DNA from: Flavobacterium rivuli WB 3.3-2 = DSM 21788
Lineage (GTDB): Bacteria > Bacteroidota > Bacteroidia > Flavobacteriales > Flavobacteriaceae
Assembly: GCF_000378485.1 (NCBI RefSeq)
Contig: NZ_KB899971.1
Coordinates: 186,001-250,000, forward strand
DNA: 64,000 bases
Direction: 5' to 3'
Position 1 is the stretch's first letter, and each line of letters starts with the position of its first letter. Below are positions 1 through 64,000 of the stretch, piece by piece. Under the pieces are notes generated by a model that saw only the letters and a program-made list of their open reading frames with translations, searched no databases and was not told the DNA's origin. The position numbers were made by a program, and so were the translations under genes.

Positions 1-2650
1 TATCAAAACCGTCTTTAAAATTAAAGCCCATAAAACCGCTTTTCATATTTTTAAACGATATAATGCCGGCCTCGATCTCCATACCCTTAGCTTCGGGTTC
101 ATACATAAACACGTAGCACAGCAGCTGTATTATCTTGTCGTTCTTAATTTCGGCAGTAAGGCCGTCCCAGTTTTTAAGCACCACATTGCTTTTTTCTACC
201 TTTCCGGTTTTATAATCGGTAATACGAATGCGGCCGTTGCGCTCCTCTATCCTGTCTATATTACCCGATATCATAATTGGGTAAGGGAGGCGGCTGTCTT
301 CCAGAACGCGCTCAAACTTATGTTCAAGATAAAGCACCTTTACAGCATCTCCGGTGGTTATGGCGGCTTTTTCCTGTTTAAGGAAATTGTGCACATTGCG
401 CTTGGCAACTTCAAAAGCCAGGAGGTTACGCCCTTTTTTAATTTCGCCCTCTTTATAAACCGTTACAAACTGGCGCATAACCTCATCATCGGCAAGGGCA
501 GCCATAGCCTCAATATCCTGAACGGTAAGAAATTTACCTGTAAGCGGCTTGTAAAGCTCCTCTAGCGCACCGTGAATAATAGTACCCAGCGTATTAAGTG
601 CAATGCTCTCCTCTACCTCATCGGCCTCACTAATGCGGAGTATGCGCTGGTAGTAAAACTGTATAGGGTTGCGTAAATAACCCGTTAATGCCGATGGCGA
701 GAACCCTTTTACCGTGGCAATTTCGCGCAGCCTCGCCATAACGCTTTCGGTCTTTGGCACTTCCATAGGTTCATACGCCTTGGGCGGAAGCACCGCATTA
801 TACACATCTACCGTAAGGTTGTGATTGGGTTTCTTTTCTATTTCAAGCTGGGTTAAAAAACGGCTGCGTTCTCCGGCATCAAGCCCCTCGCTCTCTGTAT
901 TGTAAAGCAGGTACACATTTTTAGCCCTTAGCAATAAGTGGTAAAAGTGGTAGCTGTATATAGCATCTTTTTCTTTAAAGGTGGGCAGGCCAAGTTCGCG
1001 CTTTACATCATAAGGTATAAAGGAGTTCTGGCTTTTACCCGCCGGAAATTTACCCTCGTTCATAGAGGTAATTATCACATTCTCAAAATCGAGTACGCGA
1101 CTTTCCAGGACTCCCATTATCTGAAGCCCTGATAAAGGTTCCCCTTCAAACGAAACCTCGGCAAGGTCTATTACCTGCTTGTATATGGCATGAAGTACCG
1201 GGAGGCTGTCCATTTGCGGATGGCTCTCATAGTAATTAGTTAGCTTATTGATTACTTTAAATATAGAATACAGGAAGGCTTTTGATATCTTATCTTCTTC
1301 GTCATCATTACTTAAAAACGATTTTAGTGCCAGTAAAATATCGGTAAACCTACCCAGTATTTCGCCGCCATTGTTTTCCCAGCGGGTAAACAGCAGCGTG
1401 AAGAACGGGCTTGCCTCTCCCTGTATCTCAAACAGTTTATTAAGCGAAAAAAAGGTAATGTTGTTCCTGTTTATAGTATCAACCAGTTTAGATGCCCCGG
1501 CATACGGCTCTACCAGCGGATGTGTAAGTATATCGAGCACTTCCCTGTAATACAGCGTATAGCTCTTTTCGTTACGGCCAAGTGCATTGGTGTGCATCTT
1601 GAACAATTTTTGCACCAGTATTTGCGCAGGATTGTTGCGGCTGCTGTAACCCATAGTTATATTAAGGCTGCCCACATTTGAAGGGAGGCTGTACAGTAAA
1701 GGTATCAGCAGGCTTTCTTCGCCCAGTACCAATGCCGTTTTATCAAGGCTGTGGCCTTCGCTTTGCAGCCGCTCTACAATCTCGCCGGCTATTTTTGCCT
1801 GACCTACTGTTTTTGGAGTGCCTATAATATGAATGTTCTTTGGTTGGCTAAACTCGTCTGTAAGCCACTCAAAGTTATGCGATGCATATTGTTTCCACTC
1901 TTTCTTAAAACGCCTTATAAAGAGCCCTGCATCATGGTAGGGGTCATTAAGGAATGCATAATCTATATCCCAGTACACCCGTGCCTGCGCCATAGAGAGC
2001 AGGTGTTGTATAATTTTTTCTTCGGCGGCATTAAGCGCATTAAAGCCTGCAAACACCAGTTCGCCTTTATTGGCATTGCTAAAGTGGTTAATGTTGCGCA
2101 CGGCCTCGCGGTATATAAGCCCCTGGTAGCCCACACCCTTGTCTAAAAGGTGCGCATAAAGTGTATTGTAGTAGGATGGTAAAAGCTTCCAGAATTCCAG
2201 ATACGCCTCTATCATGCTCGTACGGTTATCAACATCTACCGCCCAGTGCTCTATTTCCTGAATGTTCTCTAAATAGGTAAGTACATGTGCAGGGTTAAGC
2301 AGGTAGCGGTCTATCTCGTTAAAATCCTGCAACAGGGTTTTGCCCCAGTTTGCAAAGGTTTCAAACGGCTGTTGTTTTTCTTTTGGGGTAAGGCTCAGGT
2401 AAACATTGTAAAACTCAAAGAGCAGCTCTATGGCATCTATAGAGCGAATGCCAGCCACATCCTGCACAAAATCTTCTATACTGGTTATGTTTGGGGCAAA
2501 CACGGTGCCGGTAAGTTTCTTTTTTAAGGCTTCGAGCAAAAAAATACGTGCCCGCTTATTGGGCAGTACAATGGTTATGTTACTCAGGTTGCTGCCGTAG
2601 CTGCTTATTATTTGTGTACTTAGCTTATCTAAAAAAGTGGTATCTGCCAT
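1..2650 (-). CDS. AddB-like PD-(D/E)XK exonuclease subunit, 3' end cut by window edge
   Basis: The reading frame starts at the ATG complementary to 2648-2650 and runs off the left edge after about 883 codons. The N-terminus carries the LPNKRA motif, the variant Walker-like segment of AddB-type proteins. Near the visible C-terminus is a RecB-type nuclease core: DRIEERNGRIRITDYKTGK, in which the Asp and the D-Y-K signature are the metal and catalytic residues. Family knowledge: AddB pairs with an AddA helicase-nuclease to resect double-strand breaks for RecA recombination in the cytoplasm. The AddA-like partner lies at 5877-9014 on the same strand, separated by ompA and kbl. Only some tens of residues should be missing. 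The start lies directly behind the ompA terminator, leaving little room for a separate promoter. Confidence 0.85.
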   Translation of the reverse strand, partial: MADTTFLDKLSTQIISSYGSNLSNITIVLPNKRARIFLLEALKKKLTGTVFAPNITSIEDFVQDVAGIRSIDAIELLFEFYNVYLSLTPKEKQQPFETFANWGKTLLQDFNEIDRYLLNPAHVLTYLENIQEIEHWAVDVDNRTSMIEAYLEFWKLLPSYYNTLYAHLLDKGVGYQGLIYREAVRNINHFSNANKGELVFAGFNALNAAEEKIIQHLLSMAQARVYWDIDYAFLNDPYHDAGLFIRRFKKEWKQYASHNFEWLTDEFSQPKNIHIIGTPKTVGQAKIAGEIVERLQSEGHSLDKTALVLGEESLLIPLLYSLPSNVGSLNITMGYSSRNNPAQILVQKLFKMHTNALGRNEKSYTLYYREVLDILTHPLVEPYAGASKLVDTINRNNITFFSLNKLFEIQGEASPFFTLLFTRWENNGGEILGRFTDILLALKSFLSNDDEEDKISKAFLYSIFKVINKLTNYYESHPQMDSLPVLHAIYKQVIDLAEVSFEGEPLSGLQIMGVLESRVLDFENVIITSMNEGKFPAGKSQNSFIPYDVKRELGLPTFKEKDAIYSYHFYHLLLRAKNVYLLYNTESEGLDAGERSRFLTQLEIEKKPNHNLTVDVYNAVLPPKAYEPMEVPKTESVMARLREIATVKGFSPSALTGYLRNPIQFYYQRILRISEADEVEESIALNTLGTIIHGALEELYKPLTGKFLTVQDIEAMAALADDEVMRQFVTVYKEGEIKKGRNLLAFEVAKRNVHNFLKQEKAAITTGDAVKVLYLEHKFERVLEDSRLPYPIMISGNIDRIEERNGRIRITDYKTGKVEKSNVVLKNWDGLTAEIKNDKIIQLLCYVFMYEPEAKGMEIEAGIISFKNMKSGFMGFNFKDGFD

Positions 2651-2660
2651 GGTATAAAAA

Positions 2661-2692
2661 TAAAAAACGCCCCCGATAAATCGGGGGCGTTT
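2661..2692 (-). terminator. Rho-independent terminator of ompA
   Basis: On the minus strand, ACGCCCCCGA and TCGGGGGCGT form a 10-bp GC-rich stem with a short loop, followed by a T-rich tract. It lies between the ompA stop codon and the ATG of the AddB-like gene, so the two genes are probably not fully co-transcribed. Confidence 0.85.
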
Positions 2693-2718
2693 CCTTAATT
2701 ATTTTGAGAAATTAAAAC

Positions 2719-4110
2719 TTACTCTCTTTTGATAAGTTTTACTTCTACCCTTCTGTTTTGAGCTTTACCTTTTGCAGTCTTGTTAGATACAATTGGTTTA
2801 GTTTCACCAAAACCGATAGATGTTAACCTGTCTGCAGCGATACCGTTTTCAACTAAGAAAGTTTTAACAGCACCAGCCCTGTTTTCAGATAACGTTTGGT
2901 TAAGAGCGTTGCTACCATCGCTGTCTGTGTGACCTTCGATGCTAAAGCTTGCGTTAGGGTATTCTTTGAATATTGAAAGCATTGAAGCTAATACAGGAAG
3001 AGTTTCTTCTTTGAAAGTAGCTTTACCACTGTTAAACAGGATAGTTCTTGCATACTCGTTAAGACGTTTCATAACTTCTTCAGTTACTTCAGGACATCCA
3101 CGGTTAGCAGCAGTACCTTTAACTGATGGGCAAAGATCGTCTTTATCAAGAACGCCGTCTCCATCTGTATCTGGCCATGGGCAACCACCGTTTTCTTTAG
3201 GACCTGCAACTGTAGGACATTTGTCATCTTTATCAGCTACACCATCACCATCACCGTCTGGGCAACCAGCAAGTTCTTTAAGACCAGCAACTGTAGGACA
3301 AGCATCTTCTGCATCTGTAATACCGTCACCGTCTGTATCAGGACAACCTTTAAATTCTGCAAGACCAGCAACTTCAGGACAAGCATCATCTTTGTCTGGA
3401 ATACCGTCACCGTCTGTATCAGGACAACCCTGGAATTGTTTTAAACCTGGAGTTTCAGGACAAGCATCGTCTTTATCATAAATTCCGTCGCCGTCTGTAT
3501 CTTTTCCACCAAATTTAAATGTAAGACCTGCAAAGTGCTGAATGTGCTTAGGTACATTAGCTTCTGCCTGATCTTCAAATGTATGTTTGTAAGTAGACTG
3601 TAGTGTAAGACCTACGTTTTCTGTAAACCAGAAGTTAACACCAATACCACCATTAAGTGTACCGTTGCCTTTTTCGTCTAACCATGTGTAACCTCCACCA
3701 ACGTGAACGTATGGGTTAAACCAGCTTTTAGCAAGGAAACCGTATTTAACGATCGCATCTGCAGAGTAGTAAGTTACATCTCCCGGATCTGTAATAACGT
3801 AATCGTTAGTACCAGGAGTACGGCTTACAACTTTATCAATTTTGTTTACAGTACCTGTAATACCAACTGAAAGGTTGTTACCAATAGCTCTTGAAACTGT
3901 TAGGTAAGATACTGACGGAAGGATGTTCCACTGATCTTTAGCATTGAAATATTGACCAAACTGGTCTTCTACTTTTGAAGCAGCACCAAATCTTGTGCTT
4001 ACTGCATTAACACCGAAGCCAATAGCCCACGGGTTGTCTTCGTCCTGAGCGTGGACATTAAGTCCAACTACCAACAGGGCAGCAACGAATAATTTGTTAA
4101 GATGTTTCAT
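2719..4110 (-). CDS. OmpA family outer-membrane protein with thrombospondin type 3 repeats
   Basis: 463 residues. A signal peptide ends at about VNVHAQ-type residues 20-22. Residues ~25-200 look like an outer-membrane beta-barrel. Residues ~205-335 hold five Asp-rich calcium-binding repeats of the DTDGDGIxDKDDACP type, each closed by a Cys-Pro. The last ~115 residues are an OmpA C-terminal domain with EGHTDSDG and the NRRVEV signature, which binds diaminopimelate of peptidoglycan. It therefore links outer membrane to cell wall. It is monocistronic: a strong promoter lies upstream (4147-4177) and a terminator downstream (2661-2692). This is a common, highly expressed porin-like protein in Flavobacteriaceae. 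Confidence 0.92.
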
Positions 4111-4146
4111 ACTTTTTTGTTTAAATTACATATAGGTTATATAGGA

Positions 4147-4177
4147 CAAAATTAGTGTGTTAAAATAGAACAGCAAA
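4147..4177 (-). promoter_or_regulatory. Bacteroidetes-type promoter of ompA
   Basis: Reading the minus strand, TTTG (complement of 4174-4177) is followed after 19 bp by TAATTTTG (complement of 4147-4154), matching the Bacteroidetes -33/-7 consensus TTTG/TAnnTTTG. The ATG follows about 37 nt further on. Confidence 0.75.
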
Positions 4178-4220
4178 ACGTTTTAATACAAAATGTCTTA
4201 CGAAACTACCTAAAATATAG

Positions 4221-5414
4221 TTAAATTACACTTAATGCTTTGCCAACTTCTGTAAATGAGGCTATTGCAGCATCTAAATGTGCCTGCGAATGTGCCGCCG
4301 AAAGCTGTACTCTTATTCTTGCTTTTCCTTTAGGAACCACAGGAAAGAAAAATCCTATAACGTAGATGCCTTTCTTTAAAAGTTCGTCGGCCATGGTTTG
4401 CGAAAGCTGCGCGTCATACAGCATTACCGGTACAATTGCCGAATCTCCCTCTACAATATCAAACCCTGCCGCCTTCATGCCTGCCTTAAAGTAATTGGTG
4501 TTCCACTCCAGCTTATCGCGCAGGCTTGTATCTTTCTCTAAAAGCTCAAAAACCTTAAGCGAAGCCCCTACTATTGAAGGTGCCAGCGAATTAGAGAACA
4601 AATACGGCCTTGAACGCTGCCTTAACAGCTCTATAATTTCTTTTTTGGCCGTTGTATAACCTCCCATAGCGCCGCCTAATGCCTTGCCAAAGGTTCCTGT
4701 TATAATATCTACACGGCCCATAACGCCTTTAGCTTCCAGCGTTCCTTTGCCTGTTGCGCCTATAAATCCGGCAGCGTGGCACTCATCTACCATTACCAGT
4801 GCATCATACTTATCGGCCAGGTCGCATATTTTATCAAGCGGGGCTACTACGCCATCCATAGAGAAAACACCATCGGTTACAATTATCTTAAACCTGTGGC
4901 CTGCCTCGTTAGCTTTTATAAGCTGCTGCTCCAGGTCGTCCATATTGCTGTTTTCATAACGGTAGCGTGCCGCTTTACACAGGCGCACACCATCTATAAT
5001 AGATGCGTGATTTAAACTATCAGATATTATTGCGTCTTCTTCGCCCAATAAGGGTTCGAAAACCCCACCGTTTGCATCAAAGGCAGCCGCATATAATATA
5101 GTGTCTTCCGTACCATAAAATTTAGCAACTGCTTTTTCCAGTTCTTTGTGTATATCCTGCGTGCCGCATATAAAACGTACCGATGACATACCAAAGCCGT
5201 GGCTGTCCAGCGCATCTTTAGCTGCCTGCACCACTTCCGGGTGCGACGACAAACCTAAATAGTTATTGGCACAAAAGTTTAAAACCTTCTGCCCGCTTTC
5301 AAGTGTTATCTCTGCATCCTGTGGCGATGCTATTATGCGTTCTTTTTTGTACAGCCCGTTGTCTTTAATAGTTTCTAACTCGGCTGCAAGGTGTTGTTGG
5401 ATTTTTCCGTACAT
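4221..5414 (-). CDS. kbl: Glycine C-acetyltransferase (2-amino-3-ketobutyrate CoA ligase)
   Basis: 397 residues, the usual Kbl length. It is a class II-fold PLP enzyme of the alpha-oxoamine synthase family. K244 in TFGKALGG forms the Schiff base with PLP, and D210-E-C-H binds the cofactor. [17 protein letters not shown] matches Kbl more closely than its relatives BioF, serine palmitoyltransferase or HemA. Reaction: glycine plus acetyl-CoA to 2-amino-3-ketobutyrate, or the reverse in threonine degradation. No threonine dehydrogenase gene is adjacent, so the partner must be elsewhere. A TAACTTTG -7 element lies about 175 nt upstream. Confidence 0.9.
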
Positions 5415-5426
5415 AAAAAAAGTTTT

Positions 5427-5475
5427 CAGTCGCAGTCGCAGTGGTCAGTTTCCGGGAAACCCTAAAGTTTTCAGT
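5427..5475. repeat. CAGT-rich short intergenic repeat
   Basis: Degenerate GCAGT/TCAGT iterations (CAGTCGCAGTCGCAGTGG and relatives). Similar strings occur at 13565-13600 and, in inverted orientation, at 39263-39305. No coding function is seen. Confidence 0.5.
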
Positions 5476-5589
5476 AGCAGCCACCATTCTCTGCATGGTT
5501 TATATTAGTTTGTTGTTTTGAATTTGTTTTAAGTAGATCTATTCTCTTGAAGAGACAGAATGATCTGTTTAATTTAATTATTGTTAGTG

Positions 5590-5597
5590 CAAAGTTA
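5590..5597 (-). promoter_or_regulatory. Putative -7 element of kbl
   Basis: The complement reads TAACTTTG, matching TAnnTTTG. It implies a ~170-nt 5' untranslated leader on kbl. No clear -33 element was found. Confidence 0.4.
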
Positions 5598-5650
5598 CAA
5601 AAGCTGCCCTAACTTATATTATCCTTAATAAATCTTGCTATAATTATATT

Positions 5651-5850
5651 TTACCACAAAGGGCACCAGGTTTTTCACTAAGAGCACGAAGCTGCATGAA
5701 TAATGCTTGTTTCAAGCTAAAAGCACACAACGCTATACGCCAAAGCCTTGTGCTCTTCAACCCGAAAATCGGGTTGGTATCTTTGTGCTTACTGCTATAA
5801 ATTTAGGCCTTGTGTTCCTTGTGAAAAACTTCGTGTACTTAGTGGTTAAA
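5651..5850. repeat. ACCACAAAG-type inverted-repeat element, copy 1
   Basis: About 200 bp bounded by imperfect inverted ends: TTACCACAAAGGGCACCA at the left and a right end finishing CTTAGTGGTTAAA. Just inside each end lie CACTAAGAGCACGAAG and its counterpart CTTCGTGTACTTAG. The interior has a second short stem (CCCGAAAATCGGG). No ORF or transposase is inside. Relatives lie at 29965, 40047, 47542, 47837 and 60855. Confidence 0.75.
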
Positions 5851-5876
5851 TTTTTCATTAAACACTAAGACTGAGA

Positions 5877-8800
5877 CTAAATTTCCACCACTTCAATATC
5901 TTCTCCTATATATACAATAGTTTTTCGCTCTACCACAAGCCCCATCTGCCGTAACGAAAACTCATATCCCTGCAACTGCTTGGCATATTTATCGAGGTGC
6001 TGCCCGGTTTTATAATCCAGCAGGTAGGCTTTACCATCGCGAATAGCCACACGGTCGGGTATTACGGTTTGGGTATCAAAGCTTATAATGCTTTGCTCGT
6101 TAAAGATGGTATTGCCCTCGGCAAAAAAGACAGTAAGCTCCGGATGAAAAACAACATCTTTAAGCGTTTGCTCTACAGCTTCTTTCTGGGCATGTACAAT
6201 GAGTCCGTTCTCTATGGCTTTCATGATGGCAATAGGGATATCGTTCTCCGTTTTAATATAGGAGAGAATTTCGTGGGTTACGTTACCAAACTCTATAGCC
6301 TGCGCCTGATTGCTGCCCCACATAAGACTTTCACGCTGCGCGATCTTTACCTTACGCGGGTCGAAATGCTCTTTAACCACCTTAATAGTGTGCTGGTCTT
6401 TAACGTGCTTTTCTACAGCCGAGATGCGCTGTGGGTCGCCAAACTCATATTGCGCCACACTATTATTAAACACCCCTTTGTTCATGAGGTATTTTATAAA
6501 GTAGCTCGACATATTATTGGTAAGTTCTCCCTTAGATGTAAAATTGCGGTTGCTTATAATGTACAACTGCTCTTCGGCACGGGTAAGCGCTACATAAAGG
6601 ATGTTGATATTATCCAGCAGTTCTTCCTGGCTTTTTATAAAGTACAGTTCGGCGGCTTTTTCGCCATATTCGGCAACGGCTTTGTTAGTATCAATTAATG
6701 CCTTTTGGAATTCGAACGTATCATCATCCAGTTCCAGCCACATCTTGTCGCGGCGGGCACGGGCATAATCTTCTTCGGCAAAAGGGAAAATCACAACCGG
6801 AAATTCCAGTCCCTTACTTTTATGGATGGTCATTATCCGCACCGCATCGTTACCTTCGGGCGACGGAATGCTAAACCGCGAACCGTTAGTATCCCAGTAC
6901 TCTAAAAAGTCGGATATGCCGCTTTGTGTACGGATATCCCTTTCTAAAATCAGGTCGAGAAAATACTGTACATAACTCTGGTTGCTTTTGGCTTTTATAA
7001 AAGCTTCCACAATAGTTTCTACTGCTTCGTACAACGATTTTTTACGGCAGTTTTTAAACGATATCTGTATGCCGTGTTTGGCAAGGAATTTTTCGAGGGC
7101 ATCTTCGGTGGGCTGCTCCATCCCTTCGGCAATAAAATCGTGAATGCCAAAGCTGGTTTGCGTAGCCGCAAAATATAAAAAGTGCGCCTTAGCCTCTTTG
7201 TTCTCGTTGCTCTTAAGGTAGCGCAGCAGGTTAATGATAAGTTTTACCTCGGTGGCATTCTCTATCAGCAAAGTTTCCGATGATAATATCGGGATGCCAT
7301 TCTCGGTAAGGTAATTGGCAAGCAAAATCCCTGGCTGCCGCCTTCGCGAAAGCAGCACAATATCTTTATTCTGAAAGCCGTGGCTCTTTGCTTTTTCTAT
7401 AGCCCTTAATGTAGCCTCAAGGTACAGCTCGTTTTTGTCAACCTCCTCTGCTTCGGGGTCCTGCTGAATTTCCGGCAGGAACGATATGTTTACATAGCCA
7501 CCCTCTTTAGGGTTAAGCTCCTGCACGCTTTCGGTATACATTTGCTTATAATCTGCATTGGCAAACTCATCGGCAATACCCGAAAAGAAGCCGTTGTTAA
7601 AACCTATCACCTCGCTAAAGCTACGGTAGTTGGTAGCGAGCTGCATGGTGCCTTTATCGGGGTTAGAGAAGGGGTTAAACCCGTCCTTACCCAGTTCTAT
7701 AAACTGCTCTGCCTTACCCCCACGCCAGCGGTAAATAGATTGTTTAGGGTCGCCCACCAGCATCAGCGAGCCGGGGCCGGCAAGGGGGTCTTCGCCCGCA
7801 AGGGCATTATCTATAAGCGGAATAAGGTTGTGCCACTGCATTTGCGAAGTATCCTGAAACTCGTCTATAAAAAAGTGGCGGTAGCGCTCGCCCAGCCTTT
7901 CATATATAAAAGGTGCAGGCTGGTTTTGTATCTCGCGGTGAATAATGGCGTTAAACTCGGATATCGAGAGTACGTTCTGTTCTTTTTGTATGCGCTCCAA
8001 CTCCTGCCCTATGGAGTTAAGGAGCGATAGCGGTGTTATGTTTTTTAGGAAAGCGGTATAAAAATTACGCTTCTCGTAGTTTTTGTACACCTTAGCCAGT
8101 AGTACTAACAGCGGCTGAAGCAGCCCCTCTATAACAAGCCTGTCTTTCGCGGTTTTATTGATCTTTATATCTTCCGGCTCATGGTATTTTTTATGTGCCG
8201 ATGTAAGCTTTCCGTTTTTTATGTAGCCAATGTGGTTAGGGAAATGCCCCGCCGAAAATGATTTTGGGTCTACCCCGCTACCCTCCAGCAACGCTTCCAT
8301 TTCGTGGCCCAGTTGCGAACATTCTTCTTCTAATGAGGCAACCGTTTCCTTTAGCTTTTCGCGAATGAAGAGAAACTCCTCGATGCTTTTGTCTTTAAAC
8401 TGCGCCAGCTCGTTACGGTTGTTTTCGTCTACGAGTAAACGTCCGGTTTCAAAGAGCTCGCGGGTTACGTCCCAGCTTTTATCGTTATCGGTTTTATCTA
8501 ACGAGAAATCTACCAGTAACGACGTTAGCACCTCATCATCGCCCGCTTTGGCAACAATGGCATCTACCGCTTCCTGCAACAGGCTGTCGGTTTCCAGCGA
8601 TACATCGAATGTGACGGACAGGTTAAGGTCGTGTGCAAAGGCACGGATAACCTTATGCGTAAACCTGTCGATGGTACTAATATCAAACGAAGCATAGTTG
8701 TGAATGATGTTCTTGATAATGGCGCGCGACTTGTCTTTTATAGTAGCAAGGGACAGCCCTGTTTCTGCCGACAGCACTTTCATGAGCGACTCTGCCTTAT

Positions 8801-9014
8801 CGCCCGGCTCATCCTTTGCAAATTCAGAAAGGTTCAGGATGATGCGGCTTTTCATTTCCTGCACGGCCTTATTGGTAAAGGTTATGGCCAGGATGCGGCG
8901 GTAGGCATCATCTGTACCGGCCTGCAACAATATGCGCAGGTATTCTTTAACAAGGGTATAGGTTTTACCGGAACCTGCCGAGGCATTGTAAATAGAAAAG
9001 GCTGTTTTTTGCAT
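5877..9014 (-). CDS. AddA/RecB-like UvrD-family helicase-nuclease
   Basis: 1045 residues from the ATG complementary to 9012-9014; a TTG six bases earlier is possible but unneeded. SF1A helicase motifs appear in order: motif I ASAGSGKTYTL near the N-terminus, FIDEFQDTSQMQ (motif II), VGDPKQSIYRWRGG (III), NYRSF (IV), TIHKSKGLEFPVVIFP (V) and LYVALTRAEEQLY (VI). The C-terminus has a RecB-type nuclease core, with an upstream PDRVA Asp and LLDYKTG, followed by QLQGYE. Role: ATP-dependent unwinding and resection of double-strand breaks, presumably with the AddB-like product of 1-2650. It ends at 5877 next to a repeat element. Confidence 0.9.
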   Translation of the reverse strand: MQKTAFSIYNASAGSGKTYTLVKEYLRILLQAGTDDAYRRILAITFTNKAVQEMKSRIILNLSEFAKDEPGDKAESLMKVLSAETGLSLATIKDKSRAIIKNIIHNYASFDISTIDRFTHKVIRAFAHDLNLSVTFDVSLETDSLLQEAVDAIVAKAGDDEVLTSLLVDFSLDKTDNDKSWDVTRELFETGRLLVDENNRNELAQFKDKSIEEFLFIREKLKETVASLEEECSQLGHEMEALLEGSGVDPKSFSAGHFPNHIGYIKNGKLTSAHKKYHEPEDIKINKTAKDRLVIEGLLQPLLVLLAKVYKNYEKRNFYTAFLKNITPLSLLNSIGQELERIQKEQNVLSISEFNAIIHREIQNQPAPFIYERLGERYRHFFIDEFQDTSQMQWHNLIPLIDNALAGEDPLAGPGSLMLVGDPKQSIYRWRGGKAEQFIELGKDGFNPFSNPDKGTMQLATNYRSFSEVIGFNNGFFSGIADEFANADYKQMYTESVQELNPKEGGYVNISFLPEIQQDPEAEEVDKNELYLEATLRAIEKAKSHGFQNKDIVLLSRRRQPGILLANYLTENGIPILSSETLLIENATEVKLIINLLRYLKSNENKEAKAHFLYFAATQTSFGIHDFIAEGMEQPTEDALEKFLAKHGIQISFKNCRKKSLYEAVETIVEAFIKAKSNQSYVQYFLDLILERDIRTQSGISDFLEYWDTNGSRFSIPSPEGNDAVRIMTIHKSKGLEFPVVIFPFAEEDYARARRDKMWLELDDDTFEFQKALIDTNKAVAEYGEKAAELYFIKSQEELLDNINILYVALTRAEEQLYIISNRNFTSKGELTNNMSSYFIKYLMNKGVFNNSVAQYEFGDPQRISAVEKHVKDQHTIKVVKEHFDPRKVKIAQRESLMWGSNQAQAIEFGNVTHEILSYIKTENDIPIAIMKAIENGLIVHAQKEAVEQTLKDVVFHPELTVFFAEGNTIFNEQSIISFDTQTVIPDRVAIRDGKAYLLDYKTGQHLDKYAKQLQGYEFSLRQMGLVVERKTIVYIGEDIEVVEI

Positions 9015-9047
9015 AAACAAATATAAAAAAAAGGAGTTGCATAGCTA

Positions 9048-9716
9048 CTACCTTACCACCCATTCATTACGCTCATTTTGGGTAATTATAGCCATAGCAG
9101 TTTTGTAGCGTTTATGCCCGGTGTGGGTATAGTAATGCATCGATATAGACAGGTGGCCGTTTTTGTTGTAAATATCCTGTAGTACATCTGTACCTTCCGC
9201 AAGCCTGCTTGTAAAGCCAATAGCACTAACAGCATCAGGATCTGTAATATCAATAAGACAATAAAAATAAACGTTTAACGGGCCAACACTAAACTGGTGC
9301 TTATTAAAAACACATAAAATATAACTGCGTTTACCAAATTCAATTATGCATGAAGTACTAAGCTGATACTGTGTAGGATCGGCGGTAAAATATTCCAAAT
9401 CCAGATCATAATTGCGAACCAATTCACCTGATTTTTGAATCATCGCTTTGGTGTAAAAGATATCGGAAATATTTTTATGGTAATTGTTTCCGTAGGTAAT
9501 GGCAGATGTAGTACTATCTGAAAAATTAAACTGCAACAGCATATTTGCAAATGTATACCTGCGCCACGTTACGTCATCGTTAGTCTGGTGTATTACAGTA
9601 CTGTCTACAGGCGTTAAAACAGGTATGTCTCCTGTCATATTTTCTACAACAATCCTGTCACAACCTGTAGCTGCCATTACCAAAAAAATGAGAATGCAAC
9701 TTATAAAACGCACCAT
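9048..9716 (-). CDS. Putative lipoprotein of unknown function
   Basis: 222 residues. A short type II signal sequence ends in the lipobox MAATG-C (Cys19), so the mature protein should be lipid-anchored. The rest is a soluble, mixed-composition domain with no motif I recognise; C-terminal residues such as HYYTHTGHKRYKTAM are basic and aromatic. It lies 33 nt upstream of the AddA-like gene on the same strand and may be co-transcribed with it, but nothing links the functions. The ATG complementary to 9714-9716 directly precedes the signal peptide, which supports the start. Confidence 0.7.
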   Translation of the reverse strand: MVRFISCILIFLVMAATGCDRIVVENMTGDIPVLTPVDSTVIHQTNDDVTWRRYTFANMLLQFNFSDSTTSAITYGNNYHKNISDIFYTKAMIQKSGELVRNYDLDLEYFTADPTQYQLSTSCIIEFGKRSYILCVFNKHQFSVGPLNVYFYCLIDITDPDAVSAIGFTSRLAEGTDVLQDIYNKNGHLSISMHYYTHTGHKRYKTAMAIITQNERNEWVVR

Positions 9717-9793
9717 ATTTAGACCTTTTTTGCACAGGCAAGATATAAAAAAAGCAGCAGCATTATCATTTATGCTGCCGCCTCATAGTATAA

Positions 9794-10033
9794 TTACTTA
9801 AAGTAAAGTTGCTTAAAGTATTTTACACTTAAAAATGGGGTAAATAATTGCCACTGGTCATTTTTAGATATTGCACCGCTGTTTATTAGTTTATTAGCAT
9901 CGGTAACCATTCGGTAAAAAATGTATACAAGGAGCGATCCCCAAAAGTACGTACTGCACTCATACAAGCCTGCCCAGATTATTGCCGGCAGTGGTATAAG
10001 AATTTGCAGGTAGTAAGAAACCAAGGTATTCAT
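9794..10033 (-). CDS. Small membrane protein of unknown function
   Basis: 79 residues from the ATG complementary to 10031-10033; a TTG at 10081 would add 16 residues and is less likely. Residues ~5-45 are hydrophobic and aromatic, consistent with two membrane helices (LVSYYLQILIPLPAIIW and YFWGSLLVYIFY), followed by a polar tail. No family was recognised. It stands alone between the lipoprotein gene and divergent sodA. Confidence 0.5.
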   Translation of the reverse strand: MNTLVSYYLQILIPLPAIIWAGLYECSTYFWGSLLVYIFYRMVTDANKLINSGAISKNDQWQLFTPFLSVKYFKQLYFK

Positions 10034-10192
10034 TATAGCTGATATATTGGTTCTTAATAAAGATAACTCATTATCAGGCAATTAGTGTTAATATTAAGCC
10101 ATCTTTACGTAAAAGGGGCTAATTAACAGCACTTTATAAGGTTTTGGGTTAAATAATAACAAATTCTTATTTTTTATAAAGCATTAAATCTG

Positions 10193-10200
10193 TAAATTTG
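10193..10200 (+). promoter_or_regulatory. Putative -7 element of sodA
   Basis: TAAATTTG matches TAnnTTTG and lies 40 nt before the ATG of the superoxide dismutase gene. The -33 region is AT-rich without a clean TTTG. Confidence 0.5.
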
Positions 10201-10240
10201 GTTTAAAATTTTAATACTAATCTTTTAAATCAGGATAACT

Positions 10241-10849
10241 ATGGCTTTTGAATTACCAAAATTACCTTATGCATACGATGCCCTTGAGCCTTATATAGAT
10301 GCTAAAACTATGGAGATTCACCATACTAAGCACCATAACGCTTATACAACAAACCTTAATGCAGCTATTGCAGGCACCGATCTTGAAGGTAAAACTATAG
10401 AAAATATACTTTTAAACCTTGATACTACTAATGCCCCCCTAAGAAACAACGGTGGCGGTTACTATAACCACAACCTGTTCTGGACGATACTTTCGCCAAA
10501 AGGCGGAGGCGAGCCTACAGGCGAACTTGAAGAAGCTATAGATAAATCTTTTGGCTCTTTTGAAGAGTTTAAAGCAAAATTTGCTAAAGCTGCCGCTACA
10601 CAATTTGGCTCAGGCTGGGCATGGCTTACCGTACAAAAAGGCGGCAAGCTGGAAGTTGTAGGCACACCTAACCAGGACAACCCGCTAATGCCCGAAATAG
10701 GCGGCGAAGGAACACCTATTCTTGGCCTTGACGTTTGGGAACACGCGTATTACTTAAATTACCAAAACAGAAGGCCTGATTATATTGAGGCGTTCTTTAG
10801 CATTGTTAACTGGGAAGAGGTTACAAGGCGTTTTGCCCTTGAAAAATAG
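10241..10849 (+). CDS. sodA: Superoxide dismutase, Mn type (Fe/Mn family)
   Basis: 202 residues, normal for the family. Metal ligands are visible at H27 (EIHHTKHH), H77 (YYNHNLFW), D164 and H168 ([11 protein letters not shown]). The glycine-rich [10 protein letters not shown] segment and the Gln in NQDNPLM are the arrangement usual for Mn-specific enzymes rather than Fe-specific ones; cambialism cannot be excluded. It converts superoxide to hydrogen peroxide and oxygen in the cytoplasm (no signal peptide). It is monocistronic, with its own promoter and terminator. The Mn importer of this window (52490-54370) is a plausible functional partner. Confidence 0.95.
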
Positions 10850-10866
10850 TCTTTATAAAGATATAG

Positions 10867-10896
10867 AACGGGCGCTGAGAGGTGCCCGTTTTTTTT
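10867..10896 (+). terminator. Rho-independent terminator of sodA
   Basis: AACGGGC and GCCCGTT form a 7-bp stem around a GCTGAGAGGT loop, followed by a run of T. Nearly the same hairpin closes the mntH operon at 52311-52340 on the other strand. Confidence 0.9.
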
Positions 10897-10912
10897 GTTC
10901 TCTGCTTAATCA

Positions 10913-11345
10913 TATTGTTTCCGTTGCTGTCATTGTGAGGCACGAAGCAATCTAATTATTAAGGCAGGAAAACAGTAAGATTACAAAAAAGTTATCTGTA
11001 ACACACCCCTAACCCCTCTCAAGAGGGGAACAGCTTCACTCATACTTCTAAACCGCATTTTATTCAGTATATTTCAGTTGTTAGAGGATGGCTCCTTTCT
11101 CAAGATAGAAACAGCATCACTCAGAGTTTTAAGCCGCACAGTTATTCAGGATATTCCCGGCGTTGGGGGCGGGCTTCCCTCTTGAGAGGGGTTGGGGGTG
11201 TGTTACTGTAATAATGTTTTCCTATAAAAAATTTGAAATCACAGAATCCTGAGCTCCAAAGGAGCGGCATATATGCCGCTCCTTTGGAGCTCTATAGTAT
11301 ACGCATACCTGATTGCTATAAACATACCGCCCCGCCGGGACGCAC
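10913..11345 (-). repeat. Composite intergenic repeat, single inverted copy
   Basis: Read on the minus strand, this segment contains the same modules in the same order as one unit of the array at 50638-52303. They are a GCTCC/GGAGC palindrome, AACACACCCCCAACCCCTC with its AAGAGGGG palindrome, a second AAGAGGGG palindrome ending in GTGTGTTACAG, and the motif ATTGCTTCGTGCCTC followed by GTTTCCG-type sequence. It follows the sodA terminator. It contains no gene; the 60-codon ORF at 11273-11455 is repeat-derived. The remainder up to 11510 shows nothing. Confidence 0.75.
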
Positions 11346-11510
11346 ATATTGTAACCAAAGGCGCCATGACAACGCACGAAGAGCCATTATTATTCAGGCA
11401 GAAAAATAATAAGGCTTACAAATCAGGTGTGAGTGTCCTGCTTGTTCAGAAATAAACAGACTGCGTATTTATTATTTTAAGAGTGGAAATCGTGACAGAT
11501 GACTAAACAA

Positions 11511-12305
11511 TTACTTCATCTTTAAGTAGGCATCAGCTTCGCTATACGGTATAAGCACTTCTTTTTGCTGCTCTGCATAAGCGGCAACTTCATAAGCATT
11601 ATAAAAAAGGAGCAGTCCGTTTTCTTTAAAGAAAATATTTTGTGGCAGTACAAATTTATTTTCTTCAAACATCAGGCCAGTCGAATTTATCGATTTACCT
11701 GCAGGAATCTTATACTTAGCCCTGAATTTCTTTTCGGCGAATGCCGTAAATGCTTTCTCGTCTTTAAAAATATCTGAGTATTGTAAAGACCTGCCCGTTT
11801 TAGCGTTAAACAGTAACGACCTGTCGCCCGCATAACCGTGGGCACCACCGGTAAACATATAGTTATTAAGCTTAATACCAATAATGCTGTCGGTTTTATA
11901 ATCAACCGTGCCTTTTATCTTAGCTTCCCATGCCATGGCGTCTTTCGGGAATTTTTTAGCCAGCTCATCATACGATTCTATAAAAGACGTCATTAATTCC
12001 TTGTAGCTGGTAGCATCTGTAGGTTTTTCGCCAAAGTACACAATGCTTCTTACTGTCCTGAATATTTTATTGTTAATGCTGTCTCCCGCAACCGGAATTC
12101 CAGATGCATCCGGCACATTAATATCTACATAAGTACGGGGTTCCGGGCCGGCCAGCATGGTTTTTTTGCTGTACACCTTATCTGTAAAGGTAAGTACTGC
12201 GGGTTTCTCTGTAGTGGTGGTATACTCTGTAGTGGTTTCTTCTTTGTCTTTTTTGCATGAGGTAAGCAAAAGAACAGACAGTATAAGGGTTAGGCAATAT
12301 TTCAT
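11511..12305 (-). CDS. Lipoprotein with DUF3298/DUF4163-type domains
   Basis: 264 residues from the ATG complementary to 12303-12305. This start places a lipobox (LLLTSC) at residues ~12-17, which an earlier in-frame start would bury. After the Cys come Lys/Glu- and Thr-rich spacers. The C-terminal part resembles DUF3298 (RsiV-like) proteins, with YMFTGGAHGYAGDRSLLFN, a GAHG-type signature of that family, and then LQYSDIFKD. Family members are extracytoplasmic; in RsiV the domain binds lysozyme, but no such role can be claimed here. It is divergent from the MetB-family gene. Confidence 0.75.
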   Translation of the reverse strand: MKYCLTLILSVLLLTSCKKDKEETTTEYTTTTEKPAVLTFTDKVYSKKTMLAGPEPRTYVDINVPDASGIPVAGDSINNKIFRTVRSIVYFGEKPTDATSYKELMTSFIESYDELAKKFPKDAMAWEAKIKGTVDYKTDSIIGIKLNNYMFTGGAHGYAGDRSLLFNAKTGRSLQYSDIFKDEKAFTAFAEKKFRAKYKIPAGKSINSTGLMFEENKFVLPQNIFFKENGLLLFYNAYEVAAYAEQQKEVLIPYSEADAYLKMK

Positions 12306-12345
12306 AAATAAGTAAAGTGTTATTGTTTTGTAAAAGTGGCCTGTG

Positions 12346-12379
12346 TTGTTACACACCTAACCAATTTACAGTAAATTTG
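12346..12379 (+). promoter_or_regulatory. Putative promoter of the MetB-family gene
   Basis: TTG at 12346 and TAAATTTG at 12372-12379 fit the Bacteroidetes pattern with a 23-bp spacer. Transcription would begin near 12386, favouring translation from ATG 12412 over ATG 12391. Confidence 0.5.
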
Positions 12380-12411
12380 CCTATATTTTTATGACATTGA
12401 ACAATCTTTAT

Positions 12412-13557
12412 ATGAAATTTAACACAAAAACCATACATGGCGGTCAGCAAAACGACCCCAGCACCGGCGCGGTAATGCCCCCGGTATACCAAACAAGTAC
12501 CTTTGCACAAAGCAGCCCGGGCGTACACCAGGGTTATGAGTACAGCCGTGCGGCAAACCCTACACGCACTGCCTTAGAGAATGCTCTGGCAAGTATAGAA
12601 AATGGCGTGCGCGGCCTTGCATTTTCGTCGGGACTGGCGGCGACCGATACCGTTTTAAAATTGCTTAAACCGGGTGATGAGGTTATTGCCATGGATGACC
12701 TTTATGGCGGTACTTACCGCATGTTTACCCGCATTTACCAGGATTATGGCATCATCTTCCATTTTGTGGATATGAACGACACGGAAAAATTTGAGTCGTT
12801 GATAAACGATAAAACAAAACTGGTTTGGGTAGAAACGCCTACTAACCCGTTAATGAAACTTGCCGATATTGAGGCTATTGGAAAAATTACCAAAGCTAAA
12901 AATATACTCTTTGCGGTAGATAATACTTTTGCTACCCCTTACCTGCAACAGCCTCTTAACCTGGGTGCCGATATTGTTATGCACAGCGCAACAAAATACT
13001 TAAACGGCCATAGCGATGTTATTGCCGGGGCACTTGTTGTTAAAGACGAAGCCCTGGGCGAAAAGCTGCATTTTGCACAATTTGCTACAGGGGGTACACT
13101 GGGTCCTCAGGATTCTTTTTTGGTACTTCGTGGTATTAAAACACTACACCTGCGCATGCAACGCCATTGCGAAAACGGTGTTAAAGTTGCCGAATACCTT
13201 AGCAACCACCCTAAAATTAAAACGGTTTATTACCCCGGCTTAGAGAGCCACCCGCGCCACGAAATTGCTAAAAAGCAAATGAAGGGCGGTTACGGCGGTA
13301 TGGTATCGTTTACATTTGCATCGGGTGCAAAGGCAGAGGCTATTACCTTTCTTGAAAACCTGGAGGTGTTTACCCTGGCAGAATCTTTAGGTGGTGTAGA
13401 GTCTTTAGCTAATCATCCTGCATTAATGACGCACGCCTCTATACCCGAAGCGAAACGTAAAGAACTTGGCATTACCGATGATATGGTGCGCCTTAGTGTA
13501 GGTGTAGAAGATGTTGATGACCTTATTGCCGATATAGAGCAGGCTCTTTCTAAGTAG
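12412..13557 (+). CDS. Cystathionine gamma-synthase/lyase family PLP enzyme
   Basis: 381 residues from ATG 12412; an upstream ATG (12391) would sit almost on the predicted transcription start. It has the Cys/Met metabolism PLP fold: YSRAANPTR near the N-terminus, FSSGLAATD, VDNTFATPYLQQP, and the Schiff-base lysine K195 in MHSATKYLNGHSD. SVGVEDVDDLIADI closes the protein. It may act as cystathionine gamma-synthase (MetB), cystathionine gamma-lyase or O-acylhomoserine sulfhydrylase; the motifs do not separate these safely, though the N-terminal TKTIHGGQ and the length fit MetB/CGL. It is a single gene, followed by short repeats. Confidence 0.88.
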   Translation: MKFNTKTIHGGQQNDPSTGAVMPPVYQTSTFAQSSPGVHQGYEYSRAANPTRTALENALASIENGVRGLAFSSGLAATDTVLKLLKPGDEVIAMDDLYGGTYRMFTRIYQDYGIIFHFVDMNDTEKFESLINDKTKLVWVETPTNPLMKLADIEAIGKITKAKNILFAVDNTFATPYLQQPLNLGADIVMHSATKYLNGHSDVIAGALVVKDEALGEKLHFAQFATGGTLGPQDSFLVLRGIKTLHLRMQRHCENGVKVAEYLSNHPKIKTVYYPGLESHPRHEIAKKQMKGGYGGMVSFTFASGAKAEAITFLENLEVFTLAESLGGVESLANHPALMTHASIPEAKRKELGITDDMVRLSVGVEDVDDLIADIEQALSK

Positions 13558-13564
13558 GCAGTGT

Positions 13565-13715
13565 TTGGTAAGCAGTGTACAGTGTTCAGTCGCAGTATTC
13601 AGAAAGACACACCCTAACCCCTTTAAGAGGGGAACACTAATACCTTTAACCTCTCCTGCTTAGCATCAGAGTGTAGCTGGTTCTCCTCTCATATAAGGTT
13701 TGGGGTATGTTTTGT
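13565..13715. repeat. CAGT-rich stretch plus CCCCTYTYAAGAGGGG-type inverted repeat
   Basis: CAGT iterations at 13565-13600 are followed by a degenerate element: ACACCCTAACCCCTTTAAGAG at the left, then a spacer with TGTAGCTGGTTCTCCTCTC and a GTTTGGGGTATG right end. It is a decayed relative of the modules at 36527 and 50638. Confidence 0.55.
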
Positions 13716-13751
13716 AGAACATATAGTATTACAATTAAATTTCTCACTAAT

Positions 13752-13948
13752 ATAAAAGCAACCTGTCCGGGGCATTGGGCAGGTTGCTTTTTGTTTTGGC
13801 ATTAGTAAGTGTAGTAGTTTAGGATATTCTTTTTTCAGGGGGCCAAAAAAGGAAAAGTCGCCAATATGTTGTAGTAGGATATATTTTAATTTGCTTTAAG
13901 CATTGCTGCCCTGTGCAAATAGTGTTTCTTAATTACAAAGCAAAGATA
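13752..13948 (-). ncRNA. Putative small RNA, unit 1 of a three-copy tandem family
   Basis: On the minus strand, TATCTTTG (complement of 13941-13948) fits the -7 consensus. About 140 nt downstream, CAGGTTGCTTT pairs with AAAGCAACCTG (13755-13790, 11-bp perfect stem, loop with CCCCGG) and a TTTTAT tail follows. The predicted transcript is ~180 nt. The body shares the string TTTTTTGGCCCCC and the preceding TTGGCG block with unit 3. No ATG-started frame spans the conserved block. This is an RNA call from conservation among units and promoter/terminator logic only; no expression data exist. Confidence 0.55.
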
Positions 13949-14079
13949 GCGTGGCTTTACAGGCAATTTTTAATATTTAGATAACCGGAAGTTTTGTCCT
14001 GATGAATGGCATATAAGTTTAGGTGGGGTAATTCTTACGTGGCAATAGTCAGGCAAAATACATTGTACAAAATAATTGC

Positions 14080-14245
14080 GCAGCAAAGCAGCCTGCCTGG
14101 GGGCCAGCAGGCTGCTTATATAAACAGCATAAACTATTTACGGTAAATTTTTAGGGAACCAAAAAGGGGAATCGTTAATAACGGCAAACTTGATTTACGA
14201 AAATTCTACTTCTGTAAAAGCAATCGTTATTGTAAGGCAAATATA
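14080..14245 (-). ncRNA. Putative small RNA, unit 2 of a three-copy tandem family
   Basis: TATATTTG (complement of 14238-14245) is the -7 element. The hairpin AAGCAGCCTGC/GCAGGCTGCTT (14086-14117, 11-bp stem, C-rich loop) ends it, but the T tract is weak (TTTGCT). The conserved body is more diverged here: GATTCCCCTTTTTGGTTCCC corresponds to TTTCCCTTTTTTGGCCCCC of unit 3. Promoter-upstream sequence is shared with unit 3 at the same distance. Confidence 0.5.
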
Positions 14246-14261
14246 AGCAGGGTTGTAAGGG

Positions 14262-14298
14262 TTGTGTTAATTTTAAGCAAACTGTAACATTTGTTTAA
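14262..14298 (-). promoter_or_regulatory. Conserved upstream element of sRNA unit 2
   Basis: On the minus strand AAACAAATGTTACAGTTTG lies upstream of the unit 2 -7 element. Unit 3 has AAACAAATGTTACCGTTAG at the same distance (14678-14697). The GTT core fits the LytTR-site pattern fully in unit 3 and 8 of 9 positions in unit 2. Confidence 0.4.
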
Positions 14299-14444
14299 GT
14301 TTTTACAAATGCATTATATACATAAAACGGCAATTTTTTTAACTCCATAACATTATAATAACGAGCAATATATAAGTAAGGCCAAGTATATAGACAGTTT
14401 AAGGATGTAAGATTACAATTACTAATCCTTAAACAAAATTAAAC

Positions 14445-14645
14445 GTATAAAAAAAACCTGCCGTGGGGAGTGGCAGGTTAATTTTTTAGTTATGGCACCA
14501 GTTAAGGTAGTGTGGTATATGTCTTTTATGGAGTGGGGGCCAAAAAAGGGAAACTGCGCCAATAGTAGTAGTAAAGTATTTTTATTTTTTTGCCCGGGTG
14601 CGTAGTCCGGTTGCAAATGTTTTTATTATTAACACTACAAATGTA
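14445..14645 (-). ncRNA. Putative small RNA, unit 3 of a three-copy tandem family
   Basis: TACATTTG (complement of 14638-14645) is followed by a ~180-nt body and a canonical terminator: AACCTGCC/GGCAGGTT (14455-14479) with an ACTCCCCAC loop, then eight T residues on the minus strand. The central block TTGGCGCAGTTTCCC runs into TTTTTTGGCCCCC, as in unit 1. A 64-codon ATG frame (14422-14616) crosses it, but the equivalent frame is closed by stops just upstream in units 1 and 2, so an RNA is the better reading. Confidence 0.58.
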
Positions 14646-14677
14646 AACAGCATTGTAAGGTTATTTGCATTAATTAG

Positions 14678-14697
14678 CCTAACGGTAACATTTGTTT
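14678..14697 (-). promoter_or_regulatory. Conserved upstream element of sRNA unit 3, LytTR-like
   Basis: AAACAAATGTTACCGTTAG on the minus strand, with its ACCGTTAGG 9-mer beginning ~41 bp upstream of the -7 element. The 9-mer fits the published LytTR-binding pattern (W-M-M-GTT-N-R-K). Such short matches can arise by chance; conservation and spacing are the stronger evidence. Confidence 0.4.
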
Positions 14698-14868
14698 AGG
14701 CAGACTGCAGGTATGTATCGACAAACTACAACCATGTAGTTAAAGGTTTCCCTATTAATATTGGTATACAGGTATTTATTGCGAACTTTAAACAATTGTA
14801 GCAAATTTTGTTAATGTATGTATATACTTACAGTCAATCAACGCTCTATTTTGCATGTTTACCGATAA

Positions 14869-14963
14869 AAAAACCATTCGTCGAAGCCAAACAACCATTT
14901 ACCGTACTTTAACGCCACCTAAACGAAAAACACCGGCGCAGGTACTATATAAAAGTACATTTG
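14869..14963 (+). promoter_or_regulatory. Promoter region of receiver gene 1 with TTACCG repeats
   Basis: TACATTTG at 14956-14963 fits the -7 consensus and lies 43 nt before the ATG at 15006. Upstream, TTACCGAT (14869) and TTACCGTAC (14899) form direct repeats 30 bp apart; similar TTACCGT copies precede the second receiver gene at 19151 and 19175. The stretch 14700-14868 holds nothing else I can name. Confidence 0.45.
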
Positions 14964-15005
14964 TATATTAACAAACAACCATCAATTTTACACACCTTTA
15001 CCATA

Positions 15006-15419
15006 ATGCCAAAACCATTAAACATATTATTAATTGAAGATGATACCATAGAGGTAATGAAATTCAACAGAGTTTTAAAATCTATGGATATCGTGCACAA
15101 AATAATAGAAGCTAACAATGGCGAAGAGGCATTAGAGATACTTAAAGACAGGGATGTTATTCCTGACATTATAGTGCTCGACCTTAATATGCCAAAAATA
15201 AACGGTATAGAATTTTTAACGATCTTAAAAGAAGATGAAGTTTTAAAATACATACCGGCAATAATACTTACCACCAGTAACAACCATAAAGACGTTATGG
15301 AGTGTTACAGGCTGGGTATAGCGGGTTATATTATTAAACCGCTTAAGTATGATGAATATGTTTTCAGGATTAAAAAACTTATTGAATACTGGAGCACTAA
15401 CGAACTGATATCGCAATAA
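15006..15419 (+). CDS. Single-domain response regulator (Rcp1-like receiver) 1
   Basis: 137 residues from ATG 15006; an upstream in-frame ATG (14961) overlaps the -7 element and is rejected. Receiver hallmarks: acidic E11-D12-D13, phosphoacceptor D59 in VLDLNMPKINGIEFL, T89 in LTTSNNHKD and K111 in IIKPLKYDEY. There is no output domain, so it should act by protein contact or as a phosphate shuttle. It is very similar to the product of 19289-19702 and heads the H-NOX cluster, 18 nt from the H-NOX gene. Inferred role: phosphotransfer partner or sink for the kinase at 15981-17903. Confidence 0.9.
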   Translation: MPKPLNILLIEDDTIEVMKFNRVLKSMDIVHKIIEANNGEEALEILKDRDVIPDIIVLDLNMPKINGIEFLTILKEDEVLKYIPAIILTTSNNHKDVMECYRLGIAGYIIKPLKYDEYVFRIKKLIEYWSTNELISQ

Positions 15420-15437
15420 TATTAACAATTACACGCC

Positions 15438-15977
15438 ATGTACGGAATTATTAACGTAGCCATACAGGATTTTGCCGTAGAAAATTATGGCCCCGAAAAA
15501 TGGGAAGCTATAAAGGAACAAAGCGGTGTTGATGTTGATTATTCGCTTACAGACAGCCCTTATAACGATACCATAGCATACATTGTAGCAAAGGCAGCAT
15601 CTAAAGAGATGAATCTTGATATAGAAGATGTGCTTAACGACCTTGGCGAAAGCATAATACCTACCACAAACAAAAAATTTAACAGCTTTATAGATTCGCG
15701 CGGCGATACCCTTAGGGATTATTTAATAAATTTGCCTAACTTTCATAACAGGATTGCCATGATATACCCAGAGCTTACCCCGCCACAGTTTAGGGTAAGC
15801 CATTTAGGAAACAGCAGTATGCACTTGCATTATTTTTCTAAAACAAAAGGTATAACAGCATTTATAAAAGGCTATCTTAAAGGCCTGGTATCTATGTTTA
15901 ATGAAAGTGCAACCGTAGAGTTTTTGCAAAGCAGGGATAATGGTAATCCGCAGGAAATTTTTAAAATAAGCTGGTAG
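15438..15977 (+). CDS. H-NOX (heme-nitric oxide/oxygen binding) sensor protein
   Basis: 179 residues, a full-length stand-alone H-NOX domain. It starts MYGIINVAIQ as in the family. The proximal heme ligand is H103 (NLPNFHNRI), and PPQFRV follows. The conserved Y-x-S-x-R motif that holds the heme propionates reads Y132-F-S134-K-T136, so the arginine is replaced by threonine, with lysine at 137. Known relatives bind NO (or O2) through ferrous heme and change the activity of a neighbouring kinase or cyclase. Three bases separate it from the kinase gene, whose N-terminus is an H-NOX-associated domain. Heme binding is likely but may be altered by the substitution. Confidence 0.9.
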   Translation: MYGIINVAIQDFAVENYGPEKWEAIKEQSGVDVDYSLTDSPYNDTIAYIVAKAASKEMNLDIEDVLNDLGESIIPTTNKKFNSFIDSRGDTLRDYLINLPNFHNRIAMIYPELTPPQFRVSHLGNSSMHLHYFSKTKGITAFIKGYLKGLVSMFNESATVEFLQSRDNGNPQEIFKISW

Positions 15978-15980
15978 TTT

Positions 15981-17903
15981 ATGAGCAATTTTACGTTTAG
16001 TTTTAACGAGGAAAATTTTAGCCAGATATTTCCATTTTACATATTACTGGATAATACCTTAACTATACAATCTCAGGGAAAAAGCCTGTCTAAATTTCAT
16101 TCAAAATTACTGCCGGGCGCAAAACTTGACGATCATTTTAGAGTTAAGCGGCCGTATATAGACGAGTTTACTGCCGATTGTGTGGTAGAAATACTAAACC
16201 AGCTTACCATTTTAGAGTGCAATACCCAGCCCGATGTGGTGCTGCGCGGGCAGTTTGAAATCATGGATGGCAAATTTTTATTTGTAGGTTCGCCGTGGCT
16301 GTCATCTGTAGAAGAGGTTAAGCAGCGTAACCTCAACATTTTTGATTTTGCCAACTACGATCCCCAACTCGATTTATTGCAAATACTACGCAAGCAGGAA
16401 CTTACAACCCTGGAGTTTAAAGAGCAGCTAAAAATAAATACCGAACAAAAAGAAGAGTTAAAGCGCGACCGCGAAGAGCTTAACAGGCTGTCGCTCGTGG
16501 CGAGCAATAACGATAATGCCATTATATTTACCCACCCCAATGCCGAGATCTTTTGGTGCAATGATGCTTATGTAAAGCTTACCGGCTTTACTATAGAGGA
16601 AATTATTGGCAAAACTCCGGTAGAGATAGGCCGCACCCACCTTACCGATGATGAGGCACTTACCGAAATGGTGGGCCATTTTTACAAAGGCGAATCGTTT
16701 GACGTTGAGATTGCCCATGGTAAAAAAGACGGTAGCTACTTCTGGACGCGGGCACAAGGACAGCCTATTTATGACGAAAATGGAAAAGTAGTACAATACT
16801 TTGCCATGATACAGGACATGACCGATGAGAAAGAGCGTGAAGAACAGCTTGTTATCCTGTCGCTTATTGCCCAGAAAAACATGAATGCCGTTATTATTTG
16901 CAATAGTGATGGCACAACAGAGTGGGTAAACCCAAGCCTTAACCTGCTTACCGGCTACAGCAATAAAGAACTTATTGGCATTAACCCATCTACGCTTTTA
17001 AGCGGGCCCGATACCAATCCAGAAACATTAGCCTATGTTTATGACCAGCTAAGCAAGGGAGAACCCTTTAATTGCGAGATTGTTAACTACCATAAATCGG
17101 GCAGGAAATACTGGATACGCGTGCAGGGCCAGGGGCTTTATAATGCCAATGGCGAGCTTACCCGCTTTTTTGCCATAGAAGAAGATATTACCAATAAAAA
17201 ATCGCTTGAGGAACAAAAGGAAGAACTTTTGCGAAGCCTTGAAAAAAGTAACCGCGAGCTCGAAGATTATGCCCAGATAGTATCGCACGACCTTAAGTCG
17301 CCGCTGCGAAGCATAAACTCGCTTATTGCCTGGATAAAAGAAGAGAATGAGGGCAACCTTGCAGAATCTACACTGGAGTATTTTGGCATGATAGACAATA
17401 AGCTCGAAAAAATGGAACACCTTATACAGGGTGTACTTACCTATTCTAAAATAGACAAGACCGATATTGCTAAAGAAAATGTTGACACTCACGAAATTAT
17501 AAGCAACATTATTAGCATGATACACATACCGGCTAACATACTTGTATCTATAAACGGGCCACTGCCGGTAATACGTGCAGACCGTTTCAGGACGCAGCAG
17601 TTATTCCAGAATCTTATAAGCAATGCCGTTGCCTATATAGACAAGACAGAAGGTTATGTAGAGGTAGGCGCAAAAGAGACAGACGATGCCGTAACCTTTT
17701 ATGTTAGCGATAACGGAATGGGCATTGCAAAAGAAAATCACGAAAAAGTTTTTAAGATTTTCCAGTCGCTTGCCAAAAACGAAAAATCTACCGGATTAGG
17801 GCTTTCGATAGTTAAAAAAATCATCGAAAATTACAAAGGAAAGATATGGATTGAGAGTGAAAAAGGGAAAGGAACAACTTTTTACGTCGAAATACCAAAA
17901 TAA
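15981..17903 (+). CDS. HNOBA-PAS-PAS sensor histidine kinase
   Basis: 640 residues, soluble (no membrane segment). Residues 1-135 resemble the heme-NO-binding-associated (HNOBA) domain found next to H-NOX in guanylate cyclases. A coiled coil (~137-170) follows, then PAS domains at ~170-285 (NDAYVKLTGFT) and ~292-405 (NPSLNLLTGYS), each with a PAC-type tail. The phosphoacceptor is H436 in VSHDLKSPLRS, and the ATPase carries N (NLISNAV), G1 (DNGMGIA) and G2 (GLGLSIV) boxes. It is presumably controlled by the H-NOX protein encoded three bases upstream and feeds the Hpt and receiver proteins of the cluster. No receiver domain is fused. Confidence 0.9.
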   Translation: MSNFTFSFNEENFSQIFPFYILLDNTLTIQSQGKSLSKFHSKLLPGAKLDDHFRVKRPYIDEFTADCVVEILNQLTILECNTQPDVVLRGQFEIMDGKFLFVGSPWLSSVEEVKQRNLNIFDFANYDPQLDLLQILRKQELTTLEFKEQLKINTEQKEELKRDREELNRLSLVASNNDNAIIFTHPNAEIFWCNDAYVKLTGFTIEEIIGKTPVEIGRTHLTDDEALTEMVGHFYKGESFDVEIAHGKKDGSYFWTRAQGQPIYDENGKVVQYFAMIQDMTDEKEREEQLVILSLIAQKNMNAVIICNSDGTTEWVNPSLNLLTGYSNKELIGINPSTLLSGPDTNPETLAYVYDQLSKGEPFNCEIVNYHKSGRKYWIRVQGQGLYNANGELTRFFAIEEDITNKKSLEEQKEELLRSLEKSNRELEDYAQIVSHDLKSPLRSINSLIAWIKEENEGNLAESTLEYFGMIDNKLEKMEHLIQGVLTYSKIDKTDIAKENVDTHEIISNIISMIHIPANILVSINGPLPVIRADRFRTQQLFQNLISNAVAYIDKTEGYVEVGAKETDDAVTFYVSDNGMGIAKENHEKVFKIFQSLAKNEKSTGLGLSIVKKIIENYKGKIWIESEKGKGTTFYVEIPK

Positions 17904-17979
17904 TCGTTGATTAACATAATTTAGGTATGTTATAATTCTGTTAAAATATATATTTTTACAGAACATATAGCTACATAAC

Positions 17980-18297
17980 ATGGAAGAGCCTAATCTTAAT
18001 TACATTAATGAGCTTGCCGGAGATGATAACGATTTTCGTGCAGTGCTAATTGGCGTTATAAAAAACGAGCTGCCTGCAGAAATTAATGAGTACCAGGATA
18101 ACCTTGCTGCTCAGAATTTTAACGCAGCCGCTGATAACGTGCATAAGTTAAAACACAAAATTAGCGTTATGGGTATGGAGCAAAGTTATTATCTTGCAGA
18201 AAAGTTTGAGAATAACCTAAAAGAACGCTCTACACAATTACAGGCCGAGTTTGGCCAGCTGCTTATGGCCATGCAGGGCTTTGCGGCGTCATTATAA
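17980..18297 (+). CDS. Stand-alone histidine phosphotransfer (Hpt) protein
   Basis: 105 residues, all-helical. The phosphorylatable histidine is probably H55 in NVHKLKHKISVMGM, matching the HKLKG-type Hpt signature with His replacing the usual Gly after KLK. Role: relay of phosphate between kinase/receiver and a second receiver. It lies 76 nt after the kinase gene and 13 nt before the LytTR regulator gene, so it is probably in the same transcript. Its presence implies a multistep relay even though no hybrid kinase is encoded here; a single-domain receiver could supply the middle step. Confidence 0.85.
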   Translation: MEEPNLNYINELAGDDNDFRAVLIGVIKNELPAEINEYQDNLAAQNFNAAADNVHKLKHKISVMGMEQSYYLAEKFENNLKERSTQLQAEFGQLLMAMQGFAASL

Positions 18298-18310
18298 ACC
18301 CATTAAGGAT

Positions 18311-19072
18311 ATGAATTGTATTATAATTGATGATGAAGCGATGGCACGGGCAATTATTACCCAAATGATATCTAAAGACCCGGAGCTAAAACTGGCACAG
18401 GAATTTAGCAATGCAATACCAGCCATAAAATTTTTAAATCAGGACAGTGCAGGCACCGACCTGATTTTTCTTGATATACACATGCCCGATTTTACAGGCT
18501 TTGATTTTATTCAAACCATAAAAAACCCTCCGGCAGTTATACTTATAACATCCGATAAAAATTTTGCAACCGATGCCTTTGAGTACGATTGTATTGTTGA
18601 TTATATTGTAAAACCCATTACCGAAGACCGTTTTTTAAGGGCTATACGAAAAGCAAAGGCACATCGCGTGCCAGAGCCTGCCGGTGCTGCAACAGCTTCT
18701 GTTGCCGCTGTACCTGCACCCGCTGCCGCACCGGTGCCCCAGGACCAGCCTAAAGATACCGCTACAGAGTTTTATGTAAACATAGACCGAAGGCTTATTA
18801 AAATAGAAATAGCATCTATAAATGTGGTAGAGGCTAAAGGCGACTACATACATATTAAAACAGAACAAAAAAACTACATAGTACACTCTACCCTAAAAAA
18901 GATAGAAGAAAAACTACCGGACACTCTCTTTTTAAAAGTACACCGCACCTATATTATTAATACCAAAAAAATTATAGATATAGAAGACAATAGTGTGCTT
19001 ATAGGTAAAGATGTTATACCGGTAAGCCGTGCCAACAGGCCAGAGCTTATAAAACGTTTAAACATGCTGTAA
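18311..19072 (+). CDS. LytTR-family response regulator
   Basis: 253 residues from ATG 18311; an upstream in-frame start (18251) lies inside the Hpt gene. Receiver domain residues 1-120: D7-D8, phosphoacceptor D55 (FLDIHMPDFTG), S81 and K101 (VKPITED). Residues 121-150 form an unusual Ala/Pro-rich linker (PAPAAAPVPQD). Residues ~155-250 are a LytTR DNA-binding domain (INVVEAKGDYIHIKT, HRTYIINTKKI, VPVSRANR). This is the only DNA-binding output of the cluster, so it should convert the NO signal into transcription. LytTR-like sites occur near 14678 and 19175. Confidence 0.9.
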   Translation: MNCIIIDDEAMARAIITQMISKDPELKLAQEFSNAIPAIKFLNQDSAGTDLIFLDIHMPDFTGFDFIQTIKNPPAVILITSDKNFATDAFEYDCIVDYIVKPITEDRFLRAIRKAKAHRVPEPAGAATASVAAVPAPAAAPVPQDQPKDTATEFYVNIDRRLIKIEIASINVVEAKGDYIHIKTEQKNYIVHSTLKKIEEKLPDTLFLKVHRTYIINTKKIIDIEDNSVLIGKDVIPVSRANRPELIKRLNML

Positions 19073-19114
19073 AGGGGTTTTGCAAGCATTTTATTTACTA
19101 TTTGATTTTATATA

Positions 19115-19136
19115 AAGCCTGCTAACGCAGGCTTTT
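19115..19136 (+). terminator. Rho-independent terminator after the LytTR gene
   Basis: AAGCCTGC and GCAGGCTT pair around TAAC, followed by TTTTGCT. It closes the H-NOX transcript and separates the second receiver gene. Confidence 0.65.
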
Positions 19137-19150
19137 GCTATTTATACCGC

Positions 19151-19268
19151 TTACCGTAATTAAAAAACAGCTATTTACCGTTCATACCCATAATACGGTA
19201 TTTGAACGACGGTAGCCGTTTAGTAATCGAAAAAGCCAAATGCAGCGATTAAACCCGCCTTACATTTG
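19151..19268 (+). promoter_or_regulatory. Promoter region of receiver gene 2 with LytTR-like sites
   Basis: TACATTTG (19261-19268) is the -7 element, 20 nt before the ATG. Upstream are TTACCGTAA (19151), TTACCGTTCAT (19175; its ACCGTTCAT fits the LytTR pattern) and the inverted ACGGTA (19195). GCCGTTTAG at 19215 fits 8 of 9 positions. Confidence 0.45.
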
Positions 19269-19288
19269 CAGTATAAATAATCAGCCAC

Positions 19289-19702
19289 ATGTCTCAGTTA
19301 CTAAATATATTACTTGTTGAAGACGATACTATCGAAGTGATGAAGTTTCACCGCGTACTAAAAGCAATGGGGATAAACCACAAGATTACTGAAGCAGCAA
19401 ATGGCGAAGAGGCATTGTTTACCCTAAAAGACAGAGAAGTAAATACAGATATTATTATCCTGGACCTTAATATGCCCAAGCTAAACGGACTGGAATTTTT
19501 AAACATAATAAAAAGAGATGAAGCATTGCGCTACATTCCTACAGTAATATTAACAACGAGCAATAACCACCATGATGTTGCAGCGTGTTATAAAAATGGC
19601 ATATCGGGTTATTTTGTAAAACCCCTTAAATATGCCGACTATGAAGATAATATTAAAAAACTTATTGGGTACTGGAGCAAAAATGAGCTTATGTACCAAT
19701 AA
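19289..19702 (+). CDS. Single-domain response regulator (Rcp1-like receiver) 2
   Basis: 137 residues, a close paralog of the product of 15006-15419 along its whole length. The phosphoacceptor is D59 (ILDLNMPKLNG), with K111 in FVKPLKYAD. No output domain. It has its own promoter and a strong terminator, so it is a separate unit flanking the H-NOX cluster. Duplicate receivers of this kind could compete for the same kinase or Hpt protein, one as a sink. A recent duplication is likely, because surrounding promoter sequences are also alike. Confidence 0.9.
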   Translation: MSQLLNILLVEDDTIEVMKFHRVLKAMGINHKITEAANGEEALFTLKDREVNTDIIILDLNMPKLNGLEFLNIIKRDEALRYIPTVILTTSNNHHDVAACYKNGISGYFVKPLKYADYEDNIKKLIGYWSKNELMYQ

Positions 19703-19756
19703 GAACAATAAATGCACAGCAATGTGCTGGTGATGGTTTTTTGATTGGTTTTGTGT

Positions 19757-19800
19757 AACCTTCTGCGGGGATGAGGCCCTGCAGAAGGTTTTTTTATTTT
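19757..19800 (+). terminator. Rho-independent terminator of receiver gene 2
   Basis: AACCTTCTGC/GCAGAAGGTT forms a 10-bp stem followed by TTTTTATTTT. Confidence 0.9.
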
Positions 19801-19818
19801 AAAGAAGTGGTACATCAT

Positions 19819-19846
19819 ATAAAAAAAGCCTCCGTTAAGAGGCTTT
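19819..19846 (-). terminator. Rho-independent terminator of DUF805 gene 1
   Basis: On the minus strand AAAGCCTC/GAGGCTTT with a short loop and a run of seven T. Confidence 0.85.
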
Positions 19847-19853
19847 AAAATTT

Positions 19854-20252
19854 TTAAAATACATCTGGTTTTCCTATATCGTCAAACTCACCATAGTGTG
19901 GGTTTTTAGGGTCGGCACCATATTCGTTAGGGCCATGGTCACCCTCTGTGCATACTAAAACCAATAGCCATATCCAGCCTATAACAATAAACAGCAACAG
20001 CAATGCATACCAGCCACTTTTACCGGTATCATGCAGCCTGCGTACTAATACAGCAAGGGTGGGTATTAATACAGCAAGGCTGTAAATACTGCCCACAATA
20101 CCTATATCTGTACCTATAAGGTAATCTACTCCTTGTAATATAAGGCCAATTATAGTATTAAACAGGTAAAAATACCAGTATTCGGCCCTGCGGGCCCTGC
20201 CTTCAAAATTTGCGTAGTTATCTCTAACCACCTTAAGGTAATAATCAAACAT
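19854..20252 (-). CDS. DUF805 family membrane protein 1
   Basis: 132 residues. The N-terminus MFDYYLKVVRDNYANFEGRA with RRAEYWYF is the DUF805 signature; three or four membrane helices follow, then LVRRLHDTGKSGWYALL, another family hallmark, and an acidic-polar tail beginning EGDHGPNEYG. The function of DUF805 proteins is unknown; they are inner-membrane proteins. It is one of three tandem paralogs, each with its own terminator, so each is likely transcribed separately. A leader element shared with the next paralog lies 16 nt upstream of the ATG. Confidence 0.9.
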   Translation of the reverse strand: MFDYYLKVVRDNYANFEGRARRAEYWYFYLFNTIIGLILQGVDYLIGTDIGIVGSIYSLAVLIPTLAVLVRRLHDTGKSGWYALLLLFIVIGWIWLLVLVCTEGDHGPNEYGADPKNPHYGEFDDIGKPDVF

Positions 20253-20267
20253 AATTTTTATTGATTT

Positions 20268-20309
20268 GGTTGGCCTACTCTTTTACCGGATTTTCGGGTT
20301 CTCCGCTTG
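20268..20309 (-). promoter_or_regulatory. Shared 5'-leader element of DUF805 gene 1
   Basis: On the minus strand the blocks CGGAG, CCGAAAATCCGG and AGAGTAGGCCAAC occur in this order 16 nt before the ATG. The same blocks stand at the same distance before DUF805 gene 2 (20861-20901). CGGA and TCCG can pair as a small stem. Confidence 0.5.
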
Positions 20310-20403
20310 TATGTTATCTTTATATTTTTCTAAAAATAATTATTTATTTAGAAACATTAAAATTAATTAACGCCAAACAAAATATATTTTAAAATGTTGC
20401 ATT

Positions 20404-20428
20404 AAAAAAGCCTCATATAGAGGCTTTT
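20404..20428 (-). terminator. Rho-independent terminator of DUF805 gene 2
   Basis: Minus strand AAAAGCCTC/GAGGCTTTT around a short AT loop, followed by T residues. Confidence 0.85.
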
Positions 20429-20434
20429 AATTTT

Positions 20435-20845
20435 TTAGTATACATCCGGTTTTCCTATCTCGTCAAACTCTCCGTAGTTAGGGTTTTTAGGGTCGGCACC
20501 ATATTGGTTAGGTCCGTGGTCACCTTCTTTGCATAACAGTACAAGTAGCCATATACCACCGGCGATAGGTATAAAGACTACAAAAAAGTACCAGCCGCTT
20601 TTGCCTATATCATGTAATCTTCTTACAAGCACAGCAAGTCCGGGAACCAGAACAGCAACGCTGTAAATAAGGCGTAATATACCTAAGTTAGGCCCAATGT
20701 CAGACCCTATAGCATAATCTATAATTCCTAAAACAATAGATATAAGCACGTTAACAAGCGTAAAATACCAGTATTCGCTTCTGCGTGCCCTGCCTGTAAA
20801 ATTTGCGTAATTTTCTTTAACTACTTTTAAGTACCAGTTAAACAT
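20435..20845 (-). CDS. DUF805 family membrane protein 2
   Basis: 136 residues, the closest paralog of DUF805 protein 1 (NYANFTGRARRSEYWYF, LVRRLHDIGKSGWYFF, and the tail EGDHGPNQYGADPKNPNYG). Three to four hydrophobic segments. Function unknown. Both ends of the protein, the terminator sequence and the leader element are shared with gene 1, pointing to recent tandem duplication of the whole transcription unit. Confidence 0.9.
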   Translation of the reverse strand: MFNWYLKVVKENYANFTGRARRSEYWYFTLVNVLISIVLGIIDYAIGSDIGPNLGILRLIYSVAVLVPGLAVLVRRLHDIGKSGWYFFVVFIPIAGGIWLLVLLCKEGDHGPNQYGADPKNPNYGEFDEIGKPDVY

Positions 20846-20860
20846 ATTTCTTCTTTTTTT

Positions 20861-20901
20861 TGTTGGCCCTACTCTATTATCGGATTTTCGGATACTCCGT
20901 T
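20861..20901 (-). promoter_or_regulatory. Shared 5'-leader element of DUF805 gene 2
   Basis: Minus strand: CGGAG, CCGAAAATCCG, AGAGTAGGGCCAAC, then A-rich sequence to the ATG 16 nt away. Compare 20268-20309. Base changes between copies fall mostly in the loop of the possible CGGA/TCCG stem. Confidence 0.5.
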
Positions 20902-21017
20902 GATTGGTTTTATTTGTTATAAAAATAGGTATTTATTTTATACACCGTTGTAGTAATTATGTATTATATAACACATTTGCGTGTAATTGTAACTAAATTT
21001 CTTAAAACCACGGCATT

Positions 21018-21040
21018 AAAAAAGCCCTTAAGGGGCTTTA
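21018..21040 (-). terminator. Rho-independent terminator of DUF805 gene 3
   Basis: Minus strand AAAGCCC/GGGCTTT with TTAAG-type loop, then a T run. Confidence 0.8.
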
Positions 21041-21042
21041 AC

Positions 21043-21432
21043 TTAGTATTTTTCTTCCTGTCCTATCTGGTCAAATTCATCATAAGGATTGCCTTTAGGG
21101 TTGTGCCCATATTGGTTACGCCCGTGCTCGCCTTCGGTAACAAGTACTACAAACAACCAGATACTGCCTATTAAAGGTATAAACCGCACAAGTATAAACC
21201 AACCGCTTTTGCCCACATCGTGCAGTCGCCTTACAACAACGGCAAGCGTTGGCAAAAAGGTTGCAACCGCATAAATACCAATAGCATAAAAATTTTCAAG
21301 ACTGATAGATATTCCTGCCAGTACAACACAGGCAATTACATGAAAAAGGATAAACATCCAGTATTCCTGCCGGCGTGCCCTGCCGCTAAAGTTTACATAA
21401 TTATCGCGCAATACAGATATGTACCAGTTCAT
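21043..21432 (-). CDS. DUF805 family membrane protein 3
   Basis: 129 residues, the most diverged of the three paralogs (NYVNFSGRARRQEYWMF, VVRRLHDVGKSGWFIL, EGEHGRNQYGHNPKG). Three to four membrane segments. It lacks the leader element shared by genes 1 and 2 and instead has a perfect 11-2-11 inverted repeat 19 bp upstream of its start, so its control probably differs. Function unknown. Confidence 0.9.
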   Translation of the reverse strand: MNWYISVLRDNYVNFSGRARRQEYWMFILFHVIACVVLAGISISLENFYAIGIYAVATFLPTLAVVVRRLHDVGKSGWFILVRFIPLIGSIWLFVVLVTEGEHGRNQYGHNPKGNPYDEFDQIGQEEKY

Positions 21433-21450
21433 AAAGTTGTTTGTTGTTGA

Positions 21451-21474
21451 TTATTTGTTAAAATTAACAAATAA
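21451..21474. promoter_or_regulatory. Perfect inverted repeat upstream of DUF805 gene 3
   Basis: TTATTTGTTAA-AA-TTAACAAATAA: two 11-bp arms around two bases, 19 bp from the ATG of DUF805 gene 3. It has the geometry of an operator for a dimeric repressor; the AT-only composition lowers its weight. Confidence 0.4.
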
Positions 21475-21502
21475 CCCGAACCGGAAAAGCATTTATAAAT
21501 AA

Positions 21503-22456
21503 TTATTTATTGTAAAGCGATTTAATTTTATCTACAATAACCTGCGCCAGCCTTTGGTGGCTTTCAAACGTCCATCCGGCTATGTGCGGAGAGAGCAAAA
21601 CATTATCAGCTTGCAGCAGGTAAGCAAAAGCTTCGGGCATGGTTTCATCGGTAAACAAATGTTCAAAAGACAATTGCTCATACTCCAGCACATCCAGCGC
21701 AGCGCCTAAAACCTTACCGGTTTTTAGAGCCGTTGCTAAATCATCTGTAACTACTGCTTTGCCACGGGCGGTATTAATAAGCCATATTGGTTTTGCAAAG
21801 GCATTAATAAAATCGGCTGTAATCATACCATCCGTCTCCTGGGTAGAGGGGGTGTGCAGGCTAAGTACATCGGCTTTAGCCCTAAGTTCTTCAAGAGATA
21901 CCTGTTTTGCATTGCCGTCGCCTACATTGGGCTTAATATCATAACATAACACCTCGGTATCAAAACCCTTTAGCTTTTTTGCAAACGATTTGCCCATATT
22001 GCCATAACCTATAAGCCCTACTGTTTTGCCCTCCAGCTCGTGGCCGCGGTTACCTTCGCGAATCCATTCGCCCTGGCGTATCTGCCTGTCGGCACGGTTA
22101 AGGTTATTAAATAACGAGAGCAGCATGCCCAGTGCCTGCTCGCCCACAGCATTTCGATTACCCTCTGGCGCGGCAATAAGCGCAATACCTTTGCTTTCGG
22201 CATAAGCGGTATCTATACTTTCTAACCCGGCACCCACGCGGGCTATAAATTGCAGGTTTACCGCTTTATCTATAAACGCCCTGTCTATCTTAAAACGGCT
22301 GCGAATAACAATACCGTTGTACTCGTGTATTTTAGCTTCAACCTCAGTTTTAGATGATCTATAGTCGGCTTCATTAGTAAATGCGGCCTGCTCCAGTTGT
22401 TCCCATAATGTGGGGTGGTTGCTGTCTATGTGCAGTATTTTTATGGTGTGTGGCAT
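21503..22456 (-). CDS. D-2-hydroxyacid dehydrogenase (phosphoglycerate dehydrogenase-like)
   Basis: 317 residues from the ATG complementary to 22454-22456; an upstream in-frame ATG (22525) precedes the promoter element at 22475-22482 and is rejected. NAD-binding GYGNMGKSFAKKL, then LHTPSTQET, INTARGKAVV (catalytic Arg), an Asp/Glu pair around DVLEYE and PHIAGWT (catalytic His). The length lacks the C-terminal ACT domain of long SerA types. It may be 3-phosphoglycerate dehydrogenase for serine synthesis, or another 2-ketoacid reductase; no serC neighbour is present to decide. Confidence 0.88.
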   Translation of the reverse strand: MPHTIKILHIDSNHPTLWEQLEQAAFTNEADYRSSKTEVEAKIHEYNGIVIRSRFKIDRAFIDKAVNLQFIARVGAGLESIDTAYAESKGIALIAAPEGNRNAVGEQALGMLLSLFNNLNRADRQIRQGEWIREGNRGHELEGKTVGLIGYGNMGKSFAKKLKGFDTEVLCYDIKPNVGDGNAKQVSLEELRAKADVLSLHTPSTQETDGMITADFINAFAKPIWLINTARGKAVVTDDLATALKTGKVLGAALDVLEYEQLSFEHLFTDETMPEAFAYLLQADNVLLSPHIAGWTFESHQRLAQVIVDKIKSLYNK

Positions 22457-22474
22457 AGTGTAATAATTGATGTG

Positions 22475-22482
22475 CAAAGTTA
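22475..22482 (-). promoter_or_regulatory. -7 element of the 2-hydroxyacid dehydrogenase gene
   Basis: The complement reads TAACTTTG, preceding the ATG at 22456 by 18 nt; it supports the downstream start. Confidence 0.5.
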
Positions 22483-22590
22483 CATAATCATTACATGTGT
22501 AGCGCGGGCTGTGGTGTACAAACATTTACCTGTACTATTTATACTATGGCTGCAACTATTTAGTTATATTTATATACAAACCAGCCTTTT

Positions 22591-23523
22591 ATGAAACACC
22601 TTTTACTTATACTATTGCTGTTTTGCACGTTGTGCCGGGCGCAGGATACCTACGGAAATTATACTAAAGTTACTGCTTATCGCCTGACAGATGAGTACGA
22701 AGATGGTCCATGCAGCGTACTATCGTACATACAGCAGGAACGCAAGACCGGCAAATACATACAGGCTGCCGAAAGCTATGATGCAAAGCTTGCTTACAGC
22801 CTGCTTAAATATAAAAAAGAAGCTGCCTTACAATGGACAAAAAATGAACTGAAATGCAGCAACAAAGAGGCAATACCAAACATGTTTGTGGTAGAGATTA
22901 ATAAATTTAAGGATACTGTTTTTACTACAGCCAATAATTGTTCTTTGTTTTTACCAAAGGAAGAGGCCGGTTATTTTGATGGGCATAACAGTATAACAGC
23001 ATCTTTTACACCGGAGATGGCTGCATTTTTTGACCGTGATTACAAATCGGAATTTGCCAACCGAAGAATAGACTCTATACCGTATGCCCAGGTACTAATA
23101 AATAACACGCCCTTATATAAAAAGACACGAAAAAGTTTTGAAAAAGCAATACACAAATTTCAGCTGATAAAGACCGACTCTGTTTTTAACCCCGATAATT
23201 CTCATAAGGAGTATTGGCTTAACGATATGCAAATACAGTTTGATGGTAACGACGGTATAATATCGCAGCTTACGGCAACTAAGGTTAGCTACAACTTTCC
23301 CGAAAAATACACCCTTAGCATAAATGGTGTTTTACTGGGCGACGAGGAGGAGAAATTATATGAAAAATTTCCGGAGTCTACTAAGTACCGTAACTGGGGA
23401 GCAGCCTTTAACGACCTTAATGACAACTATGCGTATGAGGTAGGCCTTAAAAATTCGTTTAACGGGTACGTGACTTTTTATATAAAAAAGAAGCGCATTG
23501 CCATGATAGAAGTAAACTTTTAA
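22591..23523 (+). CDS. Secreted protein of unknown function, paralog A
   Basis: 310 residues with an Sec signal peptide ending at CRAQ (residues ~1-18). The mature protein begins with a conserved block, YxKVTAYRLTDEYEDGPCS. A paralog of similar length lies at 38294-39211 and shares this block (YNKVTAYRLIDEMDDGPCS), the middle FDRDYK/FFDRDFK motif and a C-terminal SINGVLLGDEEEKLYEKFPES segment. It is extracytoplasmic by inference. No known domain was recognised; the gene stands alone. Confidence 0.75.
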   Translation: MKHLLLILLLFCTLCRAQDTYGNYTKVTAYRLTDEYEDGPCSVLSYIQQERKTGKYIQAAESYDAKLAYSLLKYKKEAALQWTKNELKCSNKEAIPNMFVVEINKFKDTVFTTANNCSLFLPKEEAGYFDGHNSITASFTPEMAAFFDRDYKSEFANRRIDSIPYAQVLINNTPLYKKTRKSFEKAIHKFQLIKTDSVFNPDNSHKEYWLNDMQIQFDGNDGIISQLTATKVSYNFPEKYTLSINGVLLGDEEEKLYEKFPESTKYRNWGAAFNDLNDNYAYEVGLKNSFNGYVTFYIKKKRIAMIEVNF

Positions 23524-23526
23524 ATA

Positions 23527-23596
23527 AGCCTAAAGAAGGGAACCGGCTCATACATATTATTCATTAGTAAGCCGTTTTATGTTCCCGTCTTAAGGC
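23527..23596. repeat. Long imperfect inverted repeat between convergent genes
   Basis: Arms AGCCTAAAGAAGGGAAC and GTTCCCGTCTTAAGGCT pair at 15 of 17 positions, with an inner CGGCT/AGCCG stem. No T tract follows, so it is not a typical terminator. Confidence 0.6.
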
Positions 23597-23636
23597 TCCC
23601 CTGCCGGAGAGAAGCAGGGTTTGTGTTTTTATTAAA

Positions 23637-24035
23637 TTATGCAGTCATGGCATTAAAGGTCTTGTACATAAAATGATGATTTAAAAAAGCGGTAATATCT
23701 TTTAAAACCTTAAGCCTGTGCTTTGCATTAATTTTTATGCGGTGGCGGGTTACGGTAGTTTGTACCACAATATAATAATCATACGGCTGTGCGGGAGTAG
23801 TATACACTATATAACAGGCAATTAAAAAAGGTATTAGATATAATGATGTGTGGCGCATTGCAGGAAATAAAGATGCAACTGCCAGCGCATACAACCCCGC
23901 TGCAAGCCATAAATTTTTCTTCTTACTCTCTTTTTCTAAGTACATGGCTTTTATATCTTCCATGTTATACACCCACGTTCTAAAACTATAGTGTATGCGC
24001 ACATCATGATCATTTATAATAATGAACTGCTTCAC
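23637..24035 (-). CDS. Small membrane protein of unknown function
   Basis: 132 residues if the GTG complementary to 24033-24035 is the start; the first internal Met is residue 25. Two adjacent hydrophobic helices (LWLAAGLYALAVASLF and SLYLIPFLIACYIVYT) lie between a basic N-terminal part (KESKKKN) and a C-terminal part (VVQTTVTRHRIKINAKHRLK), a topology with both ends probably cytoplasmic. No family was recognised. It is convergent with the secreted protein gene and divergent from the XRE regulator. Confidence 0.6.
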   Translation of the reverse strand: MKQFIIINDHDVRIHYSFRTWVYNMEDIKAMYLEKESKKKNLWLAAGLYALAVASLFPAMRHTSLYLIPFLIACYIVYTTPAQPYDYYIVVQTTVTRHRIKINAKHRLKVLKDITAFLNHHFMYKTFNAMTA

Positions 24036-24177
24036 AATTGTTATAATTACTGGGTTTTTTAGCTAATCTTTTTAAAATAATGCAAATAATTAAATTATTT
24101 ATACCGTATTTAAATATTAAATACGATTAATTTGTATATTCTTTAGCAATTTTACAAATAATGTATTTCCTAAAGAT

Positions 24178-24223
24178 TATATTTGTGGTTATAGTAAAGT
24201 CGGGTTTGTAATAATAAAGTCGG
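24178..24223 (+). promoter_or_regulatory. Promoter and direct-repeat operator candidate of the XRE gene
   Basis: TATATTTG at 24178-24185 is the -7 element. Downstream, TAAAGTCGG occurs twice (24195-24203 and 24215-24223), exactly 20 bp apart, about two helical turns. Their position between transcription and translation start suits autoregulation by the encoded helix-turn-helix protein. Confidence 0.45.
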
Positions 24224-24230
24224 AAATGTC

Positions 24231-24611
24231 ATGGAAGTAGTTATAGAAAAAATAAGGAACATAAGAGAGCTTAAAAACCTTACACAGGAACATTTAGCCG
24301 ATAAACTGGGCATTACGCAGGCCGGTTACAGCAAAATAGAAAAAGGCACAACCATGCTTACGTATACCAAGCTGCGCGATATAGCGGTTATACTGGGCGT
24401 TCGCATAGAAGATATCCTGGCCTTTAACAACCGTGGCGATTTTGATAGTCTTACACCATCTCAAACTCCTGATTCGGTATCTGCCGAGGCTAATGAGCGC
24501 TACCTGCTTTACAAATTGTATGAAGACAAGCTTACCCTTTATAAATCGCTGCTGGACAAAACCGAGACCGAACTCAGGATGTATAAAGATAAATATGGGC
24601 CGTTGTTGTAA
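24231..24611 (+). CDS. XRE-family transcriptional regulator
   Basis: 126 residues. Residues ~5-62 form a Cro/C1-type helix-turn-helix (NIRELKNLTQEHLADKLG then ITQAGYSKIEKGTTMLTYTK). The C-terminal ~50 residues (ANERYLLYKLYEDKLTLYKS onward) are predicted helical, probably for oligomerisation. It regulates unknown targets; the two TAAAGTCGG repeats in its own leader are candidate sites. It is followed by the ALDH7 gene on the same strand with its own promoter, so control of that gene is possible but not shown. Confidence 0.88.
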   Translation: MEVVIEKIRNIRELKNLTQEHLADKLGITQAGYSKIEKGTTMLTYTKLRDIAVILGVRIEDILAFNNRGDFDSLTPSQTPDSVSAEANERYLLYKLYEDKLTLYKSLLDKTETELRMYKDKYGPLL

Positions 24612-24797
24612 ACGGGCAACCTAAATTATTAATACTTAAAAAACCACCTGCTTTTTAATACTTTATAATACATCTGCCCATCACCTGAATATTAGACGCG
24701 TGCTTTAACATCATCATATTCAAAAAATTACCCCATTGCTAAAATTGATGCTATTTATGCAATTTGGGACAAAAATTCGCCAGTTGCCAAAAAAGCT

Positions 24798-24805
24798 TAT
24801 ATTTG
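24798..24805 (+). promoter_or_regulatory. -7 element of the aldehyde dehydrogenase gene
   Basis: TATATTTG lies 35 nt before the ATG at 24840. Confidence 0.5.
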
Positions 24806-24839
24806 TGTATTATAACAACAAACAGCAAAAAAGTTACAA

Positions 24840-26387
24840 ATGGCAACATTAACCGATACCTTCGGCGTACAAAAAGCCTTAACCCAACTGGGCATAACTG
24901 CAATTAATGATGGCACATCTACAGGCCTTAACAGCTTTGCCAATGGCGAGCTTATATCGTCTTACTCACCGGTAGACGGATCGTTAATAGCACAGGTAAA
25001 AACATCTACACCCGATGATTACCAAACCGTAATGGCTAAGGCCGAAGAAGCTTTTAAAGTATGGAGGCTGGTACCTGCCCCAAAACGTGGCGACATAGTG
25101 CGCCAAATGGCCGAAGAACTGCGTAAGTTTAAAGAGCCTCTTGGGCAGCTTGTATCTTTCGAGATGGGCAAGAGCCTGCAGGAAGGCCTTGGCGAAGTGC
25201 AGGAAATGATAGACATTTGCGACTTTGCAGTAGGTTTATCGCGCCAGCTATATGGCCTTACCATGCACAGCGAAAGACCCTTGCACCGCATGTATGAGCA
25301 GTGGCACCCGCTTGGTATTGTAGGTATTATATCTGCCTTTAACTTTCCGGTTGCGGTATGGAGCTGGAACTCTATGCTTGCCCTTGTATGTGGCGACGTG
25401 TATGTATGGAAACCAAGCTCTAAAGCACCTATATGTGCTATTGCCTGCCAGAACATTATAAAAACCGTACTGGAACGCAACAACCTGCCGGAAGGCATAA
25501 GCGGACTTGTTACGGGCGAAGCCTGCAACGAATTACTAAATAACGACAAACGCATTCCGCTTGTTTCGTTCACGGGTTCTACACGTGTAGGCCGCCATGT
25601 GAGCAAAACTGTAGCAGAGCGTTTTGGTAAAACCATACTGGAACTTGGTGGTAACAATGCCATCATCGTGTCTGAACATTCAGATATTTCTATGGTACTT
25701 GTAGGTGCCGTGTTTGGCGCCGTGGGTACTGCCGGGCAGCGTTGTACCTCTACACGCAGGCTTATCATCCATGAAAGTGTGTACGACAAAACCGTTGCCG
25801 TGCTTAAAAGTGCGTATGCCCAGCTTAAAATAGGCAACCCTCTGGATAGTAACAACCACGTAGGCCCGCTTATAGACAAAATGGCCGTAGAGAGTTTCCT
25901 TAATGCTATTGAAAAAGCTAAAGCTGAAGGCGGTACTGTAGTTACCGGCGGTGGTGTGGTACAGGGCGAAGGCTATGAAAGTGGCTGCTACGTTAACCCT
26001 TGTATTATTGAAGCCGAAAACCACTACACAGTTGTACAGGAAGAGACCTTTGCACCTATTTTATACTTAATGAAATACAGCACTATCGAAGAGGCTATCG
26101 CCTTGCAAAATGGCGTGCCACAGGGATTATCATCGTCTATATTTACAAACAGCATGAGAGAGATGGAATTATTCCTGTCGCAATCAGGATCAGACTGTGG
26201 TATTGCCAATGTAAACATAGGAACATCGGGTGCCGAGATAGGTGGCGCCTTTGGTGGTGAAAAAGAAACCGGTGGCGGCCGCGAGAGTGGCAGCGATGCC
26301 TGGAGGGCTTACATGCGCCGCCAGACGAATACCATAAACTACGGAACCCAGTTGCCACTGGCACAGGGAATCCGCTTTGACTTGTAA
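24840..26387 (+). CDS. Aldehyde dehydrogenase, ALDH7 (antiquitin / aminoadipate-semialdehyde) type
   Basis: 515 residues, the size of ALDH7 enzymes. Catalytic residues: N168 (FNFP), E268 (LELGGNN) and nucleophile C302 (GTAGQRCTSTRR). The GTAGQRCTSTRR and GGAFGGEKETGGGRESGSDA strings are typical of the antiquitin branch, which oxidises alpha-aminoadipate semialdehyde/piperideine-6-carboxylate with NAD+ in lysine degradation. The related activity on other semialdehydes cannot be excluded. Cytoplasmic; single gene with its own promoter and a terminator. Confidence 0.9.
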   Translation: MATLTDTFGVQKALTQLGITAINDGTSTGLNSFANGELISSYSPVDGSLIAQVKTSTPDDYQTVMAKAEEAFKVWRLVPAPKRGDIVRQMAEELRKFKEPLGQLVSFEMGKSLQEGLGEVQEMIDICDFAVGLSRQLYGLTMHSERPLHRMYEQWHPLGIVGIISAFNFPVAVWSWNSMLALVCGDVYVWKPSSKAPICAIACQNIIKTVLERNNLPEGISGLVTGEACNELLNNDKRIPLVSFTGSTRVGRHVSKTVAERFGKTILELGGNNAIIVSEHSDISMVLVGAVFGAVGTAGQRCTSTRRLIIHESVYDKTVAVLKSAYAQLKIGNPLDSNNHVGPLIDKMAVESFLNAIEKAKAEGGTVVTGGGVVQGEGYESGCYVNPCIIEAENHYTVVQEETFAPILYLMKYSTIEEAIALQNGVPQGLSSSIFTNSMREMELFLSQSGSDCGIANVNIGTSGAEIGGAFGGEKETGGGRESGSDAWRAYMRRQTNTINYGTQLPLAQGIRFDL

Positions 26388-26420
26388 TTATTTCTTCTTA
26401 CTATAAAGTGTTTAATATGG

Positions 26421-26451
26421 AACTGCCTCTTTACCGGAGGCAGTTTTTTTT
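26421..26451 (+). terminator. Rho-independent terminator of the aldehyde dehydrogenase gene
   Basis: AACTGCCTC and GAGGCAGTT pair around TTTACCG, followed by a T run. Confidence 0.9.
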
Positions 26452-26539
26452 GTGCATTCATTACATAAAATACTTTGCCGCTTTTTTTATAATTATAGCT
26501 TAAAGTCAGGGTTTACCCTTTTTAATTATTCCCATATAT

Positions 26540-26547
26540 TATTTTTG
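26540..26547 (+). promoter_or_regulatory. Putative -7 element of the Cys-rich secreted protein gene
   Basis: TATTTTTG fits TAnnTTTG; it implies a ~70-nt leader. Confidence 0.35.
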
Positions 26548-26621
26548 ACAATAAAGGGTTTTCGCATACAACTAATAATTTTTTTTAGTAACTTGTATCA
26601 CAGCTAATTAACCAAAATGAT

Positions 26622-27350
26622 ATGAAAACACTTTACTTAAAAATTTGCCTGTTTACGTTACTAACAGGTTTTTACTCTTTTAGTTTTGCAGCGGTTACAA
26701 GCACAAATAAGGTGTTGAATAAGCCATCATATAACAAAGCATCTGAGGTTACTACCCCGCTTTACTCATATACAGGCAATGTAGAATTCAGGTTGTTTGC
26801 GGCCGGAAATGAATTATCTGCCTATTTTACCGATGGGCAGCGCATAAATTTTATTATACTGCAACAAAATACGCTTACGGCAGTTCCGGAAAACGGTAAA
26901 TATCAGGTAGATGTGTACGAAGGCGGTGTGTCGCTGCGCAGCCATACCGGTAAAGCAACACTTTTTTTAGGAGCAGATGTAAAGGCATCTAAAGACCTGG
27001 CAAAGGCACTGGGCGGCAAAGCCCGTTTTGGGATAATAAATACGGGAGCAGCCGGATTTATATATAGTTATGGCACAACACAATCGTACAATGGGGCTAC
27101 ACTAAGTACCATAACTGCAAAAGGTATTGGGGTTATAGATTTTATAGCAACATTAGGCGGGGCAAAACCATCTAAAGATTGTAATTCGGGCGGTGTGGGC
27201 TCTGTTTCATCAAGTGTAAATGCAGGAAGTAAACCGCAGCAAAGCCACGGATGTGCCGTTACCTGTAAAACCGGATATTATTCCTGCTGTAAAGACACCA
27301 CAACAGCCACAACACAATCCTGTAAATGCATAAAAGAAAATAGTTTGTAA
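26622..27350 (+). CDS. Secreted protein with Cys-rich C-terminus, unknown function
   Basis: 242 residues. A signal peptide ends near FSFAA (residue ~24). The middle (~50-180) is Gly/Ala/Thr-rich and has no Cys. Cysteines cluster in the C-terminal third: one at ~NC in DCNSGG, then seven in the last ~35 residues (HGCAVTCKTGYYSCCKD, SCKCIKENSL). This spacing suggests a small disulfide-bonded or metal-binding module exported to periplasm or surface. No family was recognised. It stands alone between the ALDH7 terminator and the convergent MATE gene. Confidence 0.7.
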   Translation: MKTLYLKICLFTLLTGFYSFSFAAVTSTNKVLNKPSYNKASEVTTPLYSYTGNVEFRLFAAGNELSAYFTDGQRINFIILQQNTLTAVPENGKYQVDVYEGGVSLRSHTGKATLFLGADVKASKDLAKALGGKARFGIINTGAAGFIYSYGTTQSYNGATLSTITAKGIGVIDFIATLGGAKPSKDCNSGGVGSVSSSVNAGSKPQQSHGCAVTCKTGYYSCCKDTTTATTQSCKCIKENSL

Positions 27351-27447
27351 AATATTGGGCAAGAATAAATACAAACCTGATATGCACTAATATAATTAAT
27401 GAAATAGTTTTGTGGCACCCAATGGCAATTGTGACTGTGACTGAAAT

Positions 27448-28872
27448 TTATACCACTACCCTCTTCCACCTGCCGCGTTTAAACAGGATAATACTTGCAA
27501 CAGCCATACACGTTTCTGCAATTGGTATTGCCATGAATACACCTGTGGGGCCAAAACTAAAATGTTTAGCCAGTAAAAATGCCATAGGTATCTGGAACAG
27601 CCAGAACCCAAAAAGGTTTACAAGCGTTGGGGTGCGGGTATCGCCGGCACCGTTAAAGGCGTTAATAAGCACCATGCCAATACCGTAAAAAACGTAGCCT
27701 GCACTAAGTATGCGGATGGCCTGCACGGCAATATCGTGCACCTGTGCATTATTGGTAAAAAACCACATAAGCGGGTCGGCGGCAAGGAGTGTAACTATCA
27801 TAATTACTGCCATATAAATAACATTAAACTTTGCCGTAACCAGTGCAGACCTCTCTGCACGCTGCTCCTGCTTCGCTCCCAGATTCTGACCTACAAGTGT
27901 AGCCGCGGCATTGCTTAACCCCCATGCGGGCAGCATAAAGAACATCATAATGCGCAGCGCACTCTGGTATCCCGCAGACCCTTCGTCGCCACCTGTGGTA
28001 GCCACAAGTTCGGCAAGAAATATCCAGCTGCATGAGGCAATTACAAACTGTAGTATACCGGGCGCAGCTATTTTTACAAGCGCTTTAATTTGTTGCCAGT
28101 CGGGTATAAAGTACGAGGCTGCCACCTTAAGCATCCCTTTACCGTTAAAGAGGTTATACATTTGGTACAGCACCCCAATACCGCGCCCCACCGTTGTAGC
28201 AATAGCCGCACCGGTAAGCCCAAAGGCAGGTACAAAACCCCAGCCATTTATAAGCAGCGGGCACAACAGGCAGTTGCATATATTAGCTATCCACAGGCTT
28301 TTCATGGCAATGGCAGCATTGCCCGCACCGCGAAATATTCCGTTAAATAAAAAAATGAGGATAATTACAAAGCTACCACCCAGGGTAATGCGTATAAAAG
28401 GCGTACCATATATAGCCGACTCTAAAGACGACCCCATAAGCACTAAAATATCTGTAGCATAAATAAAGCCCAGGGTTGCCAGCACCACATTTAGCAACAG
28501 TGCTACTATAATGGCCTGCATGCCTGCTTTGGCGGCAGCCACAGGGTCTTTTTCTCCCACGCGGCGCGCAACAGTTGCCGTTGCCGCCATGCTCATGCCT
28601 ATGGCAATAGAGTATAGTATGGTAAGCACGCTTTCGGTTAGCCCTACGGTTTGCACGGCATAGCTGCTGTTTTCCAGGTGGCCCACAAAATACAGGTCTA
28701 CCAGCGCGAATACCGATTCCATCATCATTTCGAGCATCATGGGTATAGCAAGCAACAGCACCGCACGGCGTATGCTGCCCGTAGTAAAATCGACGCTCTC
28801 ACCGCTAAGAGATTGCTTTAATAATGCGAAAAAGCGTGAGGCACCACTTGCCTGCGCACTGTTTTGTGACAT
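27448..28872 (-). CDS. MATE family efflux transporter
   Basis: 474 residues with about twelve hydrophobic helices and the two-fold MATE repeat. The N-terminal half contains RRAVLLLAIPMMLEMMMES and DLYFVGHL, a conserved MATE opening; PAWGLSNAAATLVGQNLGA in the second half is the matching repeat motif. Such proteins export cationic drugs or metabolites using Na+ or H+ gradients; the substrate cannot be told. A short N-terminal extension of ~30 polar residues precedes the first helix. Single gene. Confidence 0.92.
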   Translation of the reverse strand: MSQNSAQASGASRFFALLKQSLSGESVDFTTGSIRRAVLLLAIPMMLEMMMESVFALVDLYFVGHLENSSYAVQTVGLTESVLTILYSIAIGMSMAATATVARRVGEKDPVAAAKAGMQAIIVALLLNVVLATLGFIYATDILVLMGSSLESAIYGTPFIRITLGGSFVIILIFLFNGIFRGAGNAAIAMKSLWIANICNCLLCPLLINGWGFVPAFGLTGAAIATTVGRGIGVLYQMYNLFNGKGMLKVAASYFIPDWQQIKALVKIAAPGILQFVIASCSWIFLAELVATTGGDEGSAGYQSALRIMMFFMLPAWGLSNAAATLVGQNLGAKQEQRAERSALVTAKFNVIYMAVIMIVTLLAADPLMWFFTNNAQVHDIAVQAIRILSAGYVFYGIGMVLINAFNGAGDTRTPTLVNLFGFWLFQIPMAFLLAKHFSFGPTGVFMAIPIAETCMAVASIILFKRGRWKRVVV

Positions 28873-28974
28873 AATTTACGCTTTAATTGTTATGGCTAAA
28901 GCCGATTAATGCTTTAGGGTTATCAAGTAAAAGTATAAAATTTAATTGAGTGGAATTTTAAAATAACAGTAAGA

Positions 28975-29075
28975 GATTCTTCGACTGCGTTGCGCTCAAA
29001 ATGATAATAGCCTTCCCTTCTTGTGGCTTTCTATAAACATGCCGTTCCTCCGGGACTGTGCAAGGTTTTTTTAAC
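28975..29075. repeat. Remnants of dispersed intergenic repeats
   Basis: GATTCTTCGACTGCGTTGCG and ATAAACATGCCGTTCCTCC resemble pieces of the composite element (compare 52280-52303). Decayed and gene-free. Confidence 0.4.
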
Positions 29076-29129
29076 CTTATAGGTTTTATCGGTATATTCC
29101 TAAATAGCAATACAGGATTGATATTAATT

Positions 29130-29591
29130 TTACTCTGCTTTAATTATATTAAAAGTCATTCTGTCAAAACGGGAATCGTAATACCAAAAAACTCTATATA
29201 GAGATAATTTTTTTTCGGAAATAATTCCGGAAAAGTTAACACCATTGTCTATCTCATATCGCAATTTTTCAGTGTTATTGTAATTCACTTTATGAAATGG
29301 GGTTGATTCATCGTAAGAATATTTATAATTAATTAACGTAAAAGAAAGGGTATCTTTTTGATTGTACTTATCAAACTTTAAATCTGTAACATAGTGAATA
29401 TTATTTTCATTGCCGTAGTATCTCCCTTTAACAATGGAATCTTTTTCAAAAACTAATTCTATGTAATCTGCCGGATTTTTACTTTCATTTGAAGCATGCT
29501 CAAATTTATATGTTTTTACTGTAACCAAATCAGTATTAGTTTGCCCTTTAGAAAAAAGCATAACAAGGATGTATAATAAAATGTTACTCAT
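29130..29591 (-). CDS. Small putative secreted protein, unknown function
   Basis: 153 residues. A weak hydrophobic N-terminus (NILLYILVMLFSKGQ) could be a signal peptide cleaved after KGQ. The rest is rich in Tyr, Lys and Asn with alternating beta-like pattern (DYIELVFEKDSIVKGRYYGN, RYEIDNGVNFSGIISEKKL). AT-rich codon use compared with neighbours hints at a different origin. No family was recognised. Confidence 0.55.
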   Translation of the reverse strand: MSNILLYILVMLFSKGQTNTDLVTVKTYKFEHASNESKNPADYIELVFEKDSIVKGRYYGNENNIHYVTDLKFDKYNQKDTLSFTLINYKYSYDESTPFHKVNYNNTEKLRYEIDNGVNFSGIISEKKLSLYRVFWYYDSRFDRMTFNIIKAE

Positions 29592-29758
29592 TGTATATAA
29601 TTAGTGGTTACGCTGTAAAAATACTAATACGACGACTACTAATGATATACTTTACTAACAAAATTTGATAATACACAACACAAAAAAATTTCCAAACAGA
29701 ATAACACAAATGTTTTGAGCTTTGGAGAGGCGGCATGTAATACAGTTTAAATAAATTG

Positions 29759-29900
29759 TTACGCGAAGTCGCAAAGACGCAAAGCTGTATACTAAATTAG
29801 GTTTCGATACAGCGACTGGTAAGTCGCAAAGCTTTGCGACTTAACAGTCGCTTGTGTGTATGCATAATATGTCTTCGCGTCTTGGCGCCTATGCGTGACA
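29759..29900. repeat. GCAAAGACGCAAAG-type inverted-repeat element
   Basis: ACGCGAAGTCGCAAAGACGC at the left and GTCTTCGCGTCTTGGCGCC near the right are inverted; the centre has GTCGCAAAG/CTTTGCGAC. It is a sister family of the ACCACAAAG elements. Compare 55232-55360 and the half copy at 46841. Confidence 0.6.
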
Positions 29901-29964
29901 TAAAATAGAATAGGAAATATCAGGCTAAGATATATGCAGAAATAATATATACCAATTTTCTTTT

Positions 29965-30149
29965 TTACCACAAAGAACACAAAGCAAAGCTTGACATTTT
30001 GCTCAAAGATTTCAATCCCGCAACCGTGATAAAAGGGCACATGGCTATACGTACCGGCTTTGTGCCTTTCCGCCTATGGCGGAATATGCATGTGCTTACC
30101 ATATTGCCTTGTGTTCTTTGTGAAAGACTTCGTGCTCTTTGTGGTAAAT
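29965..30149. repeat. ACCACAAAG-type inverted-repeat element, copy 2
   Basis: Left end TTACCACAAAGAACACAAAG, right end CTTCGTGCTCTTTGTGGTAA; an internal stem TTCCGCC/GGCGGAA sits in the middle. Gene-free. Confidence 0.75.
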
Positions 30150-30185
30150 AATTTTGTGGATTATCAACTAGGGTTTAAAAAACAA

Positions 30186-30227
30186 AAAAATCCCCAAAAC
30201 AAACTTGCTTTGGGGATTTATTTTTTA
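30186..30227 (-). terminator. Bidirectional terminator hairpin downstream of pgi
   Basis: AAATCCCCAAA and TTTGGGGATTT form an 11-bp stem; T runs follow on both strands. It lies ~195 bp downstream of the pgi stop. Confidence 0.65.
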
Positions 30228-30256
30228 TTTCCTGTCGAATCTATCGTGTGATATTT

Positions 30257-30365
30257 TTTGTCCTCTCCCAGCCCTCTCCAAAGGAGAGGGGGAAGCTACT
30301 CTTGCAGTCGAACTGTACCCGTTCATTAGCTCCCCTCTCCTTCGGAGAGGGGTTGGGGGAGAGGA
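30257..30365. repeat. CCTCTCCAAAGGAGAGG-type inverted-repeat element
   Basis: Two palindromes (CCCTCTCCAAAGGAGAGGG and CCCTCTCCTTCGGAGAGGG) are themselves placed in inverted orientation, with outer ends GTCCTCTCCCAGCC and GGTTGGGGGAGAGGAC. Confidence 0.7.
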
Positions 30366-30419
30366 CTCTTTGACAGAATTCTTTATTTAATGTGCCAAAG
30401 GCCATTGGAGTTACAGAAC

Positions 30420-32063
30420 TTATTTCTGTTTCAAGAACTCGCCTACTAAGAACGAGGTAGAACTGTCGTGTTGTTTTACAGTACCGCTCACAATTTCGTC
30501 GAGGATAGAGTTAGCAAGCTGCTTGCCCAGCTCTACACCCCATTGGTCGTAGCTGAATATATTCCAGATAACGCCTTGTACAAATATTTTGTGCTCGTAT
30601 AAAGCTACAAGAGCACCAAGGGTTTCCGGTGTAAGTTTTTTAATCAAGAAGGTATTTGTAGGCTTGTTGCCTGTAAATACTTTAAACGGGGTAAGATAGT
30701 CTGCTTTTTCCTGAGCAACGCCTGCTTTAGTAAACTCGGCGCGAACGGTAGCCTCGGTCTTGCCGCTAAGCAACGCCTCAGTCTGGGCAAAAAAGTTAGA
30801 CATTAATTTATCGTGATGGTCCTGGTTGCCATATAGTGGCTGTACAAAACCGATAAAATCGGTAGGGATAAGTTTAGTGCCCTGGTGTATAAGCTGAAAG
30901 AATGCATGCTGCGAGTTAGTACCCGGCTCGCCCCATATAATAGTACCTGTCTGGTAATTTACAGGGTTACCATCGCGGCCTACGCTCTTGCCGTTACTCT
31001 CCATAATACCCTGCTGCAGGTAAGGCGCAAGTTTACTCAGGTACTGTGTGTACGGGATAAGGGCTTCGCTTTCGGCACCAAAAAAGTTGTTGTACCAAAT
31101 GCTAAGCAATGCTAAAACCACCGGAAGGTTCTCTTCAAACGGGGTAGTTTTAAAATGCTCATCCATATCGTTAGCACCTTTAAGCAGCTTATCAAAATTA
31201 TCAAAGCCTACTGCCAGCGCAATAGATAAACCAACGGCACTCCATAGAGAGAAACGTCCGCCTACCCAGTCCCACATCGGGAAAATGTTAGCCTCGTCTA
31301 TACCAAATTCGGTAACCTTTTTAATATTGGTAGATACCGCCACAAAGTGCTTGGCAACATCGGCCTGTGTAGCATGCTTAAGGAACCACTCTCGTGCCGT
31401 TTCGGCATTGGTAAGGGTTTCCTGTGTGGTAAAGGTTTTAGATGCTATAACAAAAAGCGTGGTTTCAGGATCTAAACCCTTAAGGCTTTCGGTAACGTGG
31501 TCGCCATCTACGTTAGAGATAAACTTAACGTTAAGCTGGTTCTTGTAGTACTTAAGTGCCTCTACCACCATGTGCGGACCAAGGTCGCTGCCGCCTATGC
31601 CTATGTTTACCACAGTGGTAAATGGCTTACCGGTGTAACCTGTTTTAGTACCGCCTATAATTTCTTCTGTAAACTGTTTTATCTTGTTTTTAACGGCATA
31701 CACTTCGGGTATAACATTAACACCTTCAAACCTAATATCGGCAGTTTCCGGCGCGCGAAGTGCAGTGTGCAGTACGGCCCTGTCTTCGGTACGGTTTATG
31801 GCATCGCCTTCAAAATAGCTTTGTATAGCACCTTTAAGGTCTGTCTCTTTAGCAAGGTCCTGAAGTAATGCTAACGTTTCTTCGTTAATAATGTTCTTAG
31901 AATAATCTACCAAAAAGTCATTCCATTTAATGTGGAATTTCTGTGCTCTTTGGGTATCGGCAGCAAACATTTCCTGCATAGAGGCATTTTGCATTTCGGT
32001 ATAATGGTCGCGAAGTGCCTGCCAGGCGGCTGTGCCCGATGGATTAGTGTTTTGTAATGCCAT
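30420..32063 (-). CDS. pgi: Glucose-6-phosphate isomerase
   Basis: 547 residues, the usual bacterial length. Family signatures: [15 protein letters not shown] (sugar-phosphate binding) and [22 protein letters not shown] with the active-site region, and [11 protein letters not shown], which is PROSITE-type signature 2. Reaction: glucose-6-phosphate to fructose-6-phosphate in glycolysis, cytoplasmic. It is the last gene of a four-gene run: the M23 lipoprotein gene ends 4 bp upstream, then the tryptophan dioxygenase and DUF3108 genes. The grouping with a cell-wall peptidase is probably historical rather than functional. Confidence 0.97.
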
Positions 32064-32067
32064 TGTG

Positions 32068-33318
32068 TTAGTTTTTTTGGTTAAATTTTATTTCAGATAT
32101 ACTGTCAAGTTCTTTTTTAAGCGGGGTCATGTAAGCAATAAAGCGCGGTTTATGCTTAGGGCTCATAGGCTCAGAGTTAGGTAGTTTTTGCCTTAAGGCA
32201 TCTACCTGCACGCCGTTTTTCCAGAAGCGGTAACATACATGCGGCCCTGTGGCAAGGCCTGTACTGCCCACACGCCCTATAACGTCGCCCTGTGTAACGC
32301 GCTGCCCCTGGCGCACCAGTATTTTGCTCATGTGCAGGTACTGCGTGGCATACATACCACTGTGTTTTACCTTAACAAAATTACCGTTGCCCGATGTGTA
32401 GCCTGTGCGCTCTACCACGCCGCTGGCAGTTGTCATGATGGGTGTGCCGCTTGGTGCGGCATAATCGGTACCGTTATGGGCTTTCCACTGCATTTGCACG
32501 GGGTGAAAACGCCTGCCCGAAAAGCGCGAGGTAATATGGCTGAATTTAAGCGGGGCTTTTAAGAACATGTTTTTAAGCACCTTGCCCTCCTCATCATAAT
32601 ACTCCCTTGTTTTAGACCGCGATGTGCTGTCCTGCTTAAACGGAAATGCGTATATTTTTTTGCCTTTATACTCAAAGTACGACGCTTCTATGCTCTCTAT
32701 ACCGCCATAAATGCTGTCGCTTATGTAACGTTCGTTTACGGTAACGGCAAACTTATCGCCCTTTTGTATCTTAAAAAAGTCAATACTCCAGGCATACATT
32801 TCGCTTAGCTCATGTGCCAGTGCCGGGCCTGCGCCTGCTTTGTTAAGCGTTTCGGCAAGAGATCCTTCTATGGCACCCGCAATAATACGCCTTTTAATAG
32901 TTATAGGCTTTACCGTTTTGTTAACCCTTGGTATAGAATCTCTAAGGTCTATTACATAATAGCTAAGATTATCGGGCTGGTACACAAATGCCTTAAGGGC
33001 GTTGGGTGCTTTTTTATCTTTAAACAAGGTAAAAGGCCTGCCCACGCGAATGTCCCTTAAATCAAAGGTATCCTTAATATGTTCTGTAATGTTATGAATT
33101 GCCGATGCATCAAAACCCTCTTTGCCCAATATACCGCCAAAGGTATCGCCGCTTGCAATAGTATCGTGCACTACGGTATAATCGCTGGTTATAAAGCCAA
33201 ACTCTTTTACAATGGGTGCTTTTTTTACTACTGTTTTTTTAGGCTCTTCTTGTTGTTGCTCTTTATTGTTGCAGGCTATGAGGGTTAAAAATGTAAGTAT
33301 GGCTACAAGATATCTCAA
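32068..33318 (-). CDS. M23-family metallopeptidase lipoprotein
   Basis: 416 residues from a TTG complementary to 33316-33318, the only start that keeps the lipoprotein signal ([10 protein letters not shown], Cys16). A Lys/Glu-rich linker follows. C-terminal LytM/M23 domain: HNGTDYAAP gives the Zn ligands His and Asp, and [13 protein letters not shown] stands where the family has H-x-H, so the third Zn ligand is Cys instead of His. M23 enzymes cut peptidoglycan cross-links or act as regulators when degenerate. Located at the outer or inner membrane periplasmic face. It is 20 nt downstream of the dioxygenase gene and 4 nt upstream of pgi. Confidence 0.88.
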
Positions 33319-33338
33319 AAGTGTGTTTGTTTTGTGTG

Positions 33339-34274
33339 TTATACATTTTCGCCCCAGTTGCGCAGCTCATCTTCTGTCCATAATTCGGGGAAAAATATCC
33401 TTCGTTGGTATTTAGGATGCATGTATTTTTTCCAGTCGCTGCCGCCGGTAGCTTCCTGCGGCCCCGCAGAGCTTTCTATATACTTCCTGGCAGCATTAAG
33501 GTGGCCCATAACCCAGGTAACATTTACCGTATGGTCATAATGGCGCATAGCAGCCACAAGCTCCGGGTTAGCCTGGCTTTCGGCAGGGAGCTGTTTAAAT
33601 TTCCTCCAGATGTTTATGGTGTTGTACTCTTCCATGTGGCGTAAAAATTCGGCTTTGTACTTTTTCTCAAAAGCATTAAGCAGGTACGATTTTTCGCCCG
33701 TTTTGTGGTCTTTGCCTGCCGCCTGCCAGTACAAATGCTCAAAGGCATGCGTGTATGGCGTGTTACGGTCTATAGTGGCACGAAAACGGTAGTCTATAAG
33801 GTTTATAAGGTCTGTGCTTGCAAATTCTATAAGGCGGTACTGCGCGCTCTGAAAACCGCTTGCCGGGGTAAGGGTGTTGCGGAATTTCATGTACTGGTCT
33901 ATCTCCATGCCATCGCCCATAATATCAAACGATGTGGTAAGCATATCAAAATAGCGGCTTATGCGCATTAACCTTTCGGTAAAAAACGCAGTGGTAAGCG
34001 TTTCGGCATGGCATAGCTGGTTGGTTTCCCACAGTATCATTTTAAAAAGCAGCTCGTTTACCTGGTGGTACATTATAAAAACCATCTCATCGGGCAGGGT
34101 GGTTCTTTGTATCTGCAGGTTAAGGAGCGCATCTGTATTAATGTAATCCCAGTATGTTATGGGGGTAGACCATAGTAAACCCTCTAAATGCGTAGCCGTT
34201 TTCTGGCCTATGGCCGAGAATTTTTTATCAAGTTCATCCAGCTTTTCAGCTATTGGGGATGTGTGTTCTGTCAT
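33339..34274 (-). CDS. Tryptophan 2,3-dioxygenase family protein
   Basis: 311 residues. The N-terminal half has DEMVFIMYHQVNELLFKMIL with the heme-proximal-side pattern of the family, then SGFQSAQYRLIEF, the usual tryptophan dioxygenase signature (SxGFQSxQxRxIE). TVNVTWVMGHLNAARKYI resembles the distal family region. Reaction if typical: heme-dependent opening of L-tryptophan to N-formylkynurenine; no kynurenine formamidase or kynureninase lies nearby. Co-transcribed with the DUF3108 gene 5 nt upstream. Many flavobacteria carry this gene in this neighbourhood. Confidence 0.85.
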   Translation of the reverse strand: MTEHTSPIAEKLDELDKKFSAIGQKTATHLEGLLWSTPITYWDYINTDALLNLQIQRTTLPDEMVFIMYHQVNELLFKMILWETNQLCHAETLTTAFFTERLMRISRYFDMLTTSFDIMGDGMEIDQYMKFRNTLTPASGFQSAQYRLIEFASTDLINLIDYRFRATIDRNTPYTHAFEHLYWQAAGKDHKTGEKSYLLNAFEKKYKAEFLRHMEEYNTINIWRKFKQLPAESQANPELVAAMRHYDHTVNVTWVMGHLNAARKYIESSAGPQEATGGSDWKKYMHPKYQRRIFFPELWTEDELRNWGENV

Positions 34275-34279
34275 CTTTT

Positions 34280-35047
34280 TTATTTCGATTTAATGGCAAG
34301 GGTGTGCGCAAGGCCCCTGTATTCATCCAGGTCTGCCTTAAGCGACCCTACGGCAAGGCTTGCTTTAATTCTTACCGGCACTTTGTTTTCATCGTCTGAT
34401 ATCCAAACGGTTAAACTTTCCTCTTCCTTAAAAACCCTGCCTGCCTGTACCAGCGGCCTGAATATCATGGTAGAGATGGTGCCAAATTTAGTGCTTAAAT
34501 CTTCCCTGCCAATGAATTTGAGTTTAAATTTTGTAACCTCATCATCAAAAAACATATCTACCGCAATAGCCTCGCCCACTTTAAGCTTATCTACGTTAGG
34601 ATGGTTCCTTAAATAGTAAAATACCGATACGATATCCTGCACATTCTCTGTAACCGATATGGTTTTTTCTGATTTATGCTTGTAGTCTTTTACAAGCACC
34701 GTGTTTTTATCCTGGTTAAAAAAACCTTCCTGGTCTTTTTTATAACCGCCTTCGTCTATTTTGCGCACATACTGGTAGGGCTTGCCGGTATTTTTATCAA
34801 AATAGCTTTCGTAATTATCGTTAACCTTAAAAAAGAATTTTGTCATACCCGTAGTGTAGCCATTGCCCACTACGTGGTGTACTTTTTTATTGTTTCTTAC
34901 AGCATCTTTAATTTCCAGCGTGGCATACCCCGCATTTACAACCCCGTAGTGAATCCTGAATTTAAAGAACTCTCCGGTCTTAAACGCGTCCTGTGAAAAT
35001 GCATCGCCTAATGCAAAAAACATAATAATGGCAAGTAATTTTTTCAT
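34280..35047 (-). CDS. DUF3108 family secreted protein
   Basis: 255 residues with a signal peptide ending at DAFSQ (residue ~19). The mature part begins FKTGEFFKFRIHYGVVNAGYATLE, the DUF3108 opening, and ends with EEESLTVWISDDENKVPVRIKASLAVGSLKADL, the closing beta-strand motif of the family. Predicted periplasmic beta-rich protein, possibly lipid-related like distant LolA-type folds; function not established. It is the first gene of the operon running to pgi, with a -7 element at 35100-35107 and an independent small transcript just upstream. Confidence 0.85.
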   Translation of the reverse strand: MKKLLAIIMFFALGDAFSQDAFKTGEFFKFRIHYGVVNAGYATLEIKDAVRNNKKVHHVVGNGYTTGMTKFFFKVNDNYESYFDKNTGKPYQYVRKIDEGGYKKDQEGFFNQDKNTVLVKDYKHKSEKTISVTENVQDIVSVFYYLRNHPNVDKLKVGEAIAVDMFFDDEVTKFKLKFIGREDLSTKFGTISTMIFRPLVQAGRVFKEEESLTVWISDDENKVPVRIKASLAVGSLKADLDEYRGLAHTLAIKSK

Positions 35048-35099
35048 AGTAATTTTGTTGGGCGTGGTGTTTTAGAAGGCATAAATGCAATTTCTGTTC

Positions 35100-35107
35100 C
35101 AAAAGTA
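35100..35107 (-). promoter_or_regulatory. -7 element of the DUF3108-to-pgi operon
   Basis: The complement reads TACTTTTG, fitting TAnnTTTG, and lies downstream of the terminator at 35119-35146, 52 nt from the ATG. Confidence 0.5.
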
Positions 35108-35111
35108 AGAA

Positions 35112-35241
35112 AACAAAAAAACCCAGTCAAAAATAAGACCGGGTTTTTATGCTATTAACCAACCAAAAACTATAAATTATGAAAATTTTACCTGCATCGA
35201 GAAAAATGTTTACCACTTTCTTTTTTGCGAGTGCAAAGGTA
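35112..35241 (-). ncRNA. Putative short independent transcript (small RNA or attenuated leader)
   Basis: On the minus strand TACCTTTG (complement of 35234-35241), the most common flavobacterial -7 form, precedes a ~115-nt segment ending in a terminator: AACCC.GTC/GAC.GGGTT stem (35119-35146) and a run of seven T. A six-codon frame starting ATGCAGGTAAAA could be a leader peptide. Opposite strand, a 24-codon ATG frame (35179-35253) also exists. The rest of 35048-35349 shows nothing. Confidence 0.45.
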
Positions 35242-35349
35242 CTATGTTTTTAAACTTTTATTTAATAAATTTCAGGTTTAACATAGATAATTCAAACAAT
35301 GGCTATTGGTGTGGGTTAAAATTATGATATCTTTAAAAATAAGGTTGTT

Positions 35350-36510
35350 TTACAGTGTACCCCTTAACTCCTGTTCGCGCTCTATGCTCTCAAACAGGGC
35401 TTTAAAGTTACCTGCGCCAAAACCGCGTGCACCCATTCTTTGTATAATTTCAAAAAACAGTGTAGGGCGGTCTTCAACCGGTTTGGTAAATATCTGTAAC
35501 AGGTATCCTTCCTCATCGGCATCAACCATAATGGCAAGTTTTTGTATCTCTTTAATGTCTTCTTTAAAGGCATCTTTATGTGCACCAAGGCGCGACGGAA
35601 TGGCATCATAATAAGCCTGCGGTGGTGCCGAAAGGAACTCTACGCCACGGCTCTTAAGGTCGCTCACGGTTTTAACAATATCATCTGTAGCAATAGCAAT
35701 GTGCTGTACGCCGGGACCACCGTAAAAATCAAGGTATTCCTCAATTTGGGATTTCTTCATACCCTCTGCCGGCTCGTTAATAGGGAATTTAATCCTGCCG
35801 TTGCCGTTGCTCATTACCTTACTCATTAACGCCGAATATTCGGTATTGATCTGCTTATCATCAAACGATAAAAAGTTTACAAAGCCCATAACGTCTTCAT
35901 ACCATTTTACCCATGTGTTCATTTCGTTCCAGCCCACGTTGCCCACCATGTGGTCTACATACTTAAGGCCTGTAGGTGCAGGATTGTAATCGCTTTTCCA
36001 CTCCCTGTAGCCCGGCAGGAACGTACCGTTGTAGTTTTTACGCTCTACAAACATGTGTACGGTTTCGCCATACGTGTAGATGCCGGAACGTACCACTTCG
36101 CCAAACTCATCTGTCTCAACAGTGGGCTCCATGTAAGGCCTTGCACCGCGAGATGTAGTTTCTTCAAATGATTTGCGTGCATCTTCTACCCAAAGGGCTA
36201 CTATTTTTACGGCATCGCCATGTTTTACAATGTGGTCGTTAAGCGGAGAATCTGCTACGAGCGGCGTAGTAAGCACCAGGCGAATTTTACCCTGCTGCAA
36301 TACATAACTGGCACGGTCGCGCACTCCGGTTTCAAGCCCTGCATAAGCTAACGACTGGTAGCCAAAAGCGGTTTTATAATAATGGGCAGCCTGCTTGGCA
36401 TTACCCACATAAAATTCTACATAATCGGTTCCCATAAGGGGAAGGAAATCCTGTGCGCCTTCAAATATTTTTTCAAGGCCGTATTCTACATTTTTAATTT
36501 CGTTGCTCAT
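35350..36510 (-). CDS. hppD: 4-hydroxyphenylpyruvate dioxygenase
   Basis: 386 residues from the ATG complementary to 36508-36510; an upstream frame extension lies in a repeat and is rejected. Two vicinal-oxygen-chelate halves: DYVEFYVGNAKQAAHYY opens the first. Fe(II) ligands are the His in KYVDHMVGNV, the His in GVQHIAIATDDI and the Glu in LFFEIIQRMG. ARGFGAGNFKALFESIE is the conserved C-terminus. Reaction: 4-hydroxyphenylpyruvate plus O2 to homogentisate. The next enzyme, homogentisate dioxygenase, is encoded upstream on the same strand (36810-37967), separated by repeat modules. Confidence 0.95.
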   Translation of the reverse strand: MSNEIKNVEYGLEKIFEGAQDFLPLMGTDYVEFYVGNAKQAAHYYKTAFGYQSLAYAGLETGVRDRASYVLQQGKIRLVLTTPLVADSPLNDHIVKHGDAVKIVALWVEDARKSFEETTSRGARPYMEPTVETDEFGEVVRSGIYTYGETVHMFVERKNYNGTFLPGYREWKSDYNPAPTGLKYVDHMVGNVGWNEMNTWVKWYEDVMGFVNFLSFDDKQINTEYSALMSKVMSNGNGRIKFPINEPAEGMKKSQIEEYLDFYGGPGVQHIAIATDDIVKTVSDLKSRGVEFLSAPPQAYYDAIPSRLGAHKDAFKEDIKEIQKLAIMVDADEEGYLLQIFTKPVEDRPTLFFEIIQRMGARGFGAGNFKALFESIEREQELRGTL

Positions 36511-36526
36511 AGTTGTATGTTTTTGT

Positions 36527-36715
36527 AGGAGCCTCACCCCAACCCCTCTCCAAAGGAGAGGGGCCAGCTTCACTCCTGATTTTAGTTTTTGTTTTTTCCT
36601 CACCCTAACCCTCTCCAAAGGAGAGGGGATAGCTACACTCAAACTTGCCTACTCATTGTTATATCGTAGAGTGTAGCTGGTTCCCCTCTTGAGAGGGGTT
36701 AGGGGTGTGTTGTTT
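36527..36715. repeat. Stacked CCTCTCCAAAGGAGAGG / CCCCTCTTGAGAGGGG repeat modules
   Basis: Three palindromic modules in a row: CCCCTCTCCAAAGGAGAGGGG, CCCTCTCCAAAGGAGAGGG and CCCCTCTTGAGAGGGG. The flanks CAGCTTCACTC, TAGCTACACTC and GAGTGTAGCTGG are shared with copies at 13601, 30257, 61838 and the array at 50638. They fill the gap between hmgA and hppD. Confidence 0.75.
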
Positions 36716-36768
36716 TTATTAGAGTATAACAATACGACTATACTCTGTTATTAGCTTTTTTTTTGACC

Positions 36769-36806
36769 TCACCCCCTCCCGATAGCTATCGGGAGGGGGT
36801 GAGGTT
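36769..36806. repeat. Perfect 38-bp palindrome next to the hmgA stop
   Basis: Arms CCTCACCCCCTCCCGATAG and its exact complement meet at AGCT. It begins 3 bp from the hmgA stop codon. The GATAGCTATC core recurs at 47738 and 61848. No T tract follows on the minus strand. Confidence 0.8.
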
Positions 36807-36809
36807 TAC

Positions 36810-37967
36810 TTACTCCACCCAGCTTTTATAATACTGCCCATCGTCAAGGCCCATAGCTTCTTCGGTTACCATAAGCGGGCGGAACGTGTCTACCATTACA
36901 GCAAGCTCTTCGGTTATGGTCTTGCCTATGCTGCGTTCCATAGCACCCGGTGCAGGGCCGTGTGGTATGCCTTTAGGGTGCAGGGTTATGTGGCCCTGCT
37001 CTATGTTATTGCGGCTCATAAAGTCGCCATCTACATAGTACAGTACCTCGTCGCTGTCTATATTACTGTGGTTGTATGGTGCCGGTATACTTTTAGGGTG
37101 GTAGTCGTACAGCCTTGGGCAAAACGAGCATACCACAAAAGTATCGGTTTCAAAGGTTTGGTGTACCGGTGGCGGCTGGTGAACACGCCCCGTTATAGGC
37201 TCAAAGTTATGAATGCTAAACGCGTATGGAAAGTTGTACCCATCCCACCCTATAACGTCAAACGGGTGCGTGGCATAGACCACATCGTGCATCATGCCTT
37301 CTTTTTTTATCTTAACAAGAAAATCGCCTTTTTCGTCGTGCGTTTCCAGTACGGTGGGCAGTTTAAAGTCGCGCTCGCAAAACGGCGAATGCTCCAGGTG
37401 CTGCCCGCTCTGATTTTTGTAACGCTTAGGCGTATAAATAGGCGAATGGCTCTCTACATAAAAGAGGCGGTTATCTATAGTGTCAAAATCGATCTGGTAG
37501 ATCATGCCGCGCGGAATAATGAGGTAATCGCCATACTCAAACGGTATGTTGCCCATAAGGGTGCGCAGCGTGCCGGTACCTTTATGGATGAAGATCATCT
37601 CGTCGCTGTCGGCATTTTTGTAAAAGTAGGTGCGCAGCGATTGTTGCGGTGCGGCAAGCCCTATAATACAGTCGCGGTTAACAAGAAGAGCCTTGCGGCT
37701 GTCCAGGAAATCGGCTTCGGGCTTCAGCTCAAAACCTTTTAGCAACAGCGATTTTATATTTTTATCTATGGCTATTTTAGGCTCTACCGAATAGGATTTA
37801 AGTATCTCCTTAACCTGCGTGGGCCTGTGTGTGTGGTACAGCAGTGCCGAGTGGCCATGAAAACCCTCTGTGCCAAAAAGCTGCTCGTAGTACAAACCGC
37901 CATTGGGCTTTTCGAACTGTGTGTGTCGTTTTTGAGGGAAATCCCCCAGTTTGTGGTATAAAGGCAT
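36810..37967 (-). CDS. hmgA: Homogentisate 1,2-dioxygenase
   Basis: 385 residues, the short bacteroidete form. A cupin-fold enzyme: GTLRTLMGNIPFEYGDYLIIPRGMIYQID in the N-terminal half, and in the C-terminal half HLEHSPFCERDFKLP, RVHQPPPVHQTFETD and the HPKGIPHGPAPG segment, which with nearby Glu/His supplies the Fe(II) ligands. Reaction: homogentisate to maleylacetoacetate in tyrosine degradation. It precedes hppD in the presumed transcript. Maleylacetoacetate isomerase and fumarylacetoacetase are not in the window. Confidence 0.92.
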   Translation of the reverse strand: MPLYHKLGDFPQKRHTQFEKPNGGLYYEQLFGTEGFHGHSALLYHTHRPTQVKEILKSYSVEPKIAIDKNIKSLLLKGFELKPEADFLDSRKALLVNRDCIIGLAAPQQSLRTYFYKNADSDEMIFIHKGTGTLRTLMGNIPFEYGDYLIIPRGMIYQIDFDTIDNRLFYVESHSPIYTPKRYKNQSGQHLEHSPFCERDFKLPTVLETHDEKGDFLVKIKKEGMMHDVVYATHPFDVIGWDGYNFPYAFSIHNFEPITGRVHQPPPVHQTFETDTFVVCSFCPRLYDYHPKSIPAPYNHSNIDSDEVLYYVDGDFMSRNNIEQGHITLHPKGIPHGPAPGAMERSIGKTITEELAVMVDTFRPLMVTEEAMGLDDGQYYKSWVE

Positions 37968-38293
37968 GATGATTATCTATTAAATTATAAAAATAAAATG
38001 GCATAGCACCGTAGCCTCATTCCGGGTTGCGTTTAATGAGGAATTTTAAATAGCTTAATAAACCCTGCCATTGCGTAGTCATAGAACAAATATCGTAAAA
38101 ATTTAATTTTAGGCGGTATTTTTTGAAGAAAAATGAAAACGATTGAGAAAAATGGAAGTTACATTGTGAGATAAAAGACGCAAATGTTTAAATATTATAT
38201 TAGGGCACACAATAATGTTTTATTTTTTTGTTCACCTTTACAAATACTATAATTGCAAACTATAAAGTTAACCATTGTAAAGCCCTCTGTTTT
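37968..38293. other. AT-rich intergenic region between divergent genes
   Basis: About 325 bp without a gene. It should hold the promoters of hmgA and of the secreted-protein gene, but no clean TAnnTTTG element was found for either. No repeat was recognised. Confidence 0.5.
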
Positions 38294-39211
38294 ATGAAAT
38301 ACATTTTACTATTCATGCTTGTCAGTATGTTTTGCCATGCACAGGATTATAATAAGGTTACGGCTTATAGGTTGATTGACGAAATGGACGATGGGCCTTG
38401 TTCTCTTGTTACTTATTTTAAAGCAGGCGATTCTTCTTTTGTTTATTCTGCCAGATCTATTGATGCAGTAATGATAAAAAAATTATTAAGCATAAAGAAG
38501 AAAGCTAAAAAATGGAAGAAAACAGGTTTTTGGTGCAGAAAAGGATATATTGGCGGCGACATGATATATAATATGTTCGTTTTTGAAGGAGCTAAAGTAA
38601 ATGACACTCTTTTTACATCAGATGATATTGTGATATTTCCGTCTAAACAAGTAGCATACACAGACAAAAACAAGGAAGTATATAAAGCGTTTAACAATCA
38701 TTTTAAAGCCTTTTTTGACAGAGATTTCAAAGAAGAGAATGAGAATCGTATATTACAAGGAAGAGCAGTTTTAGATTCTATAGGGGTAGATAAAATAGTA
38801 TATAAAGGCAAAGCCGTTACACAATTAAATTTTCAGGACATCAAAAATCAAACGCAATCTTTAAAAGAGATTGATGTATTTGAATCTGAAGAGGATTCTA
38901 TAACAGACTATCTCTATACCTATGAGGCAGACCGCGATATAATTGAAACGAAAAATAACAAGTCGATAGAGTCTGTATTAATAAATAACCCAGGCACATT
39001 TTCTATAGATGGTATTAAAGTGGGAGATAGCGAGGATTTGGTTGTTTATAAATATCCGCAATCTGCAAAGCATACCTATGCTGTCTCGACAAAATTTGAA
39101 GAAATGGAGTATAAGTATGACTACGAAATTACTTTTATAAATAACAAAGGCGGGGCTGTTATAACCGTAGACAAAAAAGTAGTAAGCAGTATAGTAATCA
39201 GACTCGACTGA
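38294..39211 (+). CDS. Secreted protein of unknown function, paralog B
   Basis: 305 residues from ATG 38294, which places a signal peptide (KYILLFMLVSMFCHAQ) at the N-terminus; an upstream in-frame ATG is rejected. It is the paralog of the product of 22591-23523, sharing the KVTAYRLxDE-x-x-DGPCS opening, FFDRDFKEENENR in the middle and a SIDGIKVGDSEDLVVYKYP segment near the end. Codon use is AT-richer than in paralog A. Function unknown, exported by inference. Confidence 0.75.
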   Translation: MKYILLFMLVSMFCHAQDYNKVTAYRLIDEMDDGPCSLVTYFKAGDSSFVYSARSIDAVMIKKLLSIKKKAKKWKKTGFWCRKGYIGGDMIYNMFVFEGAKVNDTLFTSDDIVIFPSKQVAYTDKNKEVYKAFNNHFKAFFDRDFKEENENRILQGRAVLDSIGVDKIVYKGKAVTQLNFQDIKNQTQSLKEIDVFESEEDSITDYLYTYEADRDIIETKNNKSIESVLINNPGTFSIDGIKVGDSEDLVVYKYPQSAKHTYAVSTKFEEMEYKYDYEITFINNKGGAVITVDKKVVSSIVIRLD

Positions 39212-39232
39212 TTTTTTATGACAATAGTGTAA

Positions 39233-39305
39233 GACGCATTCAATGCGTCTCTACCTGAAAACTGCGACTGCGACTGATCACTGACCACTAACCACTGCCA
39301 ACTAA
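39233..39305. repeat. AGACGCATTCAATGCGTCT palindrome and CAGT-type repeat
   Basis: AGACGCATT/AATGCGTCT is a 9-bp-arm palindrome at 39233-39251. It is followed by CTGCGACTGCGACTGATCAC and ACCACTAACCACTGCC, the inverted form of the CAGT repeat at 5427. Confidence 0.55.
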
Positions 39306-39306
39306 A

Positions 39307-39912
39307 CTACTCCCCTTTTGGGAATGCCTTTTTGTTAAACACGATAAGGATACCTACAGCTACAGATATGGCAGCATCGGCAACATTAAAGATGGCATTA
39401 AAGAACGAGAATTCTTTACCGCCTATGCCGGGAATCCATTGCGGAAAATGGGCATCCTTAATAATAGGGAAGTAAAGCATATCTACCACTTTGCCATGAA
39501 GGAACGTACCGTAATGATTTGCCGTATTAAATGTAGCAACCTGGTTAGGCATGCTATGGTCAAAAATTAATCCATAAATAACAGAGTCTATAATGTTACC
39601 AAAAGCACCGGCAAGTATAAGCGCTATAGATACTATAAGGTAAGGCGATTGCTTTTTCTTAACCGCATCCCACAGCCACCAGCCTATACCGCCCACGGCC
39701 ACGATCCTGAAAAGGGTAAGTATAAGCTTACCGTACGATCCCGGAATCTCTGCACCCCACGCCATACCGTCGTTCTCTATAAATTGTATATAAAACCAGC
39801 TAAAAACCTCTTTGGCTTCGCCTAACCTAAAATGGGTCTTTACGTATATTTTAGATATCTGGTCTACCAGCAATACAAGGATTACAATTAAGTAGGCTTT
39901 CTTTAGCGACAT
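39307..39912 (-). CDS. lspA: Lipoprotein signal peptidase (signal peptidase II)
   Basis: 201 residues with four membrane helices. The catalytic aspartates are in FGNIIDSVIYG (usual GNxxDR; Ser follows Asp here) and in FNVADAAISVAV. DQISKIYVKTHFRLGE in the first helix-loop matches the family. It removes signal peptides from prolipoproteins in the inner membrane, serving the many lipobox proteins of this window. At 201 residues it is longer than E. coli LspA owing to an insertion before the second Asp, as is common in Bacteroidetes. Single gene; -7 element at 39929-39936. Confidence 0.93.
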   Translation of the reverse strand: MSLKKAYLIVILVLLVDQISKIYVKTHFRLGEAKEVFSWFYIQFIENDGMAWGAEIPGSYGKLILTLFRIVAVGGIGWWLWDAVKKKQSPYLIVSIALILAGAFGNIIDSVIYGLIFDHSMPNQVATFNTANHYGTFLHGKVVDMLYFPIIKDAHFPQWIPGIGGKEFSFFNAIFNVADAAISVAVGILIVFNKKAFPKGE

Positions 39913-39928
39913 TTTTTAAATTTTACGG

Positions 39929-39936
39929 CAAAAATA
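39929..39936 (-). promoter_or_regulatory. Putative -7 element of lspA
   Basis: The complement reads TATTTTTG, 17 nt before the ATG. Confidence 0.4.
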
Positions 39937-40046
39937 AATTAAATTATTAAACTATCGTCATCACATTGGTGTTAATGAAATGTTTAATGTTATTATTGCC
40001 TCACTTTTTATTTTTAGTTTTGGTTGCCGGTGTTTATTTTATTATT

Positions 40047-40240
40047 ACTACAAAGTTTTTCACGAAGCGCACAAGGTATTGTAAACAGTAGTGTTGTGTA
40101 TGCCGCTTTAAGCGGAAGGACACAAAGCTGGCACGTAAAGCCTTGTGTTCTCCAATCATGATAATCAGGATTGCTACCTTTATCAAAATTGAGCATGGCT
40201 TAGTGTGCTTTGTGAAAAACTTTGTGCATTTTGTGGTAAA
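40047..40240. repeat. ACCACAAAG-type inverted-repeat element, copy 3
   Basis: Left ACTACAAAGTTTTTCACGAAG, right GTGAAAAACTTTGTGCATTT and TGTGGTAAA. The internal stem GCCGCTTTAAGCGG is like copies 2 and 5. A 60-codon frame inside it is repeat-derived. Confidence 0.75.
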
Positions 40241-40336
40241 AATCAGACTATTGTAATTACCAATACTATTGTGTTTTAAATCCTATCGTTTTAAACGCTC
40301 ATTTTCTTAACAAAACTTTAACCGCACTTTAGTTCG

Positions 40337-40374
40337 TTTGGTTCGGTTATATCCGAACTAACAATGTATCTTTG
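40337..40374 (+). promoter_or_regulatory. Promoter with palindromic operator candidate before the efflux regulator
   Basis: TTTG (40337-40340) and TATCTTTG (40367-40374) form a -33/-7 pair with a 26-bp spacer. GTTCGG-TTATAT-CCGAAC (40341-40358) is a perfect inverted repeat within the spacer, so a dimer bound there would block transcription. The MarR/GbsR-type regulator encoded next is the obvious candidate. Confidence 0.6.
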
Positions 40375-40402
40375 TCTAAATTTTTCAGAAAGAAGCAATG
40401 AT

Positions 40403-40888
40403 ATGGATGTTATAAAAGAACGGGAAGAACTAATAGAAATGTTTGGTGTTCATTTTGAGAATGTACACCACCTGCCACCATTGGGTTCCCGCATATTGGC
40501 CACACTTATTATAGATACCTGCAGCCGCAAAACTACGTTTGAAGATATTATAGAACTTACCGGAGCCAGCAAAAGTTCGGTTTCTACAAATCTTAACCTG
40601 CTGCTTAAAATTGGCAAGATTACCTATTATACCCTGCCGGGCGACCGCAAAAAATACTACAAGCCTTCTCCCTTTAGCGAACGTTTTGACAACTACATGA
40701 AAATGATAGCGTTCGAAAAACAAATTATAGACCGCATGGTACATTACCGCGAGGTGCACAGGGGCTGCCCCGAAGAAGAACTGGAACTGCAGCGCACACG
40801 CACGTATAAGGAACATGTACTGCAAATGGAAGAGATACTGCAATCTACCATTAACAAGTTTAAGGCACTGGAGGAACTCGAAAACTAA
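40403..40888 (+). CDS. MarR/GbsR-type transcriptional regulator of the RND operon
   Basis: 161 residues from ATG 40403; an in-frame start at 40364 precedes the -7 element and is rejected. A winged helix-turn-helix lies at ~25-90 (SRILATLIIDTCSRKTTFED, ELTGASKSSVSTNLNLLLKI, KITYYTLPGDRKKYY), the pattern of GbsR-like MarR relatives. The C-terminal half is helical. It is the first gene of the RND efflux operon, with 37 bp to the adaptor gene, and probably represses the operon until a drug or metabolite binds. The palindrome in its promoter supports autorepression. Confidence 0.88.
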   Translation: MDVIKEREELIEMFGVHFENVHHLPPLGSRILATLIIDTCSRKTTFEDIIELTGASKSSVSTNLNLLLKIGKITYYTLPGDRKKYYKPSPFSERFDNYMKMIAFEKQIIDRMVHYREVHRGCPEEELELQRTRTYKEHVLQMEEILQSTINKFKALEELEN

Positions 40889-40925
40889 AAAATCATCATA
40901 CATACATAAACAAACAGGCAAATCA

Positions 40926-42092
40926 ATGAAGAATACAATTTTTACAGGAGCTATAGCGGCACTTATACTGCTTAGCAGTTGTGGCAAGAGCAAAGAGGAG
41001 ACAGATGCGGCAGCAACGGCAGCAGCAGCCCCAAAGGCATATAAAACGGTAGAGGTACAGCCCATGTCGGCTACGTTAAATAACGATTATCCCGCCAGTA
41101 TACAGGGGCAGCAAAATATAGAAATTCGCCCAAGGGTAGAAGGCTATATCGATAAAATATTTGTAGATGAAGGTGCCGTAGTTAAGGCAGGACAGCCTTT
41201 ATTTAAAATCAGTGCCCCGCAGTATGAGCAGGAAGTGCGCACGGCAACGGCAAGCATTAAGAGTGCACAGGCCGATGTTAGCGCAGCAAGGCTTGCCGTT
41301 AATAAGGTTAAGCCACTGGTAGACAAAGAAATTGTAAGTAAGTACGAGTTAGAGTCGGCGCAGTTTAACTACGAGGCGGCAATGGCTACACTGGCACAGG
41401 CTAATGCAGCCCTTGCCAATGCTAAGACCAACCTGGGCTATACTACGGTAACCAGCCCGGTAAACGGTGTTGTCGGTTCTATACCTTTCCGTTTAGGTAG
41501 TTTGGTAAGCTCTGCCAATGCGGAGCCACTAACTACAGTATCGAGCATTGGTAATGTATATGCTTATTTCGCCTTTAACGAAAAACAATTGCTTGCCCTT
41601 ACTAAAGACAGCACCAATGTATCGTTAGCCGCAAAAATTAAAGAGATACCTGCCGTAAGCCTGTTACTTGCAGATGGTACGGAGTATGGCGAAAAAGGTA
41701 AGATAGAAACTATAAACGGTTTGATAAACACAGCAACAGGATCTGTAAACCTGCGTGCACGTTTTCCTAACAGCAAAGGCATTATACGTAGTGGGAGCAG
41801 TACTAAGGTAAGGATTCCTCAGGATGTAAAAAACAAGATCATCGTGCCGCAAAGTGCTACCTTCGAGCTTCAGGATAAACGTTTTGCAGCGATAGTGGGT
41901 AAAGACGGTAAAACGCAAAATGCAGTTATAACAATAAACGAAAATGCTGTAGGCAACTATTATGTGGTAGAAAGCGGCCTTAAGGCAGGCGACCAGATTG
42001 TTATAGAGGGTGTGGCTAACCTTAAAGAAGGTACCCAGATTAAGGCTACCCCGGAGAGTGCCGAGAAAGTTTATGCAAACCTAAATAAATAG
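40926..42092 (+). CDS. RND efflux periplasmic adaptor (membrane fusion) lipoprotein
   Basis: 388 residues from ATG 40926. Lipobox ILLSSC puts a lipidated Cys at ~20, then an Ala-rich linker. HlyD/AcrA-type architecture: lipoyl half-motifs EIRPRVEGYIDKIFVDEGAVVKAGQPLF and NLGYTTVTSPVNGVVG flank a helical hairpin (~95-160, Ala-rich). A beta-barrel and a membrane-proximal domain follow. It bridges the pump encoded 4 nt downstream and the outer-membrane channel. Confidence 0.95.
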   Translation: MKNTIFTGAIAALILLSSCGKSKEETDAAATAAAAPKAYKTVEVQPMSATLNNDYPASIQGQQNIEIRPRVEGYIDKIFVDEGAVVKAGQPLFKISAPQYEQEVRTATASIKSAQADVSAARLAVNKVKPLVDKEIVSKYELESAQFNYEAAMATLAQANAALANAKTNLGYTTVTSPVNGVVGSIPFRLGSLVSSANAEPLTTVSSIGNVYAYFAFNEKQLLALTKDSTNVSLAAKIKEIPAVSLLLADGTEYGEKGKIETINGLINTATGSVNLRARFPNSKGIIRSGSSTKVRIPQDVKNKIIVPQSATFELQDKRFAAIVGKDGKTQNAVITINENAVGNYYVVESGLKAGDQIVIEGVANLKEGTQIKATPESAEKVYANLNK

Positions 42093-42095
42093 TAC

Positions 42096-45000
42096 ATGTT
42101 TAAAATATTCATCCAGAGGCCGGTACTCTCTACCGTTATCTCTGTAATCATAGTAATATTGGGTATACTGGGCCTTACCGCCCTGCCCATAGCGCAATAT
42201 CCGGATATTGCCCCGCCTACTGTTGTGGTGGCGGCAAGCTATACGGGTGCCAACGCCGATGTGGTACTTAAAAGTATTAACGTACCGCTGGAGGAGCAGA
42301 TAAATGGTGTAGAGAACATGACCTACATGACATCTACCGCTACAAATGATGGCTCTGCGAGTATTAAGGTATTCTTTAAAGTGGGTACCAACCCCGATCT
42401 TGCTGCGGTAAACGTGCAAAACAGGGTGTCGCGTGCTACATCGCTTTTACCACAGGAGGTTACCCAGGCGGGTGTTACCGTTACTAAAAGCCAGAGTAGT
42501 AACCTGCTTATAACATCGCTCTACAGTGATGAAAAGGGTTATGACCAAACGTTCCTGCAAAACTATATAAAAATTAACCTTATACCCCAAATACAACGTG
42601 TTACGGGTGTGGGCGAGGTTACGGTTTTTGGTAGTAAAGATTACTCTATGCGTATATGGCTTAAGCCCGATGTTATGCAGCAGTACAGCCTTATACCCAG
42701 CGATATTACCGCAGCCCTTGCAGAGCAGAATATAGAGGCTGCACCGGGCAGGTTTGGTGAGCAGGGCAACCAGGCATTTCAGTATGTAATAAAATACAAA
42801 GGCCGCCTTGTAACCGAGACAGAGTTTGAAAACATCATTATAAAATCGGCCGGTAATGGCCAGTTCTTAAGGCTAAAAGATGTTGCCAGGATACAGCTCG
42901 ATGCGTTATCTTACACCAGTGTGAGTACTACTAACGGTAATCCATCGGTAGGTTTTGCGGTAAGCCAAACGCCGGGAAGTAACGCCCGAGACGTTATCAA
43001 CCAGTCTAAAGCTATTATAGAAGAAGCTTCTAAAACATTTCCTAAAGGGGTAAAATATACCACCCTTATTAATATTAACGACAACCTTGATGCCTCTATA
43101 GAGAAGGTTATACACACCCTTATAGAAGCTTTTATACTGGTATTTATAGTGGTGTTCCTTTTCCTTCAGGATTTCAGGTCTACACTTATCCCGGCCATAT
43201 CGGTTCCGGTGGCTATTGTGGGTACGTTCTTTTTCCTAAATTTATTTGGCTATACCATTAACCTCCTTACATTGTTTGCATTAGTGCTTGCCATTGGTAT
43301 TGTGGTAGATGATGCCATTGTGGTAGTAGAGGCCGTACACGCCAAGCTCGACGAAGGCTATAAATCGTCTAAAAAAGCCACCATAGATGCTATGGACGAG
43401 ATATCGGGTGCCATTATATCTATTACACTGGTAATGGCAGCGGTATTTATACCGGTAACGTTTATTACAGGTTCTACCGGGGTGTTTTACAAGCAGTTTG
43501 GTGTAACCCTTGCGGTATCTATTATCCTTTCGGCGGTAAATGCACTAACACTAAGCCCTGCGCTGTGTGCCATATTGCTTAAACCCCATAAGGACGACCA
43601 CAAGCACAAAAACTTTTTACAGCGTTTTTACACCGCCTTTAACGTAGGTTTCGACAGGGTTACGGGCAAATACAAAAAATCGGTCAGCTTCCTTTCGCGT
43701 ACAAAATGGCTTGTTGCCGTATTTATACTTGTAGCAGGTGGTGGTTTGTATTATATGATGAAAACCACGCCATCTGCCTTTGTACCGGCAGAAGACCAGG
43801 GTGTACTTTTTGCTAACATCAGCCTGCCGCCATCGGCATCTATGGAGCGTTCTACCGTAATTGCAAAACAGGTAGACAGCATTGCAAAATCTATCCCCGA
43901 GGTGCAAAATACACTGCGTATTGTAGGGCAAAACTTTACCGCAGGTGCCGGTAGTGCCTACAGTATGGTAATTGTACGATTAAAATCTTGGGAAGACCGC
44001 GAGCGCACGGTAGATGATATCATTGGCGAATTGTTTGGCAAAACTGCCGGCATCCGCGAAGCGAGTATCTTCTTTATATCTCCGCCTACGCTACAGGGCT
44101 TTGGCCAGAGTGGTGGTTTTGAGTTCCAGTTACAGGATAAGGGCGGACACAGCACTGCCGAATTTTATAAAGTAAATACTGATTTTCTTGCAGAGCTTGC
44201 TAAAAGGCCGGAGGTGCAGTATGCCACCACATCGTTTAACCCTAACTTCCCGCAGTACATGATGGATGTTAACCTGGAAAAAACGAAAGAAGCCGGTGTT
44301 ACCGTGAACAGTTTGCTAAACACTATGCAGGGTTACTTTGGGGGTATATATGCGTCTAACTTTAATAAGTTTGGTAAACAATACCGTGTAATGATACAGG
44401 CCCCGCCGGAGTTTCGTAAAAACCCCGAAGACCTTAATAACATTTTTGTACGCAATGCTGCCGGCACTATGGCGCCTATTACAGAGTTTATAAAAATGAG
44501 AAGGGTTTTTGGCCCCGAACAAATATCAAGGTTTAACCTGTTTACCTCTATAGCCATTACAGGTGCTCCAAATCCGGGCTTCAGTTCGGGAGACGCCATT
44601 AAGGCCATCCAGGAGGTAGCTGCAGAGAAACTGCCTACGGGTTACGGTTATGAGTTTTCGGGCTTAACGCGCGAGGAGCTTGCATCGGGCAGCGAAACCA
44701 TATTTATATTCATGCTTTGTCTTGTGTTTGTATACTTCCTGCTAAGTGCACAGTACGAGAGTTATATATTGCCATTTGCCGTATTGCTGTCGTTACCGTT
44801 TGGCCTTGCAGGTGCTTACCTGTTCTCTATTATCTTTAAGCTAAACAGTAATATATACTTACAAATATCGCTTATTATGCTTATTGGGCTACTTGCCAAG
44901 AACGGTATCCTTATCGTAGAGTATGCGCTGGACAGGAGGCGAAAAGGCATGCCTATTGTAGAGGCGGCTATAGAGGGTGCTATTGCACGTTTCAGGCCTA

Positions 45001-45278
45001 TCTTAATGACATCGTTTGCATTTATCTTTGGCCTTATGCCGTTAATGTTTGCCAGTGGTGCAGGTGCAATAGGTAACAAATCTATTGGTACAGGTGCTGT
45101 GGGTGGTATGCTTATAGGTACCATATTAGGGGTATTTGTTATCCCGGTACTGTTTGTAATTTTCCAAACGCTGCAGGAAAAAATAAGCGGCCCCGCAAAA
45201 GAGGGTTATGATGATGACGATGATGACGAAGACGAAGAGCCTGTACTGGCCCTGCCCGAACATACGCCACAAGTATAA
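42096..45278 (+). CDS. RND multidrug efflux pump, AcrB/HAE1 type
   Basis: 1060 residues, the normal size for HAE1 pumps. Twelve membrane helices with two large periplasmic loops. The proton-relay pair is the double Asp in AIGIVVDDAIVVVEAVHAKL (helix 4). The N-terminus MFKIFIQRPVLSTVISVIIV and QYPDIAPPTVVV are hallmarks. Export of hydrophobic drugs, dyes or bile-like compounds using the proton gradient. The C-terminus carries an unusual run of acidic residues (DDDDDDEDEEP). It overlaps no gene and sits tightly between adaptor and OMF genes. Confidence 0.97.
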   Translation: MFKIFIQRPVLSTVISVIIVILGILGLTALPIAQYPDIAPPTVVVAASYTGANADVVLKSINVPLEEQINGVENMTYMTSTATNDGSASIKVFFKVGTNPDLAAVNVQNRVSRATSLLPQEVTQAGVTVTKSQSSNLLITSLYSDEKGYDQTFLQNYIKINLIPQIQRVTGVGEVTVFGSKDYSMRIWLKPDVMQQYSLIPSDITAALAEQNIEAAPGRFGEQGNQAFQYVIKYKGRLVTETEFENIIIKSAGNGQFLRLKDVARIQLDALSYTSVSTTNGNPSVGFAVSQTPGSNARDVINQSKAIIEEASKTFPKGVKYTTLININDNLDASIEKVIHTLIEAFILVFIVVFLFLQDFRSTLIPAISVPVAIVGTFFFLNLFGYTINLLTLFALVLAIGIVVDDAIVVVEAVHAKLDEGYKSSKKATIDAMDEISGAIISITLVMAAVFIPVTFITGSTGVFYKQFGVTLAVSIILSAVNALTLSPALCAILLKPHKDDHKHKNFLQRFYTAFNVGFDRVTGKYKKSVSFLSRTKWLVAVFILVAGGGLYYMMKTTPSAFVPAEDQGVLFANISLPPSASMERSTVIAKQVDSIAKSIPEVQNTLRIVGQNFTAGAGSAYSMVIVRLKSWEDRERTVDDIIGELFGKTAGIREASIFFISPPTLQGFGQSGGFEFQLQDKGGHSTAEFYKVNTDFLAELAKRPEVQYATTSFNPNFPQYMMDVNLEKTKEAGVTVNSLLNTMQGYFGGIYASNFNKFGKQYRVMIQAPPEFRKNPEDLNNIFVRNAAGTMAPITEFIKMRRVFGPEQISRFNLFTSIAITGAPNPGFSSGDAIKAIQEVAAEKLPTGYGYEFSGLTREELASGSETIFIFMLCLVFVYFLLSAQYESYILPFAVLLSLPFGLAGAYLFSIIFKLNSNIYLQISLIMLIGLLAKNGILIVEYALDRRRKGMPIVEAAIEGAIARFRPILMTSFAFIFGLMPLMFASGAGAIGNKSIGTGAVGGMLIGTILGVFVIPVLFVIFQTLQEKISGPAKEGYDDDDDDEDEEPVLALPEHTPQV

Positions 45279-45297
45279 TTTAGAACACAAAACAAAA

Positions 45298-46704
45298 ATG
45301 ATAACTAAATATAAGATACCGTTTTTTGCAGCACTTGCCGCTACGCTATTGCTTAGTGCCTGCGTTACAAAAAAATATGAGCGCCCTGCGACTATAAAAA
45401 CAGAAGATGCCTTTAGGGACTTAAAGGGCACTGATACTGTTACTATGGCAAAAATGCCGTGGGAGAAACTATTTTCTGACGATAAGCTTAAAGCACTAAT
45501 TGCAAGAGGGCTTGCGCAGAATGTAGACCTTAAAAATGCCGTAGAAAATATGGTGCAGGCACAGGCTACACTAAGGCAGGCAAAGCTGGGATACTACCCT
45601 ACGCTTAGTGCCAATGCCGATGTTACGCACAACAAGCAATCACGGTCTGCATTAAACTTTCCTGCGGGTATAAACATCCGTACGCTTACAGATACCTACA
45701 GGGCATTTTTAAGCACCTCGTGGGAGGCAGATATTTGGGGTAAGTTAAGCGCTACTAAGCGTGCGGCACTTGCCAGCTACCTGCAAACAGATGCGGCAAA
45801 AAGGGCGGTGCAAACCCAGCTTATTGCAGATATTGCTAATGCTTACTATAACCTTATTGCCCTTGATGAGCAGCTAAGGATTACCGAAGAAACGGTAGAC
45901 ACAAGGATTAAGAACATAGAGGTTGTAAAAGCCCTTAAAGAGGCTGCTATTGTAAACGGAGCCGCCGTTGTACAAGCAGAGGCTAACCGCTATGCTGCCG
46001 AGGTTACCATACCCGATTTAAAACAAAGCATCCGTGAGACAGAAAATGCACTAAACATATTGCTGTCTCAGCCACCGGGAGCTATAGACAGGAACCAGCT
46101 TGCCAGCGAGCTTGTTTACCAGGATCTTGCCGTGGGAGTATCGGCGCAGTTGCTGCAAAACAGGCCCGATGTACAGCAGGCAGAGTTTGCCTTTAGAAAT
46201 GCTTTCGAAAATGTAAACCTTGCCAAAACCTATTTTTACCCAAGCCTTACCCTTACGGGCAATGGTGGTGCATCTACCCTGCATTTAGAAAACTTTTTTA
46301 AGCAGTCTATATTTTACAGCATAGTAGGATCGCTTACGCAGCCCATTTTTAACCGTGGGTTAAACAAGCAGCGCCTTACCACGGCACAGTCGGTACAAGT
46401 GCAGGCATTAAACACGTTTCAGCAAACCATATATGTGGCAGGACAGGAAGTAAGCAATGCTTTGTACAGCTATGAAATGGCAGTGCAAAAAAAAGATACC
46501 CGTACCAAACAAATAGAATCGCTTACCAAGGCGGTTGATTATACAGAGCAGTTGCTACAGTATACGTCTACCACAAATTATACCGATGTGTTAACATCGC
46601 AACAAAGCCTCCTTTCTGCACAAATAAGCGGCATTAACGACCAGCTACAGCAATTACAGGCTGTGGTAGAGTTGTACCGTGCCCTGGGCGGAGGCTGGCA
46701 ATAG
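45298..46704 (+). CDS. NodT-type outer-membrane efflux lipoprotein
   Basis: 468 residues from ATG 45298; upstream in-frame ATGs overlap the pump gene. Lipobox LLLSAC. Two OEP (TolC-like) repeats: VENMVQAQATLRQAKLGYYPTL and AEFAFRNAFENVNLAKTYFYPSL mark the starts of the helical barrel strands, and LSQPPGAI lies between. It forms the outer-membrane duct for the RND pump. It is the last gene of the operon; a strong terminator follows at 46763. Confidence 0.95.
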   Translation: MITKYKIPFFAALAATLLLSACVTKKYERPATIKTEDAFRDLKGTDTVTMAKMPWEKLFSDDKLKALIARGLAQNVDLKNAVENMVQAQATLRQAKLGYYPTLSANADVTHNKQSRSALNFPAGINIRTLTDTYRAFLSTSWEADIWGKLSATKRAALASYLQTDAAKRAVQTQLIADIANAYYNLIALDEQLRITEETVDTRIKNIEVVKALKEAAIVNGAAVVQAEANRYAAEVTIPDLKQSIRETENALNILLSQPPGAIDRNQLASELVYQDLAVGVSAQLLQNRPDVQQAEFAFRNAFENVNLAKTYFYPSLTLTGNGGASTLHLENFFKQSIFYSIVGSLTQPIFNRGLNKQRLTTAQSVQVQALNTFQQTIYVAGQEVSNALYSYEMAVQKKDTRTKQIESLTKAVDYTEQLLQYTSTTNYTDVLTSQQSLLSAQISGINDQLQQLQAVVELYRALGGGWQ

Positions 46705-46762
46705 TATAGTTAGAGAGGTTTCCTCTTTAATTATTTTAGATTAATTGTTTGTTTTATGTAGG

Positions 46763-46800
46763 CCACCCGTTGCAGGTAACTGTAGTGGGTGGTTTTTTTT
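46763..46800 (+). terminator. Rho-independent terminator of the RND operon
   Basis: CCACCCGTTGCAG and CTGTAGTGGGTGG pair along 13 positions (with G-U pairs) around GTAA, followed by a T run. Confidence 0.9.
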
Positions 46801-46840
46801 TGTGAATTTTAAGCGGTCGCTGTTGCCTGAACTTGATAAT

Positions 46841-46885
46841 ATATGGCTTTGCGTCTCTGCGTCCTGGCGTAACAAATTATTACCT
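46841..46885. repeat. Half copy of the GCAAAGACGCAAAG-type element
   Basis: GGCTTTGCGTCTCTGCGTCC followed by TGGCGTAACAAATT equals one end of the element at 29759-29900; no partner arm is nearby. The rest of 46705-47015 shows only the terminator. Confidence 0.5.
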
Positions 46886-47015
46886 CCTAAGTTACCAAAT
46901 ACATGCCTTTTATACATTTTGTAATATCATTAGGGTTAAATAGATGCCAATTATTATAATGGTATAACGCATTAGGTATAATGTTGTAACCCATACGCAA
47001 TGGTTTGGGGTAGCT

Positions 47016-47471
47016 TTGCTAATTACCCGAATACTTGTAATTTTGAATAAAAACGGCACTATAGTACTCCTTGATAACGACACCGCAGCAAGCGATGTTA
47101 TATGCAATGGACTTAAGGCACTGGGCCATCGAAACGAAATTCTTTGTTTTGATGACTCCGAAGCTGTAGCACAATATCTTGCAGATAACCAGTTAAATGT
47201 GTTTTTGCTGATGCAAAGCACAACATCGCCCGGAGTGCAGGTGCCGGATACCCGCAACATGATATTCATGCACGAGTCGTTTAATACAGACAATGTACCT
47301 TACAGCTTTTTAGTGCTTACCAAGCAACGGCTGCTTACAGGCAGGCTGCATACTTTTGTACACTGCTATTACAAACCTGCTGCCCTAAGCCATGTTATAG
47401 AAACACTTACCGGTGTAGTAGATTTCTGGAAAGACCATGTTTTTCCGCCACGGGTAGAGCAGCATAATTAG
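47016..47471 (+). CDS. Degenerate receiver-domain protein lacking the phosphoacceptor
   Basis: Up to 151 residues. It has the outline of a CheY-like domain: TIVLLDNDTAASDVI (acidic pocket reduced to D-N-D), a helix NGLKALGHRNEILCFDD, VFLLMQSTTSPG where the phosphoacceptor Asp should be, LVLTKQR in place of the Thr strand and YYKPAAL retaining the Lys-Pro. The ending VIETLTGVVDFWKDHV matches Bacteroidetes single-domain receivers. The start is uncertain: only TTG codons (47016 or 47043) precede the conserved part, and the first in-frame ATG is at residue 66. A TTTG-N19-TAATTTTG promoter match (47015-47045) overlaps this start. Either a pseudo-receiver with a non-canonical start or a decaying gene. 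Confidence 0.6.
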   Translation: MLITRILVILNKNGTIVLLDNDTAASDVICNGLKALGHRNEILCFDDSEAVAQYLADNQLNVFLLMQSTTSPGVQVPDTRNMIFMHESFNTDNVPYSFLVLTKQRLLTGRLHTFVHCYYKPAALSHVIETLTGVVDFWKDHVFPPRVEQHN

Positions 47472-47541
47472 ATTAGAATTATACTATATACTCATGATGT
47501 AAAATATTAGATATGCCCTTTAATAGTTGGCTCAATCTTAA

Positions 47542-47679
47542 TTTACCACAAGGTTCACCAGGATTTCACGAAGATCACAAAGTTTACGCTTCGCTTTTAA
47601 GAACACGGGGCTGTGCCCTCCACGATTATAGTTCCTGCCTTGTGTCCTTCGTGAAATCCTGGTAAACCTTGTGGTTAAA
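47542..47679. repeat. ACCACAAAG-type inverted-repeat element, copy 4 (short)
   Basis: TTACCACAAGGTTCACCAGG at the left and CCTGGTAAACCTTGTGGTTAA at the right form nearly perfect arms. Only ~138 bp, so the interior is trimmed. Confidence 0.75.
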
Positions 47680-47725
47680 TGCGGATCAATATAACAGCTG
47701 CACATAGTGCGGCTTTTTTTTATGT

Positions 47726-47780
47726 CCTTACTCCTCCCAATAGCTATCGGGAGGCTCCAAAGAGGAGGGTGCAGCTACAC
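47726..47780. repeat. Partial CCTCCC / GATAGCTATC repeat module
   Basis: CTCCTCCCAATAGCTATCGG, then CTCCAAAGAGGAGGGTGCAG with GCTACACCC. It is a fragment of the 61838 type element, lying between two ACCACAAAG copies. Confidence 0.55.
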
Positions 47781-47836
47781 CCAAATGTCTTTAGTTATAG
47801 ATTAGCCTTAGTATACCCTATTCTTAGCAGAAGGTT

Positions 47837-48039
47837 TTACCACAAAGTTCACGAGGATTTCACGAAGGACACAAGGTGATGGTAAGCACACGTATATTCC
47901 GCCGTAGGCGGTGGGACACTAAGCTATTACGTAAAGCCTTGTGTTCTTCAATCCTGATCATCGGGATTGTTATCTTTATTTAAATGTTACGCTTATCTTT
48001 GTGTGCTTTGTGAAAAACCTCGTGTGCTTTGTGGTAAAA
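47837..48039. repeat. ACCACAAAG-type inverted-repeat element, copy 5
   Basis: Left TTACCACAAAGTTCACGAGG, right CCTCGTGTGCTTTGTGGTAA. Interior stem TTCCGCC-GTAGGCGG, similar to copies 2 and 3. Confidence 0.78.
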
Positions 48040-48097
48040 TAATTGAAGTCTGTAAATAAAACTATCTTATATTTATAAAGTATATTAATTGTAAACA

Positions 48098-48826
48098 ATG
48101 AAATCATATTTTATAATAATTTCCCTCTTAAGCTGCCTGATGTTAGCCAATTGCGGTAAAGAAAAACCACTGGAAAAAGCAGAAATTGAATCAGTAGCCC
48201 AAAGGCCATTAGCATCTGAACTGGACACGTTTTACCTGGGCGGCAAACTTGTTAGGGTTGAAAAGATTGAAAAATCAGATTTTGAGGAGGTTGATGCTAC
48301 TCCAGCCATAGATACATCTGAAACTAAAAACCTGCAAAGGGACAGTGACAAAGTACAACGAACGGGCGATACACTGCAAATAAAAACCGCTGCTAAGAAT
48401 GTGTTTATTGTAAATAACGACAGCGATACCGATGAGTATGCCCAGTATACTTATATGGGTTATAATAAAGCTATAGACCAGTATTTGGTTTTTGGCGGTT
48501 TTTACGAATGGCACAATTACCTGCTTATAGATGCTAAAACAGGCAGCCAAACGGTGCTTTGGGGTAAACCTGTAGTATCGCCAAACGGTAAATATATTGT
48601 GAGCGGCAATACCGACCTTGTAGCGCAGTTTACAGATAATGGCATTCAGTTATTTGAAAGCGGTAATGCACCAAAAGTAATAGGCGAAAAAATATTACAG
48701 CTTTGGGGGCCCGAAGAAATACGGTGGAGTAATGATACTACTTTATTTGTAAAGGCTAATGTATCCGATGAAAAGTCGCCCGACCTGGAGGTTACAAGGT
48801 ATTTTAAGCTGAAGCTGGGATTGTAG
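48098..48826 (+). CDS. Putative lipoprotein, unknown function
   Basis: 242 residues. Signal with lipobox LMLANC (Cys ~19). After a Lys/Glu-rich segment, the C-terminal part has beta-propeller-like strands: YNKAIDQYLVFGGFYEWHNY, GSQTVLWGKPVVSPNGKYIV, then SGNTDLVAQFTDNGIQLFES. The SPNGKYI string resembles WD40/TolB-type blades, but only two or three are present, so the fold is uncertain. It stands alone behind a repeat copy. Confidence 0.65.
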   Translation: MKSYFIIISLLSCLMLANCGKEKPLEKAEIESVAQRPLASELDTFYLGGKLVRVEKIEKSDFEEVDATPAIDTSETKNLQRDSDKVQRTGDTLQIKTAAKNVFIVNNDSDTDEYAQYTYMGYNKAIDQYLVFGGFYEWHNYLLIDAKTGSQTVLWGKPVVSPNGKYIVSGNTDLVAQFTDNGIQLFESGNAPKVIGEKILQLWGPEEIRWSNDTTLFVKANVSDEKSPDLEVTRYFKLKLGL

Positions 48827-48887
48827 GTTGTATCTTTCGTAGTTACCTTTGCTTCCAACAAACCTATCATAACTTATTTGAAATTTA

Positions 48888-49241
48888 ATGGCATCAGTTC
48901 ATCCAAATTATATAAAAGCATCTGACTTATTATTAATAAATACAGTTCTAACTATACCTAACGTTTTTCTTTCGCCAAGAAATTTCGCTACTCCGCTTGC
49001 GATTTCTGTTCTCATAGCTGTTATCGTATTTCAAATAGTTATAGCTATCGCTATAAGAAATGGCGTAGCGTGGATTAAATATCTTATTTTAGTTCTTTTC
49101 TTAATAGGGCTTTTTGAAATATCTACCTTTGTTAAGATTTTTTTAGAAACACCAATTATTGGAGTAATCAATATAATTCAAACTTTACTCCAAATTGCTG
49201 CAATAGTTTTGCTTTTTAAAATACAATCGAAAAATATTTAA
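48888..49241 (+). CDS. Small polytopic membrane protein, unknown function
   Basis: 117 residues with three to four hydrophobic segments (LAISVLIAVIVFQIVIAIAI, WIKYLILVLFLIGLFEIS, and two near the end). The N-terminus (HPNYIKASDLLLIN) is polar. The codon use is AT-rich compared with neighbours. No motif recognised. The 290 bp that follow are AT-rich without features. Confidence 0.55.
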   Translation: MASVHPNYIKASDLLLINTVLTIPNVFLSPRNFATPLAISVLIAVIVFQIVIAIAIRNGVAWIKYLILVLFLIGLFEISTFVKIFLETPIIGVINIIQTLLQIAAIVLLFKIQSKNI

Positions 49242-49529
49242 ACTGAATATCTGTTGATAATATTTTCATATAAATGTAGTATTATTTTCTTCTATTAATT
49301 ATATTGCGCCTGTTAAACTATCAGGTGGAACATCTTTATTTTACAAAATAGGTATATAGCTTTTCTTCTTGAAAGTATGCATAGAAAATGAATTTTACAC
49401 ATAGTTTAGAGAAGCGGAGCTTCAAACTATGGATACTATGCAAACTTTAACGGCATTTTTGCTATGAATTCTATGTGGTAAAATATTCAAACTAAAGATG
49501 TGTCAACTCAATATCTAAAAGGAGCAGCT

Positions 49530-50582
49530 ATGGGAACGGAGAAGATAAAAGGGCAGGGTGCGGTTACAAATATCCATAATCATTTTGAAAAGTTTCGTTA
49601 CGAAAAATCCATCTATGATGATGATTTTGAAGAGAAGGTGGCGAAGACTGAGATACTGGAGGTATTTCCAAAAACAATTGTGAATCCGGTTAAAAGCCCC
49701 GATCTGCACATGGCATACAGCATGAACCCTTATCAGGGGTGCGAGCATGGCTGTGCTTACTGTTTTGCCCGCCCCACGCACGAATACTGGGGTTTTAGTG
49801 CGGGTATTGACTTTGAGCGCAAAATAATGGTAAAGAAAAATGCCCCGCAATTGCTGGAACAGTTCTTTAAAAAGCGTGGGTATAAGCCCGAGCCCATTTT
49901 ACTATCGGGCAATACAGATTGTTACCAGCCCATAGAACGCAAAATGCAGATTACAAGAAAGTTACTACAGGTGTTTTTAGACTACCGGCATCCGGTAGAT
50001 ATCCTTACCAAGAATGCCCTTGTGCTTCGCGACATCGACATCCTGAAACAACTGGCTGAAAAAAATCTTGTATCGGTATCGTTAAGCATCCCCACCATAA
50101 ACGAAGAGTTACGCCGCAAGCTGGAACCCCGCACATCATCTGTAAACAATAAGTTGCAGGCTATAGAAACCCTCTCTCAAAACGGCATACCGGTGCATAT
50201 TATGGTGGCACCTATAATTCCGGGGTTAAACAGCGACGAGATTTTGCCTATAGTAAAAGAGATCGCTGCCCGTGGTGCAACGAGTTTTGGGTATACGCTC
50301 GTCAGGCTAAACGATACGGTAGAACCCATATTCATCGACTGGCTTAACGAGCATTACCCCGACCGTAAAGACAAGGTGCTTAACCATATTGCAAGTATGC
50401 ACGGCGGCAAGCTGGGCGAAAAAAACGTAGCCAAGCGCAGAAAAGGCGAGGGCAATATTGCCGATATGATACACAACACGTTTCGCATTGGGCGGCAAAA
50501 GTTTTTTACCAACCAGGGTATCATGCCGCTTGCAACCCACCTTTTTGACGGGACAAAAGGCGAACAGCTTAGTTTGTTTTAA
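49530..50582 (+). CDS. PA0069/SplB-type radical SAM protein
   Basis: 351 residues from ATG 49530, which has AGGAG seven bases upstream; a GTG at 49500 would add ten residues. The opening KGQGAVTNIHNHFEKFRYEK matches the PA0069 family. The radical SAM cluster is CEHGCAYC (C-x3-C-x2-C), preceded by NPYQG, which is typical of this family. The [4Fe-4S] cluster cleaves S-adenosylmethionine; the substrate is unknown, and DNA photolesion repair (as in SplB) has only been proposed. HPVDILTKNALVLRDIDIL follows the SAM barrel pattern. Single gene. Confidence 0.88.
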   Translation: MGTEKIKGQGAVTNIHNHFEKFRYEKSIYDDDFEEKVAKTEILEVFPKTIVNPVKSPDLHMAYSMNPYQGCEHGCAYCFARPTHEYWGFSAGIDFERKIMVKKNAPQLLEQFFKKRGYKPEPILLSGNTDCYQPIERKMQITRKLLQVFLDYRHPVDILTKNALVLRDIDILKQLAEKNLVSVSLSIPTINEELRRKLEPRTSSVNNKLQAIETLSQNGIPVHIMVAPIIPGLNSDEILPIVKEIAARGATSFGYTLVRLNDTVEPIFIDWLNEHYPDRKDKVLNHIASMHGGKLGEKNVAKRRKGEGNIADMIHNTFRIGRQKFFTNQGIMPLATHLFDGTKGEQLSLF

Positions 50583-50637
50583 AGAGCGTGGAACGTGTGG
50601 ATACAGATACTTGTGTGGTTTATAATATATTATGAAT

Positions 50638-52303
50638 AACACACCCCCAACCCCTCTCAAGAGGGGAGCCAGCCCCAACGCTGGAAATATCCTGGATAAA
50701 TGGGGTTTAAGGTATGAGTGAAGCTGTTCCCCTCTTGAGAGGGGTTAGGGGTGTGTTACAGATAACTTTTTTTGTAATCTTACTGTCCCCCTTAATAATT
50801 AGATTGCTTCATTCCTCGCAATGACAGCAACGGAAACAGTAGTGAGCCCCGGCGGGGCGATATGTTTATAGCAATCAGGTTATCCGTATACGATTGAGCC
50901 CCGGAGGAGCTCACGATTCTCTGCTTTCAAATTTTTTGTAGGAAACATTATTAAAGTAACACACCCCCAACCCCTCTCAAGAGGGGAGCCAGCCCCAACG
51001 CTGGAAATATCCTGAATAACTAACCACTGTAAATATCCTGGATAAAATTGGGTTTAAGGTATGAGTGAAGCTGTTCCCCTCTTGAGAGGGGTTAGGGGTG
51101 TGTTACAGATAACTTTTTTTGTAATCTTACTGTCCCCCCTTAATAATTAGATTGCTTCGTGCCACGCAATTACAGCAACGGAAACAGTATGTGAACCCCG
51201 GCGGGGCGGTATGTTTATAGCAATCAGCTTATCCGTATAGATTGAGCTCCGGATTCTCTGCTTTCAAATTTTTTGTAGGAAACATTATTAAAGTAACACA
51301 CCTCCAACCCCTCTCAAGAGGGGAGCCTGCCCCCAACGCCGGAAATATCATTAATAAAATGCGGTCTAAAGGTATGAGTGAAGCTGTTCCCCTCTTGAGA
51401 GGGGTTAGGGGTGTGTTACAGATAACTTTTTTGTAATCTTACTCTCCCCACTTAATAATTAGATTGCTTCGTGCCTCGCTATGACAGCGACGGAAACAGT
51501 AATGAGCCCCGGCGGGGCGGTATGTTTATAGCAATCAGCTTATCCGTATACGATTAAGCCCCGGAGGAGCTCAGGATTCTCTGCTTTCAAATTTTTTGTA
51601 GGAAACATTATTAAAGTAACACACCCCCAACCCCTCTCAAGAGGGGAGCCTGCCCCCAACGCCGGAAATATCCTGAATAACTAACCACTGTAAATATCAT
51701 TAATAAAATGCGTTCTAAAGGTATGAGTGAAGCTGTTCCCCTCTTGAGAGGGGTTAGGGGTGTGTTACAGATAACTTTTTTTGTGATCTTACTGTTTTCC
51801 TGCCTTAATAATTAGATTGCTTCGTTCCTCGCTATGACAGCAACGGAAACAGCATGTGAACCCCGGCGGGGCGGTATGTTTATAGCAATCAGCTTATCCG
51901 TATACGATTGAGCTCCGGAGGAGCTCAGGATTCTCTGCTTTCAAATTTATTAAAGTAACACACCCCCAACCCCTCTCAAGAGGGGAGCCAGCCCCAACAC
52001 CGGAAATATCCTGAAAACTGTGTTGCTTAAAAGTCTGAGTGAAGCTGTTCCCCTCTTGAGAGGGGTTAGGGGTGTGTTACAGATAACTTTTTTGTGATCT
52101 TACTGTTTTCCTGCCTTAATAATTAGATTGCTTCGTTCCTCGCTATGACAGCGACGGAAACAGTAATGAGCCCCGGCGGGGCGGTATGTTTATAGCAATC
52201 ATGTTATCCGTATACGATTGAGCTCCGGAGGAGCGGCATATAATTCCGCTCCTCCGGAGCTCAGGATTCTGCTTTCAAATTTCTATAAACATGCCGCTCC
52301 TCC
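50638..52303 (+). repeat. Tandem array of five ~330-bp composite repeat units
   Basis: Units begin near 50638, 50958, 51295, 51618 and 51957, spacing 320-339 bp. Each has: a module starting AACACACCCCCAACCCCTC with an AAGAGGGG palindrome; a spacer ending GAGTGAAGCTGTTCCCC; a second AAGAGGGG palindrome ending GGTGTGTTACAG; the block ATTAGATTGCTTCGTGCCTC with CGCAATGACAGC-type tail; a CCCCGGCGGGG palindrome; and a GAGCTCCGGAGGAGCTC palindrome ahead of ATTCTCTGCTTTCAAATT. Unit lengths differ by small deletions. It holds no gene. A single inverted copy lies at 10913-11345. Confidence 0.88.
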
Positions 52304-52310
52304 CGGAGCT

Positions 52311-52340
52311 AAAAAAACGGGCAACTCTCAGCACCCGTTT
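52311..52340 (-). terminator. Rho-independent terminator of the mntR-mntH operon
   Basis: On the minus strand AAACGGG/CCCGTTT with a TGCTGAGAGTTG loop and a T run. It is almost the same as the sodA terminator (10867-10896). Confidence 0.85.
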
Positions 52341-52401
52341 ATATGTCAATCTTAACAGACTATTTTTCTTAAACTTATTAAAACAGGATTAATAAGAGTA
52401 C

Positions 52402-52453
52402 ACCCCAACCTCCTCATAATTATCGTACAGAAAGGGGTTGGGGTGTGTTAATT
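52402..52453. repeat. Degenerate ACACCCCAACC / GGTTGGGGTGT inverted repeat
   Basis: Outer arms CACCCCAACC and GGTTGGGGTG flank a decayed centre, a lone relative of the array's A module. Confidence 0.55.
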
Positions 52454-52489
52454 TATCGGGATATCTGCATGCCAACAGATGCGATACAC

Positions 52490-54370
52490 CTAATCTTTAA
52501 TAATAAGCACCGGTATTTTTACCTTATGCCTAACGGCATCTACGGTAGTGCCAAAAATAAGGTCTTTAAAAAAGTTATGACCGTGTGCACCTAATATCAG
52601 TATGTCAAACTCGCCGCTGTCATTCACTATTTTAGGTATCTGTTTTTTAGGGCTGCCAAAGCTTAGCTGCGTGGTAACGGTAAAGCCTATTTCTTCAAGG
52701 CTGTTTTTATACTGGGTAAGGTATTCCATATCTGTATTGGTTTCATGGTCTTCGGCCTGATCGCCATACAGCATGGCACCTACGGTTTCTACCACATGTA
52801 TAAGTGTATAACGGGCATCGGTACCGCCAAGCTGCATTGCGCTCGATAGTGTTTTGCCATCGGTCTTGCTAAAATCAAGCGCTATGGCAATGTTTTGGTA
52901 CACCTGTTTTTGCGGCAGCATTTGCAATGCCTTAGGGCTAAGGTGCGGCACAAGGTTTTTAACGGCCTTGCTTTTCATTACAAACGGCTCTATGGTAATG
53001 TACAAGAGTACCGCTACGGCAAGGGCGGTAACCGGCACTACAAATATCCAGATGTAAATTGGGTCGGCAGACTCTGCAATCCACCCATGTATTTCGTCGT
53101 AAACCAAATTGGCGTTAAGCCCTACAATGGTAAGGGCTATAGCCCATGCCCCAATTTTAGTAAATGTGCCTATGGTAAAATCGCCCATCTTGCTCTTATC
53201 GCTCACAAAATGTATCAGCGGAATAATTGCAAAGCCCAACTGCAAACTCAGTATTACCTGGCTTAATACCAGCAGCTCTCCGGTAGAATCTTCGCCAAAA
53301 TAAAGTATGGTAAGGAAAGCCGGCAGTATGGCAATAAGGCGGGTAACTATGCGGCGCACCCACGGTTGTATGCGCAGGTTAAGGTAGCCCTCCATAACAA
53401 TTTGCCCTGCTAAAGTACCTGTAATGGTGCTGCTTTGCCCGGCTGCTATAAGCGCAAGGGCAAACAATACAGCTGCCCAGCTGCCCAGCATAGGCTCCAG
53501 TAATTTGTGTGCATCCTGTATATCGGCTACTTCATGCAGGCCGGCAGTAAAAAAAGTGGCGGCTGCCAGTATAAGTATGGCGGCATTTACAAAAAAGGCA
53601 AGGTTTAAGGCTATTACAGAATCTATAAGGTTATAGCGTATGGCCTGCTTTATACCCTGAAAAGAACGGTCGAACTTGCGGGTTTGCACCAGCGAAGAGT
53701 GTAAATATAAATTGTGCGGCATTACCGTTGCCCCTATAATACCTATGGCAATATAAAGCGCGGCACTGGTAGGAATTGTAGGTATAAGGCCTTTTGCCAC
53801 TTCGCCAATATCCGGCTTGGCAAAAAACATTTCGGCTAAAAATGAAAGACCTATAATAGCAATAAGCCCAATGATAAAGGCCTCCATTTTCTTGATGCCC
53901 TTGTTCATAAGGAACAGCAGCAGGAAGGTATCAAACATGGTAATGCTTACACCCCACAGCATTGGTAAATCAAACAAAAGTTTTAAGCCTATTGCCATAC
54001 CCAGCACTTCGGCAAGGTCGCAGGCAGCAATGGCAACTTCTGCCAGGGCATATAAAAATATGTTTATGTGTTTGGGGTACGTTTCGCGAGATGCCTGCGC
54101 AAGGTCGCGGCGGGTTACAATACCCAGGCGCGCACTAAGGCTTTGCAGCAACAGTGCCATAAGGTTACTCATGAGCAGTACCCACAGCAGCGAATAGCCA
54201 AACTCGCTGCCCCCGGCAAGATCTGTAGCCCAGTTGCCGGGATCCATATAGCCTACGCTTATCATGTATGCCGGGCCAAAGAACGCTAATATTTTTTTCC
54301 AGCCTTTGCCGCTGCCGCCGGCAGAGACCGACTCGTGTACGTCTTCGAGCGAATGGTTATTGTGTGGCAT
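52490..54370 (-). CDS. mntH: Nramp (MntH) divalent-metal transporter with C-terminal universal stress domain
   Basis: 626 residues, ~200 longer than usual MntH. Residues ~25-470 are an 11-helix Nramp core; metal-binding motifs are DPGNWATDLAGG (helix 1) and MPHNLYLHSSLVQTR (helix 6). Residues ~495-626 form a UspA-like domain (IALDFSKTDGKTLSSAM and ILGAHGHNFFKDLIFGTTVDAV, the ATP-binding G-2x-G-9x-G pattern). It imports Mn2+ (perhaps Fe2+) with protons across the inner membrane; the Usp part probably senses nucleotide or regulates transport. Three bases separate it from mntR. Fusion of this type is seen in Bacteroidetes. Confidence 0.92.
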   Translation of the reverse strand: MPHNNHSLEDVHESVSAGGSGKGWKKILAFFGPAYMISVGYMDPGNWATDLAGGSEFGYSLLWVLLMSNLMALLLQSLSARLGIVTRRDLAQASRETYPKHINIFLYALAEVAIAACDLAEVLGMAIGLKLLFDLPMLWGVSITMFDTFLLLFLMNKGIKKMEAFIIGLIAIIGLSFLAEMFFAKPDIGEVAKGLIPTIPTSAALYIAIGIIGATVMPHNLYLHSSLVQTRKFDRSFQGIKQAIRYNLIDSVIALNLAFFVNAAILILAAATFFTAGLHEVADIQDAHKLLEPMLGSWAAVLFALALIAAGQSSTITGTLAGQIVMEGYLNLRIQPWVRRIVTRLIAILPAFLTILYFGEDSTGELLVLSQVILSLQLGFAIIPLIHFVSDKSKMGDFTIGTFTKIGAWAIALTIVGLNANLVYDEIHGWIAESADPIYIWIFVVPVTALAVAVLLYITIEPFVMKSKAVKNLVPHLSPKALQMLPQKQVYQNIAIALDFSKTDGKTLSSAMQLGGTDARYTLIHVVETVGAMLYGDQAEDHETNTDMEYLTQYKNSLEEIGFTVTTQLSFGSPKKQIPKIVNDSGEFDILILGAHGHNFFKDLIFGTTVDAVRHKVKIPVLIIKD

Positions 54371-54373
54371 GTA

Positions 54374-55027
54374 TTATACGGGTTTTACAAAAAGGTTAGA
54401 GGCTATTTTGTTAGATACGGTTACGTTTTTACCGTCTACACGAAGGCTCAACGAATGGTCAAAATCTTCTTTGGCTACCACCTCTATAGATGAGCCAAGG
54501 GCTATTTGCTGCTTATCAAGATATTGTAAAAAAGGGGGGGAACTGTCTTTAACACCTACACAGATAACTTTTTTGCTAACGCCAATTTCCGACAGTAGTT
54601 TTTTATCGATGCTTGCTATCCTGCCGTCTTTATCGGGTATGGGGTCGCCGTGAGGGTCTTCGGTAGGGAAGCCTAAAAACTCGTCGAGCTTGTTTGTAAG
54701 CTTTTCAGATTTTATGTGTTCCAGCTGTTCGGCCACATCGTGTACCTCATCCCATGAAAAATCGAGTTTCTCTACTAAAAATACTTCCCAAAGGCGGTGT
54801 TTGCGCACGATCATGAGTGCCATGAACATGCCCTTTTGTGTAAGGGTTACGCCTTGGTATTTTACATATTCTACAAGTTCTTTGTCGGCAAGCTTTTGCA
54901 CCATATCTGTAACAGATGATGGCTTGCTTTCCATAACGTTAGCAATAGCATTAGTACTTATGCCTTTGTTTGCAGTGTGCGATAAGTGGTAGATAACCTT
55001 AAGGTAGTTCTCTTCAGAGTAAGTCAT
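54374..55027 (-). CDS. mntR: DtxR/MntR-family metal-dependent repressor
   Basis: 217 residues. Winged helix-turn-helix at ~1-65 (YSEENYLKVIYHL, SSVTDMVQKLADKELVEYVK). The dimerisation and metal-binding segment includes HDVAEQLEHIKSEKL with His/Glu ligands. DPHGDPIPDKDG follows, a DtxR-type signature, and the C-terminal ~75 residues form an SH3-like FeoA domain (LSEIGVSKKVICVGVKD). It should repress mntH (and possibly itself) when Mn2+ or Fe2+ is plentiful. First gene of the operon; the operator candidate is at 55085-55101. Confidence 0.92.
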   Translation of the reverse strand: MTYSEENYLKVIYHLSHTANKGISTNAIANVMESKPSSVTDMVQKLADKELVEYVKYQGVTLTQKGMFMALMIVRKHRLWEVFLVEKLDFSWDEVHDVAEQLEHIKSEKLTNKLDEFLGFPTEDPHGDPIPDKDGRIASIDKKLLSEIGVSKKVICVGVKDSSPPFLQYLDKQQIALGSSIEVVAKEDFDHSLSLRVDGKNVTVSNKIASNLFVKPV

Positions 55028-55048
55028 TATAAGCTATAGTGATAGCTA

Positions 55049-55101
55049 CAAATATAATGAATTATTTGATACAGGTAAAAACATTTTTAGTCTTGGCTAA
55101 A
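55049..55101 (-). promoter_or_regulatory. Promoter and MntR-box candidate of the mntR-mntH operon
   Basis: TATATTTG (complement of 55049-55056) is the -7 element. TTTAG-TCTTGG-CTAAA (55086-55101) is a 5-bp-arm inverted repeat, about 30 bp further upstream, resembling DtxR-type boxes. Confidence 0.4.
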
Positions 55102-55231
55102 CATTAAGATTTGTTCAGGAAGATAAATATGATTTAGAGGTCATTTCACATCAAATTGATAAATGAGGTATTAAGATGATGAATTGCCGTAGGATATTAT
55201 ACCAACGTCAGTGCTTAATAGTAAATATTTT

Positions 55232-55360
55232 TTTCACGCAAAGGCGCAGAGCCGCAAAGCTTAGCACTCTTTAGTAAGTATCTTTTTAAGCGACTGTTAA
55301 GTCGCTGGGGTGTACCAGTCTATCATTCCCCGCTTTGCGGCTCTGCATCTTTACGAGACA
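55232..55360. repeat. GCAAAGCCGCAGAG-type inverted-repeat element
   Basis: Left TTCACGCAAAGGCGCAGAGC and CGCAAAGC, right GCTTTGCGGCTCTGCATC; GCGACTGTTAAGTCGC is an internal stem. Sister of 29759-29900. Confidence 0.6.
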
Positions 55361-55448
55361 TTAACAAACATATTGAACTTATAACATTTCTTTAAATGCT
55401 ATTACACATAGATTGCCATATAAACTACCCTGAACACAACTCTAAACT

Positions 55449-56543
55449 TTACGCGAGTCCCTCCCACCATTTAGTAAATACTGTATTGGTATCGTTAAGG
55501 CTTACCTTCTCCCCTATCATTGGGGTAACAACGGGCATATTTTGTCTTGCCGCTTCAGTAGTAACGCGGATAAGAGGCTCATCCCAGGCATGAACGCTTA
55601 ACGCGAATTTAGAATGGTGTACCGGCATCAATCTTTGTGCACCAAGATCGTGTGCGGCGGTAACCACCTCTTCGGGCATCATGTGTATGTATTTCCAGTA
55701 TTCGTTGTATTGGCCACATTCTAATATAGCAAGGTCAAACGGGCCATGCTCCTGCCCTATGGTTTTAAAGTGGTGGTCGTAACCGGAATCTCCGCCCAGG
55801 AATAATTTAAACGATGGCGTTTGCAGTACAAAGGCTGCCCATACCGCCTGGTTGCGCTTAAAGCTGCGCCCCGAAAAATGCCTGCCGGGAACGGCGTGTA
55901 CCGTAAAACCTTCGTTTAAAACTACAGCTTCGTTCCAGTTGGGTTCGCTAATAATGGCGGGGTTATAACCCCAGTATTCTAAATGTTCAGCAGTGCCCAG
56001 GCTGGTAACTACTTTCCTGACTTTAGGCTTTAATTTCAGCACCGTTTGGTAATCAAGATGGTCCCAGTGGTCGTGCGATATAAAGAGGAAATCTATCTGC
56101 GGAAAATCTTCCACCGCATACACATCGCTGCCTGCAAAGGCTCTTGTAGTAGCGGGAATAGGCGATGCACTTCCGCTAAAAACAGGGTCTACCAATATGG
56201 TCTTACCGTCTGCCTGAATAAAATAGGACGAATGCCCAAACCACACTATCACATTTTCGGACGGGTCCAGGTTTTTAAGGTCGGTTTTTTGCGATGGCAG
56301 TGGCTGCGAGGGCTTGTTACGCCTGTCTTTACCAAAAAAGAATTTAGTAAGTACTTTAGTATAAGTAGCACCTTCGGCAAGGTCGGGCGTAAAGCTTTGG
56401 TTCTGGAACTGCCCGTCTTTATAGTTTGCTGCCTGCTGAATTTTAATGAGCCTGCTACCCGATGGTTTCCTGCCAAATCGTGGCGATTGCATAAAGATAA
56501 CTGTAGCTGCTGTTATAAGTGCCACTATGATTATAAAGATCAT
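55449..56543 (-). CDS. Metallo-beta-lactamase-fold hydrolase (NAPE-PLD/UlaG-like)
   Basis: 364 residues with an N-terminal membrane anchor (MIFIIIVALITAATVIF). HxHxDH zinc motif in ISHDHWDHLDYQT; further ligands from HAVPGRHFSGR, GGDSGYDHHF and the late PVHHSKFALS His. It is close to N-acyl-phosphatidylethanolamine phospholipase D-like enzymes and UlaG lactonases, so a phosphodiester or lactone substrate at the membrane is possible. VWFGHSSYFIQADGKTILVDPV is characteristic of this clade. Single gene with -7 element at 56563. Confidence 0.85.
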   Translation of the reverse strand: MIFIIIVALITAATVIFMQSPRFGRKPSGSRLIKIQQAANYKDGQFQNQSFTPDLAEGATYTKVLTKFFFGKDRRNKPSQPLPSQKTDLKNLDPSENVIVWFGHSSYFIQADGKTILVDPVFSGSASPIPATTRAFAGSDVYAVEDFPQIDFLFISHDHWDHLDYQTVLKLKPKVRKVVTSLGTAEHLEYWGYNPAIISEPNWNEAVVLNEGFTVHAVPGRHFSGRSFKRNQAVWAAFVLQTPSFKLFLGGDSGYDHHFKTIGQEHGPFDLAILECGQYNEYWKYIHMMPEEVVTAAHDLGAQRLMPVHHSKFALSVHAWDEPLIRVTTEAARQNMPVVTPMIGEKVSLNDTNTVFTKWWEGLA

Positions 56544-56562
56544 TTGTATTGTATTAGAATGG

Positions 56563-56570
56563 CAAAATTA
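56563..56570 (-). promoter_or_regulatory. -7 element of the metallo-hydrolase gene
   Basis: The complement reads TAATTTTG, 20 nt before the ATG. Confidence 0.45.
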
Positions 56571-56804
56571 GATAAAAAAGAAATCGCGTATTTTGTTGTA
56601 ACGTTCATTATTACTTGATGAACTCATCATGACTTTTTTCAATTGGCTGCAAAATGATCTTTTCGCCCCCTATTTTACCTGTTTTATTATTCCGTAGCGC
56701 TGCTATGCAATGCAAAAAAGCTAAAATCTGAAACAAAAATCTCCATTTTTCGCTTCAATCAAAAAAGTCAAGACGAGTTCGATAAATTTATTGCAGCAAA
56801 CAAC

Positions 56805-57368
56805 CTACTCTTCCCTTTTACGCAGCACATAATTACGAATGGGCTGGCCATCTACAATAACATCAGTTACAACGACATTACCTTCTTTTACCGCAACAAG
56901 GGCATAGGCCGGTTTTGTATTTTCCTGACGGCTATAGTCCCGGTAACTGTCTTCGGCTTCCTGTGCTTTGCCTTCTTCCATGTAAAAACGGTCAAAAGGC
57001 AGGTTAATATGCAAACTGCCATCAAAATAATAATTTGTTTTAACCACAATATAGTCATTGCCTGTTTGGGGCCGGGTTTTAGTAATGGCAGTTATTTTTG
57101 CAAAGCCGGCAGCATTTATACTTAGCAACGCATAAACCTGTTCATTGCTTTGCCAAACAGTATCTTTTACCCTAAGGATATTTTCTTCAAAATTGAGGCT
57201 CACATATTTTCCCCTAAACGGGTCTGACGGGTCTATAGGTTCTGTCTTAAACTTATACACAGTGCCGTGGCTCACGGTCATTTCGTTATCGTACACCATT
57301 TTTAAAGGTGCAAATGCCTGCAATAATGCTGTTACTGCAAAGGCTATAAATACATATTTAGTTTTCAT
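56805..57368 (-). CDS. GDYXXLXY-family protein
   Basis: 187 residues with an N-terminal signal-like helix (KYVFIAFAVTALLQAFAPL) and extracytoplasmic beta-rich body. The family-naming motif is DPFRGKYVSLNFE (GDYxxLxY variant, with Lys for Asp). The C-terminus is VDGQPIRNYVLRKREE. Function unknown; in many genomes it travels with DUF2157/DUF4401 membrane proteins. Here the DUF2157 gene upstream overlaps it by 11 bp, so the two are translationally coupled. Confidence 0.82.
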   Translation of the reverse strand: MKTKYVFIAFAVTALLQAFAPLKMVYDNEMTVSHGTVYKFKTEPIDPSDPFRGKYVSLNFEENILRVKDTVWQSNEQVYALLSINAAGFAKITAITKTRPQTGNDYIVVKTNYYFDGSLHINLPFDRFYMEEGKAQEAEDSYRDYSRQENTKPAYALVAVKEGNVVVTDVIVDGQPIRNYVLRKREE

Positions 57369-58644
57369 GGGTATGGGTATCAGGTTGTTCTTTCTTTTTC
57401 TTTATAACTATGTAATTGGCTGCAAAAAAGCCAATGCCCACTATTAAAAAAAGGCTGCCGCGAATGGCAAAAGAAATATTGGTATCAAAAAAACGGATGG
57501 TGGTAAGTACAGCCAGTACCAGTATCCCAAAATTTAAGGTGCGAAAATGCAGTTTATTAATACCGTTACGAATGGTTAGTATGCCAAACGCTAATATAAC
57601 CAGGTTAGTAAGTATGGTAGCGAGGGGTACATTTACCATTGCTATAAAGTATAACACCGGGAACAGGAATGTTGCCCACTTAAGGCTGCTAAACGTAGCA
57701 CTTTTATACCTGAACATTAAAATTGCACTTATGAGCAGGAGCACAGCCCAGATTATTATAAAATGGCTCTGCACGGCATAAATTCCGTATTGCATATTAC
57801 CGGTTATCTCTAACCACATATATTGTGCAGATACCATAAGCAGCACTATAATAATACCTAACTCGCCAAAGGCAAGATAGCCCGTTTGCTTTTTTAAATT
57901 GGCAAAGAACGGCAGCGAGCCTACGTTGTACATAAGGCATAGAAAAGCCATATACATAACCACTACAAAACCATCGGCACCTTTAAGAAAGGCCCCAAAG
58001 GCAATGAGCAGGCTTAAAGGCATAAGCCAGTTAAGTACTACAGCCAGGTTACTGTTTTTACCGGTTTTTAAATGCCCTATGTAAAAAGGTAATAACGCGG
58101 CAATAAATAACAGGTACCAATACGGCCTTTCCCATAACGAGTAACCGGCTACTGCACTATACCAGGTGCTAAAAACCAGGAGCAGTATTGCCGCAGCATT
58201 AGAGTTAAGAAGGTATACCAGCGGCAGGCACAGCAATATCCAGGTTGTTAAAAATGCAGGAAAATCGCCGGATATATTATATATCTGCGCCACGAGCGAG
58301 ATGGATGCCCCTACCGCAAAGAACAGTAGTGTTGCCGCTGTTTCTTTCCACACGCTGCTTTTGTTTTTTAAGATAGAATATCCTGCAAGTGCCTGCGCTA
58401 TAAATAAAGGCAGCACAGCAAGGCCGGTCTTAATAGTTTTACTAAAGTTGTCCCAGTTATGGGCAAATATGAGTATTATGCCCAGGCCTGCGAGTATGCC
58501 ACCCAGCACCCCAAATATGGTAAGCATAATATTTGTTTGCGGATTTACCCTTGCGGCATAATACCTCTCTATATCGGTAGCGGTTTGTGGTGATATAACG
58601 TTGTTTTCCACCAGCTCCGGCAGGTCTTTTAATAAGGTTGCCAT
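57358..58644 (-). CDS. DUF2157 family polytopic membrane protein
   Basis: 428 residues from the ATG complementary to 58642-58644; an earlier in-frame ATG (58728) lies in terminator-like sequence. A soluble N-terminal segment (LKDLPELVENNVISPQTATDIERYY), the DUF2157 part, is followed by about twelve hydrophobic helices. Short basic C-terminus (KKKKEQPD). Function unknown. Overlap with the GDYXXLXY gene implies one transcript and a joint complex in the inner membrane. Confidence 0.85.
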   Translation of the reverse strand: MATLLKDLPELVENNVISPQTATDIERYYAARVNPQTNIMLTIFGVLGGILAGLGIILIFAHNWDNFSKTIKTGLAVLPLFIAQALAGYSILKNKSSVWKETAATLLFFAVGASISLVAQIYNISGDFPAFLTTWILLCLPLVYLLNSNAAAILLLVFSTWYSAVAGYSLWERPYWYLLFIAALLPFYIGHLKTGKNSNLAVVLNWLMPLSLLIAFGAFLKGADGFVVVMYMAFLCLMYNVGSLPFFANLKKQTGYLAFGELGIIIVLLMVSAQYMWLEITGNMQYGIYAVQSHFIIIWAVLLLISAILMFRYKSATFSSLKWATFLFPVLYFIAMVNVPLATILTNLVILAFGILTIRNGINKLHFRTLNFGILVLAVLTTIRFFDTNISFAIRGSLFLIVGIGFFAANYIVIKKKKEQPDTHTHEN

Positions 58645-58689
58645 AATTGTATTTTGTTTAAATGTACAATAAAATAAGTATGTATATAA

Positions 58690-58722
58690 AAAACCCCACA
58701 GCCACCGGTTAAGGCAGCCATG
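58690..58722 (-). terminator. Rho-independent terminator of the YiaA/YiaB-type gene
   Basis: Minus strand CCCCATGGCTGCC/GGTGGCTGTGGGG stem with a TTAACC loop and TTTTTTATATA tail. Confidence 0.75.
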
Positions 58723-58739
58723 GGGCATCCGCTAAGCGT

Positions 58740-59219
58740 TTACGCCGACTTTAAGTCGCGGGTATTTTTTTGTACGGCTATGGCTGCAAACAGGCTCAGG
58801 GCAAAAGACATCCCAAAGAAGCCTTTCTCGCTCAGCAGCAAATCAGCATTCCACAGGCCTATTACCAGTAAAACTATAGAGGCTACTGTGGTAAACCAGC
58901 TTATACCATAATAGATATCGGTTACGGGGATGCCTTCCAGCCTATCCCTCACACTTTTTTGTACAGATATTACAGAGAACAACCCAAAGAGCAGTATGGT
59001 AAAATAGTAGCCTTTTTCGTTAAGCTGCATGGTGGCGTTAAACAGCCCTATGCAATATGCTACAGCACCTGTAAGCAGCGCCATCCATGAGGCACCCACA
59101 AAGGCATTGGTAGGTTTTAACGAACGCGGCCCTTCGGGTGTTGTTGTTGTTGTTGTTGTTGTTGTTTCTTTTTTTGATGGTGAAGTTTCATTTACTTCAA
59201 AGGATTTTAGCGGTTCCAT
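58740..59219 (-). CDS. YiaA/YiaB family inner-membrane protein with poly-Thr tract
   Basis: 159 residues. After a polar N-terminus ([12 protein letters not shown]) comes a run of nine Thr residues encoded by a trinucleotide repeat, then the YiaA/YiaB module duplicated twice: [19 protein letters not shown] with [20 protein letters not shown], and [19 protein letters not shown] with [20 protein letters not shown]. Four membrane helices. Function unknown (often induced under stress in other bacteria). Single gene. Confidence 0.85.
59140..59166. repeat. Trinucleotide microsatellite (GTT)9 inside the YiaA/YiaB gene
   Basis: Nine GTT units on the plus strand; on the coding strand they give the Thr run. 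Slippage would change protein length in steps of one residue without a frameshift. Confidence 0.85.
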
Positions 59220-59348
59220 AAGTATTGATTTTGTTATTAATTATAAGGCAAATCTCCGTCAAAAAATAAAGCGGTAAAAATCAATATCATTATAAAACTG
59301 ACGATATAAAACAGTATTTTTATAATTTTAAAACTATATATAAGTATC

Positions 59349-60833
59349 ATGAATGCCATACACGAAATCATTAACTTAATGGACAACTATGATAAAAAGG
59401 CATTTAAAAATTACCTTAACGAAAAGAACAAGCGCAGTGATGTACAAAACATAACGCTTTTTAAATTGCTTGAAACTGACGATATAATTACCATAAATAA
59501 AATTTACGGTACTAATAACGCGGCATACCATGCGCTTAATAAACGCCTTTATGATAACTTAGTATCGTTCATGGCAGGCCGCACGTTTATAAACAATTCC
59601 GGCGAAGCCCACGAGGTATTGCGCCTGCTCGTGGTAAGCCGCCTGTTTTTAGAACACAAGCTTACTAAAACCGCTTTTAAATGCCTGGCTAAAGCCGAAG
59701 CCAAAGCTATAGAGCTGGAACACTTTAGCCTGCTTAACGAAATTTACCACACCCAGATACAGTATGCCCACCTTAACCCACAGCTTTTGCTAAATGATGT
59801 AATAGATAAATTTACCGCCAATAAAGAAAAACTAAACCGCGAAGAACAGCTTAACCTGGGCTATGCACTCCTGCGCCGCGAACTGGCAGAGATCGTGCAC
59901 AAGGGAAAGGTTATAGATTTCAGGGAATTTATAATAGGCACAATGGGCAATCTTGGAGTATCACTTACAGAGATACTTACGTTTAAATCGCTGTACCAAA
60001 TTTTATTTATTGCTAACGAGTACGCTTCCTTAAACAGCAACTTTACCCTTGTAGAGCCCTTTGTGCAAAAAAGCTACGCTTTTATTACCGGTAAAGAAGA
60101 AATGGCAGGCAGGCAGCTGTATTACCATATTTACATTTTGTATTTTATGGCTAATTTTCATTTTCGCAATCGCCGTTTTACAGAAAGCGTGACAATACTG
60201 GAGCAGATGCACAACCAGATGCAACAGCAAAACAAAAGGTACTATCCGCTGTTTTACATAAGGTATTTTCTGTTGGTATCTCTTAACAAAAATTATAACG
60301 GCGAGCCCGCAAACGCTTTGGCTATTGCCGAAAAAGCCCTGAAAGACGCCTCTAAAAAAGCCGACCTTGTTGATGTGAACGACCTGCGGCTTGCTATCAT
60401 CGTGTTTTGCCTTCAGCAGGAAGACCGCGCCGTGAGTAAATACATGCGGCAGTATGTGCACAGCGACAGCTGGTACGAAAAAAAGCTGGGTATGGTATAC
60501 GCCATCAGGAAAAGCCTGGTAGAGATATTAATGCACATTCAGTTTGAGAATACCGAACTGGCTTTGTCCCGGATTAAAAGTTTTAAGCGGCGCTACAAAA
60601 AATACCTTGCCGAAGTAAACGAAACCCGCGTTATGAATTATGTATTGCTGGTGGAAAAGTATGTGCAAAAACCGGAAATAGTTACAACATCTGCCTTTAA
60701 GCTGGGCATAGAGGCAATGGTGCAGCCTAATGCACAGGAGGATATTTTCGTGTTGAGCTTTTTAGGCTGGCTGCTTGCTAAAGCATACAAAAAACCGGTA
60801 TATGAGGTTACTTTGGGGTTAATGAAAGGTTGA
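59349..60833 (+). CDS. Large helical (TPR-like) protein, unknown function
   Basis: 494 residues, almost wholly alpha-helical with repeating AHALxxAEKAL-like strings (FKCLAKAEAKAIELEHFSLL, NALAIAEKALKDASKKADL), suggesting degenerate tetratricopeptide repeats. No signal peptide. A basic segment (SRIKSFKRRYKKYLAEV) lies near 400. Proteins of this size and pattern are common in Flavobacteriaceae with no assigned role. Divergent from the YiaA/YiaB gene. Confidence 0.7.
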   Translation: MNAIHEIINLMDNYDKKAFKNYLNEKNKRSDVQNITLFKLLETDDIITINKIYGTNNAAYHALNKRLYDNLVSFMAGRTFINNSGEAHEVLRLLVVSRLFLEHKLTKTAFKCLAKAEAKAIELEHFSLLNEIYHTQIQYAHLNPQLLLNDVIDKFTANKEKLNREEQLNLGYALLRRELAEIVHKGKVIDFREFIIGTMGNLGVSLTEILTFKSLYQILFIANEYASLNSNFTLVEPFVQKSYAFITGKEEMAGRQLYYHIYILYFMANFHFRNRRFTESVTILEQMHNQMQQQNKRYYPLFYIRYFLLVSLNKNYNGEPANALAIAEKALKDASKKADLVDVNDLRLAIIVFCLQQEDRAVSKYMRQYVHSDSWYEKKLGMVYAIRKSLVEILMHIQFENTELALSRIKSFKRRYKKYLAEVNETRVMNYVLLVEKYVQKPEIVTTSAFKLGIEAMVQPNAQEDIFVLSFLGWLLAKAYKKPVYEVTLGLMKG

Positions 60834-60854
60834 TGCTTTTACCAATAAAGTTTT

Positions 60855-61059
60855 TTTACCACAAAGGTCACCAAGCATTTCACAAGGTGCACAAAGCAAT
60901 ATAAATATTTAACAATAAATATAAAAAAGTTGTATTATTAGAGCACAAAGCTTTATGGCTATCTGTGCACTCAGCTTTGTGTTCTCAAAGAGCAAAGCAT
61001 TTTCTTTGTGCCCTTTGTGCTATTGATCTTAATTAGCACTCGTGCCCTTTGTGGTAAAA
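60855..61059. repeat. ACCACAAAG-type inverted-repeat element, copy 6
   Basis: Left TTACCACAAAGGTCACCAAG, right CACTCGTGCCCTTTGTGGTAA. The interior is AT-rich with CACAAAG iterations. It lies between convergent genes. Confidence 0.75.
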
Positions 61060-61083
61060 TGTATAAAACGCTATAAATAAAGA

Positions 61084-61737
61084 CTACTTCTCCCCGTTCC
61101 ACTCTGCAAAAAACTGTGCCAGGAATGTTTCCATAAAGGCATGGCGCTCCTGTGCAATAGTTTTACCGGTAGTAGTATTCATTTTGTCTTTAAGCAGCAA
61201 CAGCTTTTCGTAAAAGTGGTTTAGCGTAGGCGAATTGCTTTTTTTATATTCCTCCTTAGTCATGTGCAGGTTTGGCGCAATAGCAGGGTCATACAATGAG
61301 CGGTTCATAAACCCGCCATAGTTAAACGTGCGCGCAATACCTATTGCCCCTATCGCATCAAGCCTGTCGGCATCCTGAACAATAGCCAGCTCTGCCGAAT
61401 GGAAATGCTTCTCGAAATTACCACCCTTAAACGATATGTTTTCTATAATATTAACCACCTGCATGATAATAGCTTCGGGTACATTTTGCGACTCTAAAAA
61501 TTCCCATGCCAGTTTAGGGCCCACGGTTTCGTCGCCCTCATAAAACTTGCTGTCGGCCACATCGTGCAGCAGCGCGCCAAGCTGTACAACAGTAATGTTG
61601 CACTCCTCACCTTTGGCTATAAGCAACGCATTGTTATACACGCGCTGGGTATGAAACCAGTCGTGCCCGCCTTCGGCACCCTGTAGTTTTTGTTGTACAA
61701 AAGCTTTGGTGTTCTCTATAATAAGGGTAGTGTCCAT
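61084..61737 (-). CDS. HD-domain phosphohydrolase
   Basis: 217 residues. HD motif: His in HDWFHTQRVYNNA, the HD pair in LGALLHDVADSKF, and Asp in VQDADRLDAIGAIGIART. This is the YedJ/uncharacterised HD group, which probably hydrolyses nucleotides or phosphate monoesters with a divalent metal. Cytoplasmic. Single gene between two repeat elements. Confidence 0.88.
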   Translation of the reverse strand: MDTTLIIENTKAFVQQKLQGAEGGHDWFHTQRVYNNALLIAKGEECNITVVQLGALLHDVADSKFYEGDETVGPKLAWEFLESQNVPEAIIMQVVNIIENISFKGGNFEKHFHSAELAIVQDADRLDAIGAIGIARTFNYGGFMNRSLYDPAIAPNLHMTKEEYKKSNSPTLNHFYEKLLLLKDKMNTTTGKTIAQERHAFMETFLAQFFAEWNGEK

Positions 61738-61837
61738 GTATGTTTATTTGATGGGGTAAAAGTACGAAATGGTGTGGGGATACCATGAAAGAAATTTTCA
61801 TTTCGACGAAGGAGTCGTGTGGACACAAATATTAACC

Positions 61838-61998
61838 TCGCCCCTCCCGATAGCTATCGGGACTCTCCAAAGGAGAGGGGGTAGCTACACTCAACTTGGT
61901 AAAATGCATTTTCAAAATATTTTCACATCAAGATTACAATAAGATACCCATTACTGGGCACCCCTCTCCTTTGGAGAGGGGCTGGGGGTGAGGTCAAA
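61838..61998. repeat. CCTCCCGATAGCTATCGGG plus CCTCTCCTTTGGAGAGG repeat element
   Basis: Left: GCCCCTCCCGATAGCTATC, then CTCCAAAGGAGAGGGGGTAG; right: CCCCTCTCCTTTGGAGAGGG with GCTGGGGGTGAGG. The outer arms are inverted. It shares the GTAGCTACACTC string with 36527. The rest of 61738-62180 shows nothing. Confidence 0.7.
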
Positions 61999-62180
61999 AA
62001 AAGAAGAGTTTCAGAGATATGTATCCGCACGATAGTATTGAGAGAGGTTAGGCGGCGTGATAAGAATGGGATATTAGCTCTGCCTTTTATTTGATTATTC
62101 ATTATGACGTGCCGGCAAGAAAGTAAAAACTTTCAACTTTAAGACTTTCTATCTTTAAGACTTTTGTTTATTTTTAACCC

Positions 62181-64000
62181 ATGAGAACAATTTTAGCAGT
62201 AGCGCTATTATCGGCATCCGGCCTTTTTGCGCAAAAAAGTCCCAATGCGGGCTATTGGCAACAGCACGTTAACTACAAGATGGATGTATCTGTCGATGTA
62301 AAAACCTTTAAATACACCGGTAAGCAACAGTTGGTATACACCAATAACTCGCCCGATACACTGCGCCGGGTGTTTTACCATTTGTACAATAACGCGTTTC
62401 AGCCTAACAGCGAAATGGATGCGCGCCTGCAGGCCATTGCCGACCCCGACAGCAGGATGGTAATCACCACTAAAGTGGGCGATAAAACTACTAAAACAAG
62501 CCGTATTGCGCCGCTTAAGCCTAACGAAACAGGCTACCTTAATATAACTAATTTTAAGCAGGACAATGTCGCTGCCAAAACTATAGTAAGCGGCACCATA
62601 CTGGAGGTTACCCTTGCAAAACCAATACTGCCGCACAGCTCTACTACGTTTACGCTTGATTTTGATGCGCAGGTGCCATTGCAAATTCGCCGTAGCGGCC
62701 GCAATTCTGCCGACGGTATAGCCCTTAGCATGACGCAGTGGTATCCTAAAATGGCCGAATATGATTTTGAGGGCTGGCATGCCGACCCTTACATAGGCCG
62801 TGAGTTTCATGGCGTATGGGGCGATTTTGATGTAAACATTACTATAGATAAAACCTACACCATAGGCGGCAGCGGTTACCTGCAAAACAAAAATGAGATA
62901 GGTAAGGGCTATGAAGATGCCGGTGTTACTGTAGAAATCCCTAAAAAAGCCAAAACGCTTACCTGGCATTTTTTCGCACCAAATGTGCATGACTTTGCCT
63001 GGGGTGCCGACCCGGAGTATATTCACGATAAAATTATTGGAGAAAATAGCGTAGAGCTGCATTTCTTTTATAAAAACAAGCCTGAATTTTTAGACAACTG
63101 GAAAAGGCTACAACCTAAAACGGCTGAAATATTAGCGTATTATGACAAGAACGTAGGCCCTTACCCGTACAAGCAATACAGCGTAGTGCAGGGTGGCGAC
63201 GGCGGTATGGAGTATGCCATGTGCACCCTTATTACCGGTGGCCGCAGCTTTGGCAGCCTTGTAGGTACAACAGCGCACGAGTTTGCACACTCATGGTTTC
63301 AGCATATTTTAGCTACTAACGAGAGCAAGCATTACTGGATGGATGAAGGTTTTACATCATACATATCAGACCTTGCCATGGATGCCGTACTGCCTCCTAA
63401 AGTTAAGGAGGATGAAGCTCCGGAGAGTCCGTTTAAAGGTGCTTACGACAATTATTTTTATTTGGTAAAAAGCGGTAAAGAGCAGCCGCTTACCACGCAT
63501 GCCGACCGTTACAACTCTAACACGGCATACAGCATTGCGGCATACAGCAAGGGCGAAATTTTTCTTGCACAGCTGGGTTATGTTATTGGCGAAGAAAAGC
63601 TGGCGCAAACCCTTAAGCGTTACTTTGCCGATTATAAATTTACCCATCCTACGCCTAACGACATTAAGCGTACCGCAGAAAAAGTGAGCGGAGCCGAACT
63701 GGACTGGTATTTAACCGACTGGTGCCAGACTACCAATACTATTGACTATTCTATTAAAGAGGTTAAAGAAGCGGGTGCCAACACTACAATTACGCTGGAG
63801 CGCATAGGCCTTATGCCCATGCCCATAGATATTATTGTGGCGTATAGCGATGGTACACAGGAAAGTTTTTATGTACCGCTTAATTTAATGCATTATACAA
63901 AAGACAATCCGTTCCCTAAGCTTAAGCGCACCGTTTTAAAAGAGTGGGACTGGGCACACCCTACCTTTACCTTTACCATAAACAAGCCTAAAGATGCTAT
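62181..64000 (+). CDS. M1-family metallopeptidase (aminopeptidase N-like), 3' end cut by window edge
   Basis: Starts at ATG 62181 with a signal peptide ending at GLFAQ (residue ~16); 606 residues are visible. Gluzincin motif H366-E-F-A-H370 with the third Zn ligand E389 (WMDEGF), exactly 18 residues after H370. The exopeptidase motif reads GGMEYAM. These define an M1 aminopeptidase that removes N-terminal residues in the periplasm or at the surface. The tail beyond the window probably carries the remaining helical domain. No clear -7 element was found upstream. Confidence 0.92.
   Translation, partial: MRTILAVALLSASGLFAQKSPNAGYWQQHVNYKMDVSVDVKTFKYTGKQQLVYTNNSPDTLRRVFYHLYNNAFQPNSEMDARLQAIADPDSRMVITTKVGDKTTKTSRIAPLKPNETGYLNITNFKQDNVAAKTIVSGTILEVTLAKPILPHSSTTFTLDFDAQVPLQIRRSGRNSADGIALSMTQWYPKMAEYDFEGWHADPYIGREFHGVWGDFDVNITIDKTYTIGGSGYLQNKNEIGKGYEDAGVTVEIPKKAKTLTWHFFAPNVHDFAWGADPEYIHDKIIGENSVELHFFYKNKPEFLDNWKRLQPKTAEILAYYDKNVGPYPYKQYSVVQGGDGGMEYAMCTLITGGRSFGSLVGTTAHEFAHSWFQHILATNESKHYWMDEGFTSYISDLAMDAVLPPKVKEDEAPESPFKGAYDNYFYLVKSGKEQPLTTHADRYNSNTAYSIAAYSKGEIFLAQLGYVIGEEKLAQTLKRYFADYKFTHPTPNDIKRTAEKVSGAELDWYLTDWCQTTNTIDYSIKEVKEAGANTTITLERIGLMPMPIDIIVAYSDGTQESFYVPLNLMHYTKDNPFPKLKRTVLKEWDWAHPTFTFTINKPKDA

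Follow-up and report, generated by a model that had tools for sequence, protein, structure and literature searches.

The window, i.e., the whole stretch of 64,000 nucleotides of Flavobacterium rivuli DNA that was analyzed, contains an operon for a NO-sensing phosphorelay, composed of genes for a CheY-like response regulator, an H-NOX sensor, a histidine kinase, a Hpt protein, and a LytTR response regulator (Table 1), and, ahead of it, a gene-free stretch of 1448 bp (13558–15005), in agreement with the 1.4 kb of the first-pass annotation. This stretch holds an array of three modules on the minus strand (units 1–3, family A), whose positions were confirmed by a check of the sequence. The FHNR region is kept in the seven H-NOX proteins that were aligned, while YxSxR, a motif of H-NOX proteins, is kept in part. 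Of 31 genomes, 10, among them that of the window (labelled G000), carry an orthologue of the LytTR regulator at E 1e-50; the match in G379 contains two stops (C29:14555–15112), and G177 carries a second orthologue (C17:17599–18303). The operon of G172 additionally encodes a FIST protein, presumably a NO sensor of the NosP type, and a second kinase, both ahead of Hpt, and the ORF maps suggest that the operons of G460, G555, G300, and G379 resemble it in these two genes.

Table 1. Features of the array and of the phosphorelay operon in the window; bracketed distances are positions of upstream sites.
Feature	Position	Strand	Basis or remark
Unit 1, predicted sRNA	13750..13934	-	predicted start (by the -7 element) and end (by the hairpin); paralogue U4
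Unit 1 -7 element TATCTTTG	13941..13948	-	sequence check
Unit 1 motif CCTTTTTTGGCCCCC, C-rich loop on U/A stem, complementary to RNA B	13838..13852	-	
Unit 1 terminal hairpin with C-rich loop, possibly bidirectional	13754..13791	-	
Unit 1 weak sites TGCCATTCATCAG (-63) and TTCCGGTTATCTA (-42), 21 bp apart	13978..14011	-	matrix scores 6.1 and 2.3
Unit 2, diverged predicted sRNA	14083..14231	-	
Unit 2 -7 element TATATTTG	14238..14245	-	
Unit 2 motif CCCTTTTTGGTTCCC	14154..14168	-	
Unit 2 terminal hairpin, C-rich loop, poor U tail	14086..14117	-	
Unit 3, predicted sRNA	14449..14631	-	
Unit 3 -7 element TACATTTG	14638..14645	-	
Unit 3 motif CCTTTTTTGGCCCCC	14535..14549	-	
Unit 3 terminator, stem AACCTGCC/GGCAGGTT, C-rich loop, U8	14449..14479	-	
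Unit 3 direct repeats TGTAGTTTGTCGA (-85) and TGCAGTCTGCCTA (-64), weak TACCGTTAGGCTA (-42)	14675..14730	-	matrix
Phosphorelay operon, upstream direct repeats ACCATTCGTCGAA and ACCATTTACCGTA at a distance of 21 bp	14873..14906	+	by eye
Phosphorelay operon -7-like element TACATTTG	14956..14963	+	
CheY-like response regulator	15006..15419	+	Pfam Response_reg
H-NOX (HNOB) haem NO sensor	15438..15977	+	Pfam HNOB; FHNR haem-ligand region conserved
HNOBA/PAS histidine kinase	15981..17903	+	Pfam HNOBA/PAS/HisKA/HATPase
Hpt phosphotransfer protein	17980..18297	+	Pfam Hpt
LytTR response regulator, proposed to activate or repress the array	18308..19072	+	Pfam Response_reg and LytTR; orthologues

The units of family A follow one plan, namely a TAnnTTTG element, which is the -7 consensus of Bacteroidetes, a body of about 150–185 nt, and a terminal hairpin with a C-rich loop, and CCYTTTTTGGNNCCC is common to the modules of the array. 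The minus-strand -7 elements that the first-pass annotation had placed at 13948, 14245, and 14645 are present as claimed (TATCTTTG, TATATTTG, and TACATTTG), and so is the likeness of units 1 and 3 with unit 2 as a diverged relative: CCTTTTTTGGCCCCC and TATTGGCG occur in units 1 and 3, unit 2 has CCCTTTTTGGTTCCC, an ungapped alignment of units 1 and 3 extends over 49 nt with 71% identity, and unit 2 is the outlier among the three. The hairpins with C-rich loops claimed for every unit were found in all of them, and the terminator claimed for unit 3 is followed by U8, while the tail amounts to only four U residues in unit 1 and is poor in unit 2. A simple scan (loops ≤8) found the hairpins of units 1 and 3 to be terminator-like on the plus strand only, and a finder allowing longer loops detected the same two on the minus strand plus two on the plus strand; the unit hairpins may act in both directions. 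At the sequence level, the array thus presents what defines sibling sRNAs, i.e., several related genes with separate promoters and terminators, the terminator and the repeats of unit 2 being weak.

In the 4.49-Mb genome, six copies of the motif YYYTTTTTGGNNCCC were found, versus none for a reversed-pattern control, and three of them are those of units 1–3. A further one (C6:266800) belongs to U4, a paralogue with promoter and hairpin located 66 kb away (C6:266667–266893; 69% over 227 nt, E 1e-13 in BLASTN), whose neighbours, named by eye, are a HMG-CoA-synthase-like gene and, on the other side, genes of the short-chain-dehydrogenase side. The copy at C6:172268 is the antisense strand of the gene of another RNA, here called RNA B, and the copy at C7:45213, inside an ORF, is probably a chance match. 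In comparison with shuffled sequences, the fold energies of units 1, 2, 3, and U4 have z-scores of -3.0, -4.3, -2.7, and -2.4, respectively, and the consensus fold of the four shows nearly no covariation (term -0.06; changes on both sides in 3 of 13 pairs). Conserved structure of the units is therefore not borne out by the four-unit fold. The earlier proposal of sibling sRNAs beside a NO-signalling cluster is well supported by comparison, units built on the same plan occupying the corresponding position in a further six genomes. A coding reading was rejected, the longest ORFs covering 8–57 aa over 19 predicted A RNAs and being unequal among units 1, 2, 3, and U4 (17, 17, 57, and 37 aa). A wide spread of the exact motif was likewise discarded, as 30 of 61 genus genomes were matched with a similar number of matches for the reversed control, and 29 motif loci of other genomes (L018–L046) look protein-coding by eye. 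A scan of a contig collection for TTGGCG plus the motif returned 22 loci with titles from other groups, close relatives being possibly absent from that collection, and a BLASTN search with unit 3 in 149 genomes of the family gave short partial matches in two others.

RNA B emerged from weak matches of a covariance model of units 1–3 and U4 (U1–U4), which reached E ≤1 in 17 of 28 genomes; among the 12 loci inspected, some are RNA B in antisense, the sequence being sensible in the opposite orientation, and the matches L114, L116, L131, and L136 were set aside as terminators or other sequence by their appearance. This RNA measures about 85 nt, is in most cases a neighbour of sodA, and exposes GGGG(G)C between two hairpins that covary; its parts are a hairpin AAAAUAGC...GGUAUUUU, the exposed UGGGGGC, and a terminator GGGAAAAC...GUUUUCCC-U6. 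A covariance model built from 19 copies found RNA B at E ≤1e-4, with rough E-values and inspection of a minority of the matches, in 319 of 398 genomes of the genus and in 115 of 199 of the family, the latter from 114 of 198 genera; this is the larger part of the genus sample and more than half of the family sample. There are one to nine copies per genome, and, among the matches listed, neighbouring copies are often about 180–330 nt apart. At the inspected loci, purF and/or sodA lie within 1.5 kb in 22 of 22 cases in the genus (L206–L227) and sodA in seven of seven in the family (L228–L234), RNA B being encoded on the same strand as purF or running convergently to sodA. Of the loci in the genome of the window, C6:172233–172324 (L158) follows purF and C4:110734–110822 (L156) is beside neither gene; the window itself contains no RNA B (best match 11.5 bits, E 1.8).

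The pairing of RNA B is kept in 98.7% of cells over 54 distinct sequences, versus 53–63% in slid controls, and 15 pairs changed on both sides versus 5.2 ± 1.3 after shuffling (0 of 500 shuffles), in an alignment fitted to the model, which favours a high pairing result. RNAalifold alone predicted the inner helix and the terminator, and not the outer helix. A strict pattern of RNA B was found in eight of 199 genomes and in none of G177, G184, and G167; a lack of RNA B in these three was rejected in view of weak covariance-model matches there (E 3e-6, 1e-7, and 9e-5). Judged by its sequences, RNA B appears to be a sRNA family of Flavobacteriaceae with tandem copies, support from covariation, and a conserved G-rich seed.

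Repeats of 9 bp that are candidate LytTR operators precede part of the promoters of the array and that of the operon (Table 1). With a site matrix trained on RNA B promoters only, the best two sites (and the best single site) gave p values of 0.002 (0.0125) for unit 1, 0.0005 (0.0015) for unit 3, 0.0055 (0.0175) for U4, 0.0005 (0.0005) for the unit of G288, and 0.19 (0.36) for unit 2, so that unit 2 has no significant upstream sites. The best two sites are 21 bp apart only in unit 3 and in the G288 unit (-85 and -64, with a weak third site at -42); those of unit 1 (-114 and -63) and U4 (-64 and -123) are out of phase, and the in-phase partner sites score low (2.3 in unit 1, -1.4 in U4). The published direct repeats of LytTR regulators are mostly 12 bp apart, in some cases 11 or 13, and lie upstream of promoters, also in an autoregulatory role (PMC6193735). 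The 21-bp period of the repeats found here would fit this spacing, binding being putative: a separation of 11–13 bp is present in unit 3, in the units of G288, G172, G555, and G300, and at the operon promoter (by eye), weak in unit 1 and U4, and absent from unit 2.

A strict operator pattern (≤3 mismatches) was found at nine places in 15 genomes, versus one for the reversed pattern used as a control. Six of the nine are at the H-NOX loci of G172, G300, G555, and G379, and G177 and G257 have one each elsewhere; there are none in the genome of the window or in G288. The ninth, an operator-like repeat pair in G300 (L195, C1:2137661–2137692), precedes genes for a PAS histidine kinase and a response regulator, which the LytTR protein may therefore control as well. 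Five genomes that carry RNA B have no LytTR orthologue at E 1e-50 (G203, G257, G181, G361, and G479) and, since the orthologue is missing there, another factor must use the sites of RNA B in them.

In the search of 28 genomes with the U1–U4 covariance model, one clear homologue of family A was found beyond the genome of the window, in G288 (46.6 bits, E 5e-5), where the unit is divergent from, and upstream of, the same CheY–HNOB–kinase–Hpt–LytTR operon and lies beside a dinB-like gene (by eye) rather than metB. G288 is the closest relative by MetB; beside its metB there is no array, which is found at its H-NOX locus. Altogether, six relatives have an array at the same place with respect to the operon, i.e., G288 and also G172, G460, G555, G300, and G379, in which a gap of 0.79–1.64 kb with no ORFs of at least 80 aa occupies the position of the array (the gap of G460 also shows a short ORF by eye). 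The units in these gaps, encoded on the strand that diverges from the operon, have repeats like CCATTCGTCTACA...CCATTCGTCGAA, 21 bp apart, followed by a -7 element such as GATATTTG, and, on the same strand, a C-run in most of them and a strong hairpin. G177, G184, and G167 have just 98–154 bp before the operon, with no array seen.

By eye, 3, 1, 5, 1, 3, 4, and 1 units were counted in G000, G288, G172, G460, G555, G300, and G379, respectively. Automatic calling, in which a unit consists of two matrix matches 19–23 bp apart upstream of nAnnTTTG, gave 1, 1, 2, 0, 3, 3 (one of them a duplicate), and 0 on the array strand in the same order, with shuffled means of at most 0.003, and on the opposite strand one unit in G379 and none in the other six genomes. 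Thus, it recovered only unit 3 of those in the window and none in G460 or G379. Terminators on the array strand number 2, 1, 4, 2, 2, 3, and 2 (0.05–0.30 after shuffling), and those on the opposite strand 2, 1, 1, 1, 0, 0, and 1.

Family A can be read as a partial antisense of RNA B, as seen in CCCUUUUUUGGCCCCC versus GGGGGCCAAAAAAGGG and ACUAAUGC versus GCAUUAGU. For U1–U4 and the G288 unit, the duplexes with RNA B of the same genome have energies of -42.6 to -54.0, versus shuffled means of -24.5 to -28.2 (z from -3.8 to -8.9; 0 of 200 shuffles as good). Over all 19 units, at most two of 200 shuffles were as good in 11, which occur in six of the seven genomes (G460 having none), and in the other eight the duplex energy was no better than that of shuffles; the longest exact match exceeded all 100 shuffles in seven units, and in the window only in unit 1. 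When folding was allowed for, the gains of unit 1 (-22.4) and U4 (-22.2) surpassed the minima of 40 shuffles (-18.0 and -17.6), while that of unit 3 (-14.9, versus a minimum of -17.3) was not significant; gains computed without a shuffle control were -30.2 for G172_5, -15.5 for G288, and -4.1 for G300_4. C-runs of at least four residues, predicted to be unpaired with values of 0.65–1.0, are found in 16 of the 19 units, and the G-run of RNA B is unpaired at 0.75–0.93 in five of the eight copies computed and at 0.35–0.63 in those of G300, G555, and G172. When both strands of the G172 gap were compared with RNA B, the best energy was -39.3 on the array strand and -31.5 on the other. Furthermore, units 1, 3, and U4, and not unit 2, pair better with RNA B of G000 and G288 than with the other B RNAs computed, a preference that co-variation of A and B or, equally, descent from an inverted copy of B would explain. 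The array may titrate RNA B, as the duplex energies of these 11 units suggest; against this, what A and B have in common may have been left over from an inverted copy.

These observations comprise the anatomy, recurrence, and synteny of the array, RNA B as a covarying RNA family, and A–B complementarity beyond that of shuffles for part of the units. The explanation proposed for them is that the three modules are sibling non-coding sRNA genes under the adjacent NO-sensing phosphorelay, which pair with partners including RNA B. H-NOX would sense NO and control the kinase, from which phosphate would pass via Hpt to the LytTR response regulator. This regulator is predicted to bind the direct repeats about 21 bp apart upstream of the promoters of family A and of its own operon, and its binding would set the transcription of family A, with a presumed direction of the NO effect. 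The A RNAs would expose their C-rich loops and act by base pairing, so that they may bind and then titrate or destabilize RNA B, by which NO would change the activity of RNA B. Taken as a whole, this explanation is held with a confidence just above even, lowered by the poor phasing of the repeats in unit 1 and U4 and by the lack of strict sites in the genome of the window. That the A units are sRNA genes controlled by this phosphorelay, with the expression predicted for them, is probable; that RNA B is their functional partner, pairing with them in the cell, stands slightly short of even. The complementarity of the two families suggests two opposing RNAs in a gas-responsive circuit. The more specific idea that a gas-sensing phosphorelay controls an expandable antisense-like array, evolved to bind, in trans and through complementary loops, a family-wide sRNA encoded next to sodA, with promoters that bear LytTR-type repeats on both sides, thus forming a NO-driven switch of RNA against RNA, is tentative and somewhat doubtful.

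Other explanations have been weighed against these data. The units may be sRNAs that are controlled by the phosphorelay and act on G-rich sites of mRNAs via their C-rich loops, like RoxS/RsaE, having inherited from an antisense copy of B a complementarity to RNA B that they do not use. The eight units that keep C-runs or the unit plan with no excess complementarity to RNA B would suit such a role, and RoxS is itself rich in C and is induced by NO via a two-component system (PMC4409812). However, for every unit of the window, for U4, and for that of G288, none of 200 shuffles paired as well with RNA B, and this alternative is regarded as unlikely while retaining real weight. The regulator, in turn, may be other than the adjacent LytTR protein, in which case the array would be real and transcribed and the shared repeats would serve another factor that controls A and B alike. 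Such repeats are carried by B promoters in genomes with no LytTR orthologue, and units 1 and 2 of the window have poor ones, but in the genomes covered no array was met away from this operon, which is itself preceded by the same sites, and a different regulator is considered quite improbable.

The possibility that the modules are decaying repeats, e.g., inverted copies of RNA B whose hairpins serve as terminators of metB, and not functional sRNA genes, would accommodate the inverse orientation in which A and B are related, the divergence of unit 2, the exact motif copy at C6:172268 on the antisense strand of the B gene, and the terminator-like character of the unit hairpins on the plus strand as well. 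Nevertheless, seven genomes agree in promoter, repeats, hairpin, and position, five of them with many more automatic unit calls than their shuffles, and decay is judged very improbable. If the modules are sibling sRNAs governed by the phosphorelay, as preferred here, the flavobacterial H-NOX sensor gains a concrete candidate output in the form of a sRNA array and, if A also pairs with B in vivo, these siblings would have evolved to counteract a conserved sRNA.

In a covariance-model search, neither the A units nor RNA B were matched by a family of Rfam 15 at its gathering score; the matches below threshold that overlap B loci include sraA (28.7 of 56 bits) and BTnc231 (25.7 of 80.4 bits). Membership of the array in Flavo-1 (RF01705), suggested in the first-pass annotation, found no support: Flavo-1 has no match in the window at its gathering score (42 bits), is not among the 17 matches at E ≤10 in 13560–14960, from which RsaE is also absent, and does not match at the positions of RNA B. 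Flavo-1 is, like RNA B, a RNA of Bacteroidetes, and it lies near sodA within about 1 kb of RNA B at two loci of other genus genomes (L216:2558–2647, minus strand, 78.7 bits; L217:400–488, plus strand, 69.9 bits). In F. psychrophilum, 85 new RNAs have been described, including Rfp18, a genus-wide structured sRNA (PMC9723704). RNA B may be one of the Rfp RNAs. A search of the main texts of open-access papers on flavobacterial and Bacteroidetes sRNAs, on H-NOX, NosP, and LytTR proteins, and on sibling sRNAs showed no account of this array among the papers listed.

The proposed circuit resembles that of Vibrio, in which H-NOX or NosP, a kinase, LuxU, and LuxO lead to the Qrr sRNAs (PMC6769237, PMC4211561), so that a NO sensor, a kinase, a Hpt protein, a response regulator, and several sibling sRNAs are found in both. 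However, the regulator is LuxO there and LytTR here, the array is here in tandem beside the sensor operon, and a RNA partner is proposed here, whereas the partner described there is a mRNA of luxR type; the A units have no Rfam match to Qrr at threshold, and the resemblance is in the circuit only. C-rich regions and transcription set by a two-component system responding to NO are shared with RoxS/RsaE (PMC4409812), known as RoxS in Bacillus, which is a single sRNA of Firmicutes pairing near Shine-Dalgarno sequences and to which the units have no Rfam match. Both likenesses would concern a working principle and not homology of the RNAs. The streptococcal csRNAs are likewise a set of siblings, both distal and tandem, governed by a single response regulator, CiaR (PMC4507080, PMC4211561); they belong to another phylum and regulator and were compared for homology via Rfam only.

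Elsewhere in the window, overlapping ORFs on both strands at 11142–11455 share the peptides GIYAAPLEL and MPLLWSS, which suggests that an inverted-repeat element lies on the 3' side of sodA. In addition, a DUF805b RNA motif (RF02914, 37.6 bits) is located at 20866–20900 on the minus strand, upstream of a DUF805-like gene, three such genes lying in a row.
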